From positions 868,001-932,000 of the forward strand of contig CANLMI010000001.1 of assembly GCA_947492375.1 (NCBI GenBank): 64,000 nt of DNA, given 5' to 3'. Of this stretch, positions 1 to 64,000 are shown one piece after another. Origin of the DNA: an uncultured Kordiimonas sp. (lineage in GTDB: Bacteria > Pseudomonadota > Alphaproteobacteria > Sphingomonadales > Kordiimonadaceae). The translations under genes and the position numbers were made by a program. The notes beneath the pieces were generated by a model, which was not told the origin of the DNA, did not search any database, and saw nothing but the letters and a program-made list of their open reading frames with translations. Position 1 is the stretch's first letter. Each line of letters begins with the position of its first letter.

Positions 1-150
1 ACAATATCAGCGCACAAAGATGGCAGTAAGATTGTGTTCGACGAAATTGCAAATGGCACGAATGCAAGCAAGTTAGATACAATTGCCCCTGCTGTAGATT
101 TTGTTAAAACCGAAGCAATTAAACGACTGGCTGGCAACTCCAAACCATAA
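1..150 (+). CDS. 3' fragment of an unidentified gene
   Basis: An open frame runs from the first base of the window to a TAA at 148-150 and gives the last 49 residues of a protein. It begins TISAHKDGSKIVF and ends RLAGNSKP. The composition looks coding and the frame has no internal stop, but the piece is too short to assign to a family. The gene starts outside the window, so its product, length and partners cannot be judged. It converges on the minus-strand sterol desaturase gene about 30 bases downstream. Confidence 0.5.
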   Translation, partial: TISAHKDGSKIVFDEIANGTNASKLDTIAPAVDFVKTEAIKRLAGNSKP

Positions 151-181
151 TATATTGCAGCAGTTTTTCGCACATATTCTG

Positions 182-991
182 TTATGTATTTTTGCTTTTC
201 TTAAATGGCACAATTAAACACCACAGGATATTCTTTGGCTTGTCATTTTGATATTCAGATAAGCCAATTGTCATGCCTTTATGGCCGTCGGATGGTTGGG
301 CGGTATATGTCTTAAAGATGAAATCCCATATGGTTAGAAAAAACCCATAATTGCTATTGGTCTCATTCATTTTAACCGAATGATGAACTCGGTGAAAATC
401 AGGCGTTATGATAAAACGCCTAAGCCACCGATCTACACCGAACGGCAATCTATAATTTGCATGATTAAACAAAGAACCTGCATTCAGAATAACTTCAAAA
501 ATAATCACTGCAACAACCGGAACGCCAAGCAAGATAACCCACAGAATTTTATACAGCATGGATATGATGATCTCTACCGGATGAAATCTAACACCTGATG
601 TTACATCAAGATCACGGTCAGCATGATGAACTTTGTGAAGGCGCCACAGAAGCGGTACTTTATGCATCAACACATGCTGAAAATAAATTAATAGATCTAG
701 TAATATTATCGCTATTATAGCTTTCAGCCATACTGGCAATTCTATGACCGACAGCAAACCCCAGCGATGCTCTTGTGCCATTATGGCCGCTTCAGTAGCA
801 ACAAATGGAACAACCAGCCGTAAAGCCGCAGAATTCAAGATAACAAGCCCGAGATTAGAAAACCAACGCCCACCCCTTGCCATTACTCGGGGCCTACGTG
901 GAAAGGCATATTCCAAAACAGCCATAATGATAAACACACCCAAAAATGCGCTTAACCGTATGGCTGTTTCATTCGCTTCAATAAACATCAT
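182..991 (-). CDS. Sterol desaturase / fatty acid hydroxylase family protein
   Basis: A 269-residue integral membrane protein of the di-iron fatty acid hydroxylase superfamily. It shows the histidine clusters of the family: HVLMH (H106, H110), HKVHH (H119, H122, H123) and FHRVHH (H200, H203, H204), with further His at 137 and 177. Hydrophobic stretches near residues 14-30, 45-65, 88-105 and 145-170 fit membrane segments. Family members insert oxygen into C-H bonds of lipids such as sterols, carotenoids or fatty acids. The substrate cannot be read from sequence. Two adjacent ATG codons (991 and 988) are possible starts and neither has a strong Shine-Dalgarno. It lies 23 bases downstream of the M16 peptidase gene on the same strand and may be cotranscribed. 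Confidence 0.85.
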   Translation of the reverse strand: MMFIEANETAIRLSAFLGVFIIMAVLEYAFPRRPRVMARGGRWFSNLGLVILNSAALRLVVPFVATEAAIMAQEHRWGLLSVIELPVWLKAIIAIILLDLLIYFQHVLMHKVPLLWRLHKVHHADRDLDVTSGVRFHPVEIIISMLYKILWVILLGVPVVAVIIFEVILNAGSLFNHANYRLPFGVDRWLRRFIITPDFHRVHHSVKMNETNSNYGFFLTIWDFIFKTYTAQPSDGHKGMTIGLSEYQNDKPKNILWCLIVPFKKSKNT

Positions 992-1014
992 TCAATGCCG
1001 ATATTCGCGTAGAT

Positions 1015-3882
1015 TTATTCAATTTGATTGCCATGAATATCAAGCTCGACCACTTCGCCGCCAGCGAACTCGGTAACAGGGCCAAGCTGTGATGCTTTAT
1101 CACCAACGATCACATAAACCATCTGATCCTCCACGAGGTATTCATCGGCAATTCGCTTGAAATCGGCAAGCGTCATATCCAACAGCTCTTGCTGGTCTTC
1201 TTCAACATACTTTTTACTTTTACCGTATTTGGAAATAGTTCTAAGTGTGCCTAATTTGGCGCGCAAGCTTTCAAAGGCACGCGTGTTTTCTTTAACCAGT
1301 TTTTGTTTCGTGGTGGCAACACCGTCGTCCGAATAATCCCGGCCATAATTTGCAATCATATCTCGAATAATTTCCAAAGATGCCTTGGTGGCATTGGCAC
1401 GAACGCTTGTGCTTGCGGTAAAGGGTTGCACGGTCTTCCCATTACTAACGCGTGAAAATGCACCGTATGTATAGCCTTTTTCAATGCGAAGCGTTTGCGC
1501 GAGATCACCACTAATACCGCCGCCTAATTTCTCATTCGTGAAATCGAGTTTGTTGGCGTTATCATCAAGGTTAGAAAGCGTGAGTTTACCAATATTGATA
1601 ACGCTTTGCTTACTACCTGGAACATCAATAAAGAATACTTTGCCAGCGTTTCCTGTTTGATCTGGCACGCTATAGGACGGAGCCTGCGCATTATCGCCGT
1701 CAAACTTTTCAGCAAGTTTCCTTAGTGCTTTTGCCGCTCGTTCCTCGCCGATATCACCAGCAACATTTATCCTTGCCGTCATACCTAACAAAGACTTGTG
1801 AAACACTTCCAAATCAGAAAGGGCGATTGATGAGGCCGTTGTTAGGGTACCATTTTGTGCATAACCGAGCGGATGTTGATCGCCGTACATAAGCTTTCTA
1901 AAGTTGAGTGCCGCAATAGCGCGGGGCTGGGCTTCCCTGCCCTTTATTGCTGTTAAGGCCGCGGATTTAACACGCTCAAACCCTGCCTGCTCAAACCGCG
2001 GCGTCAGAAGAATTTCTTCAACAAGTCCGACCGTCGCTTCAAAGTTTTTCGCAAGTGTGGAAACGCTAATCACTATTTCTTCCGGCCCTGCGTTTACAGT
2101 AATACCCGCACCGAGTAATCCAATAGCTTGCTCAAGTTCTGCCGCCGTCCGCTCCGCTGTTCCTTCATTCATCAAAGCAGCTAGCATACTGACAAGGCCC
2201 TTTTTATTTAAGGGGTCAAGCATACCGCCGCCTTCAATGACAAGCTCATAATTGATGAGAGGTACTTCGTTATTTTCAATGCCCAGCAACCGAACATTAT
2301 TTGGTAATTTCGCCTCCCAAACGTCAGGCATTTTAACGAGCGGCAGATCACCAAAAGGCGGCTCAGAGCGATCATATTGACTCGGTGTTTTCGCATACTC
2401 CGCTTCTGCACCTTGGGTCACTTCCTCACTTGCAACGTCCGATTTAACTTCCTCAATCCACACGCTCGCAAGCTCTGCACCATCAACACTCAGGTCGCTT
2501 TGGCCTTTTGGCACAAAACTGGTGATGATCGATGGTTTGCCTTTTATGTATTTCTCGTAAACACGCATCACATCCTCTGATGTAACGCTATTGATCTTCT
2601 CTGCTGATTTAATCGCATAGGCAGGATCACCAGCAAACTCGTTATCGCTTGCCATCTGGTTGGCCTTACCAAGCACGGTTGCAAACCCGCTATAAAGAAT
2701 ATTTTCCTGCTCGGCCTTAATACGTTTCAAGTCGGTTTCATCAACACCATTTTTCTCGAAATCATCAAGAGCAGCATCAAGGGCTGTTTTCACGAGATCA
2801 AGATCAGTACCTGCATTTGCCCTTACACGAAAAACAAATTCACCAGCCAGCTCCATGCTATTGTTAAACGCAGAAACATTCGGCGCCAGTTTCTCGTTTT
2901 CTACGATTGCTTTATAGAGCGCTGAGTTTTTACTGCCAGCGATAATCTGCGCTAACACATCAAGCGCAACTTCGTCAGTGTGATACCCTTCAACGCTTGG
3001 GAATGTGATGCGAAGTTCAGGTAATTTTGCAAAATTATCCTCGAAATACAGAGACTTGCTATCACTTAGCGTCACAGGCATTGCAGGGAGCGGTTTTACA
3101 TCAGGGCCTTTTCTAATTTCACCAAACCAGCGCTCTACCTTCGCCTTTGTCTCAGCAATATCTATATCACCAACAATCGCAAGCGTTGCGTTTCCTGCAC
3201 CGTAATACTGCGTATAAAATTCTTTCAGGTCATCAAGTGTTGCTGCCTGTAAATCAGGAAGCGAACCAATAACGGTCCAATTATAAGGGTGCCCTTCAGG
3301 ATAAAGGCTTTTTCGAATAACTTCCTGTGTGTATCCATACGGCGCATTATCAACACGCTGGCGTTTTTCATTTTTCACCACCTGTTTTTCACGTTCAAGC
3401 GCAGCAGTTGTGACAGTGTTAATCATGTAGCCAAGGCGGTCGCTATCGATCCACATGATTTTATCAAATGCATCCTTGGGAACAACTTCATAATAGATCG
3501 TACCGTCGCTCCAGGTGCCGCCATTGCGCTGCCCACCCCAATCAGGGATTGCCTTTCGGTTCCAGCCACGCGGCACGTTTTCAGAATCGTTAAAGGCCAT
3601 ATGCTCGAAAAAATGAGCAAACCCAGTACGGCCAGTTTTCTCTCGGTTACTACCTGCATGCACAACTGTTGTGAAAGCAACAATCGGGTCAGAGCGATCA
3701 ACATGAAGAACGACTTCTAATCCGTTGGAAAGCGTAAACTTTTCATACTCAACTGAAACACCCGATGTTTCAACAATAGGCTCATTGACTGGATCTGTTT
3801 CTTTAGCAGTGTTAGTTTGTTGCTCACTGCATGCTACAGTTAAAGCAACCATACTAACGGCCATTATTGATTTAAATTTCAT
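1015..3882 (-). CDS. M16 family zinc metallopeptidase, lipoprotein
   Basis: A 955-residue insulinase/pitrilysin-type protease. The inverted zinc motif HFFEH lies at residues 90-94, and the third ligand is probably the Glu in VVKNEK near residue 172. The second half is the non-catalytic paired M16 domain, which is usual for single-chain members. The N-terminus is a lipoprotein signal with lipobox LTVAC, so Cys18 should be acylated and the enzyme should sit in the periplasm on a membrane. A GAGGAAAG ribosome site precedes the ATG at 3882. It probably degrades peptides in the envelope. The amidase lipoprotein gene begins its transcript upstream and ends 39 bases before this gene, suggesting an operon of two envelope hydrolases. 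Confidence 0.93.
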   Translation of the reverse strand: MKFKSIMAVSMVALTVACSEQQTNTAKETDPVNEPIVETSGVSVEYEKFTLSNGLEVVLHVDRSDPIVAFTTVVHAGSNREKTGRTGFAHFFEHMAFNDSENVPRGWNRKAIPDWGGQRNGGTWSDGTIYYEVVPKDAFDKIMWIDSDRLGYMINTVTTAALEREKQVVKNEKRQRVDNAPYGYTQEVIRKSLYPEGHPYNWTVIGSLPDLQAATLDDLKEFYTQYYGAGNATLAIVGDIDIAETKAKVERWFGEIRKGPDVKPLPAMPVTLSDSKSLYFEDNFAKLPELRITFPSVEGYHTDEVALDVLAQIIAGSKNSALYKAIVENEKLAPNVSAFNNSMELAGEFVFRVRANAGTDLDLVKTALDAALDDFEKNGVDETDLKRIKAEQENILYSGFATVLGKANQMASDNEFAGDPAYAIKSAEKINSVTSEDVMRVYEKYIKGKPSIITSFVPKGQSDLSVDGAELASVWIEEVKSDVASEEVTQGAEAEYAKTPSQYDRSEPPFGDLPLVKMPDVWEAKLPNNVRLLGIENNEVPLINYELVIEGGGMLDPLNKKGLVSMLAALMNEGTAERTAAELEQAIGLLGAGITVNAGPEEIVISVSTLAKNFEATVGLVEEILLTPRFEQAGFERVKSAALTAIKGREAQPRAIAALNFRKLMYGDQHPLGYAQNGTLTTASSIALSDLEVFHKSLLGMTARINVAGDIGEERAAKALRKLAEKFDGDNAQAPSYSVPDQTGNAGKVFFIDVPGSKQSVINIGKLTLSNLDDNANKLDFTNEKLGGGISGDLAQTLRIEKGYTYGAFSRVSNGKTVQPFTASTSVRANATKASLEIIRDMIANYGRDYSDDGVATTKQKLVKENTRAFESLRAKLGTLRTISKYGKSKKYVEEDQQELLDMTLADFKRIADEYLVEDQMVYVIVGDKASQLGPVTEFAGGEVVELDIHGNQIE

Positions 3883-3921
3883 TACGCTTTCCTCTTATTA
3901 CCTGATCTTAAGCAACTACCA

Positions 3922-5568
3922 CTATTTACTATATGGCTTCATTGCTTTGGCAATCTCAGGCCTGTCTTCTGCAGTTTTATAATATTGCGGTTCTGCGCGC
4001 AGGTTAGTTGCTCGTTCATACGCAAAACCATAGGAAAGAACTTTTGCATCCTGATCCTTTGATGCCATGAAGGAGATACCAACGGACATACCGTGGATTG
4101 TTCCCATTGGAACCGTTATGTTCGGGTAGCCCGCGATTGCAGCCATACTGCCTGCTCCCGGAAAGTTCGGCCAAACATCACCGTTGATAGGATCAACCCG
4201 TGAAGCGATAGCACCTGACGGTGCAACAAGAATATCAACATTATGCTTCGCTAGCAGCATATCAATGCCGTCTTCACGCATAGCTTTTTGAACTGTATCA
4301 CGTGCCTCAATATATTCAGGCGTATTCAGATCACCAAGCGGCTGCGCCTGATCGAAAAGACTTTGATCAAATAAAGCAAGTTCAACATCCGCATTTTCAA
4401 TATTAAACGCCATCACGTCCTTTAAAGTGCGCGTTGTAACGGCTTCTGCTGCCTCGGCTAAATACTCATTCACCGTCGCTTTAAATTCATAAAGGAGCAC
4501 ATTCAGGGCATGACGGCCAAACCCATCAGGTGAAGCCGGACGTTCTGTAATTTCTACGAGCTCTGCACCTTGTGCTTTCAATACTTCAAGCGCGTCTTCG
4601 AAACGTTTTTGGATATCTTTTTGCCCGCCTACCGAATAACGCAGTACACCAACACGCGCGCCTTTAAGTTTATCTGCGTCAAGGCTTGCAACATAATCAG
4701 TTTTAGCTGCCCCTGTTGCCATAGCATTCAACATCATTGCGGCGCCCGTTACGGTTTTTGTCATAGGGCCTGCGGTATCCTGCGACGAAGAAATGGGCAC
4801 AATATATTGCTGGGAAACAAGACCAACAGTTGGCTTAAAGCCGACAATACCATTAACATTCGATGGACAAATCACTGACCCATTTGTTTCCGTACCAACT
4901 GTACCAGACGCGAGCGAAGCCGCCGTAGCAGCACCAGAGCCTGAGCTTGAACCGCAAGGGTTACGGTCCAACATATGCGGGTTACGCACCTGACCGCCAA
5001 GAGCCGTCCATCCACTCATAGAATCGTTCGAACGGAAGTTGGCCCATTGACTAAGGTTTGTTTTACCCAAAATGATAGCACCAGCATCACGCAGGCCAGC
5101 AACCAGCGGAGAATCGCGCCCTGTAATATTGTCTTTCAGAGCCAACGCACCAGCCGTGGTTGCCATATTATCCTTAGATTCTATATTATCTTTGAGAAGG
5201 ATCGGAACACCATGAAGCGGGCCAAGTGTTTCACCAGCTACACGCTTTTCATCAAGTTTCCGCGCCTCAACAAGAGCATCAGGGTTTACTGCTATAACAC
5301 TCTGAAGCGTCGGGCCAGACCGATCAACTTTCTCAATCCGCTCAATATATGCTTTTACCAAATCCTCCGCACTGATATCCCCTGCTTTTAACGCTGCGGC
5401 AATTTCCGGCATTGTTTTAGCCAACATGCCCGTTGGTACATAACTCTGCGTATCTATTGATGCCTCTGAATACGTTATGTCAGTTCCATTTGTTGTTTGA
5501 TTGGACGTTTCTGGTGCGCATGCTGCAATTGAAATTACTGCCGCACCAGCCAAAAGCCACTGTTTCAT
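3922..5568 (-). CDS. Amidase signature family hydrolase, lipoprotein
   Basis: A 548-residue amidase-signature enzyme that hydrolyses carboxamide bonds; the natural substrate is unknown. The Ser-cisSer-Lys catalytic set is visible: Lys126 in VPILLKDN, the cis-Ser at 207 in CGSSSG and the nucleophile Ser231 in GTETNGS. The N-terminus carries a signal peptide with lipobox SIAAC (Cys17), so the protein should be anchored in the envelope. This differs from cytoplasmic GatA, which has no such signal. An AAGGGG ribosome site precedes the ATG at 5568. It lies just upstream of the M16 peptidase lipoprotein gene on the same strand. Substrate assignment by homology alone is unreliable in this family. 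Confidence 0.9.
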   Translation of the reverse strand: MKQWLLAGAAVISIAACAPETSNQTTNGTDITYSEASIDTQSYVPTGMLAKTMPEIAAALKAGDISAEDLVKAYIERIEKVDRSGPTLQSVIAVNPDALVEARKLDEKRVAGETLGPLHGVPILLKDNIESKDNMATTAGALALKDNITGRDSPLVAGLRDAGAIILGKTNLSQWANFRSNDSMSGWTALGGQVRNPHMLDRNPCGSSSGSGAATAASLASGTVGTETNGSVICPSNVNGIVGFKPTVGLVSQQYIVPISSSQDTAGPMTKTVTGAAMMLNAMATGAAKTDYVASLDADKLKGARVGVLRYSVGGQKDIQKRFEDALEVLKAQGAELVEITERPASPDGFGRHALNVLLYEFKATVNEYLAEAAEAVTTRTLKDVMAFNIENADVELALFDQSLFDQAQPLGDLNTPEYIEARDTVQKAMREDGIDMLLAKHNVDILVAPSGAIASRVDPINGDVWPNFPGAGSMAAIAGYPNITVPMGTIHGMSVGISFMASKDQDAKVLSYGFAYERATNLRAEPQYYKTAEDRPEIAKAMKPYSK

Positions 5569-5823
5569 AGAGAACCCCTTTTACTAATATAGATACCCTT
5601 GTATTCAACAGCCCTTCACATAGGCCCTGTAACACAAGATATCCCTCCCAAAAGTTTATTGACCTTAGGCACGCAGCATAATCATGTAAAGTCAATATCA
5701 CAGTGTTCTGAACAGATTTTCTGAACTGATAGGCATATAGATTCTTAGTTGTCATTAATATGGTACGGCCATATGGTGACTACATATAAATATACAGATT
5801 TTCATACAAACGAGGAATACATC

Positions 5824-6732
5824 ATGGGTGTTAAATCAAGCATTATCGCAGCGAGTTCAATTGCCTTCATAAGCCTTATAGCGCAAGCATCAGACCATGA
5901 TTACCTTGGTCAAGAAACGCCCGGCCTAATACCTCAAAAATTTGCACACGGCATTGTTTCAACGGATGATGCGTTTGAGCTTAATGCTGTTTTTTCAAAT
6001 GACGGCAATGAATTTTATTTTACCCGCCAAATAAACAAGAAATTTAAAATTTTTGTATCAAAGCGCACCACGGATGGCTGGACAAAGCCCGAGATGGTTG
6101 CTTTCTCGAAAACGTATCCTGAAAATCGTGATGCAGATATGATGTTTTCACCAGATGGCAATCGCTTATATTTCATCAGCGGCCGCCCCTTAGAAGGATA
6201 CCCCGAGAACGAATATAATCTATGGTACGTTGACCGTGACGGCAAGGGATGGGGAGAGCCACAACCATTATCAAATGTTATTAATACCCAAGGGCCGGAT
6301 TACTATCCTACCATCGTCGGCGATGGTAGTCTTTATTACACAAGTGATCACGGTGACAGTATTGGCAGCCGCGATAGCTACCGTGCGCAATATGTTTCCC
6401 CCGGCGTATTTAAAAAGCCCGTAAACCTTGGCCCAAATGTGAACTCGACATTTAGCGAAGGTGATATTTTTGTAGCACCTGACGAAAGCTATCTTATCCA
6501 TGTATCAAACGGCCGCCCGGATGACATGGGGCGCGGTGATTTATATATCAGTTTTAAACAGTCAGATGGCAGTTGGGGTAAAGATATCCATATGGGCGAT
6601 ACAATTAATTCGGATAAGATCGACTTTTGCCCCATGGTAACACCAGACGGGAAATACTTTTTTTATTCACAAGGCGGCGATGTATTTTGGGTGGATGCTA
6701 AGATCCTGGATACCTTTCGGCCCCAATCATAA
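5824..6732 (+). CDS. PD40/WD40-like beta-propeller protein, exported
   Basis: A 302-residue protein built of PD40-type repeats like those in TolB propellers. Repeat cores are FSNDGNEFYF, FSPDGNRLYF, VGDGSLYY, VAPDESYLI and VTPDGKYFFY, spaced by roughly 45-60 residues. The first 25 residues form a signal peptide ending near AQASDHD, so the protein should be periplasmic. I chose the ATG at 5824 because it has a GAGGAA ribosome site and starts the signal peptide; in-frame codons from 5749 would hide the signal. The role is unknown; propellers of this kind bind proteins or ligands. It is divergent from the amidase gene across a 255-base region in which I see no further gene. Confidence 0.8.
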   Translation: MGVKSSIIAASSIAFISLIAQASDHDYLGQETPGLIPQKFAHGIVSTDDAFELNAVFSNDGNEFYFTRQINKKFKIFVSKRTTDGWTKPEMVAFSKTYPENRDADMMFSPDGNRLYFISGRPLEGYPENEYNLWYVDRDGKGWGEPQPLSNVINTQGPDYYPTIVGDGSLYYTSDHGDSIGSRDSYRAQYVSPGVFKKPVNLGPNVNSTFSEGDIFVAPDESYLIHVSNGRPDDMGRGDLYISFKQSDGSWGKDIHMGDTINSDKIDFCPMVTPDGKYFFYSQGGDVFWVDAKILDTFRPQS

Positions 6733-6743
6733 ACTTGGCCTCG

Positions 6744-6811
6744 TAACAAGCCAGACCTCTTAACAAAACTGGGCCCATAACAAAACTGGGCCCGTAACAA
6801 AACTGAGCTCA
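6744..6811. repeat. 17-bp direct repeat array, four units (three clear)
   Basis: Three consecutive 17-mers, TAACAAAACTGGGCCCA (6761-6777), TAACAAAACTGGGCCCG (6778-6794) and TAACAAAACTGAGCTCA (6795-6811), lie between the propeller and racemase-like genes. A degenerate fourth unit sits at 6744-6760. Unit 1 ends in the palindrome TGGGCCCA and unit 3 in TGAGCTCA, which keeps symmetry through two compensating changes. The function is unknown. Confidence 0.85.
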
Positions 6812-6832
6812 GTCATAAAAGCGAATACAGTC

Positions 6833-7516
6833 ATGCATATTGGATTAATTGGCGGCATTGGTCCTGCTGCAACCGAGTTTTATTATAGAAACCTTGTGGA
6901 AGCCCATAAAAGCATCGAACGCAGGATGGAGCTTACGATTGTACATGCTCAGACCGATATTTTAATCGGCAATATGATGCAGGATAATCGCGCAGCACAG
7001 GCCAGAGTTTTTCTAACCTACCTTGAAAGGTTAAAAAACGCAGGCTGTGATAGCGCAGCAATAACATCAATGGCTGGGCATTTTTGCATTAAAGAAACAA
7101 TCGATATCGCCCCCCTGCCCATTTTAAATGCATTGCCGGCACTCAAAAATGACTTACAGTCAAAAGGTATTAAAAAGATCGGCCTTCTGGGGTCCCTTGG
7201 GGTCACAAAAACCAACCTATATAATAGTATGCCAGATATGGAGTTCGTTCAATTAGACCACAGCACATTAGAACAAGTTCACAGTGCCTATATCGAAATG
7301 GCCGGGCAAGGCTTTGCCAGTGATATTCACAAGGACTTATTTTTTAGTATTGGCGAGAATATGTATAAAAATATGGGGGCCGAGAAAATCATACTCGCTG
7401 GTACTGATTTATTCTTAGCGTTCGAACAGTCCAATCCAGACTTTCCTGTACTGGATAGTGCCAAGGTTCATATTAAGGCGCTTGTTAAAGCCTCAATCAA
7501 CGGCGATTTAGACTGA
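6833..7516 (+). CDS. Aspartate/glutamate racemase-fold protein lacking catalytic cysteines
   Basis: A 227-residue protein of the Asp/Glu racemase superfamily. It opens with GLIGGIGPAAT, the substrate-loop motif of aspartate racemases, and keeps KKIGLLGSLGVTKT and the C-terminal FPVLDSAKVH motif. Active members use two cysteines in CNT and GCTE motifs. Here the first site reads TSMAGH (Ser79 where Cys is expected) and the second reads LAGTD (Gly190 in place of Cys). A nearby Cys85 could substitute, but it is not at the normal spot. It may therefore not racemise amino acids and could be a lyase, isomerase or binding protein. It follows the 17-bp repeat array, and no strong ribosome site is visible. 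Confidence 0.8.
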   Translation: MHIGLIGGIGPAATEFYYRNLVEAHKSIERRMELTIVHAQTDILIGNMMQDNRAAQARVFLTYLERLKNAGCDSAAITSMAGHFCIKETIDIAPLPILNALPALKNDLQSKGIKKIGLLGSLGVTKTNLYNSMPDMEFVQLDHSTLEQVHSAYIEMAGQGFASDIHKDLFFSIGENMYKNMGAEKIILAGTDLFLAFEQSNPDFPVLDSAKVHIKALVKASINGDLD

Positions 7517-7551
7517 ATATTCTGATCAGCCTTAAAACAGTTTATAAGCTT

Positions 7552-7989
7552 TTATGCGTTTTCTACTTCATGCTTCAATGCAATACGGTCCTTTACCGAA
7601 ACCCCAAGAAGACCACCGACTTTCGCGATAATATTTTTTTCAAAATCATCGATATGCCCATCAGCAAAAGCGACTTGCCATAATAGCTTAATGATTTGCT
7701 GCCGCCCTTCTTGCTCAAGCTCACTAGTGATAACCTTGGTAAATCGATAAAGGCAGGTTGTGTCTTTTTGTTCAGCTTCCGCATCTGCAAGAATTTTTTC
7801 AGCGTCGGCAAGGGAAATACCAAAACGAGTTTGCAAATTTGCAAGTAATTGGCGGCGCTCATCTTCAGCAAAATTTTCATCAACAAGCGATACATGCACC
7901 ATTAAGGCCGCAGTCGCCAAATGCAGATCATCTGGTTTGTCATTTGCCTGCGTATTAAGCCCTAATAGCTCTGAAACCTTATTCCACAT
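7552..7989 (-). CDS. TerB-like tellurite-resistance/DUF533-type domain protein
   Basis: A 145-residue helical cytoplasmic protein matching the TerB-like fold. It has two pseudo-symmetric halves, with HVSLVDENFAEDERRQL near residues 32-48 and AFADGHIDDFEKNII near residues 107-121. Both contain the acidic residues (D..F...E) thought to bind metal in this fold. No other ter genes are present, so tellurite resistance should not be inferred; members of this family are common orphan genes of unknown role. It converges with the racemase-like gene, and its ATG at 7989 has an AGGA site upstream. Confidence 0.75.
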   Translation of the reverse strand: MWNKVSELLGLNTQANDKPDDLHLATAALMVHVSLVDENFAEDERRQLLANLQTRFGISLADAEKILADAEAEQKDTTCLYRFTKVITSELEQEGRQQIIKLLWQVAFADGHIDDFEKNIIAKVGGLLGVSVKDRIALKHEVENA

Positions 7990-8087
7990 AAAAATCCTAA
8001 CACAAATATCCAGATAAAACCTGACTGTTATATATGTTTTGCCCTTATATCAATTCTCAACCGGATCACAAGACCAACCATAGTATA

Positions 8088-8103
8088 ATCAATTAGAATT
8101 GAT
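8088..8103. promoter_or_regulatory. 16-bp palindrome upstream of the marR-like gene
   Basis: ATCAATT-AG-AATTGAT is a perfect inverted repeat with 7-base arms about 100 bases before the large MarR palindrome. It shares the CAATT/AATTG half-site with that palindrome, so it may be a second, weaker operator. It could also belong to the divergent TerB-like gene. This is inference from symmetry only. Confidence 0.4.
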
Positions 8104-8187
8104 AAACTCTGCCCTGTTATTCATTGATTAATGTGGTCTTTACTCCTTCCTTATTGCCCTTGGCCTTTCAATTCTAATCTTGACAAA

Positions 8188-8229
8188 CCTATTAATACAA
8201 TCAATTGTACAATTAATTGTATTAATAGG
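8188..8229. promoter_or_regulatory. 42-bp near-perfect palindrome, probable MarR operator
   Basis: The arms CCTATTAATACAAT (8188-8201) and ATTGTATTAATAGG (8216-8229) are exact reverse complements. The centre holds the 12-bp palindrome AATTGTACAATT (8203-8214), so the whole 42 bases are symmetric except for one base pair. A TTGACA hexamer (8180-8185) touches the left edge, and the Shine-Dalgarno of the regulator gene overlaps the right edge (AGGT, 8227-8230). Binding of the downstream regulator here would block its own transcription. Autorepression is the usual design for MarR proteins. Confidence 0.75.
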
Positions 8230-8236
8230 TAATCAC

Positions 8237-8731
8237 ATGCAAAATAGTATATATATTGATCAACATCCCTTACGTGCCGCTTTTGTCGCAAACATTTGGG
8301 AACGCTTTGCCGAACTTGTCGTTGCACAGGGTGAAGATATTCTTACTGATGTTGGTATCGAGTTCCCTTCAAGGGCCGTATCATCAATTCTTTTAGTCGG
8401 TGAACATGACAAACTAACCGTTGCAGATATTGCAAAAATGTTAAATCAGCCACACCAGTTGGTAACACAGCGCATCGACTTATTACTCAGATTAGAAGTT
8501 GTAGAACGTGTCTCCGATACGGCAGATAAACGCCGTAAGATCATTCAATTAACATCTAAAGGACACATACAATATCAAGCATTAAAGAAGCGCCTTATTG
8601 AAGCAGAAGAAGCATTTTTAGAGCTATTCAAAGAAATAGACTGCGACCTTTCTGCCCTTGCCGTTAAAGCAATTAACCTTCTTCAGGAAAGGCCTCTTTT
8701 GTCCCGAATACAATCACTATCAAAAAACTAA
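8237..8731 (+). CDS. MarR family transcriptional regulator
   Basis: A 164-residue winged-helix regulator. The DNA-binding core spans about residues 55-105: LTVADIAKMLNQPHQLVTQR forms the helix-turn-helix and VSDTADKRRKIIQLTSKG is the wing with the family DxRxR-like pattern (DKRRK). I chose the ATG at 8237, with AGGT six bases upstream. The in-frame TTG at 8180 is more likely part of a promoter. Such regulators are usually dimeric repressors released by small aromatic or oxidising ligands. The large palindrome directly before it is the likely operator. The metallo-hydrolase gene follows after 23 bases and should share the transcript, so it is the probable regulated target. Confidence 0.88.
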   Translation: MQNSIYIDQHPLRAAFVANIWERFAELVVAQGEDILTDVGIEFPSRAVSSILLVGEHDKLTVADIAKMLNQPHQLVTQRIDLLLRLEVVERVSDTADKRRKIIQLTSKGHIQYQALKKRLIEAEEAFLELFKEIDCDLSALAVKAINLLQERPLLSRIQSLSKN

Positions 8732-8754
8732 AAAACTATACAACGAGGATACAG

Positions 8755-9714
8755 ATGAAAAATAAGAAATATATTGGCGTTATCACTATCGTAATTGGGC
8801 TTTCTGCCATTCTGTTTAATCAAACAGCGACAACAGCGGTTGAACCAAACCCTATTCCCAGCAGGTTTTTTAAAGAGACCTGGAGAGCCGGCCAACAGTC
8901 TAGTGAGCCGGATTTCCATATACAGAAACTCGGTACCGATACAATTGTTATTCGCCAATCATTGAGAGATACATTTGAGGCTCCTTTCATGTATCTTCTC
9001 TTTGGTGATAATAAGGCTCTCTTGATTGACACAGGTGTTAAAAGCCCAACTCTGCGCAACACCATAGACAAGCAGATTGATGAATGGCTTTCATCATCAC
9101 AAAAAACAGATATTGAATTGGTTGTCATGCATTCACATGGGCACGGCGATCATATTGGCAACGATGATAGCTTTCATGCAAGGCCAAATACCAAGATTGT
9201 TGGTACCAAGCCTGAAGACGTTGCAAAGTTTTTCAATGTCACCTCATGGCCTGAAACAAAAGCCAATTTCGATCTGGGCAACAGAAATTTAACAATCATT
9301 CCAACACCGGGCCATCACCCTTCCCATGTTATGGTGCATGACCCAAATCATAACATCTTATTTAGCGGCGATATGGTCTACCCCGGCAAGCTATATTTTC
9401 AATGCGCTAAAGCAAATACATATTTGCAATCCCTGAACCGCATTATCAATTTCGCTCAAGAAAACAATATACAATGGTTATTTGGAGGGCATATCGAGCT
9501 GCCATATAACTCAAAAACCGCATACCCTTTCGACCAAAAAGTGCGTAAAGACGAACATCATCTGGAATTACCTGTTGAGGTTTTATCCAGAATTAAAACA
9601 GCCTTAACCGATATGGGGCCAGAGTTAATCGTGCATGAATATGATGATTTTACGCTCTTTCCTCACCCTGCTGACCCGCAAGGTAAACAACCACCAAACT
9701 GGTGTAACGAATAA
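8755..9714 (+). CDS. MBL-fold metallo-hydrolase
   Basis: A 319-residue metallo-beta-lactamase-fold enzyme. The metal motif HxHxDH is H128-G-H130-G-D132-H133; further ligands are probably H187 (PGHHPSH), D206 (FSGDMVY) and H246 (FGGHIELP). A hydrophobic N-terminus (residues 6-22) looks like a signal peptide or anchor, so the enzyme probably works in the periplasm. The fold includes lactonases, thioesterases, beta-lactamases and arylsulfatases; sequence alone does not decide among them. It is the second gene of the MarR operon, with a GAGGAT ribosome site, and is followed by a strong terminator. Regulation by a MarR protein suggests that it destroys the compound sensed by the regulator. Confidence 0.88.
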   Translation: MKNKKYIGVITIVIGLSAILFNQTATTAVEPNPIPSRFFKETWRAGQQSSEPDFHIQKLGTDTIVIRQSLRDTFEAPFMYLLFGDNKALLIDTGVKSPTLRNTIDKQIDEWLSSSQKTDIELVVMHSHGHGDHIGNDDSFHARPNTKIVGTKPEDVAKFFNVTSWPETKANFDLGNRNLTIIPTPGHHPSHVMVHDPNHNILFSGDMVYPGKLYFQCAKANTYLQSLNRIINFAQENNIQWLFGGHIELPYNSKTAYPFDQKVRKDEHHLELPVEVLSRIKTALTDMGPELIVHEYDDFTLFPHPADPQGKQPPNWCNE

Positions 9715-9731
9715 TAAAACCAATTAAGATT

Positions 9732-9764
9732 AAAGGGCGGTACTGATATAGCATCCGCCCTTTT
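9732..9764 (+). terminator. Rho-independent terminator after the MarR/MBL operon
   Basis: AAAGGGCGG (9732-9740) pairs with CCGCCCTTT (9755-9763), a 9-bp stem with a 14-base loop followed by a short T tract. It lies 17 bases after the metallo-hydrolase stop codon. Confidence 0.85.
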
Positions 9765-9790
9765 CAAACTTTAAGGTATCAATCAAACTA

Positions 9791-10747
9791 TTAGCGAGCA
9801 GCAGCTTTTGACGTTTTGATAAAATAGAAATAATTGGGGTTTTGAATAAGTTTCTGAACTACCCAGTGGCGATCAGTTGCAATAATATCGCCCCCTTTAA
9901 TAATCAAATCCTGATATCGCTTTTCATTCCCTGAAGCGATAATCTGATTATCAATTCCGTTTTCATCAAAACCCAGCGTTCCTATTGTTGCGAGCCAGCC
10001 CTCACGGTGAATAGCATCATATACAGCAGAATCCAGTTCGCGCAGCCCTGTCCAGGCAACTAATCGATCAAGCGGCAGACCGCTTGCTTTAATTTCCTTA
10101 ATATCATCAAGATCATTAATCGAAACAGACATTGCCATATCGGGGTGCGCTGCATGAAGCGCTTGGGCCATGCCCATATTGTACGAAATCGCAATCACAT
10201 GATCGATACTATCAGTTTTTCGAATAAGGTCAGCAACTTTGCTAAAATCTGTACCGCGTTTAAAATCAAGGTTCAAAAGGGCTTTGCCTTTAGCCCAAAC
10301 AAGTGTTTCTTCTAATGTCGGGATATGAAATTCTGTCACATTACCGTCGTTATCCTTGAGAAGCAGATCTTTAATTTCAGGCCAGTTCTTGTCCTTTATA
10401 TTGCCTGTTCCTGTTGTCGTGCGATCTAACGTATCATCATGCATCAAAACAAGCGTTCCATCCTTTAATTGAACGATATCAAGCTCGATAAGGGCGTGGC
10501 CATATTTAAGGGCATGATCAAACGTTTCAATCGCATTTTCTGGATACCCTGGCATGGGTCCACCACGATGGGCGCTAACAAAAGGAATATTTGCCGGGTG
10601 CCATGATAAGAACTGCGGCAGTTTACCCGCCGGGATAGAAATATAGTGACGGGGAACATCATCCCCTAATACTTCTATATTTTCTTCCGATGCAAACAGT
10701 GTCTGCGTGAATAAAAGAACAATCAGTAATTTGCCAAGCATGCGCAT
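9791..10747 (-). CDS. Glycerophosphodiester phosphodiesterase, exported
   Basis: A 318-residue GDPD-family enzyme that cleaves glycerophosphodiesters to glycerol-3-phosphate and an alcohol. The catalytic set is clear: H60-R61 in SAHRGG, E70-N71 in YPENA, E88 and D90 in IELDIV, and H103-D104 in LMHDDTLDRTT. A signal peptide occupies about residues 1-20 (ending FAS-EEN), so it probably acts in the periplasm and scavenges phosphodiesters from phospholipid turnover. The ATG at 10747 has GGGG upstream; a second Met at codon 3 is possible. It converges on the metallo-hydrolase operon and is divergent from mazG over a 140-base promoter region. Confidence 0.9.
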   Translation of the reverse strand: MRMLGKLLIVLLFTQTLFASEENIEVLGDDVPRHYISIPAGKLPQFLSWHPANIPFVSAHRGGPMPGYPENAIETFDHALKYGHALIELDIVQLKDGTLVLMHDDTLDRTTTGTGNIKDKNWPEIKDLLLKDNDGNVTEFHIPTLEETLVWAKGKALLNLDFKRGTDFSKVADLIRKTDSIDHVIAISYNMGMAQALHAAHPDMAMSVSINDLDDIKEIKASGLPLDRLVAWTGLRELDSAVYDAIHREGWLATIGTLGFDENGIDNQIIASGNEKRYQDLIIKGGDIIATDRHWVVQKLIQNPNYFYFIKTSKAAAR

Positions 10748-10887
10748 AAAATCGACCCCATAAATTCTTGAAAGCGTAAAAATACCAGTATCACTTAATT
10801 GGCAGTCAGTGCTAGATTATTATTATCGTCATAGCATTATATATGCTGTGCATATATTTCAACGCATCATAGTTTTGGGAAACTTAT

Positions 10888-11712
10888 ATGACCGATGATA
10901 GCCCTCTAATATATGATATTAATGACCTTCTCTATATTATGTCAAAACTACGCGATCCCAAAAGTGGCTGCCCGTGGGATATAGAGCAAACCTTTAAAAC
11001 CATCGCCCCTTATACCATCGAAGAAGCTTATGAAGTTGATGAAGCAATTCGAGATAACGATATGCCTGCCCTTAAAGACGAGCTGGGTGACCTGTTATTT
11101 CAAACAGTCTTTCACGGCCAGATGGCGAAAGAAGCAGGGCATTTCACCTTTCATGACATTGTTCAAAATATAAGCGATAAAATGGTGCGCAGGCACCCGC
11201 ATGTTTTTGGTAATGGTACGATCAAAGATGCCGATGCTCAAACACATGCATGGGAACAACAAAAGGCAAAGGAACGCAAAGAAAAGGCAAAAGCGAGCGG
11301 CACAGTTCCATCAGCACTCGACGGCGTCAGCATAGCCCTGCCAGCAACACTGCGCGCTGTAAAACTACAAAAGCGCGCTGCACGTGTAGGGTTTGACTGG
11401 CCAGAAACACTTCAGGTTTTGGATAAATTGAAAGAAGAAACCGAAGAGCTCGTTGAAGCGGCAAGCAAAGCAAACAATCAAGACCATATCGAAGAAGAAT
11501 TCGGCGACCTGATGTTTGTGATGTGTAATTTAGCCCGACACCTAAAAATAGACCCCGAAGAAGCATTACGTTCAGCAAATGCAAAATTCACACGTCGTTT
11601 CAAAGGGGTAGAATCAGAACTTCAGAAACTGGATAAAACACCAGAACAATCATCACTTGAGGAAATGGATGACCTTTGGAATAAAGTAAAAGAAAGAGAG
11701 AAAAGTAATTGA
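10888..11712 (+). CDS. mazG: Nucleoside triphosphate pyrophosphohydrolase MazG
   Basis: A 274-residue, two-domain MazG that hydrolyses NTPs and dNTPs to monophosphate and pyrophosphate, clearing damaged or excess nucleotides. Each half carries the acidic Mg-binding helices: EEAYEVDEAI and DELGDLLFQ (residues 49-73) in the first and EETEELVEA and EEFGDLMFV (about residues 181-215) in the second. The opening CPWDIEQTFKTIAPYTIEEAYE is a family signature; length is near the E. coli protein. It is convergent with hflX (12 bases between stops), which is the usual alphaproteobacterial pairing. Confidence 0.95.
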   Translation: MTDDSPLIYDINDLLYIMSKLRDPKSGCPWDIEQTFKTIAPYTIEEAYEVDEAIRDNDMPALKDELGDLLFQTVFHGQMAKEAGHFTFHDIVQNISDKMVRRHPHVFGNGTIKDADAQTHAWEQQKAKERKEKAKASGTVPSALDGVSIALPATLRAVKLQKRAARVGFDWPETLQVLDKLKEETEELVEAASKANNQDHIEEEFGDLMFVMCNLARHLKIDPEEALRSANAKFTRRFKGVESELQKLDKTPEQSSLEEMDDLWNKVKEREKSN

Positions 11713-11724
11713 ATACCGAGTTAA

Positions 11725-13089
11725 TTACACTTGATACCCCAAACGCGCCCAAGCAATCGGGTCCACGGTAAATTCATATGTAATCCCAGTCTCACCCGCC
11801 TCTTCAGCCATGATATTGGCGTGCGCATGAAGCCACGCTTGTGTTGCCCCGTCACTATAGGGAATATGCAGTGTCAGGTGTTTATCCGCCTTACTAAGTA
11901 TTTCATCAATCGCCTCTATAAGGGCCTCGCATCCCTTACCCGTCAAACCGGATATAACGCAGTGATCTGGCAAACGATATCCACGGCTTTCGAGTTCCTG
12001 TTGTTGATCTTCAGACAATAAATCAAGCTTATTAAGCGCCTCGATGACTGGTGTGCCAACCGTATCGCTTTCAATATCAACGCCCAATTCTTTTAAAACC
12101 AGTTCGACATCATACTTTTGAATATCGCTATCCGGATGGGATGCATCGCGGACGTGAATAATGATATCCGCCTCTAATACTTCTTCAAGCGTTGCCCTGA
12201 ATGCTGCAACCAATGACGTTGGTAGTTCGGAAATAAACCCAACGGTATCAGAAAAAATTGCTTTTCTACCGCTTGGTAACTCAACAGACCGCATTGTAGG
12301 ATCAAGGGTGGCAAACAGCATATCTTCTGCCATCACCTCTGCATTTGTCAGGCGATTAAAGAGTGTTGATTTTCCGGCATTTGTGTACCCCACAAGCGCA
12401 ACAATAGGATACGGTGCCTTTTGCCGTCTGGAGCGATGTAGTGTCCGTGTTCGGGTAACACTCTCAAGCTGCCGTTTGATCCGTGTTATTCGATCAGAGA
12501 TAATACGGCGGTCAGATTCAATCTGTGTCTCGCCCGGGCCACCCATAAAGCCCATACCACCACGCTGCCGTTCCAGGTGTGTCCAGGATCGAACAAGGCG
12601 TGATTTTTGATACGTTAAATGAGCAAGTTCAACTTGAAGCTCGCCTTCCTTGGTGCTCGCGCGGGCGCCAAATATCTCAAGAATTAAAGCAGTTCGATCA
12701 ATGATCTTACACTTTAACTCTTTTTCCAAATTACGTTGCTGGATTGGCGACAGTTCACAGTCAAAAACGATTAAATCTATCTCTTGAATTTCAATTTCAT
12801 GCGACAATTCATCAATTTTGCCCTGCCCTATATAGGTTGACGGCTTAATTGTACGTAAAGGAACAGCAGCGCCGCCCAATAATTCTACGTCAATCGCCGC
12901 AGCCAAACCAATTGCCTCGTCAAGGCGTGCTTGCGGTGACCGTGCAAAACTTGCAGAGTCTAATTGAGTTTTAGAATAAGGATACAGTACAAATACACGT
13001 TGCTTGGCAACTTTCTTTTGTAAGTAACCAAGCCCCTCTGTAGACCACCCTCCACCTTCCTGATGGAGCGTGTCATTCTTATCGGTCAT
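11725..13089 (-). CDS. hflX: GTPase HflX
   Basis: A 454-residue ribosome-associated GTPase that splits stalled 70S ribosomes. The N-terminal HflX domain ends in a glycine-rich linker (RQRGGMGFMGGPGET, residues 175-189) typical of the family. The G domain has G1 GYTNAGKS (234-241), the switch motif DTVGF and the base-specificity motif NKLD. The ATG shares one base with the hfq stop codon (TAATG), so the two are translationally coupled. hfq-hflX is a widespread operon. The C-terminal domain is present and no key residue is missing. Confidence 0.97.
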   Translation of the reverse strand: MTDKNDTLHQEGGGWSTEGLGYLQKKVAKQRVFVLYPYSKTQLDSASFARSPQARLDEAIGLAAAIDVELLGGAAVPLRTIKPSTYIGQGKIDELSHEIEIQEIDLIVFDCELSPIQQRNLEKELKCKIIDRTALILEIFGARASTKEGELQVELAHLTYQKSRLVRSWTHLERQRGGMGFMGGPGETQIESDRRIISDRITRIKRQLESVTRTRTLHRSRRQKAPYPIVALVGYTNAGKSTLFNRLTNAEVMAEDMLFATLDPTMRSVELPSGRKAIFSDTVGFISELPTSLVAAFRATLEEVLEADIIIHVRDASHPDSDIQKYDVELVLKELGVDIESDTVGTPVIEALNKLDLLSEDQQQELESRGYRLPDHCVISGLTGKGCEALIEAIDEILSKADKHLTLHIPYSDGATQAWLHAHANIMAEEAGETGITYEFTVDPIAWARLGYQV

Positions 13090-13334
13090 TAACCCTCTAA
13101 ATCTTTCTCAGGCTCAAACAATTGCAAAGGGCCAGATGGCATAATTGTTGAGATTGCATGCTTGTACACAAGCTGCGAATGCCCATCACGGCGAAGGAGT
13201 ACACAAAAGTTATCAAACCATGTGATAACACCTTGCAATTTAACGCCGTTCACAAGGAATACAGTGACGGAGGTCTTTGTCTTTCTGACAGAATTGAGAA
13301 AGACGTCCTGAAGGTTTTGATTTTTTTCTGACAT
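13089..13334 (-). CDS. hfq: RNA chaperone Hfq
   Basis: An 81-residue Sm-like hexameric RNA chaperone that helps small RNAs pair with mRNAs. The Sm1 region ([20 protein letters not shown], residues 29-48) and the Sm2 motif YKHAIST (57-63) are intact, as is the proximal-face signature [10 protein letters not shown]. The length matches alphaproteobacterial Hfq with a short C-terminal tail. It sits just before hflX with a 1-base overlap. The 153 bases upstream, after trkH, hold its promoter; I saw no clear operator there. Confidence 0.98.
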
Positions 13335-13487
13335 TGACTGTCCGGTTTTTTCTTTTCTAATTGTTATAATTATTCCACAGGCCGGATAATATCGATATAC
13401 AAGCTCGTATTACCGCACTCGCCTACTACTATCGTCTGCTTTGATATTTATGTCAGAGAATATTGGGTGAGGTCAATAGCCTAAGCG

Positions 13488-14930
13488 CTAACTTCGCCAA
13501 AAAGCTTTGGCAAGTAACGCAAAAATTACCGATACCTCAATTCTTCCTACCAGCATTAAAACAGACAATATCGCATAATCTGTATCCTGAAGCCCCGAAA
13601 AGCCATAAAAACTTGGGTCAATCATAAAAACAACAGGGCCAGAAAGCGTTAACGCAGAGAATGCAAGAGCGACTGAATGTTTAAATTCAACACCAAATAT
13701 CGCTAACACCAGACACCCAAAAGCGAGGGTCAAAACAAAGCCACCAATGGCCAGCCAGACAGCCTCCATATCCCGTAATTGGATAGATTCATTATTATAC
13801 TTAAAAACCCGAATGCTATTTGGGTGTGCAAGTCTTTTCAATTCTGCGTTTGCGAGCGTTAACAATATCCCAAGGCGAATTTGCTTAAGCCCCCCTGTTG
13901 TGCTGGCAGCAGCCCCACCAATACCCGCCAACACAATCATCAAAATGGATATTGTAAGATTATGGCTTTCCCTGAATACTGTTTCATCAAGCATAAGACC
14001 CGTTGTTGATAACGCAGACACAGATATGAAAATTGACCGCAAAACATCTTGGATAAACATACCATCAAAATAGAAAAAGAGTATGACACTACTTGCAAGC
14101 AATATGAAACCAATCGATTTAAACTCAAAATGGTCAATGAGTGTGAACTCACTATTGCGCATCCGGCTATATAAAAAATCCCAATTCATCATGCTAATAA
14201 TTAGAAATACAATAACCACAATCTGAGGGAAGTGCCCTTCAATAATCCCTGCATTATAACTGGTTAAACCCGATGTGCTTAATGTGATCAAACTGATTAT
14301 AATCGCATCAAACATCTGCGTACCTCCCATAAGTAACAGGAGACAACAAAGGACAGTCATGAACACATAGAGGTTTGAAAGCGTTTTAAAAATTGACACC
14401 AGTCGAGGGTATCCAGCATCACTTTCACCATAAGGTAAACTGGACCTATGCAATTGCATTCCACCACTATTGAGAGCCGTTAAAATAGACAAAGTATAAG
14501 CAATGGCAACAAAGCCACCTAACCAGGCCGTTAATGCTTGCCAAAGAATTATGGAACGATACCCCTCAACACTTCCCACATAGGCGCTTGCGCCATTTGT
14601 AGTCAGCATTGAAACGCCCTCATAAAAAGCAGCGAATAAACCACGTTCAGGAAAGACAAAGAAAAGGGGTAATCCAACAACAAATGCTATTGAGATACTA
14701 CCCAATATTGGCAGGCCAATTGTTAAAGCAGGTGTTCTAATCTGTGAATTGGTTCTAAACCCGAGAAATAGCGATCCACCAATTAGCAATGAAAAAAAGA
14801 TCGCGGCACCAAATGCTCCTTCAGCTCTCGTTTCGCCGTATATATATGAAGCGCATAAAGGAATAACTTCTATCGCGGTCAGCGTAAGCATCCAGCAGCC
14901 AATTAAATAGAGAAGTCTATTTTTCCACAC
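13488..14930 (-). CDS. trkH: TrkH-family potassium uptake membrane subunit
   Basis: A 480-residue integral membrane protein of the TrkH/KtrB superfamily, the ion-conducting subunit of a K+ uptake system. Four pore-loop repeats can be picked out, for example TTNGASAY near residue 110, STSGLTSYN near 218, STTGLML near 311 and TLSGPV near 432. Ten or so hydrophobic segments cover the chain. The start is a GTG at 14930 with GGGG upstream. It follows trkA by 44 bases on the same strand, so the pore and its regulatory subunit are probably coexpressed. In many alphaproteobacteria trkH is placed elsewhere, but the ntr-trkA neighbourhood is typical. Confidence 0.92.
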   Translation of the reverse strand: MWKNRLLYLIGCWMLTLTAIEVIPLCASYIYGETRAEGAFGAAIFFSLLIGGSLFLGFRTNSQIRTPALTIGLPILGSISIAFVVGLPLFFVFPERGLFAAFYEGVSMLTTNGASAYVGSVEGYRSIILWQALTAWLGGFVAIAYTLSILTALNSGGMQLHRSSLPYGESDAGYPRLVSIFKTLSNLYVFMTVLCCLLLLMGGTQMFDAIIISLITLSTSGLTSYNAGIIEGHFPQIVVIVFLIISMMNWDFLYSRMRNSEFTLIDHFEFKSIGFILLASSVILFFYFDGMFIQDVLRSIFISVSALSTTGLMLDETVFRESHNLTISILMIVLAGIGGAAASTTGGLKQIRLGILLTLANAELKRLAHPNSIRVFKYNNESIQLRDMEAVWLAIGGFVLTLAFGCLVLAIFGVEFKHSVALAFSALTLSGPVVFMIDPSFYGFSGLQDTDYAILSVLMLVGRIEVSVIFALLAKAFWRS

Positions 14931-14974
14931 GAGAGAACCCCAGCTTTCTCTTATTCAAGCAATATCAATCGACG

Positions 14975-16351
14975 TTAAAACATCTCAATACGAGCCGAGA
15001 ATAATTGCTCAATTTTCTTAACAGCCTCCAGCAAACAAACAATTACCACTTTGTCCCCGGGTTCCAGTTGAGTATCAGCATGCGGTACTATTGTCTCATT
15101 ATCCCTGACAATAAGCCCAAATCGAACATTGCTGTGCATACGTAATTCGCCGATCTTTTTCCCGGCGATATCAGCCCCTTCAATGACTTCAGCTTCAATA
15201 ACTTCAGCGCTGCCATTACATATACTATGAAGGTCTCTAATACGGCCACGACGCACATGCCGTAGAATCGATGACACAGTCATTTCACGAGGGTCTAAAG
15301 CAACATCTATCCCAAGCGAACCAACCAGGTTCGCATAGATTGGATTATTCATAAGCGTAATAGAACGCGAGCACCCTTGTTGCTTGGCAAGAAGTGCAGA
15401 CAGGATATTAACTTCATCATCATCGGCAACAGATATGATGGTATCGGTTTGTTCAATATTTGCTTGTTGTAATATTTCACGGTCTAGTGCATCACCATTA
15501 ATAACAATGGCGGAATTAAGTTTTTCCGCAACATAATTGGCACGGTCTCGGTTATACTCGATTACCTTCAGGTTCATGTTCGGGCTATATTCTTCAAGTA
15601 ATTGAGCAAGAAATAATCCAACATTACCGCCACCCACAATAATGGTGCGCTGCGCTGATTGTTCTTCGTGGCCAAAAACTGCCATCGCACGCTCGGTAAC
15701 GGCGCTTTCAACTGCAATATAGATCGCATCTCCAACATGCAATGTATCATCACTGCGCGGTACAAAAATTTTGTCGCCCCGAATTACCCCAACTACAGTT
15801 GTCTGAAGTTTAGGGAAAAGCTCGGTCAATTGCCTAAGCGGCGTATTAACCACAGGGCAATTTTCATCTAGCAAGAGGCCAATAACACGCACCTTATCAT
15901 CAACAAAAGGCATCATATTAAAGGCACCAGGCACTTCCGTGCGGCGAAGCAATGCACGTGCGACCTCAAGCTCAGGAGAGATAATAACATCAATCGGCAG
16001 ATGGCTATGTGAAAATAAATCCCGCCATTTTGAGTTCAGATATACCTGATTTCTAATCCGGGCGATCTTTGTCGGTACATTGAACAAGGAATGTGCCACC
16101 TGACACGCAATCATGTTGACCTCATCAGAAATCGTGACAGCAATCAACATTTCTGTATCTTTTGCCCCGGCCAACTCTAATTGTTGAGGGTCAGAAGCAT
16201 GTCCAACGACAGCCTTGACATCCAGAGACTCACTGATTTTACGGATCAACTCCGGCGAACGGTCAATAACCGTAACATCATTTTGTTGTTCAGCGAGATA
16301 TTTGGCAATATTAAAACCAACCTGCCCCGCGCCGCACACAACCACTTTCAT
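14975..16351 (-). CDS. trkA: Trk system potassium transporter regulatory subunit TrkA
   Basis: A 458-residue peripheral cytoplasmic subunit that binds nucleotides and gates TrkH. It has two RCK units in tandem. The first Rossmann motif is CGAGQVGFNIAKYLAE (residues 5-20); the second is VGGGNVGLFLAQLL (about 236-249). Each is followed by a TrkA-C ligand domain, seen at about 145-225 and at the C-terminus. The length equals E. coli TrkA. It lies between ntrX and trkH, 33 and 44 bases from them, in the order conserved across alphaproteobacteria. Confidence 0.96.
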   Translation of the reverse strand: MKVVVCGAGQVGFNIAKYLAEQQNDVTVIDRSPELIRKISESLDVKAVVGHASDPQQLELAGAKDTEMLIAVTISDEVNMIACQVAHSLFNVPTKIARIRNQVYLNSKWRDLFSHSHLPIDVIISPELEVARALLRRTEVPGAFNMMPFVDDKVRVIGLLLDENCPVVNTPLRQLTELFPKLQTTVVGVIRGDKIFVPRSDDTLHVGDAIYIAVESAVTERAMAVFGHEEQSAQRTIIVGGGNVGLFLAQLLEEYSPNMNLKVIEYNRDRANYVAEKLNSAIVINGDALDREILQQANIEQTDTIISVADDDEVNILSALLAKQQGCSRSITLMNNPIYANLVGSLGIDVALDPREMTVSSILRHVRRGRIRDLHSICNGSAEVIEAEVIEGADIAGKKIGELRMHSNVRFGLIVRDNETIVPHADTQLEPGDKVVIVCLLEAVKKIEQLFSARIEMF

Positions 16352-16384
16352 ATGACAGCCCCCCTGTCTACGTCCACCGCACTG

Positions 16385-17785
16385 TTAATCCACATTTTCG
16401 GTCGATGCATTACGATCATTACCACTTAACCCTAAAGACTTAAGTTTTCTGTGCAGCGCCGAACGTTCCATCCCAATGAACGCCGCAGTACGCGATATAT
16501 TGCCGCTGAATCGATTGATTTGAACCTTTAAATATTCACGTTCAAATGATTCCCGTGCTTCACGCAGCGGTGTCGACATAATAGCGTTATCTGTATTTCC
16601 CTGAAGAAGGTTACTAGAGCCTGTACGAATTTCCATCGGCAATTGATCCACGCCAATATCGTTTTGATCTTTGTCGGGCCCCATAATAACAACACGTTCA
16701 ATAATATTCTTGAGTTGCCGAACATTGCCGGGCCAATCATAAGACTGCAATGCTGCCATTGCATCATCTGATACTAATAACTTTGCCCGCCCTGTCGCTG
16801 CGGCAAGCGTATCCAGAAAATACTGAGCCAGCATGGGAATATCTTCCCTGCGCTCCGAAAGCGACGGCATCACAAGAGGCACAACATTCAATCTATGGAA
16901 CAAATCTTCACGGAAACGCCCCTGCTCAATTTCAGTAACCAAAGGCCTGCTCGTGGCAGAAATAACACGAACATCAACCCGAACACGGGTATTTCCATTC
17001 ACTCGTTCAAATGCCTGATCTGTCAATGCCCGCAAAATTTTTGCCTGTGTTGGCAATGGCATATCAGCGACTTCGTCAATAAAAAGGGTTCCACCGTGTG
17101 ACTTTTCAAACAATCCTGTCTTGATCACACCGCCGTTTTGCTCGACACCAAAAAGCTCTTCCTCCATCCTGTGCGGCTCCATTGAAGCAGCAGCTACAAC
17201 GATGAAATTACCACTGGCCCTGTTTGATCGTGCATGGATTTGCCGCGCAACCACCTCTTTACCAGCGCCCGGTGCCCCTTGAATTAAAATTCTGCTATTG
17301 GTCGTAGCAACTTTTTCAACTGACTGCCTGATATTATTAATAGCTGTTGAACGCCCAGTTAGGTCAACCGTATAGGCTGATTTCTTTTTAAGTTCTTCAT
17401 TTTCACGCCGCAAACGCTCCGCCTCGGTAGCGCGCAGAATAGTCAACAACAGTTGGTCAGCCTCAAACGGCTTTTCAATAAAGTCGTACGCGCCTTTTTT
17501 GATGGCTGCGACCGCAGTTTCAATATTACCATGACCACTGATAACAACCACCGGCAACTCTTTGTAACGAGACTTCAACAGCTCGAGCAACTCCAAGCCG
17601 TCCAATTTACTTCCCTGAAGCCAAACATCGAGGATTAAAAGGGAAGGCAAACGCGCTTCGATTTCGGAAAGACCAGTATCACTATCTTTAGCTGTACGGG
17701 TATCATACCCCTCATCTTCAAGTATGCCCGCAACTAACTCACGGATATCTTCCTCATCATCAATGATAAGAATATCAAGCGCCAT
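16385..17785 (-). CDS. ntrX: Nitrogen regulation response regulator NtrX
   Basis: A 466-residue response regulator paired with NtrY. The receiver domain has the acidic pocket DDEED near residue 9 and the phospho-acceptor Asp53 in LILDVWL. The AAA+ domain has Walker A GAPGAGKE and Walker B-like GGTLFIDEV. The C-terminal helix-turn-helix is NISRTAAFIGMERSALHRKL. The sigma-54 contact loop GAFTGA is replaced (EELFGVEQNGGVIKTGLFEK), so it probably does not activate sigma-54 promoters; this is known for alphaproteobacterial NtrX. I chose the ATG at 17785, ten bases after GGAG, over an in-frame GTG at 17791. ntrY ends 24 bases upstream. Confidence 0.95.
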   Translation of the reverse strand: MALDILIIDDEEDIRELVAGILEDEGYDTRTAKDSDTGLSEIEARLPSLLILDVWLQGSKLDGLELLELLKSRYKELPVVVISGHGNIETAVAAIKKGAYDFIEKPFEADQLLLTILRATEAERLRRENEELKKKSAYTVDLTGRSTAINNIRQSVEKVATTNSRILIQGAPGAGKEVVARQIHARSNRASGNFIVVAAASMEPHRMEEELFGVEQNGGVIKTGLFEKSHGGTLFIDEVADMPLPTQAKILRALTDQAFERVNGNTRVRVDVRVISATSRPLVTEIEQGRFREDLFHRLNVVPLVMPSLSERREDIPMLAQYFLDTLAAATGRAKLLVSDDAMAALQSYDWPGNVRQLKNIIERVVIMGPDKDQNDIGVDQLPMEIRTGSSNLLQGNTDNAIMSTPLREARESFEREYLKVQINRFSGNISRTAAFIGMERSALHRKLKSLGLSGNDRNASTENVD

Positions 17786-17809
17786 ATACACTAAACTCCT
17801 TTATATAAA

Positions 17810-20182
17810 CTATTCTGCTGCCTTAAATGATTTTGTATTTCCTGATTGGTCGTCTGCTTTTTTAGCTCGCACCAATAAGGCCTTATGTGAAAATGTTAGC
17901 AAGGCCCTGGCACCGCCAGATGATTTATCTGCAATTCTGGCCGTACCGCCATGTTCTTCCATAATACGTTTTACAATTGCCAAGCCTAAACCTGTACCCT
18001 TTGCCCGCGTTGTTACATACGGTTCCATCAAACGGTCTTTTTGATCGGCAGGTAAGCCTTTACCATTATCTTCAACACATATTTCAGTTCGGTCTGCTGT
18101 TTGTATGAGAAATACCTTGATTAGCCCCTTATCGGCTTCACGGCCGTTATCCTGATCATTCTGAATACGGCTATGAATTGCTTCCAAAGCATTCTTTAAT
18201 AAGTTTGTAAGCGCTTGTCCAATTAAACGGCTGTCACACAATAAAGGTAAAACCGATTGCTGAAATTCTGTTTCATATTCAATATCAGGGGATGCAACAT
18301 CCTGAAGGAATACTGCCTGTTTTGCCACATCAAGAATATCTATTTCTTTAAATGTTGGTGTCGGCATGCGCGCAAAGGACGAGAACTCATCAACCATATG
18401 CCTCAAATCACCAACTTGGCGAATAATAGTATCGGTACATTTGGAAAAAATCTGCTTATCGGATTCGATTTCAGATAGATATTTCCGTTTCAATCGTTCA
18501 GCAGATAATTGGATCGGCGTGAGTGGGTTTTTGATTTCATGCGCTATTCGGCGTGCAACATCTGCCCAGGCCGCAGTTCTTTGATCTGCCAATTGCTCCG
18601 TTAAATCATCAAATGTAACAACATAGCCATTAACAGAATTATCATCGGCATGTTCGACGAAAACTCGAACCATAAAGGTTCTCCGCTCGCCCAACACATC
18701 CACAACAACATGCCCCTGCGCTTCACCTCTAAGGGACAGTTCACCTTGACGGAGGATTTCAGAGAATTCTGGCACTACAGCCGAAAGCTTCTTCCTGAGC
18801 ATCGCTTCAATGTCCAGACCAAGCAATTTAGCTGCTGACCGATTGGGCAGGAAAATACTCTCATCATGCTGCAACCCCAAAACACCAGCAGAAACACCTT
18901 CCAGAACATCTTCCAAAAATCGGCGGCGGTCATCTAACTCAAGGTTGGCCTCGAGAAGGTCATCCTGATGTTTTGCCAACTGATCAGTCATCCGGTTAAA
19001 GGCGCGGCTAAGGGTTCCTACTTCATCGCGTGTTGCAACATACGGCACCCTCACATCGAGATCACCCTCTCCCACACGTTCAGCAGCATTCACAAGATTG
19101 GATAGAGGCGTAACCAAACGGCTTGAAAACCATAACCCAACCCATATTGCAGCTAACAATATCAAGAACGCGATCATGATAAAGACGATGTTAAACTGAA
19201 ATAAAATATCAGATCGTTCGCTTTCAAGAACTGTATAACCAGCAACAGCATTTCGTGTGTCTTCAAGATACTGGAGAACGTTAGGGCTGAGATCACGGGC
19301 AACATATAAATATGTTGGATTTAAAAACGCATCGATACGCATAATCCCAATAACCGTTTTATCAGCATCATTTGTTCGTATCTGCGGGGGGCCGACTTTC
19401 GCGCTATCAATTAAACTGATTGGGACACGGTTGGTTGTTAATTCTAGATTTTGACTAGCCCGGGCAATAACCGCGACATCACTAACATTATCTTCTTCAA
19501 TCAATAATACTTCGTTCAAATTACGGCTTGTCAGTGCTTCGGCTGCCAGTGCTTGAACATACTGTAGGTCACGCCGCTGCGTAATATTTAATTGATTATA
19601 AACAAGCGCAATCGCCAGCATATCTTTTTCGATATTGGCCCTATGCTCCAATACATATGTGTCCGCAATATCTAGCGAGTTTCCAAGCGCAGCTTTAACA
19701 GGTTCATTAAACCAGTTTTGGACACCTCTTTCGATAAAAACGGTAGAAAACACCGCCATAATGATCGGCGGTATCATCGCAATTGCCATAAAGGCACTAG
19801 TCATCCGTGTATGCAGTCTGGACCCTGCTGCATTTTTCCGTGCAAATCGTGTTTTTACAAACCATCGTCCGATTGAAACGCCAAGGCCTAACAATAGAAC
19901 CAAATTAACCACAAGAAGTATTCGCATGGTACGACTGGCTGTTATATCAACAGACGCTGATTTGGTGGACAAAACATAAGATGTAATGATTGCGGAAGCT
20001 ACCGCGAGAATACTCAAAATCACTTCGATACGAATATTCAAGCGAAATTTACGCGCAAAAATAATAAAGCGCGCCCACTTCCTGTTCGGAAAAGTAGCTG
20101 TGGTAATAAAGTCCTTATTACCATCATTCTTCTCACTGCCTACAACCTGGGTAGGCTTCGATTGATCTGAATCAGTTCCCAT
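17810..20182 (-). CDS. ntrY: Nitrogen regulation sensor histidine kinase NtrY
   Basis: A 790-residue membrane histidine kinase. Hydrophobic segments at about 54-72, 86-106, 127-150 and 332-352 flank a periplasmic sensor region of about 180 residues. These are followed by HAMP (VTPLSNLVNAAERVGEGDLDVRV, around 357-379), a PAS domain (about 420-530), HisKA with phospho-acceptor His548 in RRIAHEIKNP, and an HATPase domain with N box EDNGKG and G box GTGLGLAIV. It signals to NtrX in response to nitrogen or redox state. It lies between ntrC (59 bases) and ntrX, completing the standard ntrBC-ntrYX array. Confidence 0.96.
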   Translation of the reverse strand: MGTDSDQSKPTQVVGSEKNDGNKDFITTATFPNRKWARFIIFARKFRLNIRIEVILSILAVASAIITSYVLSTKSASVDITASRTMRILLVVNLVLLLGLGVSIGRWFVKTRFARKNAAGSRLHTRMTSAFMAIAMIPPIIMAVFSTVFIERGVQNWFNEPVKAALGNSLDIADTYVLEHRANIEKDMLAIALVYNQLNITQRRDLQYVQALAAEALTSRNLNEVLLIEEDNVSDVAVIARASQNLELTTNRVPISLIDSAKVGPPQIRTNDADKTVIGIMRIDAFLNPTYLYVARDLSPNVLQYLEDTRNAVAGYTVLESERSDILFQFNIVFIMIAFLILLAAIWVGLWFSSRLVTPLSNLVNAAERVGEGDLDVRVPYVATRDEVGTLSRAFNRMTDQLAKHQDDLLEANLELDDRRRFLEDVLEGVSAGVLGLQHDESIFLPNRSAAKLLGLDIEAMLRKKLSAVVPEFSEILRQGELSLRGEAQGHVVVDVLGERRTFMVRVFVEHADDNSVNGYVVTFDDLTEQLADQRTAAWADVARRIAHEIKNPLTPIQLSAERLKRKYLSEIESDKQIFSKCTDTIIRQVGDLRHMVDEFSSFARMPTPTFKEIDILDVAKQAVFLQDVASPDIEYETEFQQSVLPLLCDSRLIGQALTNLLKNALEAIHSRIQNDQDNGREADKGLIKVFLIQTADRTEICVEDNGKGLPADQKDRLMEPYVTTRAKGTGLGLAIVKRIMEEHGGTARIADKSSGGARALLTFSHKALLVRAKKADDQSGNTKSFKAAE

Positions 20183-20241
20183 ATCGCCATATGATGCATA
20201 TTTATCACTATAGTGCCAGAAATATCACACTAAAAATGCAT

Positions 20242-21699
20242 TTAAATGAGGTCACTTTTTGATGGCACACGAATTTCAAGATCATTGATCTTTTTTCTGA
20301 GGGTATTTCTATTCAATCCTAAAAGCGTTGCGGCCTTCACCTGATTACCCATCGTTGCTTTCAATGTTTTCTCAATCAACGGTCTTTCGATCTCGCTTAG
20401 TATCCGCTGATATATTCCAACAGGCGGCAAACTGCCTTCATGTTGATCAAAATAATGATCCAGGTGTAAGCGAATAGCGTCGGATAAACTCTCACCTATC
20501 ATTGCCTTTTGCCCGCCGAAAGAACCGCTTTGTATTCCAATAGAGCGGTCAATTTCCTTGCGAACCATTGCCCCTGATATTTGTGAGCCCGGATACAATG
20601 CACAAATACGTTGAACAGTATTTTCCAACTCACGAACATTGCCGGTCCATTCATATTGCATCAGGATATTTTTGGCGCTGTCATTAAATCTTTTTTGTCC
20701 TGTAGCCCCTTCATTCGTTTTACTTAAAAAGAACTCAGCCAACGTTACAATATCTTTGCCCCGTTCCCTGAGGGGCGGAAGCATCATGGGAACAACATTC
20801 AACCGAAAATACAGGTCTTCACGAAAGTCACCTTCACTAACAAGACGCTGGAGGTCCTTATTGGTTGCGGCTACAATCCGAACATCTGTTTTAATATTAG
20901 CTTGTCCACCAACTGTTTGATACTCACCTTCTTGAAGCACACGCAGCAACCTTGTTTGCGCATCAAGGGGCATATCCCCTATTTCATCCAAAAACAGTGT
21001 ACCGCCACGCGCCTGACCGAACCTGCCAAGGGTTCTGGTTGAGGCCCCTGTAAAAGCGCCCTTTTCATGGCCGAACAATTCGCTCTCGATCAATTCCTTT
21101 GGAATTGCTGCCATATTAACTGGTACAAACGGGTTATGTTTTCGCGGGCTATAGGAATGTAATGCCCTAGCCACCAGCTCTTTGCCTGTGCCGCTTTCAC
21201 CAAGAATAAGAATAGTCAACTCGGTGTTTGCCACCCGCGCCATTGTTCGGTAAACTTCCTGCATCTTTGGCGATCGGCCAATCAGGATATTATCCTCATC
21301 CTGAACTACACTGCCCCCGTCCAAATTCTTATTATTCTCCAGCGCTTTTTTTATTAATGTTGTCAACTCATCCAGGTCAAAAGGCTTTGGCAGATAATCA
21401 AAGGCCCCTCTTTCCGTTGCTGCCATTGCAGTAGATAAAGTATTATGCGCACTCATAACAATAAACGGCAGTTCAGGCCTTTGTTCTATCATTTCAGGCA
21501 ATGCTTCCAGGCCGTTACCGTTTGGCATCAAAACATCGGTCACAACCACATCACCGACACCATTTTCAAGTAGTGTTTTCAATTCAGGCAAGTCCGCCGC
21601 TTCTGCAATATCCCACCCTTCTTGTCGCAGTGTTTCTGCGACAACCACACGAATAGTCATATCGTCATCGGCCACAATGATTGTCGGCGTTTTAGACAT
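20242..21699 (-). CDS. ntrC: Nitrogen regulation response regulator NtrC
   Basis: A 485-residue sigma-54-dependent activator (NR(I)). The receiver holds Asp55 (VVTDVLMPNG) and the conserved Lys in YLPKPFD. The AAA+ domain has Walker A GESGTGKE, an intact sigma-54 loop GAFTGAS and GGTLFLDEIGDMPL. The C-terminal Fis-type helix-turn-helix is VKAATLLGLNRNTLRKKI. When phosphorylated by NtrB it turns on nitrogen-assimilation genes. The ATG shares one base with the ntrB stop codon, so the pair is translationally coupled. A TGC-N11-GCA palindrome upstream of dusB could let it control its own operon. Confidence 0.97.
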   Translation of the reverse strand: MSKTPTIIVADDDMTIRVVVAETLRQEGWDIAEAADLPELKTLLENGVGDVVVTDVLMPNGNGLEALPEMIEQRPELPFIVMSAHNTLSTAMAATERGAFDYLPKPFDLDELTTLIKKALENNKNLDGGSVVQDEDNILIGRSPKMQEVYRTMARVANTELTILILGESGTGKELVARALHSYSPRKHNPFVPVNMAAIPKELIESELFGHEKGAFTGASTRTLGRFGQARGGTLFLDEIGDMPLDAQTRLLRVLQEGEYQTVGGQANIKTDVRIVAATNKDLQRLVSEGDFREDLYFRLNVVPMMLPPLRERGKDIVTLAEFFLSKTNEGATGQKRFNDSAKNILMQYEWTGNVRELENTVQRICALYPGSQISGAMVRKEIDRSIGIQSGSFGGQKAMIGESLSDAIRLHLDHYFDQHEGSLPPVGIYQRILSEIERPLIEKTLKATMGNQVKAATLLGLNRNTLRKKINDLEIRVPSKSDLI

Positions 21700-22811
21700 T
21701 ATTGTTCCCTCTTAAAAAACGGCATCTGAATCCTGAAAACAGCACCTGCTCCTTGTCTGTTTTCACAAGATACAGTTCCGCCCATTTCACTGGTATAGCG
21801 TGCAACAAGCGCAAGGCCGAGCCCCGTTCCTGCCTCTTTACTGCTTACAAATGGTTCAAACAAATGACCTTCAAGGTCTTTCGGCAACCCCGGGCCATTA
21901 TCTTCGACCGTAATCATAACAGGAACCTGAATACGCGAGCCACTTCCATTTGTTATCCAAATACCATGCTTAAACTTTGTACTGATACTAATTTCAACGC
22001 CTGGTCCACCTGCCTCTACAGCATTTTTAAGTAAATTCAGAAAAACTTGTACAAGAAGATCAAAATTGCCCGCCACTGTCGGCAGTGATGGATCAAAGTA
22101 TGGTTTTATTGAAGCCTTTGAAGCGAAGCCGGAAACCGCTACCTGAAGCACATGATCCAGCACTTCATGAATATTAACTTCTTCAATCTTGTTGCCTGAC
22201 GTCTCAGAAAAAGATTCTAACTGCTGGACCAGTTTACTAACACGGTCAACTTCCTTCACAATCATATCTGGCAATTGCCGCTGTGTGCCCTCAAGTTTAC
22301 GGGAAATAAGCTGCGCAGCCCCCCGTATACCAGATAATGGATTTTTAATTTCATGCGCTAACATAGAAGCCAACCCACCAAGCGACTTGGAGGCAGAGAC
22401 CATATCATTACGCTTGTCAGCAAAGGCATTTACTTTACGTGGCTGAACAGTCAGTAACACATGTTGGTTATTACTAACGCCGCCCGTTTCCAATAATAAT
22501 GTCGTTGCGTGAAAATCAACAAGCTCAACGTCACCTAAGGGCTGTTCAGTCGGGATATTATAGGCACTATAACTTCCCTGATCGGTACGAACGCGGTCGC
22601 AAATATCAGCAACGACATTCCCAAAGCCATCAAGGCTGTGAACAGGTCTGCCGATAAAATAATCCCTACTTCTGGAAAAAAGCTGCTCGGTAAACCCATA
22701 AATTTCAATAATTATATTATTTTCGTCAGCGACTAATAGTGCCTGAGAAAGGTGTGAAAGCACATCTCTCTCAATTGTGGGCCTAATTTCGTCACATGGC
22801 TTTGAAGCCAT
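21699..22811 (-). CDS. ntrB: Nitrogen regulation sensor kinase/phosphatase NtrB
   Basis: A 370-residue soluble histidine kinase (NR(II)) that phosphorylates or dephosphorylates NtrC under control of PII protein. It has an N-terminal PAS domain (about 15-125), HisKA with His153 in MLAHEIKNPLSG and an HATPase domain with VEDNGPGLP and GTGLGLAL. No membrane segment is present, as expected. It overlaps both neighbours by one base (dusB stop and ntrC start), so dusB, ntrB and ntrC form one tightly coupled operon. Confidence 0.97.
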   Translation of the reverse strand: MASKPCDEIRPTIERDVLSHLSQALLVADENNIIIEIYGFTEQLFSRSRDYFIGRPVHSLDGFGNVVADICDRVRTDQGSYSAYNIPTEQPLGDVELVDFHATTLLLETGGVSNNQHVLLTVQPRKVNAFADKRNDMVSASKSLGGLASMLAHEIKNPLSGIRGAAQLISRKLEGTQRQLPDMIVKEVDRVSKLVQQLESFSETSGNKIEEVNIHEVLDHVLQVAVSGFASKASIKPYFDPSLPTVAGNFDLLVQVFLNLLKNAVEAGGPGVEISISTKFKHGIWITNGSGSRIQVPVMITVEDNGPGLPKDLEGHLFEPFVSSKEAGTGLGLALVARYTSEMGGTVSCENRQGAGAVFRIQMPFFKREQ

Positions 22812-23800
22812 CAGGCAGCCAATTGCTCACATAGCGGCGCATAAAAAGCCTTAAGAGCCTCTTTAACTTCCGCTGGGTTTTCGAGCTTGTTAACACTATT
22901 TCTAAACTCAGCAGACCCATGAAGCCCTTTTGTATACCAGCCCAAGTGCTTACGCGCGATCCGCACACCAGCGTCTACACCGTAATGATGCAGCATATCT
23001 TCATAATGTTCGAGAACGACATGCATTTGCTCTTCAAGGCTTGGCGGCAATTTTCGCTCACCAGAATTCAAATACGTAATAACCTGATCCAGAAGCCACG
23101 GCTTTCCATAGCACCCGCGACCAATCATAACACCGTCCGCACCAGAATCGTTAAGCGCCATATCAACATCTTCAAGCGCATTAATATCACCGTTTACAAT
23201 AAGCGGGATATTTTTAACGGCTTCTTTTACAATCCCAACCTTTTTCCAGTCAGCGTGCCCTTTATACATCTGGCACCGTGTGCGGCCATGAACCACAACC
23301 ATTTTGATGCCAGCTTGCTCGGCTATTTTGGCCAGCTCAGGTGCATTGAAACTATTATCATCCCAGCCAAGGCGCATTTTAAGTGTCACAGGCAGCGACA
23401 CAGCATTTACCGTTGCATGGATTAATTCACCAGCATGATCAAGATCACGCATCAAGGACGAACCAGCGTGACCATTCACAACCTTCTTAACCGGGCAGCC
23501 CATATTAATATCAATAATGGCAGCACCCCGGTCCTCGTTTAATTTTGCAGCCTCAGCCATTTTTGAGCCATCACAGCCTGCAAGCTGAACCGACATCGGG
23601 AATTCTTCCGCACAGTTTGTTGCCATTTTCTGGCTACGCTTTGTGGCCTGTATCATGGCGTCAGATGCAATCATTTCAGAAACAACAAGCCCCGCGCCGT
23701 ATCTTTTAACAAGACGACGGAAGGGCATATCTGTTACACCCGACATAGGTGCCAGAATAACTGGGTCTTTAATTTCAACCGGACCAATGTTAATAGCCAT
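22811..23800 (-). CDS. dusB: tRNA-dihydrouridine synthase DusB
   Basis: A 329-residue FMN enzyme that reduces uridine to dihydrouridine in tRNA. It was first named NifR3 in alphaproteobacteria for its place before ntrBC. It shows the TIM-barrel start ([17 protein letters not shown]), the catalytic cysteine near residue 100 in [10 protein letters not shown], the HGRTR motif and the FMN-binding end NGDINALED...[10 protein letters not shown]. It is the first gene of the dusB-ntrB-ntrC operon. The 132-base divergent region to ispDF contains a 17-bp palindrome about 20 bases upstream of its start. Confidence 0.97.
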
Positions 23801-23820
23801 GCTACACTCACAAATAAACG

Positions 23821-23837
23821 TGCCTAAATATTAGGCA
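23821..23837. promoter_or_regulatory. NtrC-like operator (TGC-N11-GCA palindrome) before dusB-ntrBC
   Basis: TGCCTAA-TAT-TTAGGCA is a perfect inverted repeat with 7-base arms lying 21-37 bases upstream of the dusB start codon. Its ends match the conserved core of NtrC sites (TGCAC-N7-GTGCA type, TGC separated from GCA by 11 bases), though the inner bases differ. NtrC repressing or tuning its own dusB-ntrB-ntrC operon is known in other bacteria; binding here is inference. Confidence 0.5.
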
Positions 23838-23932
23838 AGCTTATGCCAGAAAAGAAAAGAAAAAGCCAGTCCAAGTTTATTCTAAATTTTGATAGCTTTT
23901 ATCAATCGAAGTAACGGAAGTACGAGCAGAGC

Positions 23933-25120
23933 ATGACAAGCGAAAACAATGATAATATCGGCCTTATAATCGTTGCAGCAGGCAGCGGAAAACGCGCAGG
24001 TGGTGAAATACCCAAGCAATATCAAAACCTCGCAGGCATTCCTGTTTTAAAGCATACGCTGAATGCTCTGCTTCCGTATTTTCCTTCAAAGAACATCAGA
24101 GTTGTTATCAACGAAGATCACCGTGAGCATTATGAGGCAATTTCAAGTGGGTTAAATTTACCAGAGCCTGTCAGTGGCGGCGCGACAAGACAAGAAAGTG
24201 TTTTCAATGGCCTTTCGGCTTTTGAAACTGCGGCCCTTAATGAAACAAACTTGCCTGACTATGTTCTTATTCATGATGCGGCCCGCCCTTTTGTCAATAA
24301 GGAAATCATAGCAGGTATAACAGAGCGCCTTCATAAGGGTGCGAAGGGAGTTATTCCTGCCATCCAGATTGTTGATACCCTTAAATATGCCGAAGATGGT
24401 ATCATCAATCACACTGTCCCTCGCGATAACCTATATAAAGTTCAGACACCTCAAGGGTTTGTATTTAAGGAGCTGCTGGAGGCACATAAAAACGAAGTTA
24501 ATTTTGAGCACACTGATGATGCCGCCGTTATGGAAGCAAATAATTGGCAAATGATGTTAAGTAAGGGACATGAAAATAACTTCAAAATTACAACATCTGA
24601 TGATTTTAAAAAAGCAGAGCATATGATCATGAATAGACTAAGTGATATCCGTGTTGGATCAGGCTTTGATGTTCACCGGTTTGAAGCCGGCGATACAGTA
24701 ACTCTTTGCGGTATAGATATTCCTTTTTCGCAAAAGCTAATGGGGCATTCTGACGCTGACGTTGGCATGCACGCCCTTACCGATGCGATCCTGTCAGCAA
24801 TAGCAGCCGGCGATATCGGTACCCATTTCCCGCCAAGCGATGAAAAATGGAAGGGCGCGCCATCCGAAACATTTTTGAGGCATGCCTCCAACTTAGTTAC
24901 AGAGCGCGGCGGCATGATATCGCATGCCGGGATTACCCTTATTTGCGAAGCACCGAAAATAGGCCCGCACAAGGACGCTATGCGCGCACGAATTGCTGAT
25001 ATATTGAATATTGATATTGACCGCGTCAGCGTACAAGCGACAACAACCGAAAAACTTGGCTTTACTGGCCGCGGCGAAGGCATCGCAGCGCAGGCGAGTG
25101 CAACGGTGAGATTGCCATGA
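23933..25120 (+). CDS. ispDF: Bifunctional IspD/IspF enzyme of the MEP isoprenoid pathway
   Basis: A 395-residue fusion. The N-terminal IspD domain (about 8-233) transfers CMP to methylerythritol phosphate and has the CTP-binding loop VAAGSGKRAGGEIPKQY and HDAARPFV. The C-terminal IspF domain (about 236-395) makes the cyclic diphosphate and has the metal site DVH (GSGFDVHRFEAGD), GHSDADVGMHALTDAIL and FTGRGEGIAAQA. Fusion of the two is common in alphaproteobacteria. The intermediate enzyme IspE acts between them and is not encoded here. The pgpA fusion gene overlaps its stop codon by four bases. Confidence 0.97.
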   Translation: MTSENNDNIGLIIVAAGSGKRAGGEIPKQYQNLAGIPVLKHTLNALLPYFPSKNIRVVINEDHREHYEAISSGLNLPEPVSGGATRQESVFNGLSAFETAALNETNLPDYVLIHDAARPFVNKEIIAGITERLHKGAKGVIPAIQIVDTLKYAEDGIINHTVPRDNLYKVQTPQGFVFKELLEAHKNEVNFEHTDDAAVMEANNWQMMLSKGHENNFKITTSDDFKKAEHMIMNRLSDIRVGSGFDVHRFEAGDTVTLCGIDIPFSQKLMGHSDADVGMHALTDAILSAIAAGDIGTHFPPSDEKWKGAPSETFLRHASNLVTERGGMISHAGITLICEAPKIGPHKDAMRARIADILNIDIDRVSVQATTTEKLGFTGRGEGIAAQASATVRLP

Positions 25121-25914
25121 TGTCAAAAATATATTCAGATGATATATTAAAAAAAGCACATCAACACAGTTCTCTTCATCGAATAGAAATTGAAAATAGT
25201 GAATTAACTGGTTGTTTTTATTGTCACAAAATATATTCACCTGATGAAATATCAGAATGGTGGGATGAAGAACAAACAGCCGTTTGCCCCCATTGTGGTA
25301 TCGACTCTGTTATTGGTTCAGAATCTGGTTATCCATTGAACAAAGGCTTTTTAGATGAAATGCACGCTTACTGGTTTATGCAAGCAGCGTATACAGTCTC
25401 AAACAAAACACCTCTAACCTCATGGGATCAAAGATTCAAAAGTCCCGCGTTTTGGTTTGCTACCGGTTTCGGCAGTGGTCTTATGCGCCCTGCACCTGGT
25501 ACATGGGGGTCATTGGCCGGGGTGATCCTCGCATTAGGTATGCTTTTCATACATATGCCCGTTTTTGCCTTTATGACGATTATGTTTATTTCTTTTTTCC
25601 TTGGCATAACTGCGATCAATTCCATTGAAAAGCAGACAGGTATACATGATGCGCCAGAGATTGTTATTGATGAATTTGTCGGCCAGTGGATTGTTTTAAT
25701 CCCGCTCTTTAACAACCCTCATTTTGAATGGGATATCATACTGCCCTATTCTATTGGTGCATTCATATTATTTCGGGTCTTTGACATTATCAAACCGTGG
25801 CCGATTGGCTGGCTCGACAAGCACGTAAGCGATGGCTTTGGGGTTATGATCGATGATGTACTTGCCGGTATTTTCGCGTGGCTCGTTTTAGAAGCAATTT
25901 ATTATTTCCTGTAA
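25117..25914 (+). CDS. pgpA: Phosphatidylglycerophosphatase A with N-terminal zinc-ribbon domain
   Basis: A 265-residue fusion. Residues 110-265 are PgpA, the membrane phosphatase that makes phosphatidylglycerol: the signature FATGFGSGLMRPAPGTWGS (114-132) and the acidic site APEIVIDEFVGQW are intact, with several hydrophobic helices. Residues 1-95 are a separate domain with two CxxC pairs (C33/C36 and C57/C60) and the sequence CPHCGIDSVIGSESGYP, which I recall as a widespread stand-alone small cytoplasmic protein of unknown function. Ordinary PgpA is about 160 residues and lacks this part. There is no stop or frameshift at the junction. It overlaps ispDF (ATGA) and is followed by cinA after 9 bases. 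Confidence 0.9.
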   Translation: MMSKIYSDDILKKAHQHSSLHRIEIENSELTGCFYCHKIYSPDEISEWWDEEQTAVCPHCGIDSVIGSESGYPLNKGFLDEMHAYWFMQAAYTVSNKTPLTSWDQRFKSPAFWFATGFGSGLMRPAPGTWGSLAGVILALGMLFIHMPVFAFMTIMFISFFLGITAINSIEKQTGIHDAPEIVIDEFVGQWIVLIPLFNNPHFEWDIILPYSIGAFILFRVFDIIKPWPIGWLDKHVSDGFGVMIDDVLAGIFAWLVLEAIYYFL

Positions 25915-25923
25915 GGTGGCCTA

Positions 25924-26415
25924 ATGTTTTCTGATACCATCACTGACTTAGCTGAAACAACACTCACGCGTGCCCGCTCGAAAAGCATGATGATCGCCAC
26001 AGCAGAATCCTGCACTGGTGGCTTGATCGCTGGTGCACTAACAAGCATAGCAGGGTCATCGGATGTTGTAGACCGTGGCTTCGTAACCTACACAAACGCA
26101 GCAAAGCAACAGATGCTTGATGTTACAATCAGATCGCTTGAAAAATACGGCGCAGTTTCCAGCGCTGTTGCTAAGGAAATGGCTTACGGCGCCCTCATTC
26201 ATTCAATGGCTGACATTACGGTCTCTGTCACTGGGATTGCAGGCCCCGGCGGCGGCAGCGTTGACAAGCCCGTTGGCCTTGTCTGGATTGGCGTTTGTGA
26301 GCAAGGCATGGCACCCGAAGCCTTTGAATATACATTCGGTAATATCAGTCGCAATACGGTTCGCGAAAAAACAATCGAAGAAGCATTAAAATTAGTTAAC
26401 AAAAAGTTAATTTAA
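25924..26415 (+). CDS. pncC: CinA-family nicotinamide-nucleotide amidohydrolase (PncC type)
   Basis: A 163-residue stand-alone CinA C-terminal domain. Members of this group deamidate nicotinamide mononucleotide, recycling a by-product of NAD-dependent ligase. The family motif AESCTGGLIAGALTSIAGSS (residues 24-43) holds the probable nucleophile Ser, and GFVTYTNAAKQQML and VSVTGIAGPGGG are conserved. It lacks the N-terminal MoaB-like domain of full-length CinA. An AAGGTGG ribosome site overlaps the pgpA stop, so ispDF-pgpA-cinA form one operon, as in many alphaproteobacteria. Confidence 0.93.
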   Translation: MFSDTITDLAETTLTRARSKSMMIATAESCTGGLIAGALTSIAGSSDVVDRGFVTYTNAAKQQMLDVTIRSLEKYGAVSSAVAKEMAYGALIHSMADITVSVTGIAGPGGGSVDKPVGLVWIGVCEQGMAPEAFEYTFGNISRNTVREKTIEEALKLVNKKLI

Positions 26416-26426
26416 CATTGACATAA

Positions 26427-26441
26427 AGTGTATTATACACT
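26427..26441. promoter_or_regulatory. 15-bp palindrome in the PEP-CTERM gene promoter region
   Basis: AGTGTA-TTA-TACACT is a perfect inverted repeat. It begins four bases after a TTGACA hexamer (26418-26423), which itself starts three bases after the cinA stop codon. If TTGACA is the -35 element, the palindrome fills the promoter spacer, a classic repressor position. The binding protein is unknown. Confidence 0.45.
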
Positions 26442-26528
26442 AGCTCGAGTTTAGGTAAATTTTAGTTATGAGTAATATCAGGCAATCATAACTGCAACTC
26501 GTTTTGAACCATATAGATTGGGGATGTT

Positions 26529-27116
26529 ATGAAGCTTTTAGCTCTTCGCCTACTCGCAGTAACCTTATTATTTTTCACTCTTTCAATACAATCAAATGCC
26601 TCTGTGACATTTGAGATTACGGGTAACACTACGGCCGTACCATTCGGATCATTTGATTTCCGCGTGCAAGCAACACTGAGTGAACAGTCATCATTTGCAA
26701 ACCCGGACATTACACTTGTTGAAGCAATTACCCCGATTGGTTTTTTTGATGAGCGGAACATAAATACCGTATTCGCGCCATTACCGCTCGGACAGTTTGT
26801 AGTGAGCGCTCAAAATAATTTCTTCAACCTTTTAGTTCTCGGCCAATTCCCTCCTGCCCTTGCGGGTGGTATTGACATTACGAATGTTGGGCTTTTGAAC
26901 CAAACCCAAATTCTATTTGCCACATTAACATTTGCTGGTGGCACTATTGAATTTACCGATACAGTCTTCAACACAGTTGGCCTTGCAGCACCGGGCGGCT
27001 TAAACCCAGCTGTTGGCGCTGTACCAGAACCAGCTACGTGGCTTATGATGATCTTTGGTTTTGCACTTATCGGCACTTGTCTGAGAACAAGAAACAAAGC
27101 CGCTTTACGCGCATAG
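26529..27116 (+). CDS. PEP-CTERM sorting-domain protein
   Basis: A 195-residue exported protein. A signal peptide covers about residues 1-24 (ending SNA-SVTFE). The body is a beta-rich, low-charge domain with no family I recognise. The C-terminus has the complete sorting signal: VPEPATW (residues 165-171), a hydrophobic helix (LMMIFGFALIG) and a basic tail (RTRNK). Such signals are cut by exosortase during export to the cell surface or matrix. No exosortase gene is in the window. The ATG at 26529 follows GGGGATG. A strong terminator isolates the gene from ratA. Confidence 0.85.
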   Translation: MKLLALRLLAVTLLFFTLSIQSNASVTFEITGNTTAVPFGSFDFRVQATLSEQSSFANPDITLVEAITPIGFFDERNINTVFAPLPLGQFVVSAQNNFFNLLVLGQFPPALAGGIDITNVGLLNQTQILFATLTFAGGTIEFTDTVFNTVGLAAPGGLNPAVGAVPEPATWLMMIFGFALIGTCLRTRNKAALRA

Positions 27117-27138
27117 ATTTTTCAAAGTAAAAAAATAT

Positions 27139-27169
27139 AAACTACCGAATGCTTAGTGTTCGGTAGTTT
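27139..27169. terminator. Bidirectional terminator between PEP-CTERM gene and ratA
   Basis: AAACTACCGAA (27139-27149) pairs perfectly with TTCGGTAGTTT (27159-27169), an 11-bp stem and 9-base loop with a T run to 27173 on the plus strand and A-rich sequence on the other side. It serves the PEP-CTERM gene, and probably ratA on the minus strand. Confidence 0.9.
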
Positions 27170-27171
27170 TT

Positions 27172-27603
27172 TTATGAATAGAGCTCTTTTGCCCGCGCCT
27201 CGAACGCATCGATCATACGCCGGGTCGCTTCATCAAAATATTTACGAATAGCGCTCTCTAAAAAACTACTTTTGAATTCCAGATCAACATCAAAATCAAC
27301 GATGCACGTACCATCTTCCTGCGGATGGAAGTTCCAGTGATTATGAAGATGCTTTAAGGGCCCTTTCAAATAATCAACATAAACCCGCGTTGGATCAATA
27401 ATAGTAACCCGGGATGTAAACCGCTCTTTAAACATTTTATAGCCGATTATAAGATCAGCATCAAAACGCCCTTCCTGAATATTATAAACGCGCGCGCCAA
27501 CACACCACGGCAAAAATTCAGGGTATGTTTTCACATCTGAAACCATATCAAATAATTGCTTTGCACTATAAGGAAGGTGTTTTTGCTGGCTATGTCTTGG
27601 CAC
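27172..27603 (-). CDS. ratA: RatA/Coq10-family START-domain protein
   Basis: A 143-residue single-domain protein of the polyketide cyclase/START fold, related to mitochondrial Coq10 and bacterial RatA. Typical motifs are YSAKQLFDMVSDVKTYPEFLPWC (residues 12-34) and the end IRKYFDEATRRMIDAFEARA. Coq10 proteins bind ubiquinone and support respiration; E. coli RatA was described as an inhibitor of ribosome subunit joining. In this PDH neighbourhood of an alphaproteobacterium the quinone-binding role is more likely. It is the last minus-strand gene of the pdh-lipA stretch and ends inside the shared terminator. Confidence 0.88.
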   Translation of the reverse strand: MPRHSQQKHLPYSAKQLFDMVSDVKTYPEFLPWCVGARVYNIQEGRFDADLIIGYKMFKERFTSRVTIIDPTRVYVDYLKGPLKHLHNHWNFHPQEDGTCIVDFDVDLEFKSSFLESAIRKYFDEATRRMIDAFEARAKELYS

Positions 27604-27669
27604 GGGTAAATCTTTTATTACTGAACAACGCTTATTACATAAGAGCGTACAGGCGATAAGGCAAGAGCC

Positions 27670-28440
27670 TTAAATGATATTAAAGATGGATAAAACCGTG
27701 AAGGCAGATGCAACCAATCCACTGACAGCCATATAGATAAAAACCGAGAGAATACTCGAAACAATCGTCATCCACCAACGCATTTCAAAAAACACATGAG
27801 CTGAAAAGATAAATAAAATATAGAAAAGGATATTTCTAAACATTTGATCGTAAGAGCCATAAACATATTGAGCCAAGACCAAAAATATCGAAAGGAAATA
27901 AGCATGGCCCATATAGAAACAAACAAAGCTTAATACTTCAGGATAATTCCGCTTAGCGCGGAAATATTGGTAGCGTAGGAAGAACGCAATCAAAGGTAAG
28001 GATATGAAAGAAATCAGGTTAAGTTTTCCCCGTAATGTTTCTCGAAGCCCTTCCATAAAAGTCAGTATTTTTTTATCCTGAGCTGTTTCGGGCGTTCCAT
28101 CAATCTGAACCGCGCTCTCCACAAAACTGTCGTGCGCCCCTGTAAGAACTGCGACTGCCAGATATACCGCAAACATAACGAAAAAATACCGAACGGGGTT
28201 AATGTAAGACGCACGGGAACCCTCAACATACTTCAGCGCTATTCTACCTGGATTTTTCGTGAGCCCGATGATTGTTTGCCATAGCTTGCTATCAAGCTCA
28301 GAGAGAGCGTTCGCAAAACCTTGCATGAAAACATTCAGTGTTAACCTGCTGCCAATATTGCGTTGCCCACATTGATGGCAATAGCCACCAGATAACGCCT
28401 CATGACAATTCAAACATTCATCTTCGATATGATCAACCAT
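27670..28440 (-). CDS. DUF3667 family zinc-ribbon membrane protein
   Basis: A 256-residue protein with an N-terminal zinc ribbon (C9, C12, C21, C24 in CLNC and CHQC) and four or five membrane segments in the C-terminal two thirds. The middle motif YVEGSRASYINPVRYFFVMF is the hallmark of DUF3667, whose function is unknown. The start codon at 28440 is preceded by a GGAAGGGGG ribosome site that is paired inside a long hairpin, so translation may be conditional. It is inserted between lipA and ratA on the same strand. Confidence 0.8.
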   Translation of the reverse strand: MVDHIEDECLNCHEALSGGYCHQCGQRNIGSRLTLNVFMQGFANALSELDSKLWQTIIGLTKNPGRIALKYVEGSRASYINPVRYFFVMFAVYLAVAVLTGAHDSFVESAVQIDGTPETAQDKKILTFMEGLRETLRGKLNLISFISLPLIAFFLRYQYFRAKRNYPEVLSFVCFYMGHAYFLSIFLVLAQYVYGSYDQMFRNILFYILFIFSAHVFFEMRWWMTIVSSILSVFIYMAVSGLVASAFTVLSIFNII

Positions 28441-28444
28441 AGAA

Positions 28445-28487
28445 AAGCCCCCTTCCCATTCCCTTAAAATGGAATAGAAGGAGGCTT
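28445..28487 (-). promoter_or_regulatory. Hairpin hiding the DUF3667 ribosome binding site, or lipA terminator
   Basis: On the minus strand AAGCCTCCTTC-TATTCC pairs with GGAAT-GGGAAGGGGGCTT, about 17 base pairs with one bulged base and two G-U pairs that exist only in the minus-strand RNA. The 3' arm contains the Shine-Dalgarno GGAAGGGGG, seven bases before the DUF3667 ATG; the 5' arm supplies the matching CCTCCTT. A short TTTTCT follows, so weak termination after lipA is an alternative. Confidence 0.65.
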
Positions 28488-28511
28488 CAGGTCAAGTGTA
28501 AGAAGTTTTAG

Positions 28512-29426
28512 CTATTTCGCTGCCGCCAATTTCTTTTCACGGTTTGCACGTAGTTTCGCAAAATCATCGCCGGCGTGATAGCTCGAACGTGTAAGCGGTG
28601 TTGCAGAAATAAGCAGAAATCCTTTCCCTTTACCCATCCGCTCATAAGCCTTAAACTCATCAGGGGTTACAAAACGTTCCAGCTTCGCATGACGCGGTGT
28701 TGGCTGAAGATATTGACCGATTGTCATAAAGTCGATATCGGCCATGCGCATATCGTCCATCACCTGACTTACTTCCATACGCTCTTCACCCAATCCAACC
28801 ATAATACCTGATTTTGTAAAAATAGACGGATTCACCTTTTTCACTGTCTCCAGAAGGCGAAGCGAGTGATAATAGCGGGCGCCAGGGCGAATTTTTGGGT
28901 AATTTCTTGGCACTGTTTCCAGATTATGATTGAAAACATCCGGCGCTGCTTCCGCAACCATTTCAATCGCACCGGGCTTGTTTCTGAAATCAGGAGTCAG
29001 AATTTCAATCGTTGTATTCGGGCTTGATTTCCTGATTTCCTGAATAACCTTCACGAATTGCATCGCACCGCCATCATCCAGATCATCACGGTCAACAGAT
29101 GTGATTACAATGTGATTAAGCCCCATAGCTGCGCATGCTTCAGCAGTATGAAGTGGCTCCAAAGGGTCAACCATCATCGGGCGGCCGGTTTTCACGTTGC
29201 AGAAGGCGCAGGCACGCGTGCATGTATCGCCGAGGATCATAACCGTTGCATGCTTTTTCGACCAACACTCACCGATATTAGGGCAAGCTGCTTCCTCGCA
29301 CACCGTATGCAGGTTTTTATCCCGCATCAATTTGCGTGTTTCCTGATATTCCTTACTGACAGGGGCCTTAACGCGGATCCAATCAGGCTTGCGCTGGAAT
29401 TGCCGTTTTTCTTCTGGCTTGTTCAT
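28512..29426 (-). CDS. lipA: Lipoyl synthase LipA
   Basis: A 304-residue radical SAM enzyme that inserts two sulfurs into octanoyl groups on lipoyl domains. Both iron-sulfur sites are complete: the auxiliary cluster cysteines C43, C48 and C54 ([12 protein letters not shown]) and the SAM cluster C69, C73 and C76 (CTRACAFC), with the C-terminal SSYHAGD motif giving the Ser ligand. Its substrates, the lipoyl domains of PdhB and PdhC, are encoded a few kilobases upstream on the same strand. lpdA lies 129 bases upstream. Confidence 0.98.
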
Positions 29427-29555
29427 GCTTTCTCCGATCTTCGGTATACACCGTTATCTGCCCTCCCCTTTAATGGCAGACGACGCCAGCGTCAATCATT
29501 CCCCGTTCGATTAGCGTTACAATATTATCCAAAATTTAATTTAGTCGTAAAAATA

Positions 29556-30950
29556 TCAAAAATGGATAGCCCTTCCATAGGCATCCAGCACACTTTCATG
29601 CATCATTTCTGATAAAGTTGGATGCGGGAACACCGTGTGCATCAATTCCGCTTCGGTCGTCTCTAATGTACGCCCAACAACATAGCCCTGTATCATTTCA
29701 GTCACTTCAGCACCGATCATATGAGCGCCCAAAAGCTCACCTGTTTTTTCATCAAACACAGTTTTTACAAAACCTTCGGTTTCACCAAGCGCGATGGCTT
29801 TACCGTTACCAACAAAAGGAAACTTACCAACTTTAACCTTATGACCAGCTTCAACCGCTTTTGCTTCCGTCATACCAACAGAGGCAACCTGAGGCCTGCA
29901 ATAGGTACAACCCGGAATATTTGATTTATCCATTGGATGAAGGTCTGGAAGGCCTGCAATTTTTTCAACCGCAATAATGCCTTCGTGCGATGCCTTGTGC
30001 GCGAGCCAAGGAGCACCCGCAACATCACCGATTGCCCAAACGCCTTCAACACCCGTGAAGCCCCATTCATTGGTTACAATATGACCTCGCTCAACAGGCA
30101 CCTTGATATTTTCAAGCCCGAGGTTTTCAACGTTACCGGTAATACCAATCGCAAGGATCACTTTTTCAACAGTTATTTCCTGTTTTTTGCCATTTTGCTC
30201 AACAACGCAAGTAACACTATTTTTGCCCTTCTTCAGTTCAGTAACCGAAGCAGACTTCATTATTTTCATGCCTTGCTTTTTGAAGGATGTTTCTGCAAAT
30301 GCAGACACTTCAGCGTCTTCAACAGGAAGAACTCTATCCATCATCTCAACAACTGTTACATCAGTGCCAAACTCGTTATAAAAACTTGCAAACTCAATTC
30401 CGATAGCCCCAGAACCAATTACAAGCATACTTTTGGGTAATGCCTTCGGTGTCATAGCATGTTTGTATGTCCACACCAGATCGCCGTCCGCCTGAAGGTG
30501 CGGTAATTCCCGCGCCCGAGCCCCTGTTGCAACGATGATATTTTTCGCTGTGATTTCGCTCGTTTTTCCATTTTTGCTGACAGCCAATTTATTACGTGCA
30601 ACAAATTTGGCTTCGCCGTCCACATGGGTAACTTTATTTTTCTTCAAAAGATGGGCAATACCAGACGATAGTTGCCCGGCAACACCCCGGCTCCGCTTAA
30701 CAATAGCATCAACATCGAAACCGACATTATCGATCTTTAAGCCAAAATCCTTGGCATTTTTCGCAAGATGGAAAACTTCGGCAGAACGCAACAGTGCTTT
30801 CGTTGGAATACATCCCCAATTGAGGCAAATGCCGCCCAGATGTTCGCGTTCCACACACGCAACCTTCATACCAAGCTGTGCACCACGAATTGCGGCAACA
30901 TAGCCACCCGGGCCACCACCAATTACAACAAGATCAAAATTATCAGCCAT
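29556..30950 (-). CDS. lpdA: Dihydrolipoyl dehydrogenase (E3)
   Basis: A 464-residue FAD/NAD disulfide oxidoreductase that reoxidises dihydrolipoamide in the pyruvate dehydrogenase complex. It has the FAD motif VVIGGGPGGYVAAI (8-21), the redox disulfide in GGICLNWGCIPTKALL (C42/C47), the NAD motif VIGSGAIGIEFAS and the C-terminal His-Glu pair in HTVFPHPTLSEMMHE. It is the E3 gene of the pdh cluster and lies 36 bases after the cupin gene. Confidence 0.97.
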   Translation of the reverse strand: MADNFDLVVIGGGPGGYVAAIRGAQLGMKVACVEREHLGGICLNWGCIPTKALLRSAEVFHLAKNAKDFGLKIDNVGFDVDAIVKRSRGVAGQLSSGIAHLLKKNKVTHVDGEAKFVARNKLAVSKNGKTSEITAKNIIVATGARARELPHLQADGDLVWTYKHAMTPKALPKSMLVIGSGAIGIEFASFYNEFGTDVTVVEMMDRVLPVEDAEVSAFAETSFKKQGMKIMKSASVTELKKGKNSVTCVVEQNGKKQEITVEKVILAIGITGNVENLGLENIKVPVERGHIVTNEWGFTGVEGVWAIGDVAGAPWLAHKASHEGIIAVEKIAGLPDLHPMDKSNIPGCTYCRPQVASVGMTEAKAVEAGHKVKVGKFPFVGNGKAIALGETEGFVKTVFDEKTGELLGAHMIGAEVTEMIQGYVVGRTLETTEAELMHTVFPHPTLSEMMHESVLDAYGRAIHF

Positions 30951-30986
30951 CGTTAAATCCTATTTTATATCCGGTATATTATTTTG

Positions 30987-31346
30987 CTAAATTCTAGCGT
31001 GATTTTCTTTGCGAAGTTCGCTTTCAATCCCGCCAGTGTGGTCTGTACCGGCATCTTCAAATATCATGACACTTGCCCCCTCGCTTGTGTGGGGGCGATG
31101 CTCAACACCTTTCGGCACAACGATCATTTCACCGGGATTTAACGTCACTTGTCTGTCACGGAATTCAAGATTAAGAACCCCTTCAATCACCAAAAACATT
31201 TCATCTGTATCATCATGCTTGTGCCAGATAAAATCGCCGTCCAGCTTTGCCAGATACACCATATGATTATCGACATTTGCGATAATTTTTGGTGTCCATG
31301 TTTCAGTGAAAAGGTTGAGCTTTTCCTTGATATTAATCACATCCAT
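30987..31346 (-). CDS. Small cupin-domain protein in the pdh cluster
   Basis: A 119-residue single cupin. The metal-binding pattern is present: HKHDDTDEMFLVIEG (two His and a Glu, residues 42-56) and GVEHRPH in the second motif. Small cupins of this form bind a metal and may act as isomerases, dioxygenases or sensors; none can be chosen here. It is packed between pdhC (11 bases) and lpdA (36 bases) on the same strand, so it is coexpressed with the PDH genes, which is not the standard content of this operon. Confidence 0.85.
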   Translation of the reverse strand: MDVINIKEKLNLFTETWTPKIIANVDNHMVYLAKLDGDFIWHKHDDTDEMFLVIEGVLNLEFRDRQVTLNPGEMIVVPKGVEHRPHTSEGASVMIFEDAGTDHTGGIESELRKENHARI

Positions 31347-31357
31347 CGGCTGACCCT

Positions 31358-32683
31358 TTATAGCAACATCATTAATGGATCTTCGATATATCCTTTAAAC
31401 GCGGCGAGGAACTCTGCGCCTACTGCGCCATCGATTGCTCGGTGGTCGCATGATAATGTACAACTCATTACTGTTGCAACAGCAAGGGCACCGTCTTTCA
31501 CTACGGCACGTTGTTCGCCCGCACCAACAGCCAAAATCGCGCCCTGTGGCGGGTTGATAACCGCAGAAAACTCTTTGATTCCAAACATCCCAAGGTTAGA
31601 GATAGAGAAAGTACCACCCGCATAATCCTCAGGCATCAGCTTACCATCTTTTGCCTTACCTGCGAGCTCTTTCACATCCTTTGAAATTTCAGAAAGGCCT
31701 TTACTGTCAGCCCCTCTGACAACCGGGGTAACAAGACCACCCTCGACCGCAACTGCAACAGAAACATCAGCACGCTCGTACCAATACATTTTATCACCAG
31801 CGAACTGAACGTTAGCAGCAGGCACTTTCTTGAGCGCAAGCGCCGAAGCGCGAATAATGAAATCATTCACTGATAATTTCACACCGCTATCAGCAAGCTT
31901 AGTGTTCAACTCTTTACGCTGCGCCAGCAGGCTATCAAGTTCACATTCAACCGTTAGGTAGAAATGTGGCACAGTTGTTTTTGATTCCGTAAGACGCCGC
32001 GCAATAGTTTTGCGCATGCCTGATAGTTTCTCTTCGCGGAACGGGATATCGTCATGCGGGCCGTACTCTGAAGAAACAGGTGCTTTGGCAGGTGTAGATG
32101 TTGCTGCGGCAGTATGAGCGGGCGCAGCAGAAGGTGCCGCAGTTGCTGTTCCGCCTGCAGCTATCGCCGCTTCAACGTCACGTTTTACAATTCTGCCGTT
32201 AGGGCCAGTGCCTGCGATTGCGGCAATATCCAACCCTTCTTGCGAGGCAATACGCTTCGCGAGTGGTGAAGCCTTAATGCGGTTTCCATCACCTTGAGTA
32301 ACTGAAACAGTAGGCGCTGCTGCCTGCGGTGCAGCGGCTTGTGTAGGCGGCGTAGCAGTTTCAACATTAGGTGTTGGCGCTATAGCAGGTGCTGCACTCG
32401 CTGAGGAAGAACTACCTGCCGCAACATCAGCAACGTCTTCACCCTCTTCCGCCAATACTGCAATGATTTCACCAACTTTCACATCTTCGCTGCCTTCATC
32501 GATGAAGATTTTGGCAACAGTACCTTCATCAATGGCTTCAACTTCCATTGTAGCTTTATCGGTTTCAATCTCAGCGATCACATCGCCGCTTTCCACACTA
32601 TCACCCTCTTTTACGAGCCATTTTGCAAGCGTTCCCGCTTCCATCGTTGGCGATAATGCCGGCATAAAAATTTCTACAGCCAT
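31358..32683 (-). CDS. pdhC: Pyruvate dehydrogenase E2, dihydrolipoamide acetyltransferase
   Basis: A 441-residue E2 core of the PDH complex. It has an N-terminal lipoyl domain with lipoyl-Lys43 (ETDKATM), an Ala/Pro-rich linker, a peripheral subunit-binding domain at about 136-172 ([16 protein letters not shown]...[12 protein letters not shown]) and an acyltransferase domain ending in the catalytic DHRAIDGA motif near residue 415. Its lipoyl domain is very close to that of PdhB. Two unknown membrane genes separate it from pdhB. Confidence 0.97.
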
Positions 32684-32726
32684 ACCCTCAGTCCTTTATT
32701 CTTAACTCAACTGGGTGAACAATTAT

Positions 32727-33209
32727 TCAATAAAATGCGCTATTTGAGTAGCCATCACTTTTGCTATTTTTATCGCTATAGCGACTATGAAATTCAAATA
32801 AACACATTAGAGAAAAAACAACAAAAAAAAGCGACCCGCCGATCAAACTAACAAGAGGCAAGCCTACAATAACAAAGAACAAGCGAAACTTATGACTTGC
32901 CCTTAATCTATTAACGAATGTGAACGTAGGTAGTTTTCCTTTGAAAAATTTCAAAGGCAATATGCCTAGAATGCAAACGATACCCAAACCACCTACATAT
33001 AGGGAAATCACATACAGTAACAGCATGATGATGACCGATAATAGACTCATTGTGTCGCCATCATTGATCAAGGTGAAGACACTTAGTCCAGGCGAAAAAC
33101 TACCTAAAAACAATAACCCTGCCAAAGCCATAACTACAAACACCATTGTGGGCAGAACTGGCGCGAATAAAAGTGCCTTCAAATTCGAATGAGCTGGACT
33201 ATAGATCAT
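32727..33209 (-). CDS. Unknown small membrane protein inserted between pdhB and pdhC (second of pair)
   Basis: A 160-residue protein with about four hydrophobic segments (roughly 15-40, 57-88 and 110-138) and a polar tail ending KSDGYSNSAFY. I recognise no family. It overlaps the preceding gene by four bases (ATGA), which supports coupled translation of both. Base use appears more AT-rich than the pdh genes on either side. Both genes interrupt the otherwise standard pdhA-pdhB-pdhC order and must be read through for pdhC expression unless pdhC has its own promoter. Confidence 0.65.
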   Translation of the reverse strand: MIYSPAHSNLKALLFAPVLPTMVFVVMALAGLLFLGSFSPGLSVFTLINDGDTMSLLSVIIMLLLYVISLYVGGLGIVCILGILPLKFFKGKLPTFTFVNRLRASHKFRLFFVIVGLPLVSLIGGSLFFVVFSLMCLFEFHSRYSDKNSKSDGYSNSAFY

Positions 33210-33667
33210 AGAGCACCTTTGCCGTAGGCAATTTTACGAGCTTTCTCTAACGCCCAGTCTGCTGGTCCGTCGACAGCCTCTTGTTCATGCAACGCAACAT
33301 AACGATATAATGCCAACCCAAGGCCAAGCGGGAAAATAGTTGTCGGTAGCATTAACAATACAGCAATAATTTTAAGATTATAGGCTTTGTCCAAGATATC
33401 GTCTTCACTCATAAACCACTGAATTGGCATCAAATAAAAAGATAAGAAAAAATAGTTAGTAATAAACACGAATAAAAACACTGGGATAATATAAAGAAAA
33501 TACATCCCAGTCAGTTCAAAAGGCACCTCAGTCGCGAAATTAGTGTAAACAATAAACAATGACGGGTATAGCAGACACACCAACACACTCTCCCATCGTG
33601 CCGCCCAAACGCCGGCACGATAAGTTTTGCTGTTAAAACCAAAGCGCTGTCTATATTTCTTACCCAT
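33206..33667 (-). CDS. Unknown small membrane protein inserted between pdhB and pdhC (first of pair)
   Basis: A 153-residue protein with a basic N-terminus (MGKKYRQRFGF) and about four membrane segments (near 27-45, 52-75, 77-90 and 100-125), ending in an acidic-then-basic cytoplasmic-looking tail. I recognise no family. It starts 13 bases after the pdhB stop codon and overlaps the next membrane gene by four bases. It and its partner have similar size and topology and could be distant relatives or subunits of one complex; this is inference. Confidence 0.65.
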   Translation of the reverse strand: MGKKYRQRFGFNSKTYRAGVWAARWESVLVCLLYPSLFIVYTNFATEVPFELTGMYFLYIIPVFLFVFITNYFFLSFYLMPIQWFMSEDDILDKAYNLKIIAVLLMLPTTIFPLGLGLALYRYVALHEQEAVDGPADWALEKARKIAYGKGAL

Positions 33668-33680
33668 TAACTCTTTTAAC

Positions 33681-35060
33681 TTACTCGCTATAACAAACGG
33701 CTTTTGCCGCTTCGATAATGTTTTCAGCTTTCACAATGGCTGCCTTTTCAAGGTTTGCAGCATACGGAAGCGGTACATCAACGCTGTTCACACGCGTTAC
33801 TGGTGCATCCAGCCAATCAAATGCCTGTTCCATCAACTGAGCCGACACATCACTCGCAACCGAGCACTGCGGCCAACCCTCTTCTGCGATAACACAGCGA
33901 TTTGTTTTCTTAACACTCTCGATAACTGTATCGATATCAAGCGGGCGAATAGTGCGAAGGTCGATCACTTCAGCACTGATGCCTTGTGCTGCTAATTCGT
34001 CAGCAGCCTTAAGGGCTTCGCCTACTGTAATCGAGTATGAAATGATCGTAACATCACTGCCTTCACGGAAAATACGTGCCTTACCAATCGGCAGCATATA
34101 ATCATCCAATTCCGGCATATCGAAACTTTCACCGTACATCAGTTCATTCTCTAAGAACACAACAGGGTTCGGATCACGAATAGCCGCTTTCAATAGGCCC
34201 TTGCAATCAGCTGCATCATACGGTGCAATAACTTTTAGGCCTGGTACATTTGCGTACCATGACGCATAATTCTGGCTGTGCTGCGCGCCCACGCGCGATG
34301 CCGCACCATTCGGGCCGCGGAATACAATCGGGCACTCCACAAGACCACCAGACATATACCGGGTTTTCGCCGCAGAGTTGATAATATGGTCAATCGCCTG
34401 CATGGCGAAATTGAAGGTCATGAATTCAATAACAGGTTTCAGTCCAGTGAAGGCCGCCCCTGCGCCAAGCCCGGCAAAGCCATGCTCGGTGATTGGTGTG
34501 TCGATAACACGGTCTGAACCAAACTCGTCCAGCAATCCCTGCGTTACCTTGTAGGCGCCTTGGTATTCTGCAACCTCTTCACCCATGACAAACACATCAC
34601 CGTCACGGCGCATTTCTTCTGCCATTGCATCGCGCAGTGCCTCACGGACAGTAACAGAAATCATATTAGTACCACTTGGGATTTCCGGGTCAACTAAGTT
34701 TACAGATGAAATCGGCGCTGGTGTAGCTGTCGGAGTTTCAAACACTTCTGCTGCTGGTGCCGGCGTTGATGCTGGTGCAGCAGAAACAGTGGGCGCTGAA
34801 ACACTAAATGCATCTTCGCCGTCTTCGGCAACAATAGCGATTAGTTCACCAACCTTTACATTTTCGCTGCCTTCTTCGATCAGAATTTTTGCGACTGTAC
34901 CTTCGTCAACTGCTTCAACTTCCATCGTTGCCTTATCGGTTTCGATCTCGGCAATCACATCACCGCTTTCGATCTTATCGCCAACTTTTACAAGCCATTT
35001 TGCAAGGGTGCCTTCTTCCATTGTTGGTGAAAGTGCTGGCATGGTAATTTCAATAGCCAT
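33681..35060 (-). CDS. pdhB: Pyruvate dehydrogenase E1 beta subunit with lipoyl domain
   Basis: A 459-residue protein. Residues 1-80 are a lipoyl domain with Lys43 in ETDKATM. After a Pro/Ala linker, residues about 135-459 form E1-beta, with [32 protein letters not shown] and [17 protein letters not shown]. An N-terminal lipoyl domain on E1-beta is an alphaproteobacterial trait. It pairs with PdhA to decarboxylate pyruvate. pdhA ends 14 bases upstream. Confidence 0.97.
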
Positions 35061-35074
35061 ATCAAATATTTCCC

Positions 35075-36103
35075 TTACGCAAGTACATCAGTATAAAGTT
35101 CAGACAAATCAGGTTCCGGGCATTCCTGTGCAAATGTCACAGCCTCGGCAACGCTTGCCTTAATCTCTTTATCGATTTCTTTAAGACCAGCTTCATCCAT
35201 GATTTTTGCATCCAGAATAGCGTCTTTCACTTGCTCGATACAATCACGTTCAGAGCGCATTTTCTGCACTTCTTCTTTGGCGCGGTATTTTGCAGGATCA
35301 GACATGGAGTGGCCCCGGTATCGGTATGTTTTCATTTCCAAGATAATCGGGCCTTTACCTGCACGGCAATGTGCAACCGCTTCGTCCATTGCTGCACGAA
35401 CCGCTAAAACATTCATACCGTCAACCTGTTTGCCCGGGATGCGGAAACTTTCCCCGCGCTTAAACAGCTCTACTTCTGAGCTTGCCCGGCTAACACTTGT
35501 TCCCATCGCATACTGATTATTCTCAATGATGAATATAGCAGGAAGGTTCCAAATCTGTGCCATATTAAAACTCTCGTACACTTGCCCTTGATTGGCAGCG
35601 CCGTCACCAAAATATGAAACTGAAACCCTGTCGCTTTTGCGATATTTGGCAGCAAACGCAAGACCAGTTCCAAGAGATACTTGGGCACCAACAATACCGT
35701 GCCCACCGTAAAATCCTTTTTCTGGGTCAAACATATGCATCGACCCGCCTTTACCTTTAGACACACCACCAGAGCGACCAGTTAATTCCGCCATTACAGC
35801 CTTAGGATCAGACCCGGTTGCCAACATGTGACCGTGCTCACGGTACCCGGTAATGATGCTATCGCCTTCACCAAGTGCCGTTTGAATGCCGATTACAACG
35901 GCTTCCTGCCCAATATATAAATGACAGAAACCACCAATCAGGCCCATACCATAAAGTTGGCCGGCTTTTTCTTCAAATCGACGTACCAGAAGCATTTCGC
36001 GGTAAAAATTAACCAACTCATCATTTGTCGCTTTATAAATGGCTGGTTTTACTGATCGACGACGTGGTGTCGTCTTCTTTGTAGACGCTTTTTTTGCAGT
36101 CAT
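35075..36103 (-). CDS. pdhA: Pyruvate dehydrogenase E1 alpha subunit
   Basis: A 342-residue thiamine-diphosphate enzyme subunit. The cofactor motif GDGAANQG (166-173) to NNQYAMGT (195-202) is intact, and the loop [15 protein letters not shown] is conserved. I chose the ATG at 36103 because AGGAAGG lies seven bases before it; a longer frame reaches upstream but has no ribosome site. The basic Lys/Thr-rich leader ([10 protein letters not shown]) is usual in this group. It is the first gene of the PDH operon, with a 130-base upstream region below ftsB. Confidence 0.96.
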
Positions 36104-36234
36104 AACGGCCTTCCTAAAAAGGTCGCGGGCAGAAAGCCCGAGATCATTATATGAAACAATTTGTGGCACATGAATAGCCGCCAACAAATTATTTTGCAAG
36201 CATAGACAAGTAACTGTTTCGTAATCAGAAAAAT

Positions 36235-36259
36235 TAATTAACCATTTTTTGGTTAATTA
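36235..36259 (-). terminator. AT-rich hairpin between ftsB and pdhA
   Basis: TAATTAACCA (36235-36244) pairs perfectly with TGGTTAATTA (36250-36259), a 10-bp stem and 5-base loop starting just after the ftsB stop codon on the minus strand and followed there by ATTTTTC. It fits a weak terminator that separates ftsB from pdhA. Confidence 0.6.
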
Positions 36260-36267
36260 TAAAAAAA

Positions 36268-36579
36268 TTACTCAATAAAAAGAACGACTTCATCTTTATG
36301 AATAAAACCTAGTTTTTTTCGAACTTGTTCTTCGAGCATATCTGGATCGATATTTTGGGCGCTTAACTGTGCAATTCGAACTTCCAGAATTTGGCGTTCT
36401 GAGGCAACCCGCTTTGCTTCAAGTTCCAGGGTTGTTTGCTGCTTCGTCAATGACTTAAGAGCAGAAAGCGAATTTTCACCCTGAAAAGCATGGAAAGCAA
36501 AATAAAAAGCAATAAAAAGCCACACCCCAGTCATTAGGGAGCCTTTCATTCTTGCTGATATTTCAGTGATCTTTCTCAT
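36268..36579 (-). CDS. ftsB: Septum formation initiator FtsB/DivIC
   Basis: A 103-residue bitopic division protein. It has a short cytoplasmic start, a membrane helix (about 15-30, GVWLFIAFYFAFHAF), a coiled coil (about 35-75, with regular Leu spacing from SALKSLTKQ to RIAQL) and a C-terminal tail with the family motif EEQVRKKLGFIHKDEVVLF. It bridges FtsL and FtsQ in the divisome. The ATG at 36579 gives the normal length; upstream in-frame codons run into the eno terminator. Its place between eno and pdhA is standard. Confidence 0.88.
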   Translation of the reverse strand: MRKITEISARMKGSLMTGVWLFIAFYFAFHAFQGENSLSALKSLTKQQTTLELEAKRVASERQILEVRIAQLSAQNIDPDMLEEQVRKKLGFIHKDEVVLFIE

Positions 36580-36637
36580 GAAAAGAATCATCTCACAAGC
36601 GAATCGCCACTGCAAGAACTTTTTTAAGAAAAAGTCG

Positions 36638-36672
36638 AAAAAACCCTCAAGAATCAAATTCTTAAGGGTTTT
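36638..36672 (-). terminator. Rho-independent terminator after eno
   Basis: On the minus strand AAAACCCTTAAGAAT pairs with ATTCTTGAGGGTTTT around a 3-base loop, followed by more T. The stem is about 15 bp with one G-U pair. It lies 52 bases after the eno stop and separates eno from ftsB. Confidence 0.88.
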
Positions 36673-36724
36673 AAGTATTAACGAAACATTAAGCCAAAAT
36701 AAGATGCTTTATTTCAAAATAGAT

Positions 36725-38005
<1,281 letters not shown>

Positions 38006-38187
38006 CTATCTTTTTTCTATATTAGTAGCCCATTGTGTGACGGCGTTTACCATACGAATTGCTGGTTTTTCTACAGCTATGCACACTGCTTCGCAAGCCC
38101 TATTAACATGCATTCACCAAGAAATACTGTTCTTTCTGGATTAATCTATACACAACGCTAAACTACCCCTCTGATCGGGAGGAAAAA

Positions 38188-39744
38188 ATGAAAAAATCTG
38201 TTTTATACACTAGTTTATATACTGGCTTGTTTGCTGGATTACTTGCATGTAGCATCAGCAATAATAGCTTTGCTACCAATGATGCGCTTGAAAAAGTTCA
38301 AAATTATCGTAGCAAACATGAAACACAGATTTTGAATGACTTCAAAAACCTTCTCGCACTTCCCAATGTATCATCAAATACCGATGATATGATTAAGAAT
38401 GCCGCATGGATTACGGAATATATTGGCAAGCGTGGCTTTGTAAGCGAAACGGTAACCGCTGGCCGCGCGCCTTATATTATTGCCGAACGAAAAAGCAAAC
38501 ATGCCACAAAAACAGTCTTAATCTATGCGCATTTTGACGGCCAACCTGTGGAGCCAGCAAACTGGGCCTCCAACCCATTTGATCCTATCCTACGAGACGA
38601 TTTAGTGGAAAACAATGGTAAGGTAATACCGTGGGAACAAGCAAAAGCCCGTGATACATTAGACCCAAATTGGCGGATTTTTGCACGCTCTGCTGGCGAC
38701 GACAAAGCCCCCGTCATTGCCTTGATGGCAGCTCTTGATGCCCTGAAGGCACAAGGAGTAGAACCGAGCGTGAACATCAAACTAATCCTCGACGGTGAAG
38801 AGGAAGCTGGTAGCCCAACGCTAGAGGCTATTCTTAAACAGCACGCTGACAAGTTGGACGCAGATATCATGCTGTTTTGCGACGGCCCCATGCATCAAAG
38901 CCGGACACGGCAGCTTGTATTCGGCGTGCGTGGCAGCATGACCCTTGATATGACAACCTACGGCCCCAATCGCCCCCTACACAGCGGGCATTATGGTAAC
39001 TGGGCGCCTAGCCCCACTGACCGGATGGTTAAATTACTGAGCACATTAAAGGACAACACCGGCCGAATTGTCGTTGAAAATTACTGGAATAGCGTGCGCC
39101 CAATTTCAGACGCGGAGCAAATGGCCATCGACAAGATGCCGTCGATTGATGATAAGCTTAAGCGCGACCTTGCCCTTGGTGAGTTAGATGGCAGCGGCAA
39201 ACGGCTTGAAGAACTGGTGATGGAACCTGCAATCATCGTTAAGGGGCTACAAGCAGGCGGTGTTGAGGATAAATCCCGCAATATCATCATTCCTGAAGCG
39301 AAGGCATCCTTAAATATGCGCCTTGTGCCGGACCAAACGCCTATGGGTGTTAGAAATGCGTTAGAGCAGCATTTCAAGAAGCAAGGCTATCATCTGGTAT
39401 ATGATGATCCAAATAATGACACACTGCGGTCACATGAAAAGGTATTGAAGCTAAGCTGGGTGCCCGGTGCTTACCCTGCCTTCCGCACAGCCCTTGATAG
39501 CGTGGAAGCCAAAAAACTAACCGGTATCCTAAACGGCATTGGCGGCGATACGCTCCTCACCCCAACAATGGGCGGCAGCCTGCCGATTTACCTGTTTGAA
39601 AACGCGCTTGATATGCCGATCATCATGTTACCCATCGCCAACCATGACAATAACCAGCACGGTAAAGACGAAAACCTTCGCCTTCAAAATCTTTGGGACG
39701 CCATTGATATTTATGCAAGTGTTTTGATGGAATATGGGAAATAG
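38188..39744 (+). CDS. M20 family metallopeptidase, exported, probably a lipoprotein
   Basis: A 518-residue M20/M28-type zinc dipeptidase. The zinc motif YAHFDGQP gives H115 and D117; RSAGDDKAP holds the bridging Asp (171), LDGEEEAGSP holds the catalytic Glu (204/205), and the last His lies in IANHDNNQHGKDE. The N-terminus is a signal with a lipobox-like LLAC, so Cys21 may be lipidated; a plain signal peptide is possible. GGGAGGAA precedes the ATG. It sits with a SUMF1-like gene in the gap between eno and pyrG. It probably cleaves peptides in the periplasm. Confidence 0.9.
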   Translation: MKKSVLYTSLYTGLFAGLLACSISNNSFATNDALEKVQNYRSKHETQILNDFKNLLALPNVSSNTDDMIKNAAWITEYIGKRGFVSETVTAGRAPYIIAERKSKHATKTVLIYAHFDGQPVEPANWASNPFDPILRDDLVENNGKVIPWEQAKARDTLDPNWRIFARSAGDDKAPVIALMAALDALKAQGVEPSVNIKLILDGEEEAGSPTLEAILKQHADKLDADIMLFCDGPMHQSRTRQLVFGVRGSMTLDMTTYGPNRPLHSGHYGNWAPSPTDRMVKLLSTLKDNTGRIVVENYWNSVRPISDAEQMAIDKMPSIDDKLKRDLALGELDGSGKRLEELVMEPAIIVKGLQAGGVEDKSRNIIIPEAKASLNMRLVPDQTPMGVRNALEQHFKKQGYHLVYDDPNNDTLRSHEKVLKLSWVPGAYPAFRTALDSVEAKKLTGILNGIGGDTLLTPTMGGSLPIYLFENALDMPIIMLPIANHDNNQHGKDENLRLQNLWDAIDIYASVLMEYGK

Positions 39745-39746
39745 AT

Positions 39747-40592
39747 ATGCGGTCATTATTTCGTTTAAATTCAGTATTACTAGCAATCGTATTTTTATCG
39801 CAGGCCGTTACAGCCGAAGAAGATAAAACGCACGAGGTCGGAGACACATTCAAAGACTGCGGCCAATGCCCTGAAATGGTTGTAGTGCCTGCTGGTTCTT
39901 TCATGATGGGTGCGCGACCATATGACAAAATGACTAAAAAAGATGTGGAATTACCTTACCATAAACAAGAAATTGGCAATGAGTTTGCTATTGGTAAGTT
40001 TGAAGTCACCTACTCCCAGTATTTAGCATGTTATGAAGCTGGCGGGTGTAGTCAGAGGCCATATCCATTCGGATGGGGTGGCGATACTCAGCCGTTATCA
40101 GGAATATCATGGGAACAGGCGAAAGAATACGCTGATTGGCTTACCGAAAAATCTGAACATCAATATCGTTTGCCCAGTTCTATAGAATGGGAATATGCGG
40201 CACGTGGTGGTATGGACACCATTTATCCTTGGGGTGATGACCTTGGTGTATTGAAGGCAAAATGTGAACCATGTGATGGAATTGGCGCATTTTCAACGAG
40301 CTTCAAGGCTCCTGTGCCCATAGGCACATATGAGCCAAACGGTTTTGGCTTGCATGATGTGATAGGCAATGTTCAAGAGTGGGTGGCTGATTGTTTCTAT
40401 TTGTCACCAGATGACGTCTTTCAAAAAATGCCGTGGATAGTTGATGGTACTTGTGAAAATCACGAGAGCAAGGGGGGGTCCTACAAAACATCAAATCAGT
40501 ATTGGGCTCGCCCCAGCGCGCGTCAAATTGGACGTAAGGGCAAGATCTATCAATGGTATGGGTTTAGGGTTTTACGAGAACTAGAGAAATAA
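39747..40592 (+). CDS. SUMF1/formylglycine-generating-enzyme-like protein lacking catalytic cysteines, exported
   Basis: A 281-residue protein with a signal peptide (about 1-23) and the SUMF1 fold. Family motifs are MVVVPAGSFMMGA (44-56), GISWEQAKEYADWLTEKS, YRLPSSIEWEYAARGG and GLHDVIGNVQEWVAD. In true formylglycine-generating enzymes two cysteines follow GGSY; here the stretch reads GGSYKTSNQYW, with Thr and Trp in those places. It should therefore not oxidise sulfatase cysteines and is more likely a binding or structural SUMF1 variant. It begins two bases after the M20 peptidase stop codon, so the two are coupled. Confidence 0.85.
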   Translation: MRSLFRLNSVLLAIVFLSQAVTAEEDKTHEVGDTFKDCGQCPEMVVVPAGSFMMGARPYDKMTKKDVELPYHKQEIGNEFAIGKFEVTYSQYLACYEAGGCSQRPYPFGWGGDTQPLSGISWEQAKEYADWLTEKSEHQYRLPSSIEWEYAARGGMDTIYPWGDDLGVLKAKCEPCDGIGAFSTSFKAPVPIGTYEPNGFGLHDVIGNVQEWVADCFYLSPDDVFQKMPWIVDGTCENHESKGGSYKTSNQYWARPSARQIGRKGKIYQWYGFRVLRELEK

Positions 40593-40639
40593 TATTATAC
40601 TCACTAAACTTGATATCTATTTAGTCTATTTAGAATCAA

Positions 40640-40672
40640 AAGATCATTCCCAACGTCTTTGGGAATGATCTT
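40640..40672. terminator. Bidirectional terminator between SUMF1-like gene and pyrG
   Basis: AAGATCATTCCCA (40640-40652) pairs perfectly with TGGGAATGATCTT (40660-40672), a 13-bp stem and 7-base loop flanked by T on one side and A on the other. It can end transcripts from both converging genes. Confidence 0.9.
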
Positions 40673-40702
40673 ATTTACAATACCCTAGTTACGACTGCGA
40701 GT

Positions 40703-42334
40703 TTACACTAACCTGCTCTGTGCCACCGCCGCCTCAATAAAGCTTGCAAACAAGGGGTGTGGATCAAACGGCTTTGACTTGAGTTCAGGGTGGAACTGAA
40801 CGCCAATGTACCAAGGGTGATCAGGCAGTTCGATAATTTCAGGCAGCTCGCCATCTGGTGACATACCAGAGAATACAACACCGGCTTCTTCCAACTGCTT
40901 CACATAGCCGATATTCACCTCATACCGGTGACGATGGCGTTCTGAAATCTCGGTCGTGCCGTAAATTTCTGCAACTTTTGAACCCTCTGTCAACACAGCC
41001 GGATATGCACCAAGGCGCATGGTGCCACCAAGATCAGTCTCGCTTGTGCGTTGTTCAATGCTTCCGTCTTCTTTAATCCATTCCGTAATAAGACCAACAA
41101 CCGGATCATCAAGCTCATCAAACTCGCTGGAGCCTGCCTCAGTTACACCAGCCATATGGCGCGCAGCTTCAACCGTTGCCATCTGCATACCAAGGCAAAT
41201 ACCAAAGTATGGAATATTATTTTCACGCGCAAAACGGGCCGCAGCGATTTTGCCCTCTGTGCCGCGCTTACCGAACCCTCCGGGCACAAGGATAGCATGA
41301 ATACCCTCCAGGCGGTCGAGCGCATCCGGCTCTTCAAACACTTCGGATTCGATCCATTCAACATTCACCTTCACACGGTTTGCAATACCACCGTGGGTGA
41401 TAGCCTCATTGAGTGATTTATACGCATCTAATAGGCCTGTATACTTGCCTACAACGGCTATATTCACTTGGCCTTCCGGGTTTTTCACGCGGTCAACAAT
41501 GTCTTCCCACCGCTCTAGGTTTGGATGCTCAGAATGCGCAAGGCCAAATGCCTTTAATACTTCCGTGTCCAAACCTTCTTTGTGGTAAGAAATTGGCACT
41601 TCATAGATTGTTTTCACATCGAGCGCCGGAATAACTGCAGTTTCTGATACATTGCAGAAAAGCGACATTTTCTTTCTATCACTATCAGGAATGGGATGCT
41701 CCGCCCGGCACACAAGAATATCTGGCTGAATACCGATCGAACGCAATTCTTTCACACTGTGCTGTGTAGGTTTTGTCTTCAACTCACCAGCCGCCGCCAA
41801 AAACGGCACAAGCGTGAGGTGCACGAAAATTGAGTTACCTCGACCAAGCTGGATTGATAACTGGCGGATTGCTTCCATAAAGGGCATTGCCTCGATATCA
41901 CCAACCGTTCCGCCAATTTCACACAGCATGAAATCAATGCCGTCTTGTTCCGCTAGCGCAAAGTCCTTAATCGCATCGGTTACGTGCGGGATAACCTGCA
42001 CCGTGCCACCAAGATACTCACCCTTACGTTCCTTGCGGATAATTTTCTGGTAGATGCGGCCCGATGTAATATTATCGCTCTGACGGCCCGGCACGCCCGT
42101 GAAACGCTCATAATGGCCAAGATCAAGGTCCGTTTCAGCGCCGTCATCAGTGACAAAAACTTCACCGTGCTGATATGGGCTCATTGTACCCGGGTCTACA
42201 TTCAAATACGGATCAAGCTTACGAAGGCGAACGGAATAACCCCGTGCCTGCAATAGTGCCCCCAAGGACGCAGCCAAAAGCCCCTTGCCCAATGAACTAA
42301 CAACACCACCCGTAATAAAAATATAACGCGTCAT
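40703..42334 (-). CDS. pyrG: CTP synthase
   Basis: A 543-residue enzyme that aminates UTP to CTP with glutamine. The synthetase domain starts with the nucleotide motif [18 protein letters not shown] and has [10 protein letters not shown]. The amidotransferase domain has the nucleophile Cys in YFGICLGMQ and the His-Glu pair in VQFHPELKS. The length is standard. CTP is also needed for CMP-Kdo in LPS makers, but kdsA, the usual next gene, is absent here. secG lies 120 bases upstream on the same strand. Confidence 0.98.
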
Positions 42335-42419
42335 AAACCCTCACACATCCGCTTTGCAACGATCCATTTAATACAAAAATACTATTTAAACATAGTCAGC
42401 ATTTCGGTAGCTGACAGAG

Positions 42420-42444
42420 AAACGGGGGCGCTTGGCCCCCGTTT
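42420..42444 (-). terminator. GC-rich hairpin after secG
   Basis: AAACGGGGGC (42420-42429) pairs perfectly with GCCCCCGTTT (42435-42444) around a 5-base loop, just after the secG stop codon. The stem is strong but the T tract on the minus strand is short, so it may be a partial terminator within secG-pyrG. Confidence 0.75.
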
Positions 42445-42454
42445 GGAAAATCAA

Positions 42455-42775
42455 TTAACCATCTTCTGGTATGGTTGGTAGTTGAGGAAGCTGGCTGCCG
42501 CCCTCTTCTGATTCTCTCTGCAAGGCTTCATCGATCAAGCCACGGTCAGTTTGCCGATTGGCGGCGAACCAGCCAAGCAATAAACAAGTTGAGAGAAATA
42601 CAACAGCAAGCCATTTTGTAGACTTGGTAAGCAAGTTACCAGCACCGCGCGCTGTCATCATACCAGTTGGGCCACCGCCGATGCCAAGTGCACCGCCTTC
42701 GGAATTCTGCAAAAGAATAACCGCAACCATCGCAACTGTTACGATTAGTAGAATTGTCAATAATACAGTTTCCAT
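42455..42775 (-). CDS. secG: Preprotein translocase subunit SecG
   Basis: A 106-residue membrane subunit of SecYEG. It has two membrane helices (about 3-22 and 53-70) joined by the conserved loop QNSEGGALGIGGGPTGMMTARGAGNLLTKSTKW. The C-terminal tail is acidic and polar, as often seen in alphaproteobacteria. It lies between tpiA and pyrG in the usual order. An 18-bp perfect palindrome stands 31 bases upstream of its start. Confidence 0.95.
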   Translation of the reverse strand: METVLLTILLIVTVAMVAVILLQNSEGGALGIGGGPTGMMTARGAGNLLTKSTKWLAVVFLSTCLLLGWFAANRQTDRGLIDEALQRESEEGGSQLPQLPTIPEDG

Positions 42776-42805
42776 CAGGTAACCTTTAACTAATTATAAA
42801 ACGAC

Positions 42806-42823
42806 TTTATATACGTATATAAA
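42806..42823. promoter_or_regulatory. 18-bp perfect palindrome upstream of secG
   Basis: TTTATATACGTATATAAA is exactly self-complementary and lies 31-48 bases before the secG start, in the 149-base gap after tpiA. It could be an operator overlapping a -10 element. The AT-rich composition raises the chance of coincidence, so no regulator is proposed. Confidence 0.4.
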
Positions 42824-42924
42824 ATGTCAGTAATCCTAAAGCGCGGTTTCTAGCTCAAGACCGCCCTGTTTGCCAAGCATAAAATAACTAAATCCGATGA
42901 TTTAATCACGATAAAAGCGAATAA

Positions 42925-43683
42925 TCAGCGATAAGCATCGATAATACCATTAAAATCAACAGCTTTTAAGCTCGCGCCGCCCACAAGAGCACCGTTCACG
43001 TTATCCGCACTCATCAGCTCTTTCGCGTTACCGGGCTTCACTGACCCACCATATAAAATAGCGAAACCATTGCCAACTTCATTACCAAAACGCTCAACAA
43101 GGGCGCTACGGATAGATTTATGCACTTCTGCAACATCTTCAATCGTTGGTGTGAGGCCTGTGCCAATCGCCCACACCGGTTCATAGGCTACAATTGTATT
43201 TTCAGGCAACGCATTTTCAGGCAACGATTTAAGAAGCTGATCTTCAACAACAACCTTGATTGTATCCCCCGCCTTGCGCTGCGCTTCTGTTTCGCCGACA
43301 CAAACAATTGCTGCCAACCCCTGTTTATGAACGGCTTCTGCTTTATTGCGCACGAGTTCGCTTGTCTCAAAATGATCGGCGCGGCGCTCGGAATGTCCAA
43401 CGATAATATGTGTGGCCTCAATATCCCTTATCATTGCAGCAGAAATATCACCTGTATGAGCCCCAGATACGTTCACATGACAATCTTGCGCCCCGATGTT
43501 AACCGCTTTTCCGTTTGCCACCTCGACAAAAGAGCCGATCAATGTAGCTGGCGGGCAAAGTAAAACATCACAATTCGGCGCGGCTTCATTATCGAGGAGG
43601 TCAATCAAGCTTTTTAATTCGCTTACGCTTGATTTTACACCGTTCATTTTCCAGTTTCCTGCAACAAGCGCTCTCGGGGCCAT
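42925..43683 (-). CDS. tpiA: Triose-phosphate isomerase
   Basis: A 252-residue glycolytic TIM-barrel enzyme. The catalytic Lys is in AGNWKMNG (residues 8-15), the His in VGHSERR, the Glu in VAYEPVWAIGTG, and the phosphate loop is YGGSVKPGNA. A short in-frame duplication (LPENA-LPENT) precedes the catalytic Glu strand. The gene is divergent from ppiD over 246 bases and sits upstream of secG, as in related genomes. Confidence 0.98.
   Translation of the reverse strand: MAPRALVAGNWKMNGVKSSVSELKSLIDLLDNEAAPNCDVLLCPPATLIGSFVEVANGKAVNIGAQDCHVNVSGAHTGDISAAMIRDIEATHIIVGHSERRADHFETSELVRNKAEAVHKQGLAAIVCVGETEAQRKAGDTIKVVVEDQLLKSLPENALPENTIVAYEPVWAIGTGLTPTIEDVAEVHKSIRSALVERFGNEVGNGFAILYGGSVKPGNAKELMSADNVNGALVGGASLKAVDFNGIIDAYR
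43198..43227. repeat. 15-bp tandem duplication inside tpiA
   Basis: The 15-mer ATTTTCAGGCAACGC (43198-43212) is followed at once by a copy differing at one base (43213-43227). It encodes LPENA followed by LPENT on the minus strand, an in-frame insertion of five residues in a surface loop of TIM. Confidence 0.85.
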
Positions 43684-43929
43684 AGGGAATGATCCTTATT
43701 AATTTTAAATAATATTATGCCCTGACATAGCTCTTTTCACTATGCTTGCTCAAGTTTAAAATCGCACTTGTAAATAACGACATGTTTTCAAGGATTGACC
43801 CAGCGATATCAATCATTATGATGCGCAAAAACCATACGTGTATGTATGCGTATAGTTGAAATATAAATAATAGGGTCAAGGTCACAGAAACTACCTTACC
43901 CGGTACGATGAATATAAGGACGTACAAAC

Positions 43930-45891
43930 ATGCTGCTTAAATTCCGTGGTGGGCTTAATTCACTGCCTGTGACTATCCTTTTAGGTCTTTTAATTGCAGC
44001 ATTTGCAATATTTGGTGTAGGCCCCGGCATTTTAACGGGCTCTAATACAGTTATTGCAACTGTTGGTGAAACTGACATTCCGTTTTTACGCTATTTAAAC
44101 CGCGTCCAACAAGAGGCACAGCAAGCACAGCTTCAATTACAAGGGGCAAACCTTCCACAGGATGAAATTATACGTTTGTTAAATATTGATCAGCGTATCC
44201 TTCAACAAATGATTGCAGAGGCCACTGTTGAAGAACACATGCGCGAACTAGGCCTGCGTGCTACCGATGAACAAATCGTTGAAGCAATTAGAGACGTGGA
44301 TGCCTTCAAGCTTGCTGGCGCCCTGAACGCAACCAACATTCAACTTGCACTACAAAACAACAATTTGGGCCGTGATGATCTCGAAGACCTTTTGAGCAAA
44401 GGCGTTACTCAGCAACAACTTTTTGGGGCGATGCGTGAAACAAAACCTATCTCCAAAACGCTTGCAAACGAATTATATACATACCAGGCCGAACGCCGTC
44501 AGGCGACACTTGTAACTTTTAAAGCCAGTGATATTGCAGAATTAGACCCCGCGACCGACGAACAACTGCTTGAAAGTTATGAAGCGACCAAAACCAATTA
44601 TATGACGAATGAACTGCGTACTTATAATTATCTTATTGTGTCCCCTGACCTGTTTCTGGATCAGGTTGAAATAACCGAAGATGATATTGTCGCCCTCTAT
44701 GATGAGCGTGCTGATGATTATATCATTCCTGAACGTCGTACCCTTCAGCAGGTTAATTTCCCATCAAAGGAAGCTGCCCAAACCTTTATTGATAGCTTAA
44801 CGCCAGAAACGGACTTTGCCGCACGGGCTGCCGCCTCAAGCGATTTCACAGCATCAGAGATTAACATCGGAAATCAATCAAAACGTGATGTCGAGGTTGA
44901 TTTTAATGTAGAAACTGCCGACGCTGTCTTTGCCCTAGAAAATGGCGCTGTAAGCATGCCTCTTGATACTCTCGGACGCTGGAACGTTTTCAAAGTTACA
45001 AATGTTACCGAAGGAAGCTCCACACCGTTAGAGAGCGTTCGCTCCACACTTGAGGCTGATGCAAAACGGGAAAAAGCAATTGACCTTGTTTACGACTTCA
45101 TGCCTGACCTGGAAGACGCTATTGCAACGGCTGCTACTCTTCAGGAAGCGATTGACAGTCCCCTCATTCAAGAAAGAAACCTGCCGCTTACCATTGCAAG
45201 CGTAACAGGTGTAGACCAACGCGGATTAGGCCGCAGCGGTGAGCGTGCGATCACACAATCTGATGAATTCCGTATCAACGCGACCATTTTCAACGAAGAA
45301 GCTGACATTGGCCGTGTATCAGACACAAATGATCTTGATGCTTCAAACCGTGACCGCGGTGCCTTCTGGACTGAAATTGTTTCTGTTACTGATCCAGAAC
45401 AGAAACCTTTTGAAGAAGTAAAACCAGATGTTAGAAACGCTTGGAATTCACAGCAAAAACAAACAAAAGCCGGTGAACTGGCTGACGCTGCACTTGCGCG
45501 CATCCAAGCTGGCGAAGACGCAGAGACAGTAGCCGCCGAGCTTAATGGCACTTCGCTTGAAGCTAAAAATGTTAGCCGCACAAACGACCCTAACAGTTTA
45601 TCAGGGCTTGCAGCCAATATCAGAAATATGATTTTTGACCTAAACTTAGGCGCCATAGAAACAGATCGTTCTGCTGACGGTGATGGATATGTTGTTGTAA
45701 GAGTGGATACTATTACTCCAGGTCAACCGGCTAATAACGCTGGGGCGGTTAATACTCTGTATAGTGAAATACAAAATGAATTCGAAAGTGAAATCTTCCT
45801 TCAGTATGAGCGTTATCTACGGGATAAATACACTATTGATATCAATGACCAGTTACGTCGCATTCAGTTTAGAAATGAAAGCGCACAGTAA
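43930..45891 (+). CDS. ppiD: Peptidylprolyl isomerase/chaperone PpiD (SurA N-terminal and PpiC domains)
   Basis: A 653-residue membrane-anchored periplasmic folding factor. One helix at about residues 12-35 (SLPVTILLGLLIAAFAIFGVGPG) follows a short cytoplasmic start. A SurA-like chaperone domain spans about 45-190 and a parvulin-like region lies around 240-360, with LQQVNFPSKEAAQTFIDSL and FALENGAVSMPLDTLGRWNVFKV; a second C-terminal chaperone part follows. PpiD helps newly exported proteins leave the Sec translocon. It is 36 bases before trpE in the order usual for alphaproteobacteria. Confidence 0.92.
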   Translation: MLLKFRGGLNSLPVTILLGLLIAAFAIFGVGPGILTGSNTVIATVGETDIPFLRYLNRVQQEAQQAQLQLQGANLPQDEIIRLLNIDQRILQQMIAEATVEEHMRELGLRATDEQIVEAIRDVDAFKLAGALNATNIQLALQNNNLGRDDLEDLLSKGVTQQQLFGAMRETKPISKTLANELYTYQAERRQATLVTFKASDIAELDPATDEQLLESYEATKTNYMTNELRTYNYLIVSPDLFLDQVEITEDDIVALYDERADDYIIPERRTLQQVNFPSKEAAQTFIDSLTPETDFAARAAASSDFTASEINIGNQSKRDVEVDFNVETADAVFALENGAVSMPLDTLGRWNVFKVTNVTEGSSTPLESVRSTLEADAKREKAIDLVYDFMPDLEDAIATAATLQEAIDSPLIQERNLPLTIASVTGVDQRGLGRSGERAITQSDEFRINATIFNEEADIGRVSDTNDLDASNRDRGAFWTEIVSVTDPEQKPFEEVKPDVRNAWNSQQKQTKAGELADAALARIQAGEDAETVAAELNGTSLEAKNVSRTNDPNSLSGLAANIRNMIFDLNLGAIETDRSADGDGYVVVRVDTITPGQPANNAGAVNTLYSEIQNEFESEIFLQYERYLRDKYTIDINDQLRRIQFRNESAQ

Positions 45892-45927
45892 ACGCAGGAT
45901 CGTATAGAGTTATAAAGGGCCAAGCCA

Positions 45928-47436
45928 GTGACCGATCAAATCAATATCGCCAGCCTTACGGAACAATACAAGGCTGGCAAACCTTCTGTTTATGCAGAAA
46001 CACTGGTTGCTGATTTGGATACCCCGGTCTCGGCCTATTTGAAACTTACGAACGGTGAAAACTATTGCTGCCTACTCGAATCTGTAGAAGGCGGTGAAAC
46101 ACGCGGTCGCTATTCAATTATTGGCCTCAGGCCTGACCTGATCTGGCGAGCAAACGGCGATAAAACCGAAATCTGTCGCACCATAGTCAACGGCACACCA
46201 ACACAGTTTACAGAGCAGGCAAGCGCACCACTCGACAGCTTGCGTGACCTCATGGAAGAAAGTCTGATCGATATACCCCACCCCCTTCCTCCAATGGCCG
46301 CAGGCCTTGTCGGGTATATGGGCTACGATATGGTTCGGCAAATGGAACCGCTTGGTGCCGCCAAGCCTGATGAATTAAATTTGCCAACCGGGTTGTTTAT
46401 CCGCCCAACGATTATGGCTATTTTCGATAGTGTCACTAATCTGATCACCTTGGTTACACCAATACGGCCTCAGGATGGAATAAGTGCAGAAAATGCGATC
46501 GCAGAAGCAAGCACCCGTATTGATACAATGCTGGAACGCCTGGAAGCACCACTGCCCCTGCGTACTGGTGAAGTACCAACAGAGATGCCAGAACCTGACA
46601 CAAATACAGGTCGTCCACGTTTCTTTGAAATGATCAAAAAAGCGAAGGATTATATTTTCGCTGGTGATATTTTTCAGGTCGTTCTTAGCCAGCGGTTTTC
46701 AATGCCTTTCACCTTACCGCCCTTTTCATTATACAGGGCGCTACGGCGAACGAACCCATCACCCTATATGTACCATCTTAAGTTTGATGATTTCGCAGTT
46801 GTTGGCTCTAGCCCTGAAATTTTGGTTCGACTTCGTGATGATGAAATAACTGTTCGTCCAATCGCAGGCACCAGAAAACGCGGAGCCAATCCTGAAGAGG
46901 ATGCAGCCCTGGAAGCTGATCTGCTTTCAGATCAGAAAGAACTGTCCGAGCATCTCATGCTTTTGGATCTTGGGCGTAATGATATTGGCCGTGTTGCAGA
47001 GGCTGGCACTGTAAAAGTAACCGCCCGTAATATTGTAGAATATTATTCGCACGTTATGCATATTGTCTCAAATGTCGTCGGTAAACGCGCAAAAGATAAA
47101 GACGCTATTGACGCCCTGTCCGCAGGCTTTCCAGCTGGAACTGTTTCAGGTGCGCCCAAAGTGCGCGCGATGGAAATAATTGATGAACTCGAAGTTTCTG
47201 CCCGAAGTATTTATGCTGGTAGTGTTGGGTACTTCAGTGCCAACGGATCAATGGACAGCGCAATAGTTCTAAGAACTGCAATCGTCAAAGATAATATGAT
47301 GTATGTACAGGCTGGCGCAGGTATCGTGGCTGATAGTGTTCCTGAAATGGAATATCAAGAGTGTGAAAACAAAGCCCGTGCCCTTGTAAATGCAGCACAG
47401 GAAGCAGTGCGGTTTGCACGGTCAAACCGCGGCTAA
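45928..47436 (+). CDS. trpE: Anthranilate synthase component I
   Basis: A 502-residue chorismate-using enzyme that commits chorismate to tryptophan synthesis. The N-terminal half has the Trp-feedback site (LESVEGGETRGRYSIIG); the C-terminal chorismate domain has DIFQVVLSQRF, GSSPEILVRL, PIAGTRKRG, HLMLLDLGRNDIGRV, FPAGTVSGAPKVRAMEII and QAGAGIVADS. The start is GTG at 45928 with AAAGGG upstream. It is separated from trpG-trpD-trpC by an inverted deacetylase gene, so it must be transcribed apart from them, possibly with ppiD. Confidence 0.97.
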   Translation: MTDQINIASLTEQYKAGKPSVYAETLVADLDTPVSAYLKLTNGENYCCLLESVEGGETRGRYSIIGLRPDLIWRANGDKTEICRTIVNGTPTQFTEQASAPLDSLRDLMEESLIDIPHPLPPMAAGLVGYMGYDMVRQMEPLGAAKPDELNLPTGLFIRPTIMAIFDSVTNLITLVTPIRPQDGISAENAIAEASTRIDTMLERLEAPLPLRTGEVPTEMPEPDTNTGRPRFFEMIKKAKDYIFAGDIFQVVLSQRFSMPFTLPPFSLYRALRRTNPSPYMYHLKFDDFAVVGSSPEILVRLRDDEITVRPIAGTRKRGANPEEDAALEADLLSDQKELSEHLMLLDLGRNDIGRVAEAGTVKVTARNIVEYYSHVMHIVSNVVGKRAKDKDAIDALSAGFPAGTVSGAPKVRAMEIIDELEVSARSIYAGSVGYFSANGSMDSAIVLRTAIVKDNMMYVQAGAGIVADSVPEMEYQECENKARALVNAAQEAVRFARSNRG

Positions 47437-47474
47437 CTTACTTTCAGCCAATCCACAACGTGATACAAAAAAAT

Positions 47475-48635
47475 TCAACGCTTTGAGGTAAGAAGTTTGG
47501 CCTCTTCGCTCCGCTGAAATATTATCTGACTAAGGGGAACAAGCTGAAATCCGCGTTGGTCCAATGTAGAGCGCCATTCACGCAGTACCTCAAGAGTTTC
47601 GTTATAAGGATGGCCAATTGCTATGGCGTATCCTCGCCTTTTTGCAATTGCTTCTGCCTTCAACAGTTGTGTCATTATTGCGTCTTTGTTTTTATTATTA
47701 TCTAAAAAAATATCTCTTGATGCGTATGGTACCCCAACAGCTTTTGCCGCGCTTGCCGCTGTTGTTTTCGATGATGTAACACTATCCAGAAACAATAAAT
47801 TATTCGCCTTTAGTTTTGTCATGATATGCACCATATCACCTGCACGCTCCGTCAATAGCGAGCCCATGTGGTTATTAATACCCACATACCCCTTAAAGCG
47901 TTTCATGTTCCAATCTAGCCTGCGACTGAACTCTTCCGGGCTTAAATTGGCTAAAAGTGCATTATCGCCCGGATCTGCTGCATCATCTTTCGGCTCCATT
48001 GGCATATGAACTATCAATTCATGTCCGGCATTACTAACCGCTTCAACCTGCCTGTCCAAATGATTGGCATAGGGAAGGTAAGCAAGAGTAAAAGGCCCTT
48101 TGATATCTGCAACGATTTCGCTCGCACGCTCAACAATTCCCATATCATCAATAACGATAACGAGGCTTGGTTTCTTTGCATCCGGCGCCGCCCATAGCTT
48201 TTCGTTTTTTCGCCAGGTTTCAGGAATAATAGCCTTGACAATCGACGCGCTTTTCGCAGCAACCCGAGCATTGGCCGTACCAACTTCACGGTTGGAAATA
48301 TTACCCCCCTCAGCAACGCTTTTCGGTAAAACCGTATCAATATCTTTCAACTCGATATTGACGTCGTCTATCTTATCACCTGAAATTATCGCTGTGAGAT
48401 CACCCAAATCCTGCGGGGCATTTCGGGCGTAACTATAATCTGAGGGATCACCATCATATTCAATATCGGTTTTCGGAAGACTCGTTTCTGTTCTCAAGAC
48501 CACATAAGCAAGAACACAAATAACGATGATCACTATCAAGCCATAACCAAGCTTTAGAACATTCATAAGACTACCAATAGCATCACTTTTACCGCTATTA
48601 TCAGCTTCAGCTCTGTCCGGTTTTCTTTTATTCAC
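47475..48635 (-). CDS. Divergent polysaccharide deacetylase family protein
   Basis: A membrane-anchored protein of the DUF610/divergent polysaccharide deacetylase family (386 residues from the GTG at 48635, which has GAGGAAAA nine bases upstream; a longer GTG start at 48692 has no such site). A membrane helix follows the basic N-terminus ([17 protein letters not shown]). The catalytic fold shows [20 protein letters not shown] and [10 protein letters not shown], which place the Asp, His and metal ligands. The natural substrate is unknown; the family is linked to the envelope. It lies inverted between trpE and trpG. Confidence 0.88.
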
Positions 48636-48824
48636 GAGTATTTTTCCTCGTCGCCCCAACTCTCTACTCCACTCAATATTTATCTTACCCACCCGAGACT
48701 TTCTAGTTGCCTCACGGGGCTTTTACAAAACATAATACTTCAAGCATTGACAATTGACGTGAAAGACGCAATGTCCTTGCCTGAATATGACCTAAGCAAT
48801 GTCTATAACTATTTGGTGTTAAGA

Positions 48825-49409
48825 ATGTATATCCTGATCGATAATTACGACAGCTTTACTTACAATTTGTATCATTATTTTGTCGAATTAGGGGCAGAAG
48901 TAAAAGTATGGCGCAATGATCAGATTACCGTTGATGAAATCATTAAATCGGCACCTCAGGGTATTATCATCGGCCCTGGCCCTTGTACACCAAATGAAGC
49001 AGGCATTTGCCTCAATGTTATTGCAGCTGCCAAAGAAAACAACATTCCTTTACTTGGTGTTTGTCTGGGCCATCAGGCGATTGGGCAACATTATGGTGGT
49101 GATGTTATTCGCGCCCCCCATGTTATGCATGGAAAAACGAGCGATATAACACACTCAACATCAGGAGTGTTCAAGGATTTGCCGCAAACATATACGGCAA
49201 CGCGCTATCACTCGCTGATCGTTGATAAAGATACCCTGCCCGATGCCTTGACGATTACAGCAACATCTGAAGACGGCCTGATCATGGGATTGGAAAATAC
49301 ATCAGATCATATGTACGGCGTTCAATTTCACCCAGAAAGTATTGCATCAGAGCATGGCTATGCCCTCTTGAAAAACTTCATTGATATTTGTGAAGAAAAG
49401 GCAGCATGA
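48825..49409 (+). CDS. trpG: Anthranilate synthase component II (glutamine amidotransferase)
   Basis: A 194-residue class I amidotransferase that passes ammonia from glutamine to TrpE. The triad is Cys80 ([10 protein letters not shown]), His169 and Glu171 ([10 protein letters not shown]). The chain begins [15 protein letters not shown] as is typical. I chose the ATG at 48825; in-frame codons upstream from 48747 would add unrelated residues. The trpD start lies one base after its stop codon. Confidence 0.96.
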
Positions 49410-49410
49410 C

Positions 49411-50430
49411 ATGGCTGATTTTCTTTCCATATTATCGAAGGTAGCGACAAGCGCACACTTAAACCATACGGAAGCCAGAACTGCATTTGAGGCTATTATG
49501 TCCGGCGAGGCAGATAGCGCTCAAATCTCGGCTTTTTTAATGGGCCTGCGTGTTCGCGGTGAACAAGTTGACGAAATCACTGCTGGCGCAGAGGTAATGC
49601 GTGAAAAAGCGGCCTCAATCATTGCCCCAAATGGCACTGTTGATACTTGTGGTACTGGCGGCACTGGCCTTTCGACCTATAATGTCTCGACGGCCGCCGC
49701 TTTTGTAACCGTTGCAGCAGGCATTCCTGTGGCGAAACACGGCAACCGTGCGGCCTCCTCAAAATCCGGCTCTGCTGATGTTTTAGAGGCCTTGGGCGCT
49801 AATCTTGAGATATCAATGGATAGCGTGCAAAAAAGCATGGATGACGTCGGTTTTACCTTTCTTTTTGCCCGGTCCCATCATAACGCAATGCGTTTCGTTG
49901 CGCCCGTTCGCAGTTCCATTAAAATTCAAACGATCTTTAATTTTCTTGGGCCGCTTTCAAGCCCCGCCCAAGCCAAGCGGCAAATCCTCGGCGTCTTTGA
50001 CACCAAATGGCAACGCCCGATGGCTGAAGTTCTTAGAAATCTCGGCAGTGAACATGTTTGGGTTGTTCACGGCGAAGACGGCATGGATGAAATTACAACA
50101 ACAGGCAAAACCCATATTGTAGAACTCAAAGACGGCCAGATAACAGAATTTGATATCACACCCAACGATGTTGGTCTTAACATATCAAGTCTTGCTGATT
50201 TGAAAGGTGACGATGCAGCTTATAATGCGGCTGCGATAACCCGCCTTCTTGATGGGGAACAGTCGGCGTTCCGCGACATTGTATCGATGAATGCTGGTGC
50301 TGCAATTTTTATTGCGGGAAAAACCGAGACACTTGCAGCCGGCGTTGATATGGCAGCCGCAATAATTGACAATGGAACAGCAAAAGAAAAATTATATGAG
50401 TGGGTTCAATTCACTAAAGACCATTCTTAA
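49411..50430 (+). CDS. trpD: Anthranilate phosphoribosyltransferase
   Basis: A 339-residue enzyme joining anthranilate to PRPP. The PRPP loop DTCGTGGTGLSTYNVST is intact, as are KHGNRAASSKSGSADVLEALG and the anthranilate region RSHHNAMRFVAPVR. The ATG at 49411 follows AAGG and lies one base past the trpG stop, so the two are coupled. trpC follows after 26 bases. Confidence 0.97.
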   Translation: MADFLSILSKVATSAHLNHTEARTAFEAIMSGEADSAQISAFLMGLRVRGEQVDEITAGAEVMREKAASIIAPNGTVDTCGTGGTGLSTYNVSTAAAFVTVAAGIPVAKHGNRAASSKSGSADVLEALGANLEISMDSVQKSMDDVGFTFLFARSHHNAMRFVAPVRSSIKIQTIFNFLGPLSSPAQAKRQILGVFDTKWQRPMAEVLRNLGSEHVWVVHGEDGMDEITTTGKTHIVELKDGQITEFDITPNDVGLNISSLADLKGDDAAYNAAAITRLLDGEQSAFRDIVSMNAGAAIFIAGKTETLAAGVDMAAAIIDNGTAKEKLYEWVQFTKDHS

Positions 50431-50456
50431 AATATTAAATGAAATATTTAAAATAA

Positions 50457-51248
50457 ATGACTGATATATTAAAAGAAATATGCGATAAAAAGCGCGAACA
50501 TGTTGATAGCGTTAAGGCAAAAATTACACTTAGCGAACAGGAAGGTCGCGCTAAAACAGCCACGCCCACCCGTGGCTTTTTAAACGCGCTTCAGCAAAGG
50601 CGCAATAATGGCGCATATGGGTTTATTTGCGAAATTAAAAAAGCGAGCCCATCAAAAGGCTTGATCAGACCTGATGATTTCGACCCAGCCACGCTTGCAA
50701 GCGCCTATGAGCGCGGCGGCGCCGCATGCTTATCTGTTCTAACAGACATTCCCTATTTCCAAGGGCATGATGATTACCTTGTTGCAGCACGCAATGCTGT
50801 TACTATCCCTGCACTCCGCAAGGATTTCATGATTGATCCCTATCAAATTACCGAGGCACGCGGCCTCGGCGCGGATTGTATCCTTCTTATAATGGCAGCG
50901 CTTGATGATACCTTGGCACACGAGCTGGAGGCTGCTGCCTTCCATTACGGGATGGACGTTCTCATTGAGGTGCATAACTTTGAAGAGTTGGAACGCGCCC
51001 TCAAACTAAAAAGCACCCTTCTCGGTATCAATAACCGCAACCTAAAAACAATGACTGTTTCACTGGACACAACACTGTCGCTCGCAAAAGAATTAGGCGA
51101 TGGCTACACACTGGTGGCCGAATCCGGCTTGAGAACCTCTGAAGATCTTGCAAAATGTGACGCTGTTGGCGCAGGATGCTTCCTGATTGGTGAGACCTTC
51201 ATGCGACAAAGTGATGTTGAGGCCGCCGTTAAAGCCTTACAAAAGTAA
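50457..51248 (+). CDS. trpC: Indole-3-glycerol phosphate synthase
   Basis: A 263-residue TIM-barrel enzyme that closes the indole ring. It has the family motifs FICEIKKASPSKGLIRPDDFDP (catalytic Lys and Ser), LRKDFMIDPYQITEAR, LLGINNRNLKTM and LVAESGLRT with C-terminal GCFLIGETFM. It is a monofunctional protein with no TrpF fusion. The moaC start follows 24 bases later, so trpGDC and moaC-moeA are probably read as one unit, as in many alphaproteobacteria. Confidence 0.97.
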   Translation: MTDILKEICDKKREHVDSVKAKITLSEQEGRAKTATPTRGFLNALQQRRNNGAYGFICEIKKASPSKGLIRPDDFDPATLASAYERGGAACLSVLTDIPYFQGHDDYLVAARNAVTIPALRKDFMIDPYQITEARGLGADCILLIMAALDDTLAHELEAAAFHYGMDVLIEVHNFEELERALKLKSTLLGINNRNLKTMTVSLDTTLSLAKELGDGYTLVAESGLRTSEDLAKCDAVGAGCFLIGETFMRQSDVEAAVKALQK

Positions 51249-51272
51249 GCAAATAAAAAGTAAGAGATATTA

Positions 51273-51755
51273 ATGGATAAACTAAGCCATATTGATGAAA
51301 CAGGTGCGGCCCATATGGTTGATGTCGGCGACAAGGCCATCACAGGCCGTATTGCCGTTGCAGAAGGCTATATCAAAATGGCGCCTGCAACACTAAGTGA
51401 GATTAAAGCAAATACGCTCAAAAAGGGTGATGTGCTAGCAACCGCACGAATTGCCGGCATTATGGCAGCAAAGAAAACCAGCGACCTTATCCCGCTATGT
51501 CATCCGCTGCCGATAACAAGTGTTAAAATCTCCTTTGATACAACATCAGACATGGATAAAATACTCGTTGAGGCCACAGTTAAGGTAAGCGGGCAAACAG
51601 GTGTTGAGATGGAGGCCTTAACCGCCGTTTCTGCAAGTCTGCTAACGATATATGATATGGCAAAGGCTGTTCAAAAAGATATGGTTATTGATGGCATCCG
51701 GCTCTTATCAAAAGAAGGCGGTAAATCAGGCAAATATGAGGCACCAAAACAATGA
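51273..51755 (+). CDS. moaC: Cyclic pyranopterin monophosphate synthase MoaC
   Basis: A 160-residue enzyme for the second half-step of molybdenum cofactor synthesis. The signature [10 protein letters not shown] and the catalytic stretch [24 protein letters not shown] are intact, as is GGKSGKYE at the end. Its stop codon overlaps the moeA start by four bases (ATGA). MoaA is not in the window. Confidence 0.97.
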
Positions 51756-52945
51756 TATCAGTTGAAGAAGCATTCCGCCGAATTGTAGAGGAAGCAAAGC
51801 CCTTAACAACTGAGCGCCTGCCTGTTGAAGCCTCTGTCGCCCGCGTTCTTGCAAGCCCCTTGGCAGCGCGCAAATCACAGCCCGGTTGCGACCTTTCAGC
51901 AATGGATGGATATGCTGTGAACAGCGCCGACCTAAATGCCGGATCGATAAACCTAACCGTCATCGGCGAGTCTGCGGCTGGTCAGAAAGATATTCCAAAA
52001 CTTTCAAAGGGATCCGCTATCCGTATTTTCACAGGCGCACCAGTACCAGAAGGTGCGGATCAAGTTATGATACAGGAGAATGTTGAACGCAGCAACAACA
52101 CAATCACATTAGACGAAATGGCAAAACCGGGAGCAAATATACGCGTTGCCGGCAATGACTTTGCCGCCAGTCAGATTGTTTGCGACGCTGGTACATTCAT
52201 TACGCCAAAATCAATCGGTCTTATTGCAGGCAGCGGCCACAGCCATGTTATGGTGCATAGAGCCCCTAAAGTCTCTATCATGACAACTGGCGACGAGCTC
52301 GCCACACCCGACCAAACAAATTTTGGCCCACAGGAAACGATAGATTCGCTAACCCCTACCCTATTAAGTTTTTTCAATGATGCAGGTGCACAGGCCTCAT
52401 CACTAGGCAGTATCAAAGATGACCCGATGGCTATCAAAGCAGCGATCAAAAAATCTGCTGACGCTGATATCTTAATCACTGTCGGCGGCGCAAGTGTGGG
52501 TGAGCATGATTATGTTCAAGATGCGCTGAAGGAAGAAGGCATGACGCTAGATTTCTGGAAAATCGCTATGCGCCCTGGGAAACCAATGATTTTTGGTAAA
52601 ATGGACAACCGCTTTATCATTGGCCTGCCAGGCAATCCGGTTTCAGCCTTTGTTTGTGCGCTTGTATTTGTACGCCCACTGATCGACCGATTAATGGGCC
52701 GCCCTGCACCCTTACCAACAGGTATATTATTGCCCAGCGCAGTTGATCTACCCGCAAATGGTATCAGACAACATTATATGCGTGCCCGCCTTATTGGCAA
52801 CCCCGGCGAGCGTATGGTGGACCCTGCGGCATCACAGGACAGCAGCCTTTTAAGCGTACTTGCACAAAGCGATGGGCTGATCGTGAGGCCGGTTAATGCG
52901 CCTGCCATTAAAGCCGGTGAACCCGTTTTATTCCTGCCATTTTAA
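51752..52945 (+). CDS. moeA: Molybdopterin molybdenumtransferase MoeA
   Basis: A 397-residue enzyme that inserts molybdate into adenylated molybdopterin. Recognisable parts are [11 protein letters not shown] (MoeA N-terminal site), [19 protein letters not shown], the central MoCF domain with TTGDEL and [13 protein letters not shown], and [19 protein letters not shown]. The C-terminal beta domain is present. It is coupled to moaC. lexA follows 94 bases downstream behind its own SOS promoter. Confidence 0.97.
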
Positions 52946-52995
52946 CGCATATAAACTTTAGGTTACATATTTGTTCTTGACCCAAGCACAAAAGA

Positions 52996-53010
52996 GAACT
53001 AAAGAAGAAC
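52996..53010. promoter_or_regulatory. LexA (SOS) box of lexA
   Basis: GAAC-N7-GAAC (52996-52999 and 53007-53010) is an exact copy of the alphaproteobacterial LexA site (GTTC-N7-GTTC on the other strand). A TTGACC -35 element at 52977-52982 places the -10 near 53000-53005, inside the box, so bound LexA would block RNA polymerase. It lies 29 bases before the lexA start codon. Confidence 0.85.
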
Positions 53011-53039
53011 ATATATGCAACAAAACTCGGGGACATGTC

Positions 53040-53732
53040 ATGCTAACGTCTAAACAGCACCAGCTTTTGCTTTTCATTCAAAAACGCCTTGAAGAAAACG
53101 GCATTTCCCCTTCTTTCGATGAAATGAAAGACGCTCTCGGGCTTAAATCCAAATCAGGGGTGCACCGCCTTATTAATGCGCTTGAAGAACGTGGCTTTAT
53201 CAAACGCATGGCAAACCGCGCCCGTGCACTCGAAGTATTAAAAACGCCAACTGATGCAATGGCGACCAAATCAGCTGATAATGTTGTGTCCGGTAACTTT
53301 GGAGGCGACAAAGAGCAAGCAACGCCAAGCAACACGCACAACGATGATTTTATCGAATTACCGCTTCATGGTAAAATTGCGGCTGGTACACCGATTGAAG
53401 CCCTTGAAAATAACGATAGTTTCATTTCAGTTCCTGTGGGTATGACAAGCGCCGGCAAATGCTATGCTCTTGAAATTTCCGGCGATTCTATGATTGAAAT
53501 GGGCATTCTTGACGGCGACACAGTTGTTATTGAAAGCTGTAATGCGGCCCGCAATGGTGAAGTGGTCGTCGCGCTTGTTGACCGCGAAGAAGCAACACTT
53601 AAAACAATTCAACACGAAGGCCAGTATGTCAATCTCGTGCCTGCCAACAGAGATTATTCAACGCAAAAAGTTGAAGCAAACCGCGTTCAGGTACAAGGCC
53701 GCTTGGTTGGTTTATTACGGCAATATCATTAA
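53040..53732 (+). CDS. lexA: LexA repressor
   Basis: A 230-residue SOS repressor. The N-terminal winged helix (1-65, ending with SKSGVHRLINALEERGFIKR) recognises DNA. The C-terminal protease has the self-cleavage site Ala115-Gly116 (KIAAGTP), nucleophile Ser150 (SGDSMIE) and Lys188 (EEATLK). The ATG at 53040 has GGGGA upstream; the longer in-frame reading would run through the SOS promoter and is rejected. It controls itself through the GAAC-N7-GAAC box. Confidence 0.97.
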   Translation: MLTSKQHQLLLFIQKRLEENGISPSFDEMKDALGLKSKSGVHRLINALEERGFIKRMANRARALEVLKTPTDAMATKSADNVVSGNFGGDKEQATPSNTHNDDFIELPLHGKIAAGTPIEALENNDSFISVPVGMTSAGKCYALEISGDSMIEMGILDGDTVVIESCNAARNGEVVVALVDREEATLKTIQHEGQYVNLVPANRDYSTQKVEANRVQVQGRLVGLLRQYH

Positions 53733-53767
53733 TAACCAGTGTTATTATAAATTTAATTAGAGAATAA

Positions 53768-55867
53768 CTATTTATCGCGCTGGTTATAATTTGATGACCA
53801 GCGCCTATTTGTATCGCTGCTATTGGCCCATTTAAGCTGCCTGCTATTCTCTTCTTCATAGATGAATAATGGCCCCTCAGTTTCCAGCATTTCCTTTATA
53901 ATTATCAAACTTTCACCTCGGCAATATCTTTGCCAGCGCCGCGGGATAATAACATATGTTGCGCGCACACATGCTTCGTGCAAGGCAGGAAACTTTCTTA
54001 CATTAATTACCGTTTTTCTACCTGTTAGTTGATATAGGCAAGCATATTCATCACACACTCTTCTCCCACGCCTTGCCTTGTATTTTGGCGGCTTCCCCCA
54101 TTGTTTTTTATAACTGTCCGCAGCCAGTCCATTTTGGCGTACGGTATAGAAAACAATTTCATCTGGCGCCTCCTCATAGGCAATACTATGGCCACTTTTT
54201 GAAATAATAACCGATGGTTCAGGCACCGTTAGGGCAAACGGTAGAATGCAATATAAAGTTAAAAGAAAAACAGTTATGATCCAGGACTTTCGAACAGTAA
54301 CCACCCCGGCACCAATACTTAATGTCGCGAGCAATACATAACTATAGACAGGCGGCACAAAAACCCGCGACCATTCAATCGCTGCAACAAACTCTGCGAT
54401 ATCAATAATCTGCTCCAACCCCCATGTCAGGACAGAAAGCGATATCCATTCCAGTCCAAAAACCGCCAAAACCATACTTAAGAAAGCAGAAGGAACAATG
54501 ATAAATAATAATATTGGAACAGCTATCAAATTAGATAAAATGCCCGCGACGGCTATCGTTTGAAAATGAAAAAGAGCAATAGGCAATATAGCAACTTGCG
54601 CGACTACAGTTGTTAATGACGTATATAAAATAAATTTACCCACTGAATTAAGAAACACTGAAAATTTATTATTCGATTTCACTATTACCGCTTCAGAAGT
54701 TTCATATTTTTGCTGCCGTTTTTCATTAATCAGTTCATACACACTCACCAACGCAATGGTTGCAGCAAACGACATTTGAAAACCAGCGCTTAAGATAGCA
54801 TACGGCGATATGAGTAAAATGATTAAAGCCGCGATTGAAATACTCCTTAGAGAGACGACACGCCTATCCAACAGAACTGCAACAATCGCAATCGACGCAA
54901 CCACAAATGCCCGAATGGTCGCAACACTCATTCCCGATAACACCAGATAAATGATAGAAACGCCCCAGGCGCATAATGCTGCTAATTTGCGGCCACTTAA
55001 ATGACGGGATCGTATCGGAGCAAACAAAAACAGAAACTCAAATATAAAGAAAGCAGCACCAATGAATATCCCCATATGCAAACCCGAGATGGCGAGCATA
55101 TGTGCAAGGCCGCTGGCACGAAGGTTTTCTGTTGTTTGCTGCGATAAATAACTTCGCCGTCCCACTAACAGAGCAGCAGCCAATGCGCCTGCTTCACCAG
55201 GGATTGTTTTTACGATTTCATCGGCATACCCTTGGCGTATTCGATTGACCGAAATAGCGCTCTTTTGCTCTATAGTTTGAACTGGTGTTGTCACATATCC
55301 AGTCGCCTGAATATCGTCAAAATACGCTGCGCGAGCAAAATCATATCCATTTGGTGTTAGCTTTCCAAATGGCCGCTCTAGCACAGCAGAGAACTTTATT
55401 CTGTCGCCGGCCATCAGGTTTTCAGGAATTGATGTTCGGGCAAACAACCGTACACGTTTTAAGCTATTGCGCCCCTTATTGTCATATTTCAAATCGACGA
55501 GAGTTAAACGTATCAGCCCTGTTTCACGCTCAACAATATCTTCTACAATAGCCTGCCCTGTAAAAAACTGATTACGCTCAATAAACTCATTAGCTGTGAA
55601 TTCTGTTCTTGTTACAGCAAGAAAAAAGCCAATGAAAAAGAATGCTATTTTAAAGAGCCAAAACTGCTTTGGCGCACGCGTCACGGCAATAAGGGATGCT
55701 ATTAATGCTATTATTATTAATGGAATACTTAAAGGCACATAAGTTGGTGTGAGGAAATAACAGGCCGTCCCCAAAGCAAAAATCACACTGCCTAAAAAAA
55801 TCCGCCACTCGCTATGGAATGAGAGCGAACCAGCCCCAGGCATTATACCGCTATTCCGTAAGGGCAT
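53768..55867 (-). CDS. comEC: ComEC/Rec2-family DNA-uptake membrane channel
   Basis: A 699-residue polytopic membrane protein. An N-terminal DUF4131-type domain is followed by the competence domain with the signature GLAHMLAISGLHMGIFIGAAFF and GMSVATIRAFVVASI. ComEC carries single-stranded DNA across the inner membrane during natural transformation. The C-terminal metallo-lactamase domain of Bacillus ComEC is missing; a short domain with several Cys/Arg residues replaces it, as is common in alphaproteobacteria. It converges with lexA and is divergent from gltX over 211 bases. Confidence 0.93.
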   Translation of the reverse strand: MPLRNSGIMPGAGSLSFHSEWRIFLGSVIFALGTACYFLTPTYVPLSIPLIIIALIASLIAVTRAPKQFWLFKIAFFFIGFFLAVTRTEFTANEFIERNQFFTGQAIVEDIVERETGLIRLTLVDLKYDNKGRNSLKRVRLFARTSIPENLMAGDRIKFSAVLERPFGKLTPNGYDFARAAYFDDIQATGYVTTPVQTIEQKSAISVNRIRQGYADEIVKTIPGEAGALAAALLVGRRSYLSQQTTENLRASGLAHMLAISGLHMGIFIGAAFFIFEFLFLFAPIRSRHLSGRKLAALCAWGVSIIYLVLSGMSVATIRAFVVASIAIVAVLLDRRVVSLRSISIAALIILLISPYAILSAGFQMSFAATIALVSVYELINEKRQQKYETSEAVIVKSNNKFSVFLNSVGKFILYTSLTTVVAQVAILPIALFHFQTIAVAGILSNLIAVPILLFIIVPSAFLSMVLAVFGLEWISLSVLTWGLEQIIDIAEFVAAIEWSRVFVPPVYSYVLLATLSIGAGVVTVRKSWIITVFLLTLYCILPFALTVPEPSVIISKSGHSIAYEEAPDEIVFYTVRQNGLAADSYKKQWGKPPKYKARRGRRVCDEYACLYQLTGRKTVINVRKFPALHEACVRATYVIIPRRWQRYCRGESLIIIKEMLETEGPLFIYEEENSRQLKWANSSDTNRRWSSNYNQRDK

Positions 55868-56078
55868 CTCTCTTCACCTGGCACTGTATGAGCATATATT
55901 ACACCGACCTATGGTAAAAACGCTGTGAATACGGCAATTTATCAAGATTTTTCTAGCCTGCAAATTTGTATTTCAGAAAAACATATGCTACAAACCGTTC
56001 AAATTTCTATGAATGATGTTTTACATAGTTTCACATCATACTTAACGTAACACAATAAATAAGGGTTTATAACTGAGC

Positions 56079-57491
56079 ATGCCCACTGACATGCCCCAGG
56101 TAGTAACACGGTTTGCACCGTCACCAACGGGATTTCTTCATATTGGCGGTGCGAGAACCGCACTTTATAACTGGCTTTTCGCTAAACACCATGGCGGTAA
56201 ATTTGTTCTCAGAATTGAAGACACGGATCGTAAAAGATCAACTGAAGAGGCAATTACCGCAATAATGAACGGTATGGAATGGCTTGGGTTAAACTGGGAT
56301 GGTGAAGCCATTAGCCAGTTTTCTCAAGCTGAGCGTCACCGCGAGGTAGCAAACGCGCTCCTCGAGAGTGGAAACGCCTATTATTGTTATGCCAGTCAAG
56401 AAGAAACAGCTCAAGCGCGCGATAAAGCGCGCAGCGAAGGCAAGCGCTTCAGGGGGGATTTATGGCGAGACCGTAACCCGAACGAAGCGCCAGAAGGCGT
56501 TGAACCTGTAATCCGGGTTAAGATGCCACGCGAAGGCGAAATAACAATTGCCGATGCCGTTCAAGGTGATGTAACGGTTGCAAACGCAGAACTTGATGAC
56601 ATGGTGATTTTGCGTTCTGACGGAACACCAACATATATGCTCTCTGTTGTTGTGGATGATCATGATATGGGGATTACTCATATCATTCGCGGTGATGACC
56701 ATCTAAACAATGCGTTCAAGCAGCACCAGATATATTCTATGATGAATTGGGATATACCTGTATTTGCACACATTCCCCTTATTCATGGGCCAGATGGCAA
56801 AAAACTCTCAAAGCGCCACGGGGCGCTGGGTGTTGACGCTTACGCTGATATGGGCTTTTTACCTGAAGCCATGCGGAATTATTTACTGCGCCTTGGCTGG
56901 AGCCACGGTGATGACGAAATCATCACAACAGAACAGGCAACCGAATGGTTTACGCTTGAAAATGTTGGTCGTGCCCCTGCCCGTTTTGATTTTGATAAGC
57001 TTGATTTCGTCAATGCGCATTATATTAAATCTACATCCAATGAACGCCTTTTCGATACCATTGAAAATGATCTATCCAGCAACATCCAACGATCAATTGA
57101 TGACGTAGAAAAAGCGCGCATTATCAAGGCAATGACTTCGATAAAAGAACGTGCAAAACGCTTGGATGATTTAATTGAACCATCTTCCGTGTTTTGTAAT
57201 ATTCGCCCATTAGAAATCAACGAGAAAGCCGCCAAGCAAATAAATGAGGAGACGGTACCTGTTCTCGTATCCTTAAAAAGTCAACTCGAAAATATTTCCG
57301 AATGGGAAGGTACTATAATAAAATCTACAATCATGTCCTTTGCTGATGCAGAGGGCCTAAAACTAGGCAAGGTTATGCAGCCCATCAGGGCTGTGGTCAC
57401 AGGAGGAAAACAATCCGGTGACCTTGTAGAAACACTAGAAATTCTTGGTCAGAAAGAGACAATAAGTCGCCTTTCAGATCAAATACAATAG
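56079..57491 (+). CDS. gltX: Glutamate--tRNA ligase
   Basis: A 470-residue class I aminoacyl-tRNA synthetase. The HIGH motif is HIGG (21-24) in [16 protein letters not shown], and the KMSKS motif is KLSKR near residues 242-246. [11 protein letters not shown] is a family signature, and the C-terminal anticodon domain is complete. Alphaproteobacteria often have two gltX genes, one charging glutamine tRNA; which type this is cannot be told here. A second ATG at 56091 is possible. gltA follows 64 bases later. Confidence 0.97.
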
Positions 57492-57555
57492 TGGCATAAC
57501 CAACGCGACTCTGGCAGACCGTCAGGGTAAAATAAAAGAGAGAAGGAGTAAGACC

Positions 57556-58842
57556 ATGTCAAATGACCCCCTAAAGCTTTCAGGCAATGGCCTTGACATT
57601 GATCTACCTATAATGGAAGGCTCTGTTGGCCCTAAAGTTATCGATGTTCGGAAACTTTATGCGCAATCAGATATGTTCACGTTTGACCCCGGCTTCACAT
57701 CAACTGCTAGCTGTGAATCCAGCATTACCTTTATTGACGGTGACAAAGGTCAGCTCTTATACCGTGGTTATCCTATTGAACAACTAGCCGAAAAAAGCGA
57801 CTTCATGGAATGTTGCTATCTTCTTCTCTTTGGTGATCTACCAAGCAAAGCTGAAAAAGACAAATTCGTTCATGATATCACGCACCATACAATGCTTCAT
57901 GAGCAATTGCATCGCTTCTTCAGTGGTTTCCGCCGCGATGCACACCCAATGGCGATTATGGTTGGTGTCGTAGGTGCTCTCGCTGCATTCTATCATGACA
58001 GCACAGATATTAGTGATCCACATCAGCGTATGGTTGCCAGCTATCGCATGATTGCGAAAATCCCGACAATTGCCGCTATGGCTTACAAATATTCTATCGG
58101 CCAACCATTTGTATATCCGCAAAATGATCTTTCATATGCTGGTAACTTCTTGAATATGATGTTCTCTGTGCCAGCGGCACCGTATGAAGTAAGCCCTACG
58201 CTTGAGCGTGCAATGGACTTGATCTTCATCCTTCACGCAGATCATGAGCAAAACGCATCAACGTCCACGGTTCGCCTTGCTGGCTCATCTGGTGCAAATC
58301 CATTTGCTTGTATCGCCGCAGGTATCGCATGTTTATGGGGCCCGGCACACGGCGGCGCAAACGAAGCATGCTTAAATATGCTTGAGGAAATTGGTACTGT
58401 TGACCGTATCCCTGAATTTGTTGCTCGTGCCAAAGATAAAAGCGACCCATTCCGCCTAATGGGCTTTGGTCACCGCGTTTATAAAAACTTTGATCCGCGT
58501 GCAACTGTTATGCGTGATACTGCTCACAAGGTACTTGCCGAACTCGGTGTTGATGATCCATTATTTGATGTGGCAATGGAGCTTGAAAAAATTGCCCTTG
58601 AAGATGAGTATTTCATTGCCAAGAAACTATATCCTAACGTTGATTTCTATTCTGGCATTATCCTTAAGGCTATGGGTTTCCCAACAGAAATGTTTACAGT
58701 GCTCTTTGCGCTTGCCCGCACAAGTGGCTGGATCGCACAGTGGAAAGAAATGGTCGAAGATCCAACACAAAAAATTGGCCGCCCTCGCCAGTTATACACT
58801 GGTGCAGCAGCTCGCGATTACACTCCGGTAGACGAACGGTAG
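57556..58842 (+). CDS. gltA: Citrate synthase
   Basis: A 428-residue type II citrate synthase, the entry enzyme of the TCA cycle. Conserved parts are [22 protein letters not shown], the active-site His in [11 protein letters not shown] and in [14 protein letters not shown], and the catalytic Asp in [17 protein letters not shown] ribosome site precedes the ATG. In most alphaproteobacteria lpxB/lpxI/lpxA come next on the opposite strand; here an RTX gene does. Confidence 0.98.
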
Positions 58843-58865
58843 TCTAAAGAAATAATATCAAATAA

Positions 58866-58899
58866 GAAAAAGCCCGGTCATCATTGACCGGGCTTTTTC
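58866..58899. terminator. Strong bidirectional terminator between gltA and the RTX gene
   Basis: GAAAAAGCCCGGTCA (58866-58880) and TGACCGGGCTTTTTC (58885-58899) form a perfect 15-bp stem with a 4-base loop, with T runs on both strands. It ends gltA transcription, and the RTX transcript from the other side. Confidence 0.95.
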
Positions 58900-58900
58900 A

Positions 58901-59545
58901 TTAAAAACCTAAGCTTTCAACTGAAATATTAGCAACGCCCGAAATGGAATCCAATAAGCCGTTTACAAAATCATCTGTAGTAAACAAACTAAACCCAGGA
59001 AATGATGTAAAATGGTCAATTTCAATACTATTTCCACTTCCATCACTGATGGTAATATCAAAAATAGCATTCTCAGGCCCAGAAGCACCAGAAATGACAC
59101 CAGTATCAAATTCAATACTTAAATTACTAACATTTTCAAATACTAAAAGATCATTTCCTAAAGCATTAAATTGGAAATCAGATATATTATCGTCCCCAAA
59201 ATTACCGGCGAAGAAAAACACATCATCCCCACTTCCACCAGATAGGTCATCATTTCCACTACCCCCGGTAAGTGTATCATTTCCAGTTCCACCAACAAGG
59301 TCATCATTACCAGAACCACCAAATATATTATCGTTGCCAGCACCACCAGTTACATCGTCGTCACCAGCTGCACCGAAAACAACATCGTTACCCGTGCCGC
59401 CTTCAAGAGTATCTCGGCCAGCAGCCCCACCAATGGTGTCATTGCCTGCACCGCCGTTTACAAAATCATTACCACCTCGCGCAAATATCTCATCTGCTTC
59501 GGTTGTTCCCATAATAATGTCATCATCATCTGTTGCATTAAACAT
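58901..59545 (-). CDS. Small RTX calcium-binding protein, probable type I secretion substrate
   Basis: A 214-residue acidic protein. Residues 21-110 hold about ten RTX nonapeptides of the form GGxGNDxLx (for example GGAGNDTI, GGTGNDVV, GGSGNDDL), which fold as a calcium-loaded beta roll. Residues 110-214 are a hydrophobic/acidic C-terminal region of the sort that carries type I secretion signals. There is no N-terminal signal peptide, which fits type I secretion. No enzymatic domain is visible. No exporter genes are in the window. It occupies the place where lpxA/lpxI/lpxB normally lie. Frames on the opposite strand are mirror products of the repeats. Confidence 0.85.
   Translation of the reverse strand: MFNATDDDDIIMGTTEADEIFARGGNDFVNGGAGNDTIGGAAGRDTLEGGTGNDVVFGAAGDDDVTGGAGNDNIFGGSGNDDLVGGTGNDTLTGGSGNDDLSGGSGDDVFFFAGNFGDDNISDFQFNALGNDLLVFENVSNLSIEFDTGVISGASGPENAIFDITISDGSGNSIEIDHFTSFPGFSLFTTDDFVNGLLDSISGVANISVESLGF
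59216..59485 (-). repeat. 27-bp coding repeats of the RTX domain
   Basis: About ten 27-base units encoding the GGxGxDxxx nonapeptides lie in tandem within the RTX gene. They are diverged from each other but hold the Gly-Gly and Asn/Asp-Asp codons. Such arrays can gain or lose units by slippage. Confidence 0.8.
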
Positions 59546-59670
59546 AATATATTCCCAATCATGCTAGTATGTTAAAACAAGGCGTCATCGCCATATTTAA
59601 TAATACAATTAAAAATGGTTATTTTATGCTAATGAATAACAATAAAGCTTTAAAAGAGCATGTTTTCAAC

Positions 59671-59696
59671 AAAAAAGGCAGCAAATGCCGCCTTTT
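59671..59696 (-). terminator. Rho-independent terminator after fabZ
   Basis: On the minus strand AAAAGGCGGC pairs with GCTGCCTTTT around the loop ATTT, with one G-U pair, followed by TTTTTT. It lies 35 bases past the fabZ stop codon and ends the rseP-bamA-skp-fabZ transcript. Confidence 0.85.
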
Positions 59697-59730
59697 ACAA
59701 TCTATAGATTATTGCTATACTTTGGATACT

Positions 59731-60174
59731 TTAATTCTCTTTTGCCCCCAGCATTGCGGTTAATTTTGCCTGACAAACCACGGTTCCTTCAACAGATGCC
59801 TCTGCATCAAATTTCCACACAGCCCCCCCGCCGCGCGTCTTCGTTAATTTCATTTCCAATCGATCACCAGGCTCCACAGGTTTTCGAAATTTGGCACCAT
59901 CAATACCCATGAAATAAACCACGCGACCTTGCGCATCTTCACCAAGGAAATCAACCGCGATAACAGCCGCCGTTTGTGCCATCGCTTCTAAAATTAAAAC
60001 CCCTGGCATAACTGGCTTTTGCGGAAAATGCCCCGGGAAAAATGGTTCATTAATTGTGACGTTTTTAATGCCAGTAGCACTTTCACCAGATACTACGTCG
60101 ATAACTTTATCAATCAACAAAAAAGGATAACGATGCGGGATCATTTCCATAATCTGATTAATATCAAATTCCAT
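59731..60174 (-). CDS. fabZ: 3-hydroxyacyl-ACP dehydratase FabZ
   Basis: A 147-residue hot-dog-fold enzyme of fatty acid synthesis. The catalytic pair is His49 (FFPGHFPQKPVMPG) and Glu63 (LILEAMAQ). I chose the ATG at 60174 because GGAGG lies seven bases before it. In nearly all alphaproteobacteria fabZ lies between lpxD and lpxA; here skp is upstream and an RTX gene downstream, so its lipid A partners are gone while the fatty-acid gene remains. Confidence 0.96.
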   Translation of the reverse strand: MEFDINQIMEMIPHRYPFLLIDKVIDVVSGESATGIKNVTINEPFFPGHFPQKPVMPGVLILEAMAQTAAVIAVDFLGEDAQGRVVYFMGIDGAKFRKPVEPGDRLEMKLTKTRGGGAVWKFDAEASVEGTVVCQAKLTAMLGAKEN

Positions 60175-60208
60175 CTTCAGCCTCCAAATATCTACAGCGT
60201 TCAACAAA

Positions 60209-60243
60209 AGAGCCTCCAGGTAATCATATCACCTGAAGGCTCT
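60209..60243 (-). terminator. Hairpin between skp and fabZ
   Basis: On the minus strand AGAGCCTTCAGGT pairs with ACCTGGAGGCTCT (7 and 5 bp around one mismatched pair) across a 9-base loop, followed by TTTTG. It lies 20 bases past the skp stop and could be a partial terminator or an RNA-processing site. It sits exactly where lpxD would be expected. Confidence 0.7.
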
Positions 60244-60262
60244 AATAATCTATCTTTTAAAC

Positions 60263-60856
60263 TTAATTGCCGTCAGTCGGTGTCGCAGCAGCTGGTTGTG
60301 CCGCCGACCGCTGCGGTAATGTAAGCGTCACAGCAGGCAATTCAGCATCCAATTGTTCAATAAACTCAGTTGTAACATCGATACCTGATGCTGAACCCAT
60401 TACGAGCCGTTTGATCATAATAATTTGTGCATTCCGATCAGCCAAAATCTTACGAATTACAGGCTGCCTTGCACGCTCCACCTGAGTTGCTGCTTCTTGG
60501 CGTAACTTATCAAATTGAAGTTCTGAAATCTGAAGGGCACGTTGAGCATTAACAAATTGCGTCTCCAACCCTTTTCGCTCTTCTTCGTATTTATCGTTAC
60601 CGATAATCGACTTGCGTTGTTCCAAATCAGCCATAAGCTGCTCGACCTGGCCACCACGAGAGACGAACTGGCGCAACTGAACAATATTCTGACGCAGTTC
60701 ATTCACTTGCAGATTAAAGTCTTTATAAGCAGCTGCTTCGCGCTCGACGCGCTCATCATCGACAATAAGGATTTGTGCTTCAAGAGCTGTCCCCAAACCC
60801 AGAAATGCGATCAAAGCTGCCGCAGTAATTTTTATCATTTTAAGCACAGAGGCCAT
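60263..60856 (-). CDS. skp: Periplasmic chaperone Skp/OmpH family protein
   Basis: A 197-residue exported chaperone for outer-membrane proteins. A signal peptide covers about 1-27 (ending ALEAQ). The rest is a long helical, coiled-coil arm region (about 40-130, rich in Arg, Glu and Gln) with the family beta core on both sides. It delivers unfolded proteins to BamA, whose gene ends 23 bases upstream. AAGGAAC precedes the ATG at 60856. Confidence 0.9.
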   Translation of the reverse strand: MASVLKMIKITAAALIAFLGLGTALEAQILIVDDERVEREAAAYKDFNLQVNELRQNIVQLRQFVSRGGQVEQLMADLEQRKSIIGNDKYEEERKGLETQFVNAQRALQISELQFDKLRQEAATQVERARQPVIRKILADRNAQIIMIKRLVMGSASGIDVTTEFIEQLDAELPAVTLTLPQRSAAQPAAATPTDGN

Positions 60857-60879
60857 AGCTAGTTCCTTAATAGTATCAT

Positions 60880-63540
60880 TTAGAATGTGGTACCCACATT
60901 AAATTGAAGTGTCTGAGTATCATCTCCGAGTTGACGACGCAATGTTCTTGCAAGGTCAATTCGGAATGGGCCAAACGGTGACTGCCACGAAAACCCAATA
61001 CCAATAGAGATACGAGGGCTTGGCGAGTCACCAGCCAAGCACGTTGTACCAGAAAACCCGAGTTCATTCGCTGCATCAGCGAGGGTTAGGTCACCGGCAG
61101 AGACTGAAGTCTGGAAAGCTGTAAAAGTTTGCCTGTCAAATGGGCAATCAGGAAAGATAGAGTTTTCGGCACGGAATAATGATCCGACATCAAAGAAAGC
61201 CGAAGCGTTAATACCCGATTCCAGTGCAGCATCACCAAGAGGGAAGAAAAGTTCTGCACGGCCAATATAAAAAGCACGCCCACCTAATGCACCGAATGCC
61301 TGCTCAGGATTTTGGGTTTGAGCTATAATATTAAACTGCCTTGGGCCTACACCCGCATTATCAAAGCCACGTAATCTTGGCCCGCCAAGGAAGAACAGAT
61401 CATTTAAGCGTACAGCCTGATTAATGCCTTCAATAAGACCACCTTCAGCGCCTAACCTCAGTGTCCAACCGTTATATGGCGTCCAGTAATTATCAACACT
61501 TGCAGTTGTTTGAAGGTACTTAACACTACCGCCAAGGCCCGCAAAATTCTGATTAAACCGAATAGAGCGCCCACGAGTTGGCCGAATAATACTGTTTCGA
61601 CTATCAGTACCTAAAGTATATCCAATAATAGACTGTGTTCTTTGACCAATCGAATTACCGAAAAACGGGTTAAACTCGGTTAAAATATCCTCGGCCTGCG
61701 TATCTGAAAGGTCGTTAACATCTTCAATGCCAAAAAAGTCTTCGATAGTAATTACACCATCACCATTAGTATCAGCATCAGCAAGTAAATCGGGATTGGT
61801 TTGGCTAACGGCGATAACGCTATTGATTGTATTTTCAGCATTGCTAAGAAGAACAAAACGACCAAACGAAGCATTATCAGTTCTTAGTGTATAACGAAGC
61901 CCTAAAGACCAAAATTCATTTAACGCTGCTCCAGCCCTTAATTGAAAACCTAAAGCACGATTTTGTAGACCATTTTGTGTAATACCATTACCCAAGTTGG
62001 TGGTGTCAGTATTTGTTGCAAAAATATTAAAACCGCCAGAAACACTACGGCCAAATAAATATGGCTCGGTAAAGTCCAAATTAACACTTTGTTGAAAGCT
62101 TGATAACTGAGTGGAAAGTCCAAGAGACTGCCCTCGCCCTAGAAGGTTTCTTTGACGTATTGAAGCGTTAAAAATAAAGTTTTGTACGCTTGAAAAGCCT
62201 GCACCAAGGTTTAATTCACCAGTTGCCTGTTCTTCAATACCAACATCTAAAACAAGCCGATCAGGTGTAGAGCCCGGTAATTGCTCAATTTCGATTTCGC
62301 GGAAAAAACTAAGCCGGCGTAGACGGTTTTCGGATCGGTTCACAAGCGCTGAATTGAAGGCATCCCCTTCTTGCAGGCGGAGTTCACGGCGAACAACTTT
62401 ATCGAGCGTTGTAACATTACCATGAATACGAATGCGTTCTACATAAACGCGCGGTGCATCCAATACTCTGAATGTAATACCAATCGATCTATCTTCACGG
62501 TTACGATCAATCCGCGGCCGGATATCAACAAAAGCATACCCCAGCAAACCTGCCGCATTTGTTAAAGCCTCAATAGTTTGTTCAATTGCTTCGGCATTAT
62601 ATGTCTGCCCTTTGCGCATCAAGAGAAAAGCTTCAAACAGAATTGGGTCTACATCACGAATTTCACTATCGACAGAAATATCACCAAATTGATATACTTC
62701 CCCTTCTTCGACCGTAAAGGTAACAAAAAAGTCTTCGCGGTCCGGTGTTAATTCGGAAATGGCTGATACAACACGAAAATCTGCATATCCTTCATTCAGA
62801 TAAAACTGTCGTAGAACCTGTTGATCATATGCCTGACGATCAGGATCAAAAGTATCATTCGAGCCAAAAATTTTCCACCAACGTGACTCTTTGGTCGCGA
62901 GTACATCTTTCAGGTCGCCGTCGCTATATTGCTGGTTTCCAATGAAATTGATCTTACTGATCCGAGTTTTCGGGCCTTCTTGAATCTCGAACAAAACATC
63001 AACACGGTTCTGTTCTAGTTGAACCACTTTTGGTTCAATAATAGCTGCAAACCGGCCAGAATTTCTATAGAGCGCCAAAATTCGCTCCACATCAGCCCGA
63101 ACCTTCGCGCGTGTAAATATTGTCCGTGGGCGTAAACGCACTTCTTCCAGAAGTTCCTCACGGTCCAATCGCTTATTACCTTCAAAAACTACGCGGTTAA
63201 TGATTGGGTTTTCGACAACCTTAATAATAAGCGTGCCTTGTTGCTCGAGTATTTCAACATCCGCAAACAACCCCGTTGCAAAAAGATTTTTTGTGCTTTC
63301 ATTAATTTTAGCGAAATCAAATGGATCACCAGACCTAATAGTGAGGTAAGAAGCAACCGTTTCCGGCTCCACACGCTCACTGCCAATTACAGAAATTTGC
63401 CGGATTGTTGGTAACGCTTGCTCTTGTCCACCAGCAGGTTGCTGTGCAGAAACTAGACTGGTGTTCAAAGCCCCGAAAACGATTGAAGTACAAGCAACAA
63501 CAACCAGATAGAAATAATTTAACCGCAAAACTTTGCTCAC
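60880..63540 (-). CDS. bamA: Outer membrane protein assembly factor BamA
   Basis: An 886-residue outer-membrane insertase. A signal peptide (about 1-32) is followed by five POTRA domains (about 45-435) and a 16-strand barrel ending in Phe (LQFNVGTTF), as required for recognition. The loop-6 motif RGF is at 724-726. Unusual features are an EF-hand-like acidic loop DTNGDGVITIED (590-601) in a barrel loop of about 60 residues, and two cysteines (C799, C834) that may form a disulfide outside the membrane. The length is above the usual 760-800. It sits between rseP and skp in the normal order. Confidence 0.97.
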   Translation of the reverse strand: MSKVLRLNYFYLVVVACTSIVFGALNTSLVSAQQPAGGQEQALPTIRQISVIGSERVEPETVASYLTIRSGDPFDFAKINESTKNLFATGLFADVEILEQQGTLIIKVVENPIINRVVFEGNKRLDREELLEEVRLRPRTIFTRAKVRADVERILALYRNSGRFAAIIEPKVVQLEQNRVDVLFEIQEGPKTRISKINFIGNQQYSDGDLKDVLATKESRWWKIFGSNDTFDPDRQAYDQQVLRQFYLNEGYADFRVVSAISELTPDREDFFVTFTVEEGEVYQFGDISVDSEIRDVDPILFEAFLLMRKGQTYNAEAIEQTIEALTNAAGLLGYAFVDIRPRIDRNREDRSIGITFRVLDAPRVYVERIRIHGNVTTLDKVVRRELRLQEGDAFNSALVNRSENRLRRLSFFREIEIEQLPGSTPDRLVLDVGIEEQATGELNLGAGFSSVQNFIFNASIRQRNLLGRGQSLGLSTQLSSFQQSVNLDFTEPYLFGRSVSGGFNIFATNTDTTNLGNGITQNGLQNRALGFQLRAGAALNEFWSLGLRYTLRTDNASFGRFVLLSNAENTINSVIAVSQTNPDLLADADTNGDGVITIEDFFGIEDVNDLSDTQAEDILTEFNPFFGNSIGQRTQSIIGYTLGTDSRNSIIRPTRGRSIRFNQNFAGLGGSVKYLQTTASVDNYWTPYNGWTLRLGAEGGLIEGINQAVRLNDLFFLGGPRLRGFDNAGVGPRQFNIIAQTQNPEQAFGALGGRAFYIGRAELFFPLGDAALESGINASAFFDVGSLFRAENSIFPDCPFDRQTFTAFQTSVSAGDLTLADAANELGFSGTTCLAGDSPSPRISIGIGFSWQSPFGPFRIDLARTLRRQLGDDTQTLQFNVGTTF

Positions 63541-63617
63541 TCTAATTATCAGTATACGTGCATTCGTATATTAAAAGTATAAATGCTCGTATAAACTATG
63601 TCCCGCCAGCAACTTAC

Positions 63618-64000
63618 CTATAGCACGATAGATTGCAAGTCATTCAGTGTTACAAACACCATAAAAATCAACATTAACGCCATTCCGGCGATATATCCCA
63701 CTTCCTGCGCCCGTTTTTGAAGCGGTGAACCCTTAATTGCTTCAACTAAATAAAACATCAGATGCCCACCGTCCAACACTGGAATCGGCAATAAATTTAC
63801 AATCCCCAGATTTATAGAAATCAATGCCAAGAATATAATAAAGTTCTGAAGTCCACGGCTCGCGGCTTCACCTGTCATTGTTGCGATTCGTACTGGTCCT
63901 CCCAGCTCTTTTACAGAGCGCAGGCCAACAATAATCTGGCCTGTTGTCGTAAAGATAGTACTTATAAGAGTACCAGTTTGACGTGCTCCTTCAGACAACG
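63618..64000 (-). CDS. rseP: Site-2 protease RseP, C-terminal part (cut by window end)
   Basis: The last 127 or so residues of an intramembrane zinc metalloprotease. Visible parts are the end of a PDZ domain, GQIIVGLRSVKELGGPVRIA, the third zinc ligand motif NLLPIPVLDGGHLMFYLVEAIKG and a final membrane helix. The HExxH site lies in the missing N-terminal part. RseP cuts anti-sigma factors and leftover signal peptides. It is 77 bases upstream of bamA in the conserved order. Confidence 0.95.
   Translation of the reverse strand, partial: LSEGARQTGTLISTIFTTTGQIIVGLRSVKELGGPVRIATMTGEAASRGLQNFIIFLALISINLGIVNLLPIPVLDGGHLMFYLVEAIKGSPLQKRAQEVGYIAGMALMLIFMVFVTLNDLQSIVL

Follow-up and report, generated by a model that had tools for sequence, protein, structure and literature searches.

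In the insertion sequences IS10 and IS50, transcripts that arrive from outside promoters form a hairpin that hides the start region of the transposase gene and blocks translation of the read-through RNA, and the element's own promoter starts RNA downstream of the 5′ arm. In phage T4, the ribosome binding sites (RBSs) of genes e, soc, 49 and I-TevI are hidden in hairpins on long RNA made from upstream promoters, and for e and I-TevI a nearer promoter, located in the DNA that encodes the 5′ strand, yields RNA that does not contain that strand (PMC3014915). The nearer promoters of gene e are late promoters, and about 100-fold less lysozyme is made from the structured RNA (PMC3014915). The DUF3667 gene described here would be a new instance of this known kind of system, the T4 gene e type. 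As in gene e, the Shine–Dalgarno sequence (SD) is hidden by a hairpin on the long RNA; here the nearer promoter is putative. Unlike gene e, the DUF3667 gene is chromosomal and alphaproteobacterial and has no known temporal programme; its candidate promoter has a sigma-70-like −35 box in place of a T4 late promoter, and its stem also ends in a T-tract. Unlike the IS10 and IS50 transposase genes, it belongs to no mobile element, has no inverted-repeat end and is fixed between lipA and coq10. No example of the same layout on a chromosome was found in a word-based search of a partial literature collection.

The locus was analyzed in a 64-kb window of a Kordiimonas genome (G000), for which Kordiimonas aquimaris was the closest named relative identified. 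There, the minus strand carries, in order, lipA (28512–29426), the DUF3667 gene (27670–28440) and a coq10-like SRPBCC gene (27172–27603). Both gene names in the original prediction were correct: the lipA product is a lipoyl synthase by Pfam (LIAS_N and Radical_SAM), and the DUF3667 protein matches PF12412 (57.5 bits), with an N-terminal CxxC...CxxC zinc-ribbon-like segment and a hydrophobic downstream part. The coq10-like gene was assigned from Polyketide_cyc (Pfam) and synteny, as it directly follows lipA in relatives that have no DUF3667 gene. The hairpin lies in the 71-nt gap downstream of lipA, the presumed source of read-through transcripts.

In the minus-strand RNA, RNAfold predicts a hairpin at 28444–28488 in which the 5′ arm (28471–28488) pairs with the 3′ arm (28444–28462) across a loop at 28463–28470. 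The 3′ arm includes the SD, GGAAGGGGG (28448–28456), which ends 7 nt before the ATG at 28440 and has a predicted SD:anti-SD duplex of −10.8 kcal/mol, and the 5′ arm, the anti-SD strand, includes CCTCCTT and lies within the spacer of the putative promoter. The original prediction had a stem of about 17 pairs, two of them G-U, with a single bulge. The two G-U pairs (U28482-G28450 and U28476-G28456) and the single bulged G (28457) stand, but the stem has 18 pairs, because a third G-U pair, the weak outermost G28488-U28444, had been left uncounted. Sequestration of the SD is confirmed, as 9/9 of its bases are paired. A 91-nt segment folds to −31.3 kcal/mol (z = −4.8), a value equaled by none of 200 shuffles, and the segment from TTGAC to ATG is likewise unusually stable (z = −3.9, P = 0.002). 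The isolated hairpin has a folding energy of −24.5 kcal/mol at 37 °C. The −60 to +3 region of the DUF3667 start has the lowest minimum free energy (−26.2) among 416 ORF starts (mean upstream value −9.5, s.d. 4.3), surveyed with a simple start rule that leaves lower ranks approximate, across 464 kb of the genome (the 64-kb window and another 400 kb). On the long (read-through) RNA, the SD has an unpaired probability of 0.08 and an opening cost of 19.7 kcal/mol, consistent with a stable helix. The hairpin and the occlusion of the SD are firm facts of sequence and folding.

The stem had been likened to RNA thermometers and translational switches. Like the ROSE and fourU thermometers, it holds the SD in paired form close to the start codon; unlike them, it is predicted to be far too stable to melt at growth temperature. 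When the RNA was folded at seven temperatures from 10 to 60 °C, the SD unpaired probability stayed at 0.07–0.08 (approximately 92% paired), and the absence of predicted SD melting led us to reject the thermometer. An Rfam search of the hairpin gave no family match at E values up to 1, thermometer families included, and with respect to a riboswitch aptamer there was likewise no Rfam match and no other conserved block in the lipA gap. A thermometer or ligand-gated translational switch, acting on a transcript that has both arms, would fit the full occlusion of the SD and the presence of a bulge; given the constant pairing, the −24.5 kcal/mol stem, the lack of an Rfam match or a conserved aptamer-like leader and a loop and upper stem that show no conservation among the relatives compared, it is most improbable. 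A TTGAC box described below suggests that 'conditional' expression, as originally proposed for DUF3667, would be determined by the promoter from which the RNA comes and not by an RNA-sensed signal.

To place the hairpin among relatives, DUF3667 was searched for in a set of 30 genomes of the family and lipA in wider relatives. The closest DUF3667 orthologues are in G009/G011 (proteins 46–49% identical), form one clade with this gene (support 95/93) and carry AAGCCTTTCCGA...GGGAGGGCTTTTTTT-ATG at the equivalent site. Pairs were compared directly across loci, because MAFFT could not bring the arms of G000, G009 and G014 into structural register. All 12 outer pairs are retained between this locus and G009/G011 (six unchanged, one altered on one side and five altered on both sides), and swapping arms between the two makes the fold less stable than the native hairpins by approximately 4 to 13 kcal/mol. 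In G014, GGGGAGGG pairs with CCCTCC in a separate, different stem that covers the SD (z = −2.0), and in G021 the SD is weakly paired (z = −1.6). The compensatory pairs in G009/G011 bear on covariation, which the original prediction had named as a check. In G017, G023 and G027, an SD is present and folding gave no significant hairpin, which counts against insulation. Overall, there is good reason to think that the pairing is conserved by compensation, from two independent sequences (G000 and G009/G011) with weaker support from G014. As a control, we considered another strong SD-covering hairpin of this genome, GGTGCCTTCC...GGGAGGTACC (G000:C1:587778-587809), which belongs to an SDR gene that lies after an acyl-CoA ligase gene; it has no T-tract and is not retained in the relatives examined, same genus included.

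Adjoining the 5′ arm on its upstream side is TTGACC (28490–28495), which had been overlooked. TTGAC occurs in 13 of 14 lipA–DUF3667 gaps (three of them from close relatives of one another), compared to 1.5 expected from shuffles, in flanking sequence that has diverged, and it is absent from the post-lipA gaps of relatives that have no DUF3667 gene. Within this genome, TTGAC is commoner 50–79 nt upstream of ORF starts, with 22 of the 63 intergenic occurrences there. From these distributions, we infer that TTGAC is the −35 box of the DUF3667 gene. The expected −10 element (CCATTT or CATTTT, 28466–28472), placed by its spacing of 17–18 nt past TTGACC, is a weak candidate that matches TATAAT poorly; the −10 regions of the SD-bearing loci share no clear motif and fit no common consensus, and the 63 intergenic TTGAC sites yielded no genome-specific −10 motif.

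The distance between TTGAC and ATG divides the orthologues into two spacing classes. In five lineages (G012, G015, G016, G018 and G019/G026), TTGAC stands 29–30 nt before the ATG and an SD is absent, the geometry of a leaderless mRNA, although this spacing comes mostly from one clade. In G000, G009/G011, G014, G021, G027 and G017, the distance is 43–51 nt, with an SD. At least one alphaproteobacterium, Caulobacter, is rich in leaderless mRNAs, with 375 (PMC4117421). If the box-to-start distance of the apparently leaderless orthologues, 35–36 nt past the first T of TTGAC, is equal in both classes, transcription here would start at about 28460 (28459–28460). Such a start would fall inside the 3′ arm, so the gene's own mRNA would not contain the 5′ arm, and a promoter within the hairpin is probable.

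Folding of the two RNAs, in which the own RNA assumes this internal start, is consistent with a difference in SD accessibility. The predicted cost of opening the SD in G000 is 19.7 kcal/mol on the read-through RNA and 5.2 kcal/mol on the own RNA. At the five other SD-bearing loci, the corresponding values are 14.8 and 2.3 (G009), 12.8 and 2.9 (G014), 9.2 and 2.3 (G021), 11.2 and 1.1 (G017) and 6.1 and 1.4 kcal/mol (G027), a drop of 4.7 to 12.5 kcal/mol. Counting against insulation, the SD would still be partly paired on the own transcript of G000 (unpaired probability 0.39).

Directly after the G-C-rich stem comes TTTTCT (28441–28446), a short terminator-like T-tract, and the terminator role after lipA that the original prediction had raised receives a positive score, weak here and stronger in G009/G011. 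A score of the d'Aubenton-Carafa form gave +6.0 in G000 (moderate to weakly positive), +17.5 in G009 (with a T7) and negative values in G014 and G021. The order of G-C stem and T-tract in G000 and G009/G011 is that of intrinsic (Rho-independent) terminators, and the hairpin could be a plain intrinsic terminator of lipA that abuts the DUF3667 start by chance, its G-rich arm near the ATG serving as an SD. Such a terminator would account for TTTTCT here, for the T7 in G009/G011 and for both positive scores, but not for the relatives that have no DUF3667 gene, same-genus G001 included, in which lipA runs into coq10 with no hairpin after it and which indicate that lipA has no need of one. Orthologues of the 29–30-nt spacing have no terminator at this site, a simple terminator scan does not list the hairpin, and the T-tract, already short here, is lost in G014 and G021 although their SDs are still paired, so SD pairing is more widely retained than the T-tract. 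A plain terminator is thus rather unlikely on these grounds, and an ancestral lipA terminator was rejected because relatives without DUF3667 show no hairpin. Termination may be a second function of the hairpin in the G000/G009/G011 clade.

We propose that the region insulates DUF3667 against read-through from lipA, by combining a moderate terminator with an RBS lock that is bypassed by an internal promoter, as in T4 gene e; we regard the chances of this proposal as evenly balanced. On RNA begun upstream of lipA, the hairpin would form as soon as it is transcribed, and its G-C stem and short T-tract would halt part of the polymerases coming from lipA. On RNA that reads through, the 3′ arm would lock the SD, leading to poor translation of DUF3667. 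The gene's own promoter, with the −35 TTGACC beside the base of the 5′ arm and the −10 element at the loop, would begin RNA at about 28460 within the 3′ arm, leaving out the 5′ arm and keeping the SD reachable. We infer these effects on termination and translation from the modeled structures. Ribosomes that end lipA translation might instead open the hairpin, in which case DUF3667 would be made in proportion to LipA. The lipA stop codon does lie on the same strand, approximately 24 nt before the 5′ arm begins, but a ribosome positioned on a stop codon shields about 15 nt of the RNA beyond it, which falls short of that arm, and such coupling would leave the conserved TTGAC box unexplained; we consider it very unlikely.

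The leaderless orthologues may be insulated to the same effect through the lack of an SD on their read-through RNA. A broader proposal, which we put forward tentatively and would sooner doubt than accept, is that Kordiimonadaceae insulate the DUF3667 gene nested between lipA and coq10 in two interchangeable ways, either, in one clade, by a leaderless start or, in others, by an RBS-locking hairpin built into the promoter (which would also be a terminator in G000 and G009/G011), a conserved chromosomal form of the T4 gene e principle. If insulation holds, a bacterial chromosome would contain a compact promoter-plus-RNA insulator, in which one set of bases would do triple duty as promoter spacer, anti-SD arm and terminator stem, and a gene inside a housekeeping operon could still be expressed independently. 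A strong SD hairpin in a genome sequence could then not be taken by itself for a thermometer or a riboswitch, as it might be missing from the actual mRNA.

Several further features of the region were recorded. A repeat or mobile element was rejected as an explanation, as the 62-nt element is single-copy in this genome and matches elsewhere are short and at chance level. Roughly half of the genomes in the family encode a DUF3667 protein with the N-terminal zinc-ribbon-like CxxC...CxxCGQ segment between lipA and coq10, in some cases as two tandem copies, and more paralogues are found at other sites. One DUF3667 copy (G026:C246) has an internal TGA; together with two differing lipA–DUF3667 contigs in G026, this may point to a mixed assembly. 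Between the DUF3667 and coq10-like genes (27604–27669), TTGCCT and TATGTA, 17 nt apart, form a candidate promoter from which the coq10-like gene could be transcribed separately; if active, it would keep this gene on when lipA transcripts stop at the hairpin.

Follow-up and report, generated by a model that had tools for sequence, protein, structure and literature searches.

The lineage of this Kordiimonas sp. has probably lost lipid A synthesis together with LptF1-LptG1, the inner-membrane permease dedicated to LPS, and would make ceramide-based lipids instead from a sphingolipid gene cluster. These lipids would be exported by LptF2-LptG2, a paralogous permease pair of the same cluster, along a retained Lpt machine made up of the LptB ATPase, LptC, the LptA bridge and LptD in the outer membrane. 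From gene content we infer that sphingolipid is the cargo of LptF2G2, that this pair works by docking on LptB, LptC, LptA and LptD, and that the outer leaflet is composed of sphingolipid.

Lipid A genes are missing from the gltA-bamA region

The window, by which we mean the whole stretch of 64,000 nucleotides that was analysed, has the gene order gltA-RTX-fabZ-skp-bamA-rseP by ORF calls, without lpxD, lpxA, lpxI or lpxB. Its features are as follows.

56079-57491, + strand: gltX (ORF call)
57556-58842, + strand: gltA, citrate synthase (NCBIfam NF004126, 776.8 bits, over cut-off)
58843-59730, no strand: expected place of lpxA-lpxI-lpxB, holding only a terminator-like inverted repeat and the RTX gene
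58901-59545, - strand: small RTX protein of 214 aa (HemolysinCabind match)
59731-60207, - strand: fabZ, 3-hydroxyacyl-ACP dehydratase (TIGR01750, 191.9 bits, over cut-off)
60208-60262, - strand: place of lpxD in other Alphaproteobacteria, holding only a terminator-like hairpin (16-bp stem and T run)
60263-60856, - strand: skp/ompH-like periplasmic chaperone (PF03938, OmpH, 23.8 bits, a weak match under the 32.4 cut-off)
60880-63540, - strand: bamA (TIGR03303, 700 bits, over cut-off)
63618-64000, - strand: rseP (named by eye; truncated by the end of the window and complete in L095)

Beyond the window the frames read, again by eye, as dxr-cdsA-uppS-frr-pyrH-tsf-rpsB. The first-pass annotation had described this order and these strands for gltA, fabZ, skp, bamA and rseP, with a hairpin alone at the lpxD place and a small RTX gene where lpxA-lpxI-lpxB would be expected, and these points are confirmed. 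We take gltA to be the border of the lpxA-lpxI-lpxB place in many other Alphaproteobacteria. Among 80 gltA loci of other genomes, in which lpxA was the only gene of the lpxA-lpxI-lpxB set to be placed, 38 have lpxD, fabZ and lpxA all near gltA and one (L073) has the latter two; fabZ without lpxA occurs in two (K. gwangyangensis and the MAG locus L011), and in 39 fabZ is absent from the stretch. In the Kordiimonas sp., fabZ is retained despite the loss of its lpx neighbours; the called frame may begin a few codons ahead of the real start.

The skp and fabZ frames are 55 bases apart, and this gap contains a 16-bp hairpin (fold z of -5.83) with a run of T after it, read on the coding strand. These features fit an intrinsic terminator, and the hairpin reads as an ordinary one; we therefore rejected a special role for it. 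We likewise rejected the RTX gene as a functional substitute for the lpx genes. It is not a conserved replacement, because K. gwangyangensis has no RTX match between gltA and fabZ, which are about 180 bases apart there.

Lipid A genes are missing from the genome and from the sampled genomes of the order

An alternative is that the lpx genes were relocated and lie elsewhere in the genome or on unassembled sequence. Gene order does change in this group, as fabZ is absent from the stretch at the gltA loci of sphingomonads, and the assembly is in 23 contigs. However, this 3.9-Mb genome is put at 100% complete, and whole-genome profile searches gave no match for LpxB or LpxC, which refutes relocation of these two genes in this assembly, and no LpxD over cut-off (best score 29.4 bits against a cut-off of 242.5). 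The three matches to the LpxD model in this genome lie in GlmU and a gamma-carbonic-anhydrase-like protein. In all 7 outgroups the same model picked up the genuine LpxA, with identity checked by TIGR01852, and by this indirect but controlled test there is no LpxA in the Kordiimonas sp. either. LpxB is also missing in all 118 sampled genomes of the order, one-contig genomes included (95 of the 118 are ≥90% complete and ≤5% contaminated), which argues for an old loss rather than relocation. We reject relocation, to which we give almost no chance, and the first-pass proposal of a genuine loss is upheld by the LpxB, LpxC and LpxD profile searches that it had called for.

The other two profiles follow the same division. 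LpxC was over cut-off in 19 of 43 genomes, all 19 lying outside Kordiimonadaceae and the sphingomonads, and in none of the other 24; LpxD was over cut-off in 7 of 28 genomes, which are the seven outgroups. We did not count an LpxC match of 20.8 bits in K. gwangyangensis, which is below the cut-off of 27 and sits in a 607-aa frame, or LpxD-model matches in G130 (97.1 bits) and G011 (71.0 bits), both below 242.5. Our set of genomes lacking lipid A outside the order excludes those that are LpxC-negative and have LpxB, 5 of 14 tested (G166, G197, G198, G201 and G222). One of these, G197, has type-2 LptFG, serine palmitoyltransferase (SPT) and a weak LpxB match (105 bits). Genome G172 has LpxC and no LpxB match, perhaps due to an assembly gap.

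These results support the view that lipid A synthesis was lost and that the outer membrane is an extension of the Sphingomonas type, in line with the LPS-free, sphingolipid-type membrane suggested in the first-pass annotation. Sphingomonas lacks LPS and has a glycosphingolipid outer membrane, according to work cited in the available text of PMC11087976 and PMC11324152. Our data agree for the sphingomonads, with LpxC absent in 13 named genomes and no LpxD over cut-off in 10; their LptFG is type 2, and in the 10 examined the lptD operon has no lptFG. The Kordiimonas sp. differs in its family, most likely Kordiimonadaceae, and in having its sphingolipid genes in one block, whereas S. wittichii and Z. 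mobilis are described in PMC11324152 as having them scattered. Wolbachia, Ehrlichia and Anaplasma are also Alphaproteobacteria without lipid A genes, as given in Opiyo et al. 2010 (PMC3087551), but they are obligate intracellular bacteria, while the Kordiimonas sp., probably free-living to judge from its relatives, has a 3.9-Mb genome, keeps Lpt and has SPT.

The Lpt machine is kept without the LptF1-LptG1 pair

LptA, B, C, D, F and G are all encoded in the Kordiimonas sp. genome, with lptC-lptA-lptB side by side. Several of these proteins score modestly. LptC reaches 27.8 bits against an NCBIfam cut-off of 38 but is over the Pfam cut-off and adjoins LptB, LptA has 64.4 bits against an NCBIfam cut-off of 71.7 and is adjacent to LptB (375 bits), and LptD is over the Pfam cut-off and under the NCBIfam cut-offs. 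LptD was found in 28 of 28 genomes. With the LptC model, matches came from 22 of 29 genomes, and a second LptC may therefore have escaped it.

What has gone is the permease pair beside lptD, a loss linked to that of lipid A that lies outside the window and so was out of sight for the first-pass annotation. In all 17 Kordiimonadaceae and sphingomonad genomes examined, lptF and lptG are absent from the pepA-lptD locus, which has the order pepA-lptD-surA-pdxA-ksgA and where 158-524 bases separate the match to pepA from that to lptD; in the Kordiimonas sp. the two genes are adjacent, 210 bases apart, without LptF1 or LptG1 beside lptD. The corresponding spacing is 2446-2660 bases in four outgroups with pepA-lptFG-lptD, and type-1 lptF is kept at pepA and/or lptD-surA in 8 of 8 outgroups, with lptG too in 7 of the 8. 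We had initially read the pepA-lptD adjacency as a complete loss of LptFG, and this was wrong, as a pair was found elsewhere in the genome.

With the lipid A genes absent, the outer membrane might have no specialised outer-leaflet lipid at all and be a phospholipid bilayer in which the Lpt remnants are relics. The matches to LptD (28 of 28 genomes) and LptFG (29 of 29) have no internal stops, apart from one stop in a G002 copy, and are therefore unlike relics. SPT, in addition, is present in 42 of the 44 order genomes searched; the two where it was not found, G014 and G040, are in 800 and 340 contigs. We consider the relic explanation very unlikely.

The remaining permease pair belongs to a sphingolipid cluster and a separate clade

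The sole LptFG pair of the Kordiimonas sp. genome (LptF, TIGR04407, 239.4 bits, cut-off 230; LptG, TIGR04408, 278.7 bits, cut-off 240) begins about 4 kb from SPT. The first-pass annotation had advised looking for serine palmitoyltransferase and ceramide genes, and these are present in a cluster that encodes a fatty acyl-AMP ligase (NF006624, 812 bits), an ACP-like protein, SPT, a reductase and an acyltransferase (both assigned by general family only), a fatty acid hydroxylase, a lipid kinase and a flippase-like protein. The SPT scores 605.5 bits with NF047599, over the cut-off of 500, and 607.2 bits with NF047603, under the cut-off of 670; its best PDB matches are the serine palmitoyltransferases 2x8u and 2jg2. 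All 11 Kordiimonadaceae and 5 of 10 sphingomonads have LptFG and SPT on one 20-kb stretch; in the other five sphingomonads, the sequence retrieved around LptFG does not contain SPT.

A tree of 94 LptF and LptG proteins, made without the Caulobacter proteins themselves and with long branches in rows G197, G215, G171 and G144, resolves four clades, F1 (support 100), G1 (99), F2 (98) and G2 (93). Both LptFG copies of the Kordiimonas sp. genome are type 2, as are all copies in 31 group genomes (27 in the tree and four typed separately), of which 20 were classed as the genome itself or as of the same genus, family or order, and 11 were placed by name. Because the remaining pair falls in a separate clade, and because three Niveispirillum genomes (G136, G171 and G172) with LpxC and SPT have both LptFG types, we reject a simple transfer of the lptD-operon pair to the sphingolipid cluster. 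Five genomes from outside the order (G179, G181, G211, G215 and G228) have SPT and neither LpxC nor LpxB, and each contains a single LptFG pair, of type 2.

The closest described system is that of Caulobacter crescentus, where the phosphosphingolipid cluster CC_1168-CC_1152 holds LptC2, LptF2 and LptG2 (Olea-Ozuna et al. 2024, PMC11324152, in the text available). That cluster similarly brings together aasR, cerR, acpR, spt, cerS, a potential flippase and a second LptF/LptG, a likeness by family only. The same text proposes sphingolipid export by the Caulobacter LptF2/LptG2 homologues, transport itself not having been investigated. Caulobacter differs in keeping LPS, its LptC2/F2/G2 being called second versions there, whereas the type-2 pair is the only LptFG of the Kordiimonas sp.

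Another possibility is that lipid A was lost and that LptF2G2 and LptD export a different glycolipid or a hopanoid, with sphingolipids taking another route and the gene linkage being historical. Genome G205 (5.4 Mb, one contig, 100% complete) has SPT with no LptF/LptG, LpxC or LpxB found; LptF2G2 is therefore not the sole way to live without lipid A. Against a different cargo, type-2 LptFG accompanies SPT both in lineages of the order and in others beyond it, and, according to PMC11324152, Caulobacter mutants in CC_1156 (LptF2) and CC_1168 (LptC2) are co-fit (0.60 and 0.78) with mutants in CC_1159, a phosphosphingolipid gene. We regard a different cargo as unlikely, though a real contender, and favour sphingolipid export by LptF2G2.

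Residues that may distinguish the two types gave a mixed charge signature. We assume that K40 and K41 of E. coli LptG are LPS contacts. Type 1 has R at the first position in 8 of 8 and at the second in 6 of 8, and type 2 mostly has D or G at the first (31 of 38) and D or E at the second (26 of 38). The K34 position is mostly D in types 1 and 2 alike, and at LptG K278 and R308 and LptF K30 and R223 the basic residue of E. coli is kept by type 2 and not by type 1. A look into PMC11458178 gave no occurrence of these residues.

Implications

Two 2024 papers describe the route of sphingolipids to the outer membrane as unknown, and among the open-licence papers listed in our searches no title or abstract opening states loss of LptFG from the lptD operon or loss of LPS in Kordiimonadaceae. 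On balance, we favour a wider reading in which LptF/LptG is an exchangeable, substrate-choosing module of the Lpt machine. Alphaproteobacteria that make both LPS and sphingolipid would run two pairs, one per lipid, on a common LptA, LptB and LptD, and a lineage losing lipid A would drop exactly the LPS pair and depend on the sphingolipid pair. This would have occurred several times, in the whole of this order and in at least genera of families f72 and f85, in which other genera keep LpxC. The genomes resemble a natural deletion experiment, in which, in several lineages, the loss of lipid A takes the LPS permease with it and spares the permease of the sphingolipid cluster, while a single LptD is kept in the order genomes examined. 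This yields a specific, testable route for sphingolipids and points to a few residues that may govern the choice of substrate. It would also extend the known LPS-free bacteria beyond the sphingomonads to an entire order, with a bearing on endotoxin tests, the response to polymyxins and the dispensability of LPS.

Loss of lipid A genes from the gltA-bamA locus and the genome

Reading of the open frames in the window confirmed the gene order and strands that the first-pass annotation had given, gltA(+), RTX(-), fabZ(-), skp(-), bamA(-), rseP(-), and outside the window the frames were read as dxr-cdsA-uppS-frr-pyrH-tsf-rpsB. GltA, FabZ and BamA passed curated NCBIfam cut-offs. The proposed lpxD gap also stood, the skp-fabZ spacer being 55 bases with only a terminator-like hairpin. 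Among 80 gltA loci compared, lpxD, fabZ and lpxA were all present in 38, fabZ and lpxA in one, and fabZ without lpxA in two (Kordiimonas gwangyangensis, L001, and a MAG, L011); at the other 39, fabZ was not in the stretch. The closest named locus, from K. gwangyangensis (gltA identity 90%; placed in Kordiimonadales by NCBI), reads gltA-fabZ-skp-bamA, with neither lpx genes nor the RTX gene, and the latter, which encodes a small RTX-repeat protein adjoining gltA (58901-59545), is therefore a local addition. From its resemblance to K. gwangyangensis, the window's genome is probably a member of the Kordiimonadaceae.

The lpx genes might simply have been relocated. Profile searches of the window's genome (3.94 Mb, 23 contigs, 100% complete) found no LpxB, and no LpxC or LpxD above cut-off, which leads us to reject this alternative. 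LpxB was absent from all 118 sampled genomes (47 genera) of its order, which, following GTDB, would unite Kordiimonadaceae with the sphingomonads. LpxC exceeded the cut-off in 19/43 genomes, exactly those that are neither Kordiimonadaceae nor sphingomonads; it was below cut-off or absent in the window's genome, nine of the same family or genus, K. gwangyangensis (best match 20.8 bits, under the cut-off) and 13 named sphingomonads. LpxD exceeded the cut-off in 7/28 genomes, all outgroups. LpxA was judged indirectly, through cross-matches of the LpxD model, which catches LpxA in 7/7 outgroups (genes verified as LpxA above cut-off); its matches in the window's genome were limited to GlmU (459 aa) and a gamma-carbonic-anhydrase-like protein (175 aa). 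Loss rather than relocation, as initially proposed, is thus borne out.

Loss of lptF and lptG from the lptD operon

LptD was found in 28/28 genomes, and lptC-lptA-lptB lie adjacent to each other in the window's genome. The lptD operon is pepA-lptD-surA-pdxA-ksgA in all 17 Kordiimonadaceae and sphingomonad genomes examined, with neither lptF nor lptG in the 158-524 bases between the pepA and lptD matches; in four outgroups this gap is 2446-2660 bases and is filled by lptF-lptG. The type-1 lptF (of the LPS permease LptF1/LptG1) adjoins pepA and/or lptD-surA in 8/8 outgroups, as does lptG in 7/8; lptD lies away from the type-1 lptF locus in Niveispirillum and Robiginitomaculum, and lptG away from the pepA/lptD locus in Caenispirillum. 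Given the lpx-free gltA-bamA locus and the lptFG-free lptD operon, two operons have therefore shed their lipid-A-related members and retained the remaining genes.

An LptFG pair of a second type in the sphingolipid cluster

Profile matches located an lptF-lptG pair elsewhere in the window's genome:

C1:390000-409900 (L108), sphingolipid block with lptF-lptG

The block also encodes a fatty acyl-AMP ligase, an epimerase-like reductase, an ACP-like frame, serine palmitoyltransferase (SPT), a DAGK-type lipid kinase, a GNAT-type acyltransferase, a fatty acid hydroxylase and a flippase-like protein (weak match). The SPT, which the first-pass annotation had suggested looking for, exceeds the cut-off for NF047599, and its best solved structural relatives are serine palmitoyltransferases. 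By analogy with the make-up of the Caulobacter cluster (PMC11324152, PMC10331486), its neighbours include putative enzymes for the ceramide reductase, synthase and kinase steps.

For 94 LptF and LptG proteins, tree building (quick method, SH-aLRT supports, some rows long-branched) separated lptD-operon clades (F1, 8 rows, support 100; G1, 8 rows, support 99, one of them, from Caenispirillum, encoded outside that operon) from second clades, type 2 (F2, 40 rows, support 98; G2, 38 rows, support 93). Every copy in the Kordiimonadaceae and sphingomonads was type 2, in 27 genomes placed in the tree and four typed via best match; 20 of these 31 are the window's own genome or share its genus, family or order in the taxonomy used, and K. 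gwangyangensis and 10 sphingomonads were assigned by name. Extra copies in genomes G003 (L186), G013 (L189), G038 (L117), G055 (L115) and K. gwangyangensis (L116) were likewise type 2, several being LptF-type genes without an adjoining LptG-type partner. Three Niveispirillum genomes with LpxC and SPT (G136, G171, G172) carried both types, and eight genomes with every copy typed (G121, G137, G139, G141, G144, G145, G198, G222) carried type 1 only. The MAG locus L011 (Alphaproteobacteria bacterium Dive100_bin10.85) reads gltA-fabZ-skp-bamA with neither lpxA nor lpxD; its genome (G151) lacks LpxB, and its type-2 LptFG pair adjoins SPT.

Replicates outside the order

LpxC was present in 340/387 genomes of a class sample, and 41 of the 47 LpxC-negative genomes lie outside the order. 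SPT, counted at E up to 1e-90, occurred in 27 of these 41 versus 4/75 examined from the 340 LpxC-positive genomes (Fisher p 3e-12), or, by family, in 10/23 versus 4/75 (p 5e-5), both uncorrected for kinship. LpxB was absent in 9/14 LpxC-negative genomes checked outside the order, and SPT is present in six of these nine. In five of the SPT-bearing genomes (G179, G181, G211, G215, G228) LptFG is represented by a single pair, type 2, with SPT nearby in all except G215, where the pair is on a different contig. Families f72 and f85 include LpxC-bearing genera, and the losses in G215 and G228 therefore look separate, provided the taxonomy used holds. The remaining one, G205, lacks LptFG altogether, an exception for which we have no explanation; three genomes of 1.2-1.7 Mb without LpxC, LpxB or SPT (G156, G169, G227) likewise lack it. 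G205 (C1:1499500-1519400, L173) is a 5.4 Mb single-contig genome of family f62, whose members G304, G383, G449 and G509 are also LpxC-negative with SPT. Could f62 be an LPS-free lineage using a different export route?

Residues and proposed export route

At the positions of E. coli LptG K40 and K41, presumably lysines facing LPS, type 1 has R in 8/8 and 6/8 rows, and the type-2 counts are, at the first position, D 19, G 12, A 2, E 2, S 2, K 1 and, at the second, D 20, E 6 and others 12. LptF R178 is kept in 8/8 type-1 rows and mostly gone in type 2. However, the LptG K34 position is mostly D in both types, which counts against a simple story, and the E. coli basic residue is kept in type 2, unlike type 1, at LptF K30 (R or K in 38/40) and at LptF R223, LptG K278 and LptG R308. 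As aligned, the types differ by an altered residue pattern, with no plain charge loss.

Gene content, linkage and clade membership, all directly observed, lead us to infer a ceramide-lipid substrate for LptF2G2, which would dock on LptB, LptC, LptA and LptD. Most economically, ceramide lipids would be flipped to the outer face by the flippase, extracted by LptB2-F2G2 and conveyed to the surface by LptC-LptA-LptD. The same transport role has been put forward, as a proposal only, for Caulobacter LptC2/F2/G2 by Olea-Ozuna et al. 2024 (PMC11324152). Among the open-licence papers searched, we found no report of type-1 LptFG loss accompanying lipid A loss. What is added to prior knowledge is that the type-1 pair is gone together with lipid A, both across the order as sampled and in lineages beyond it.
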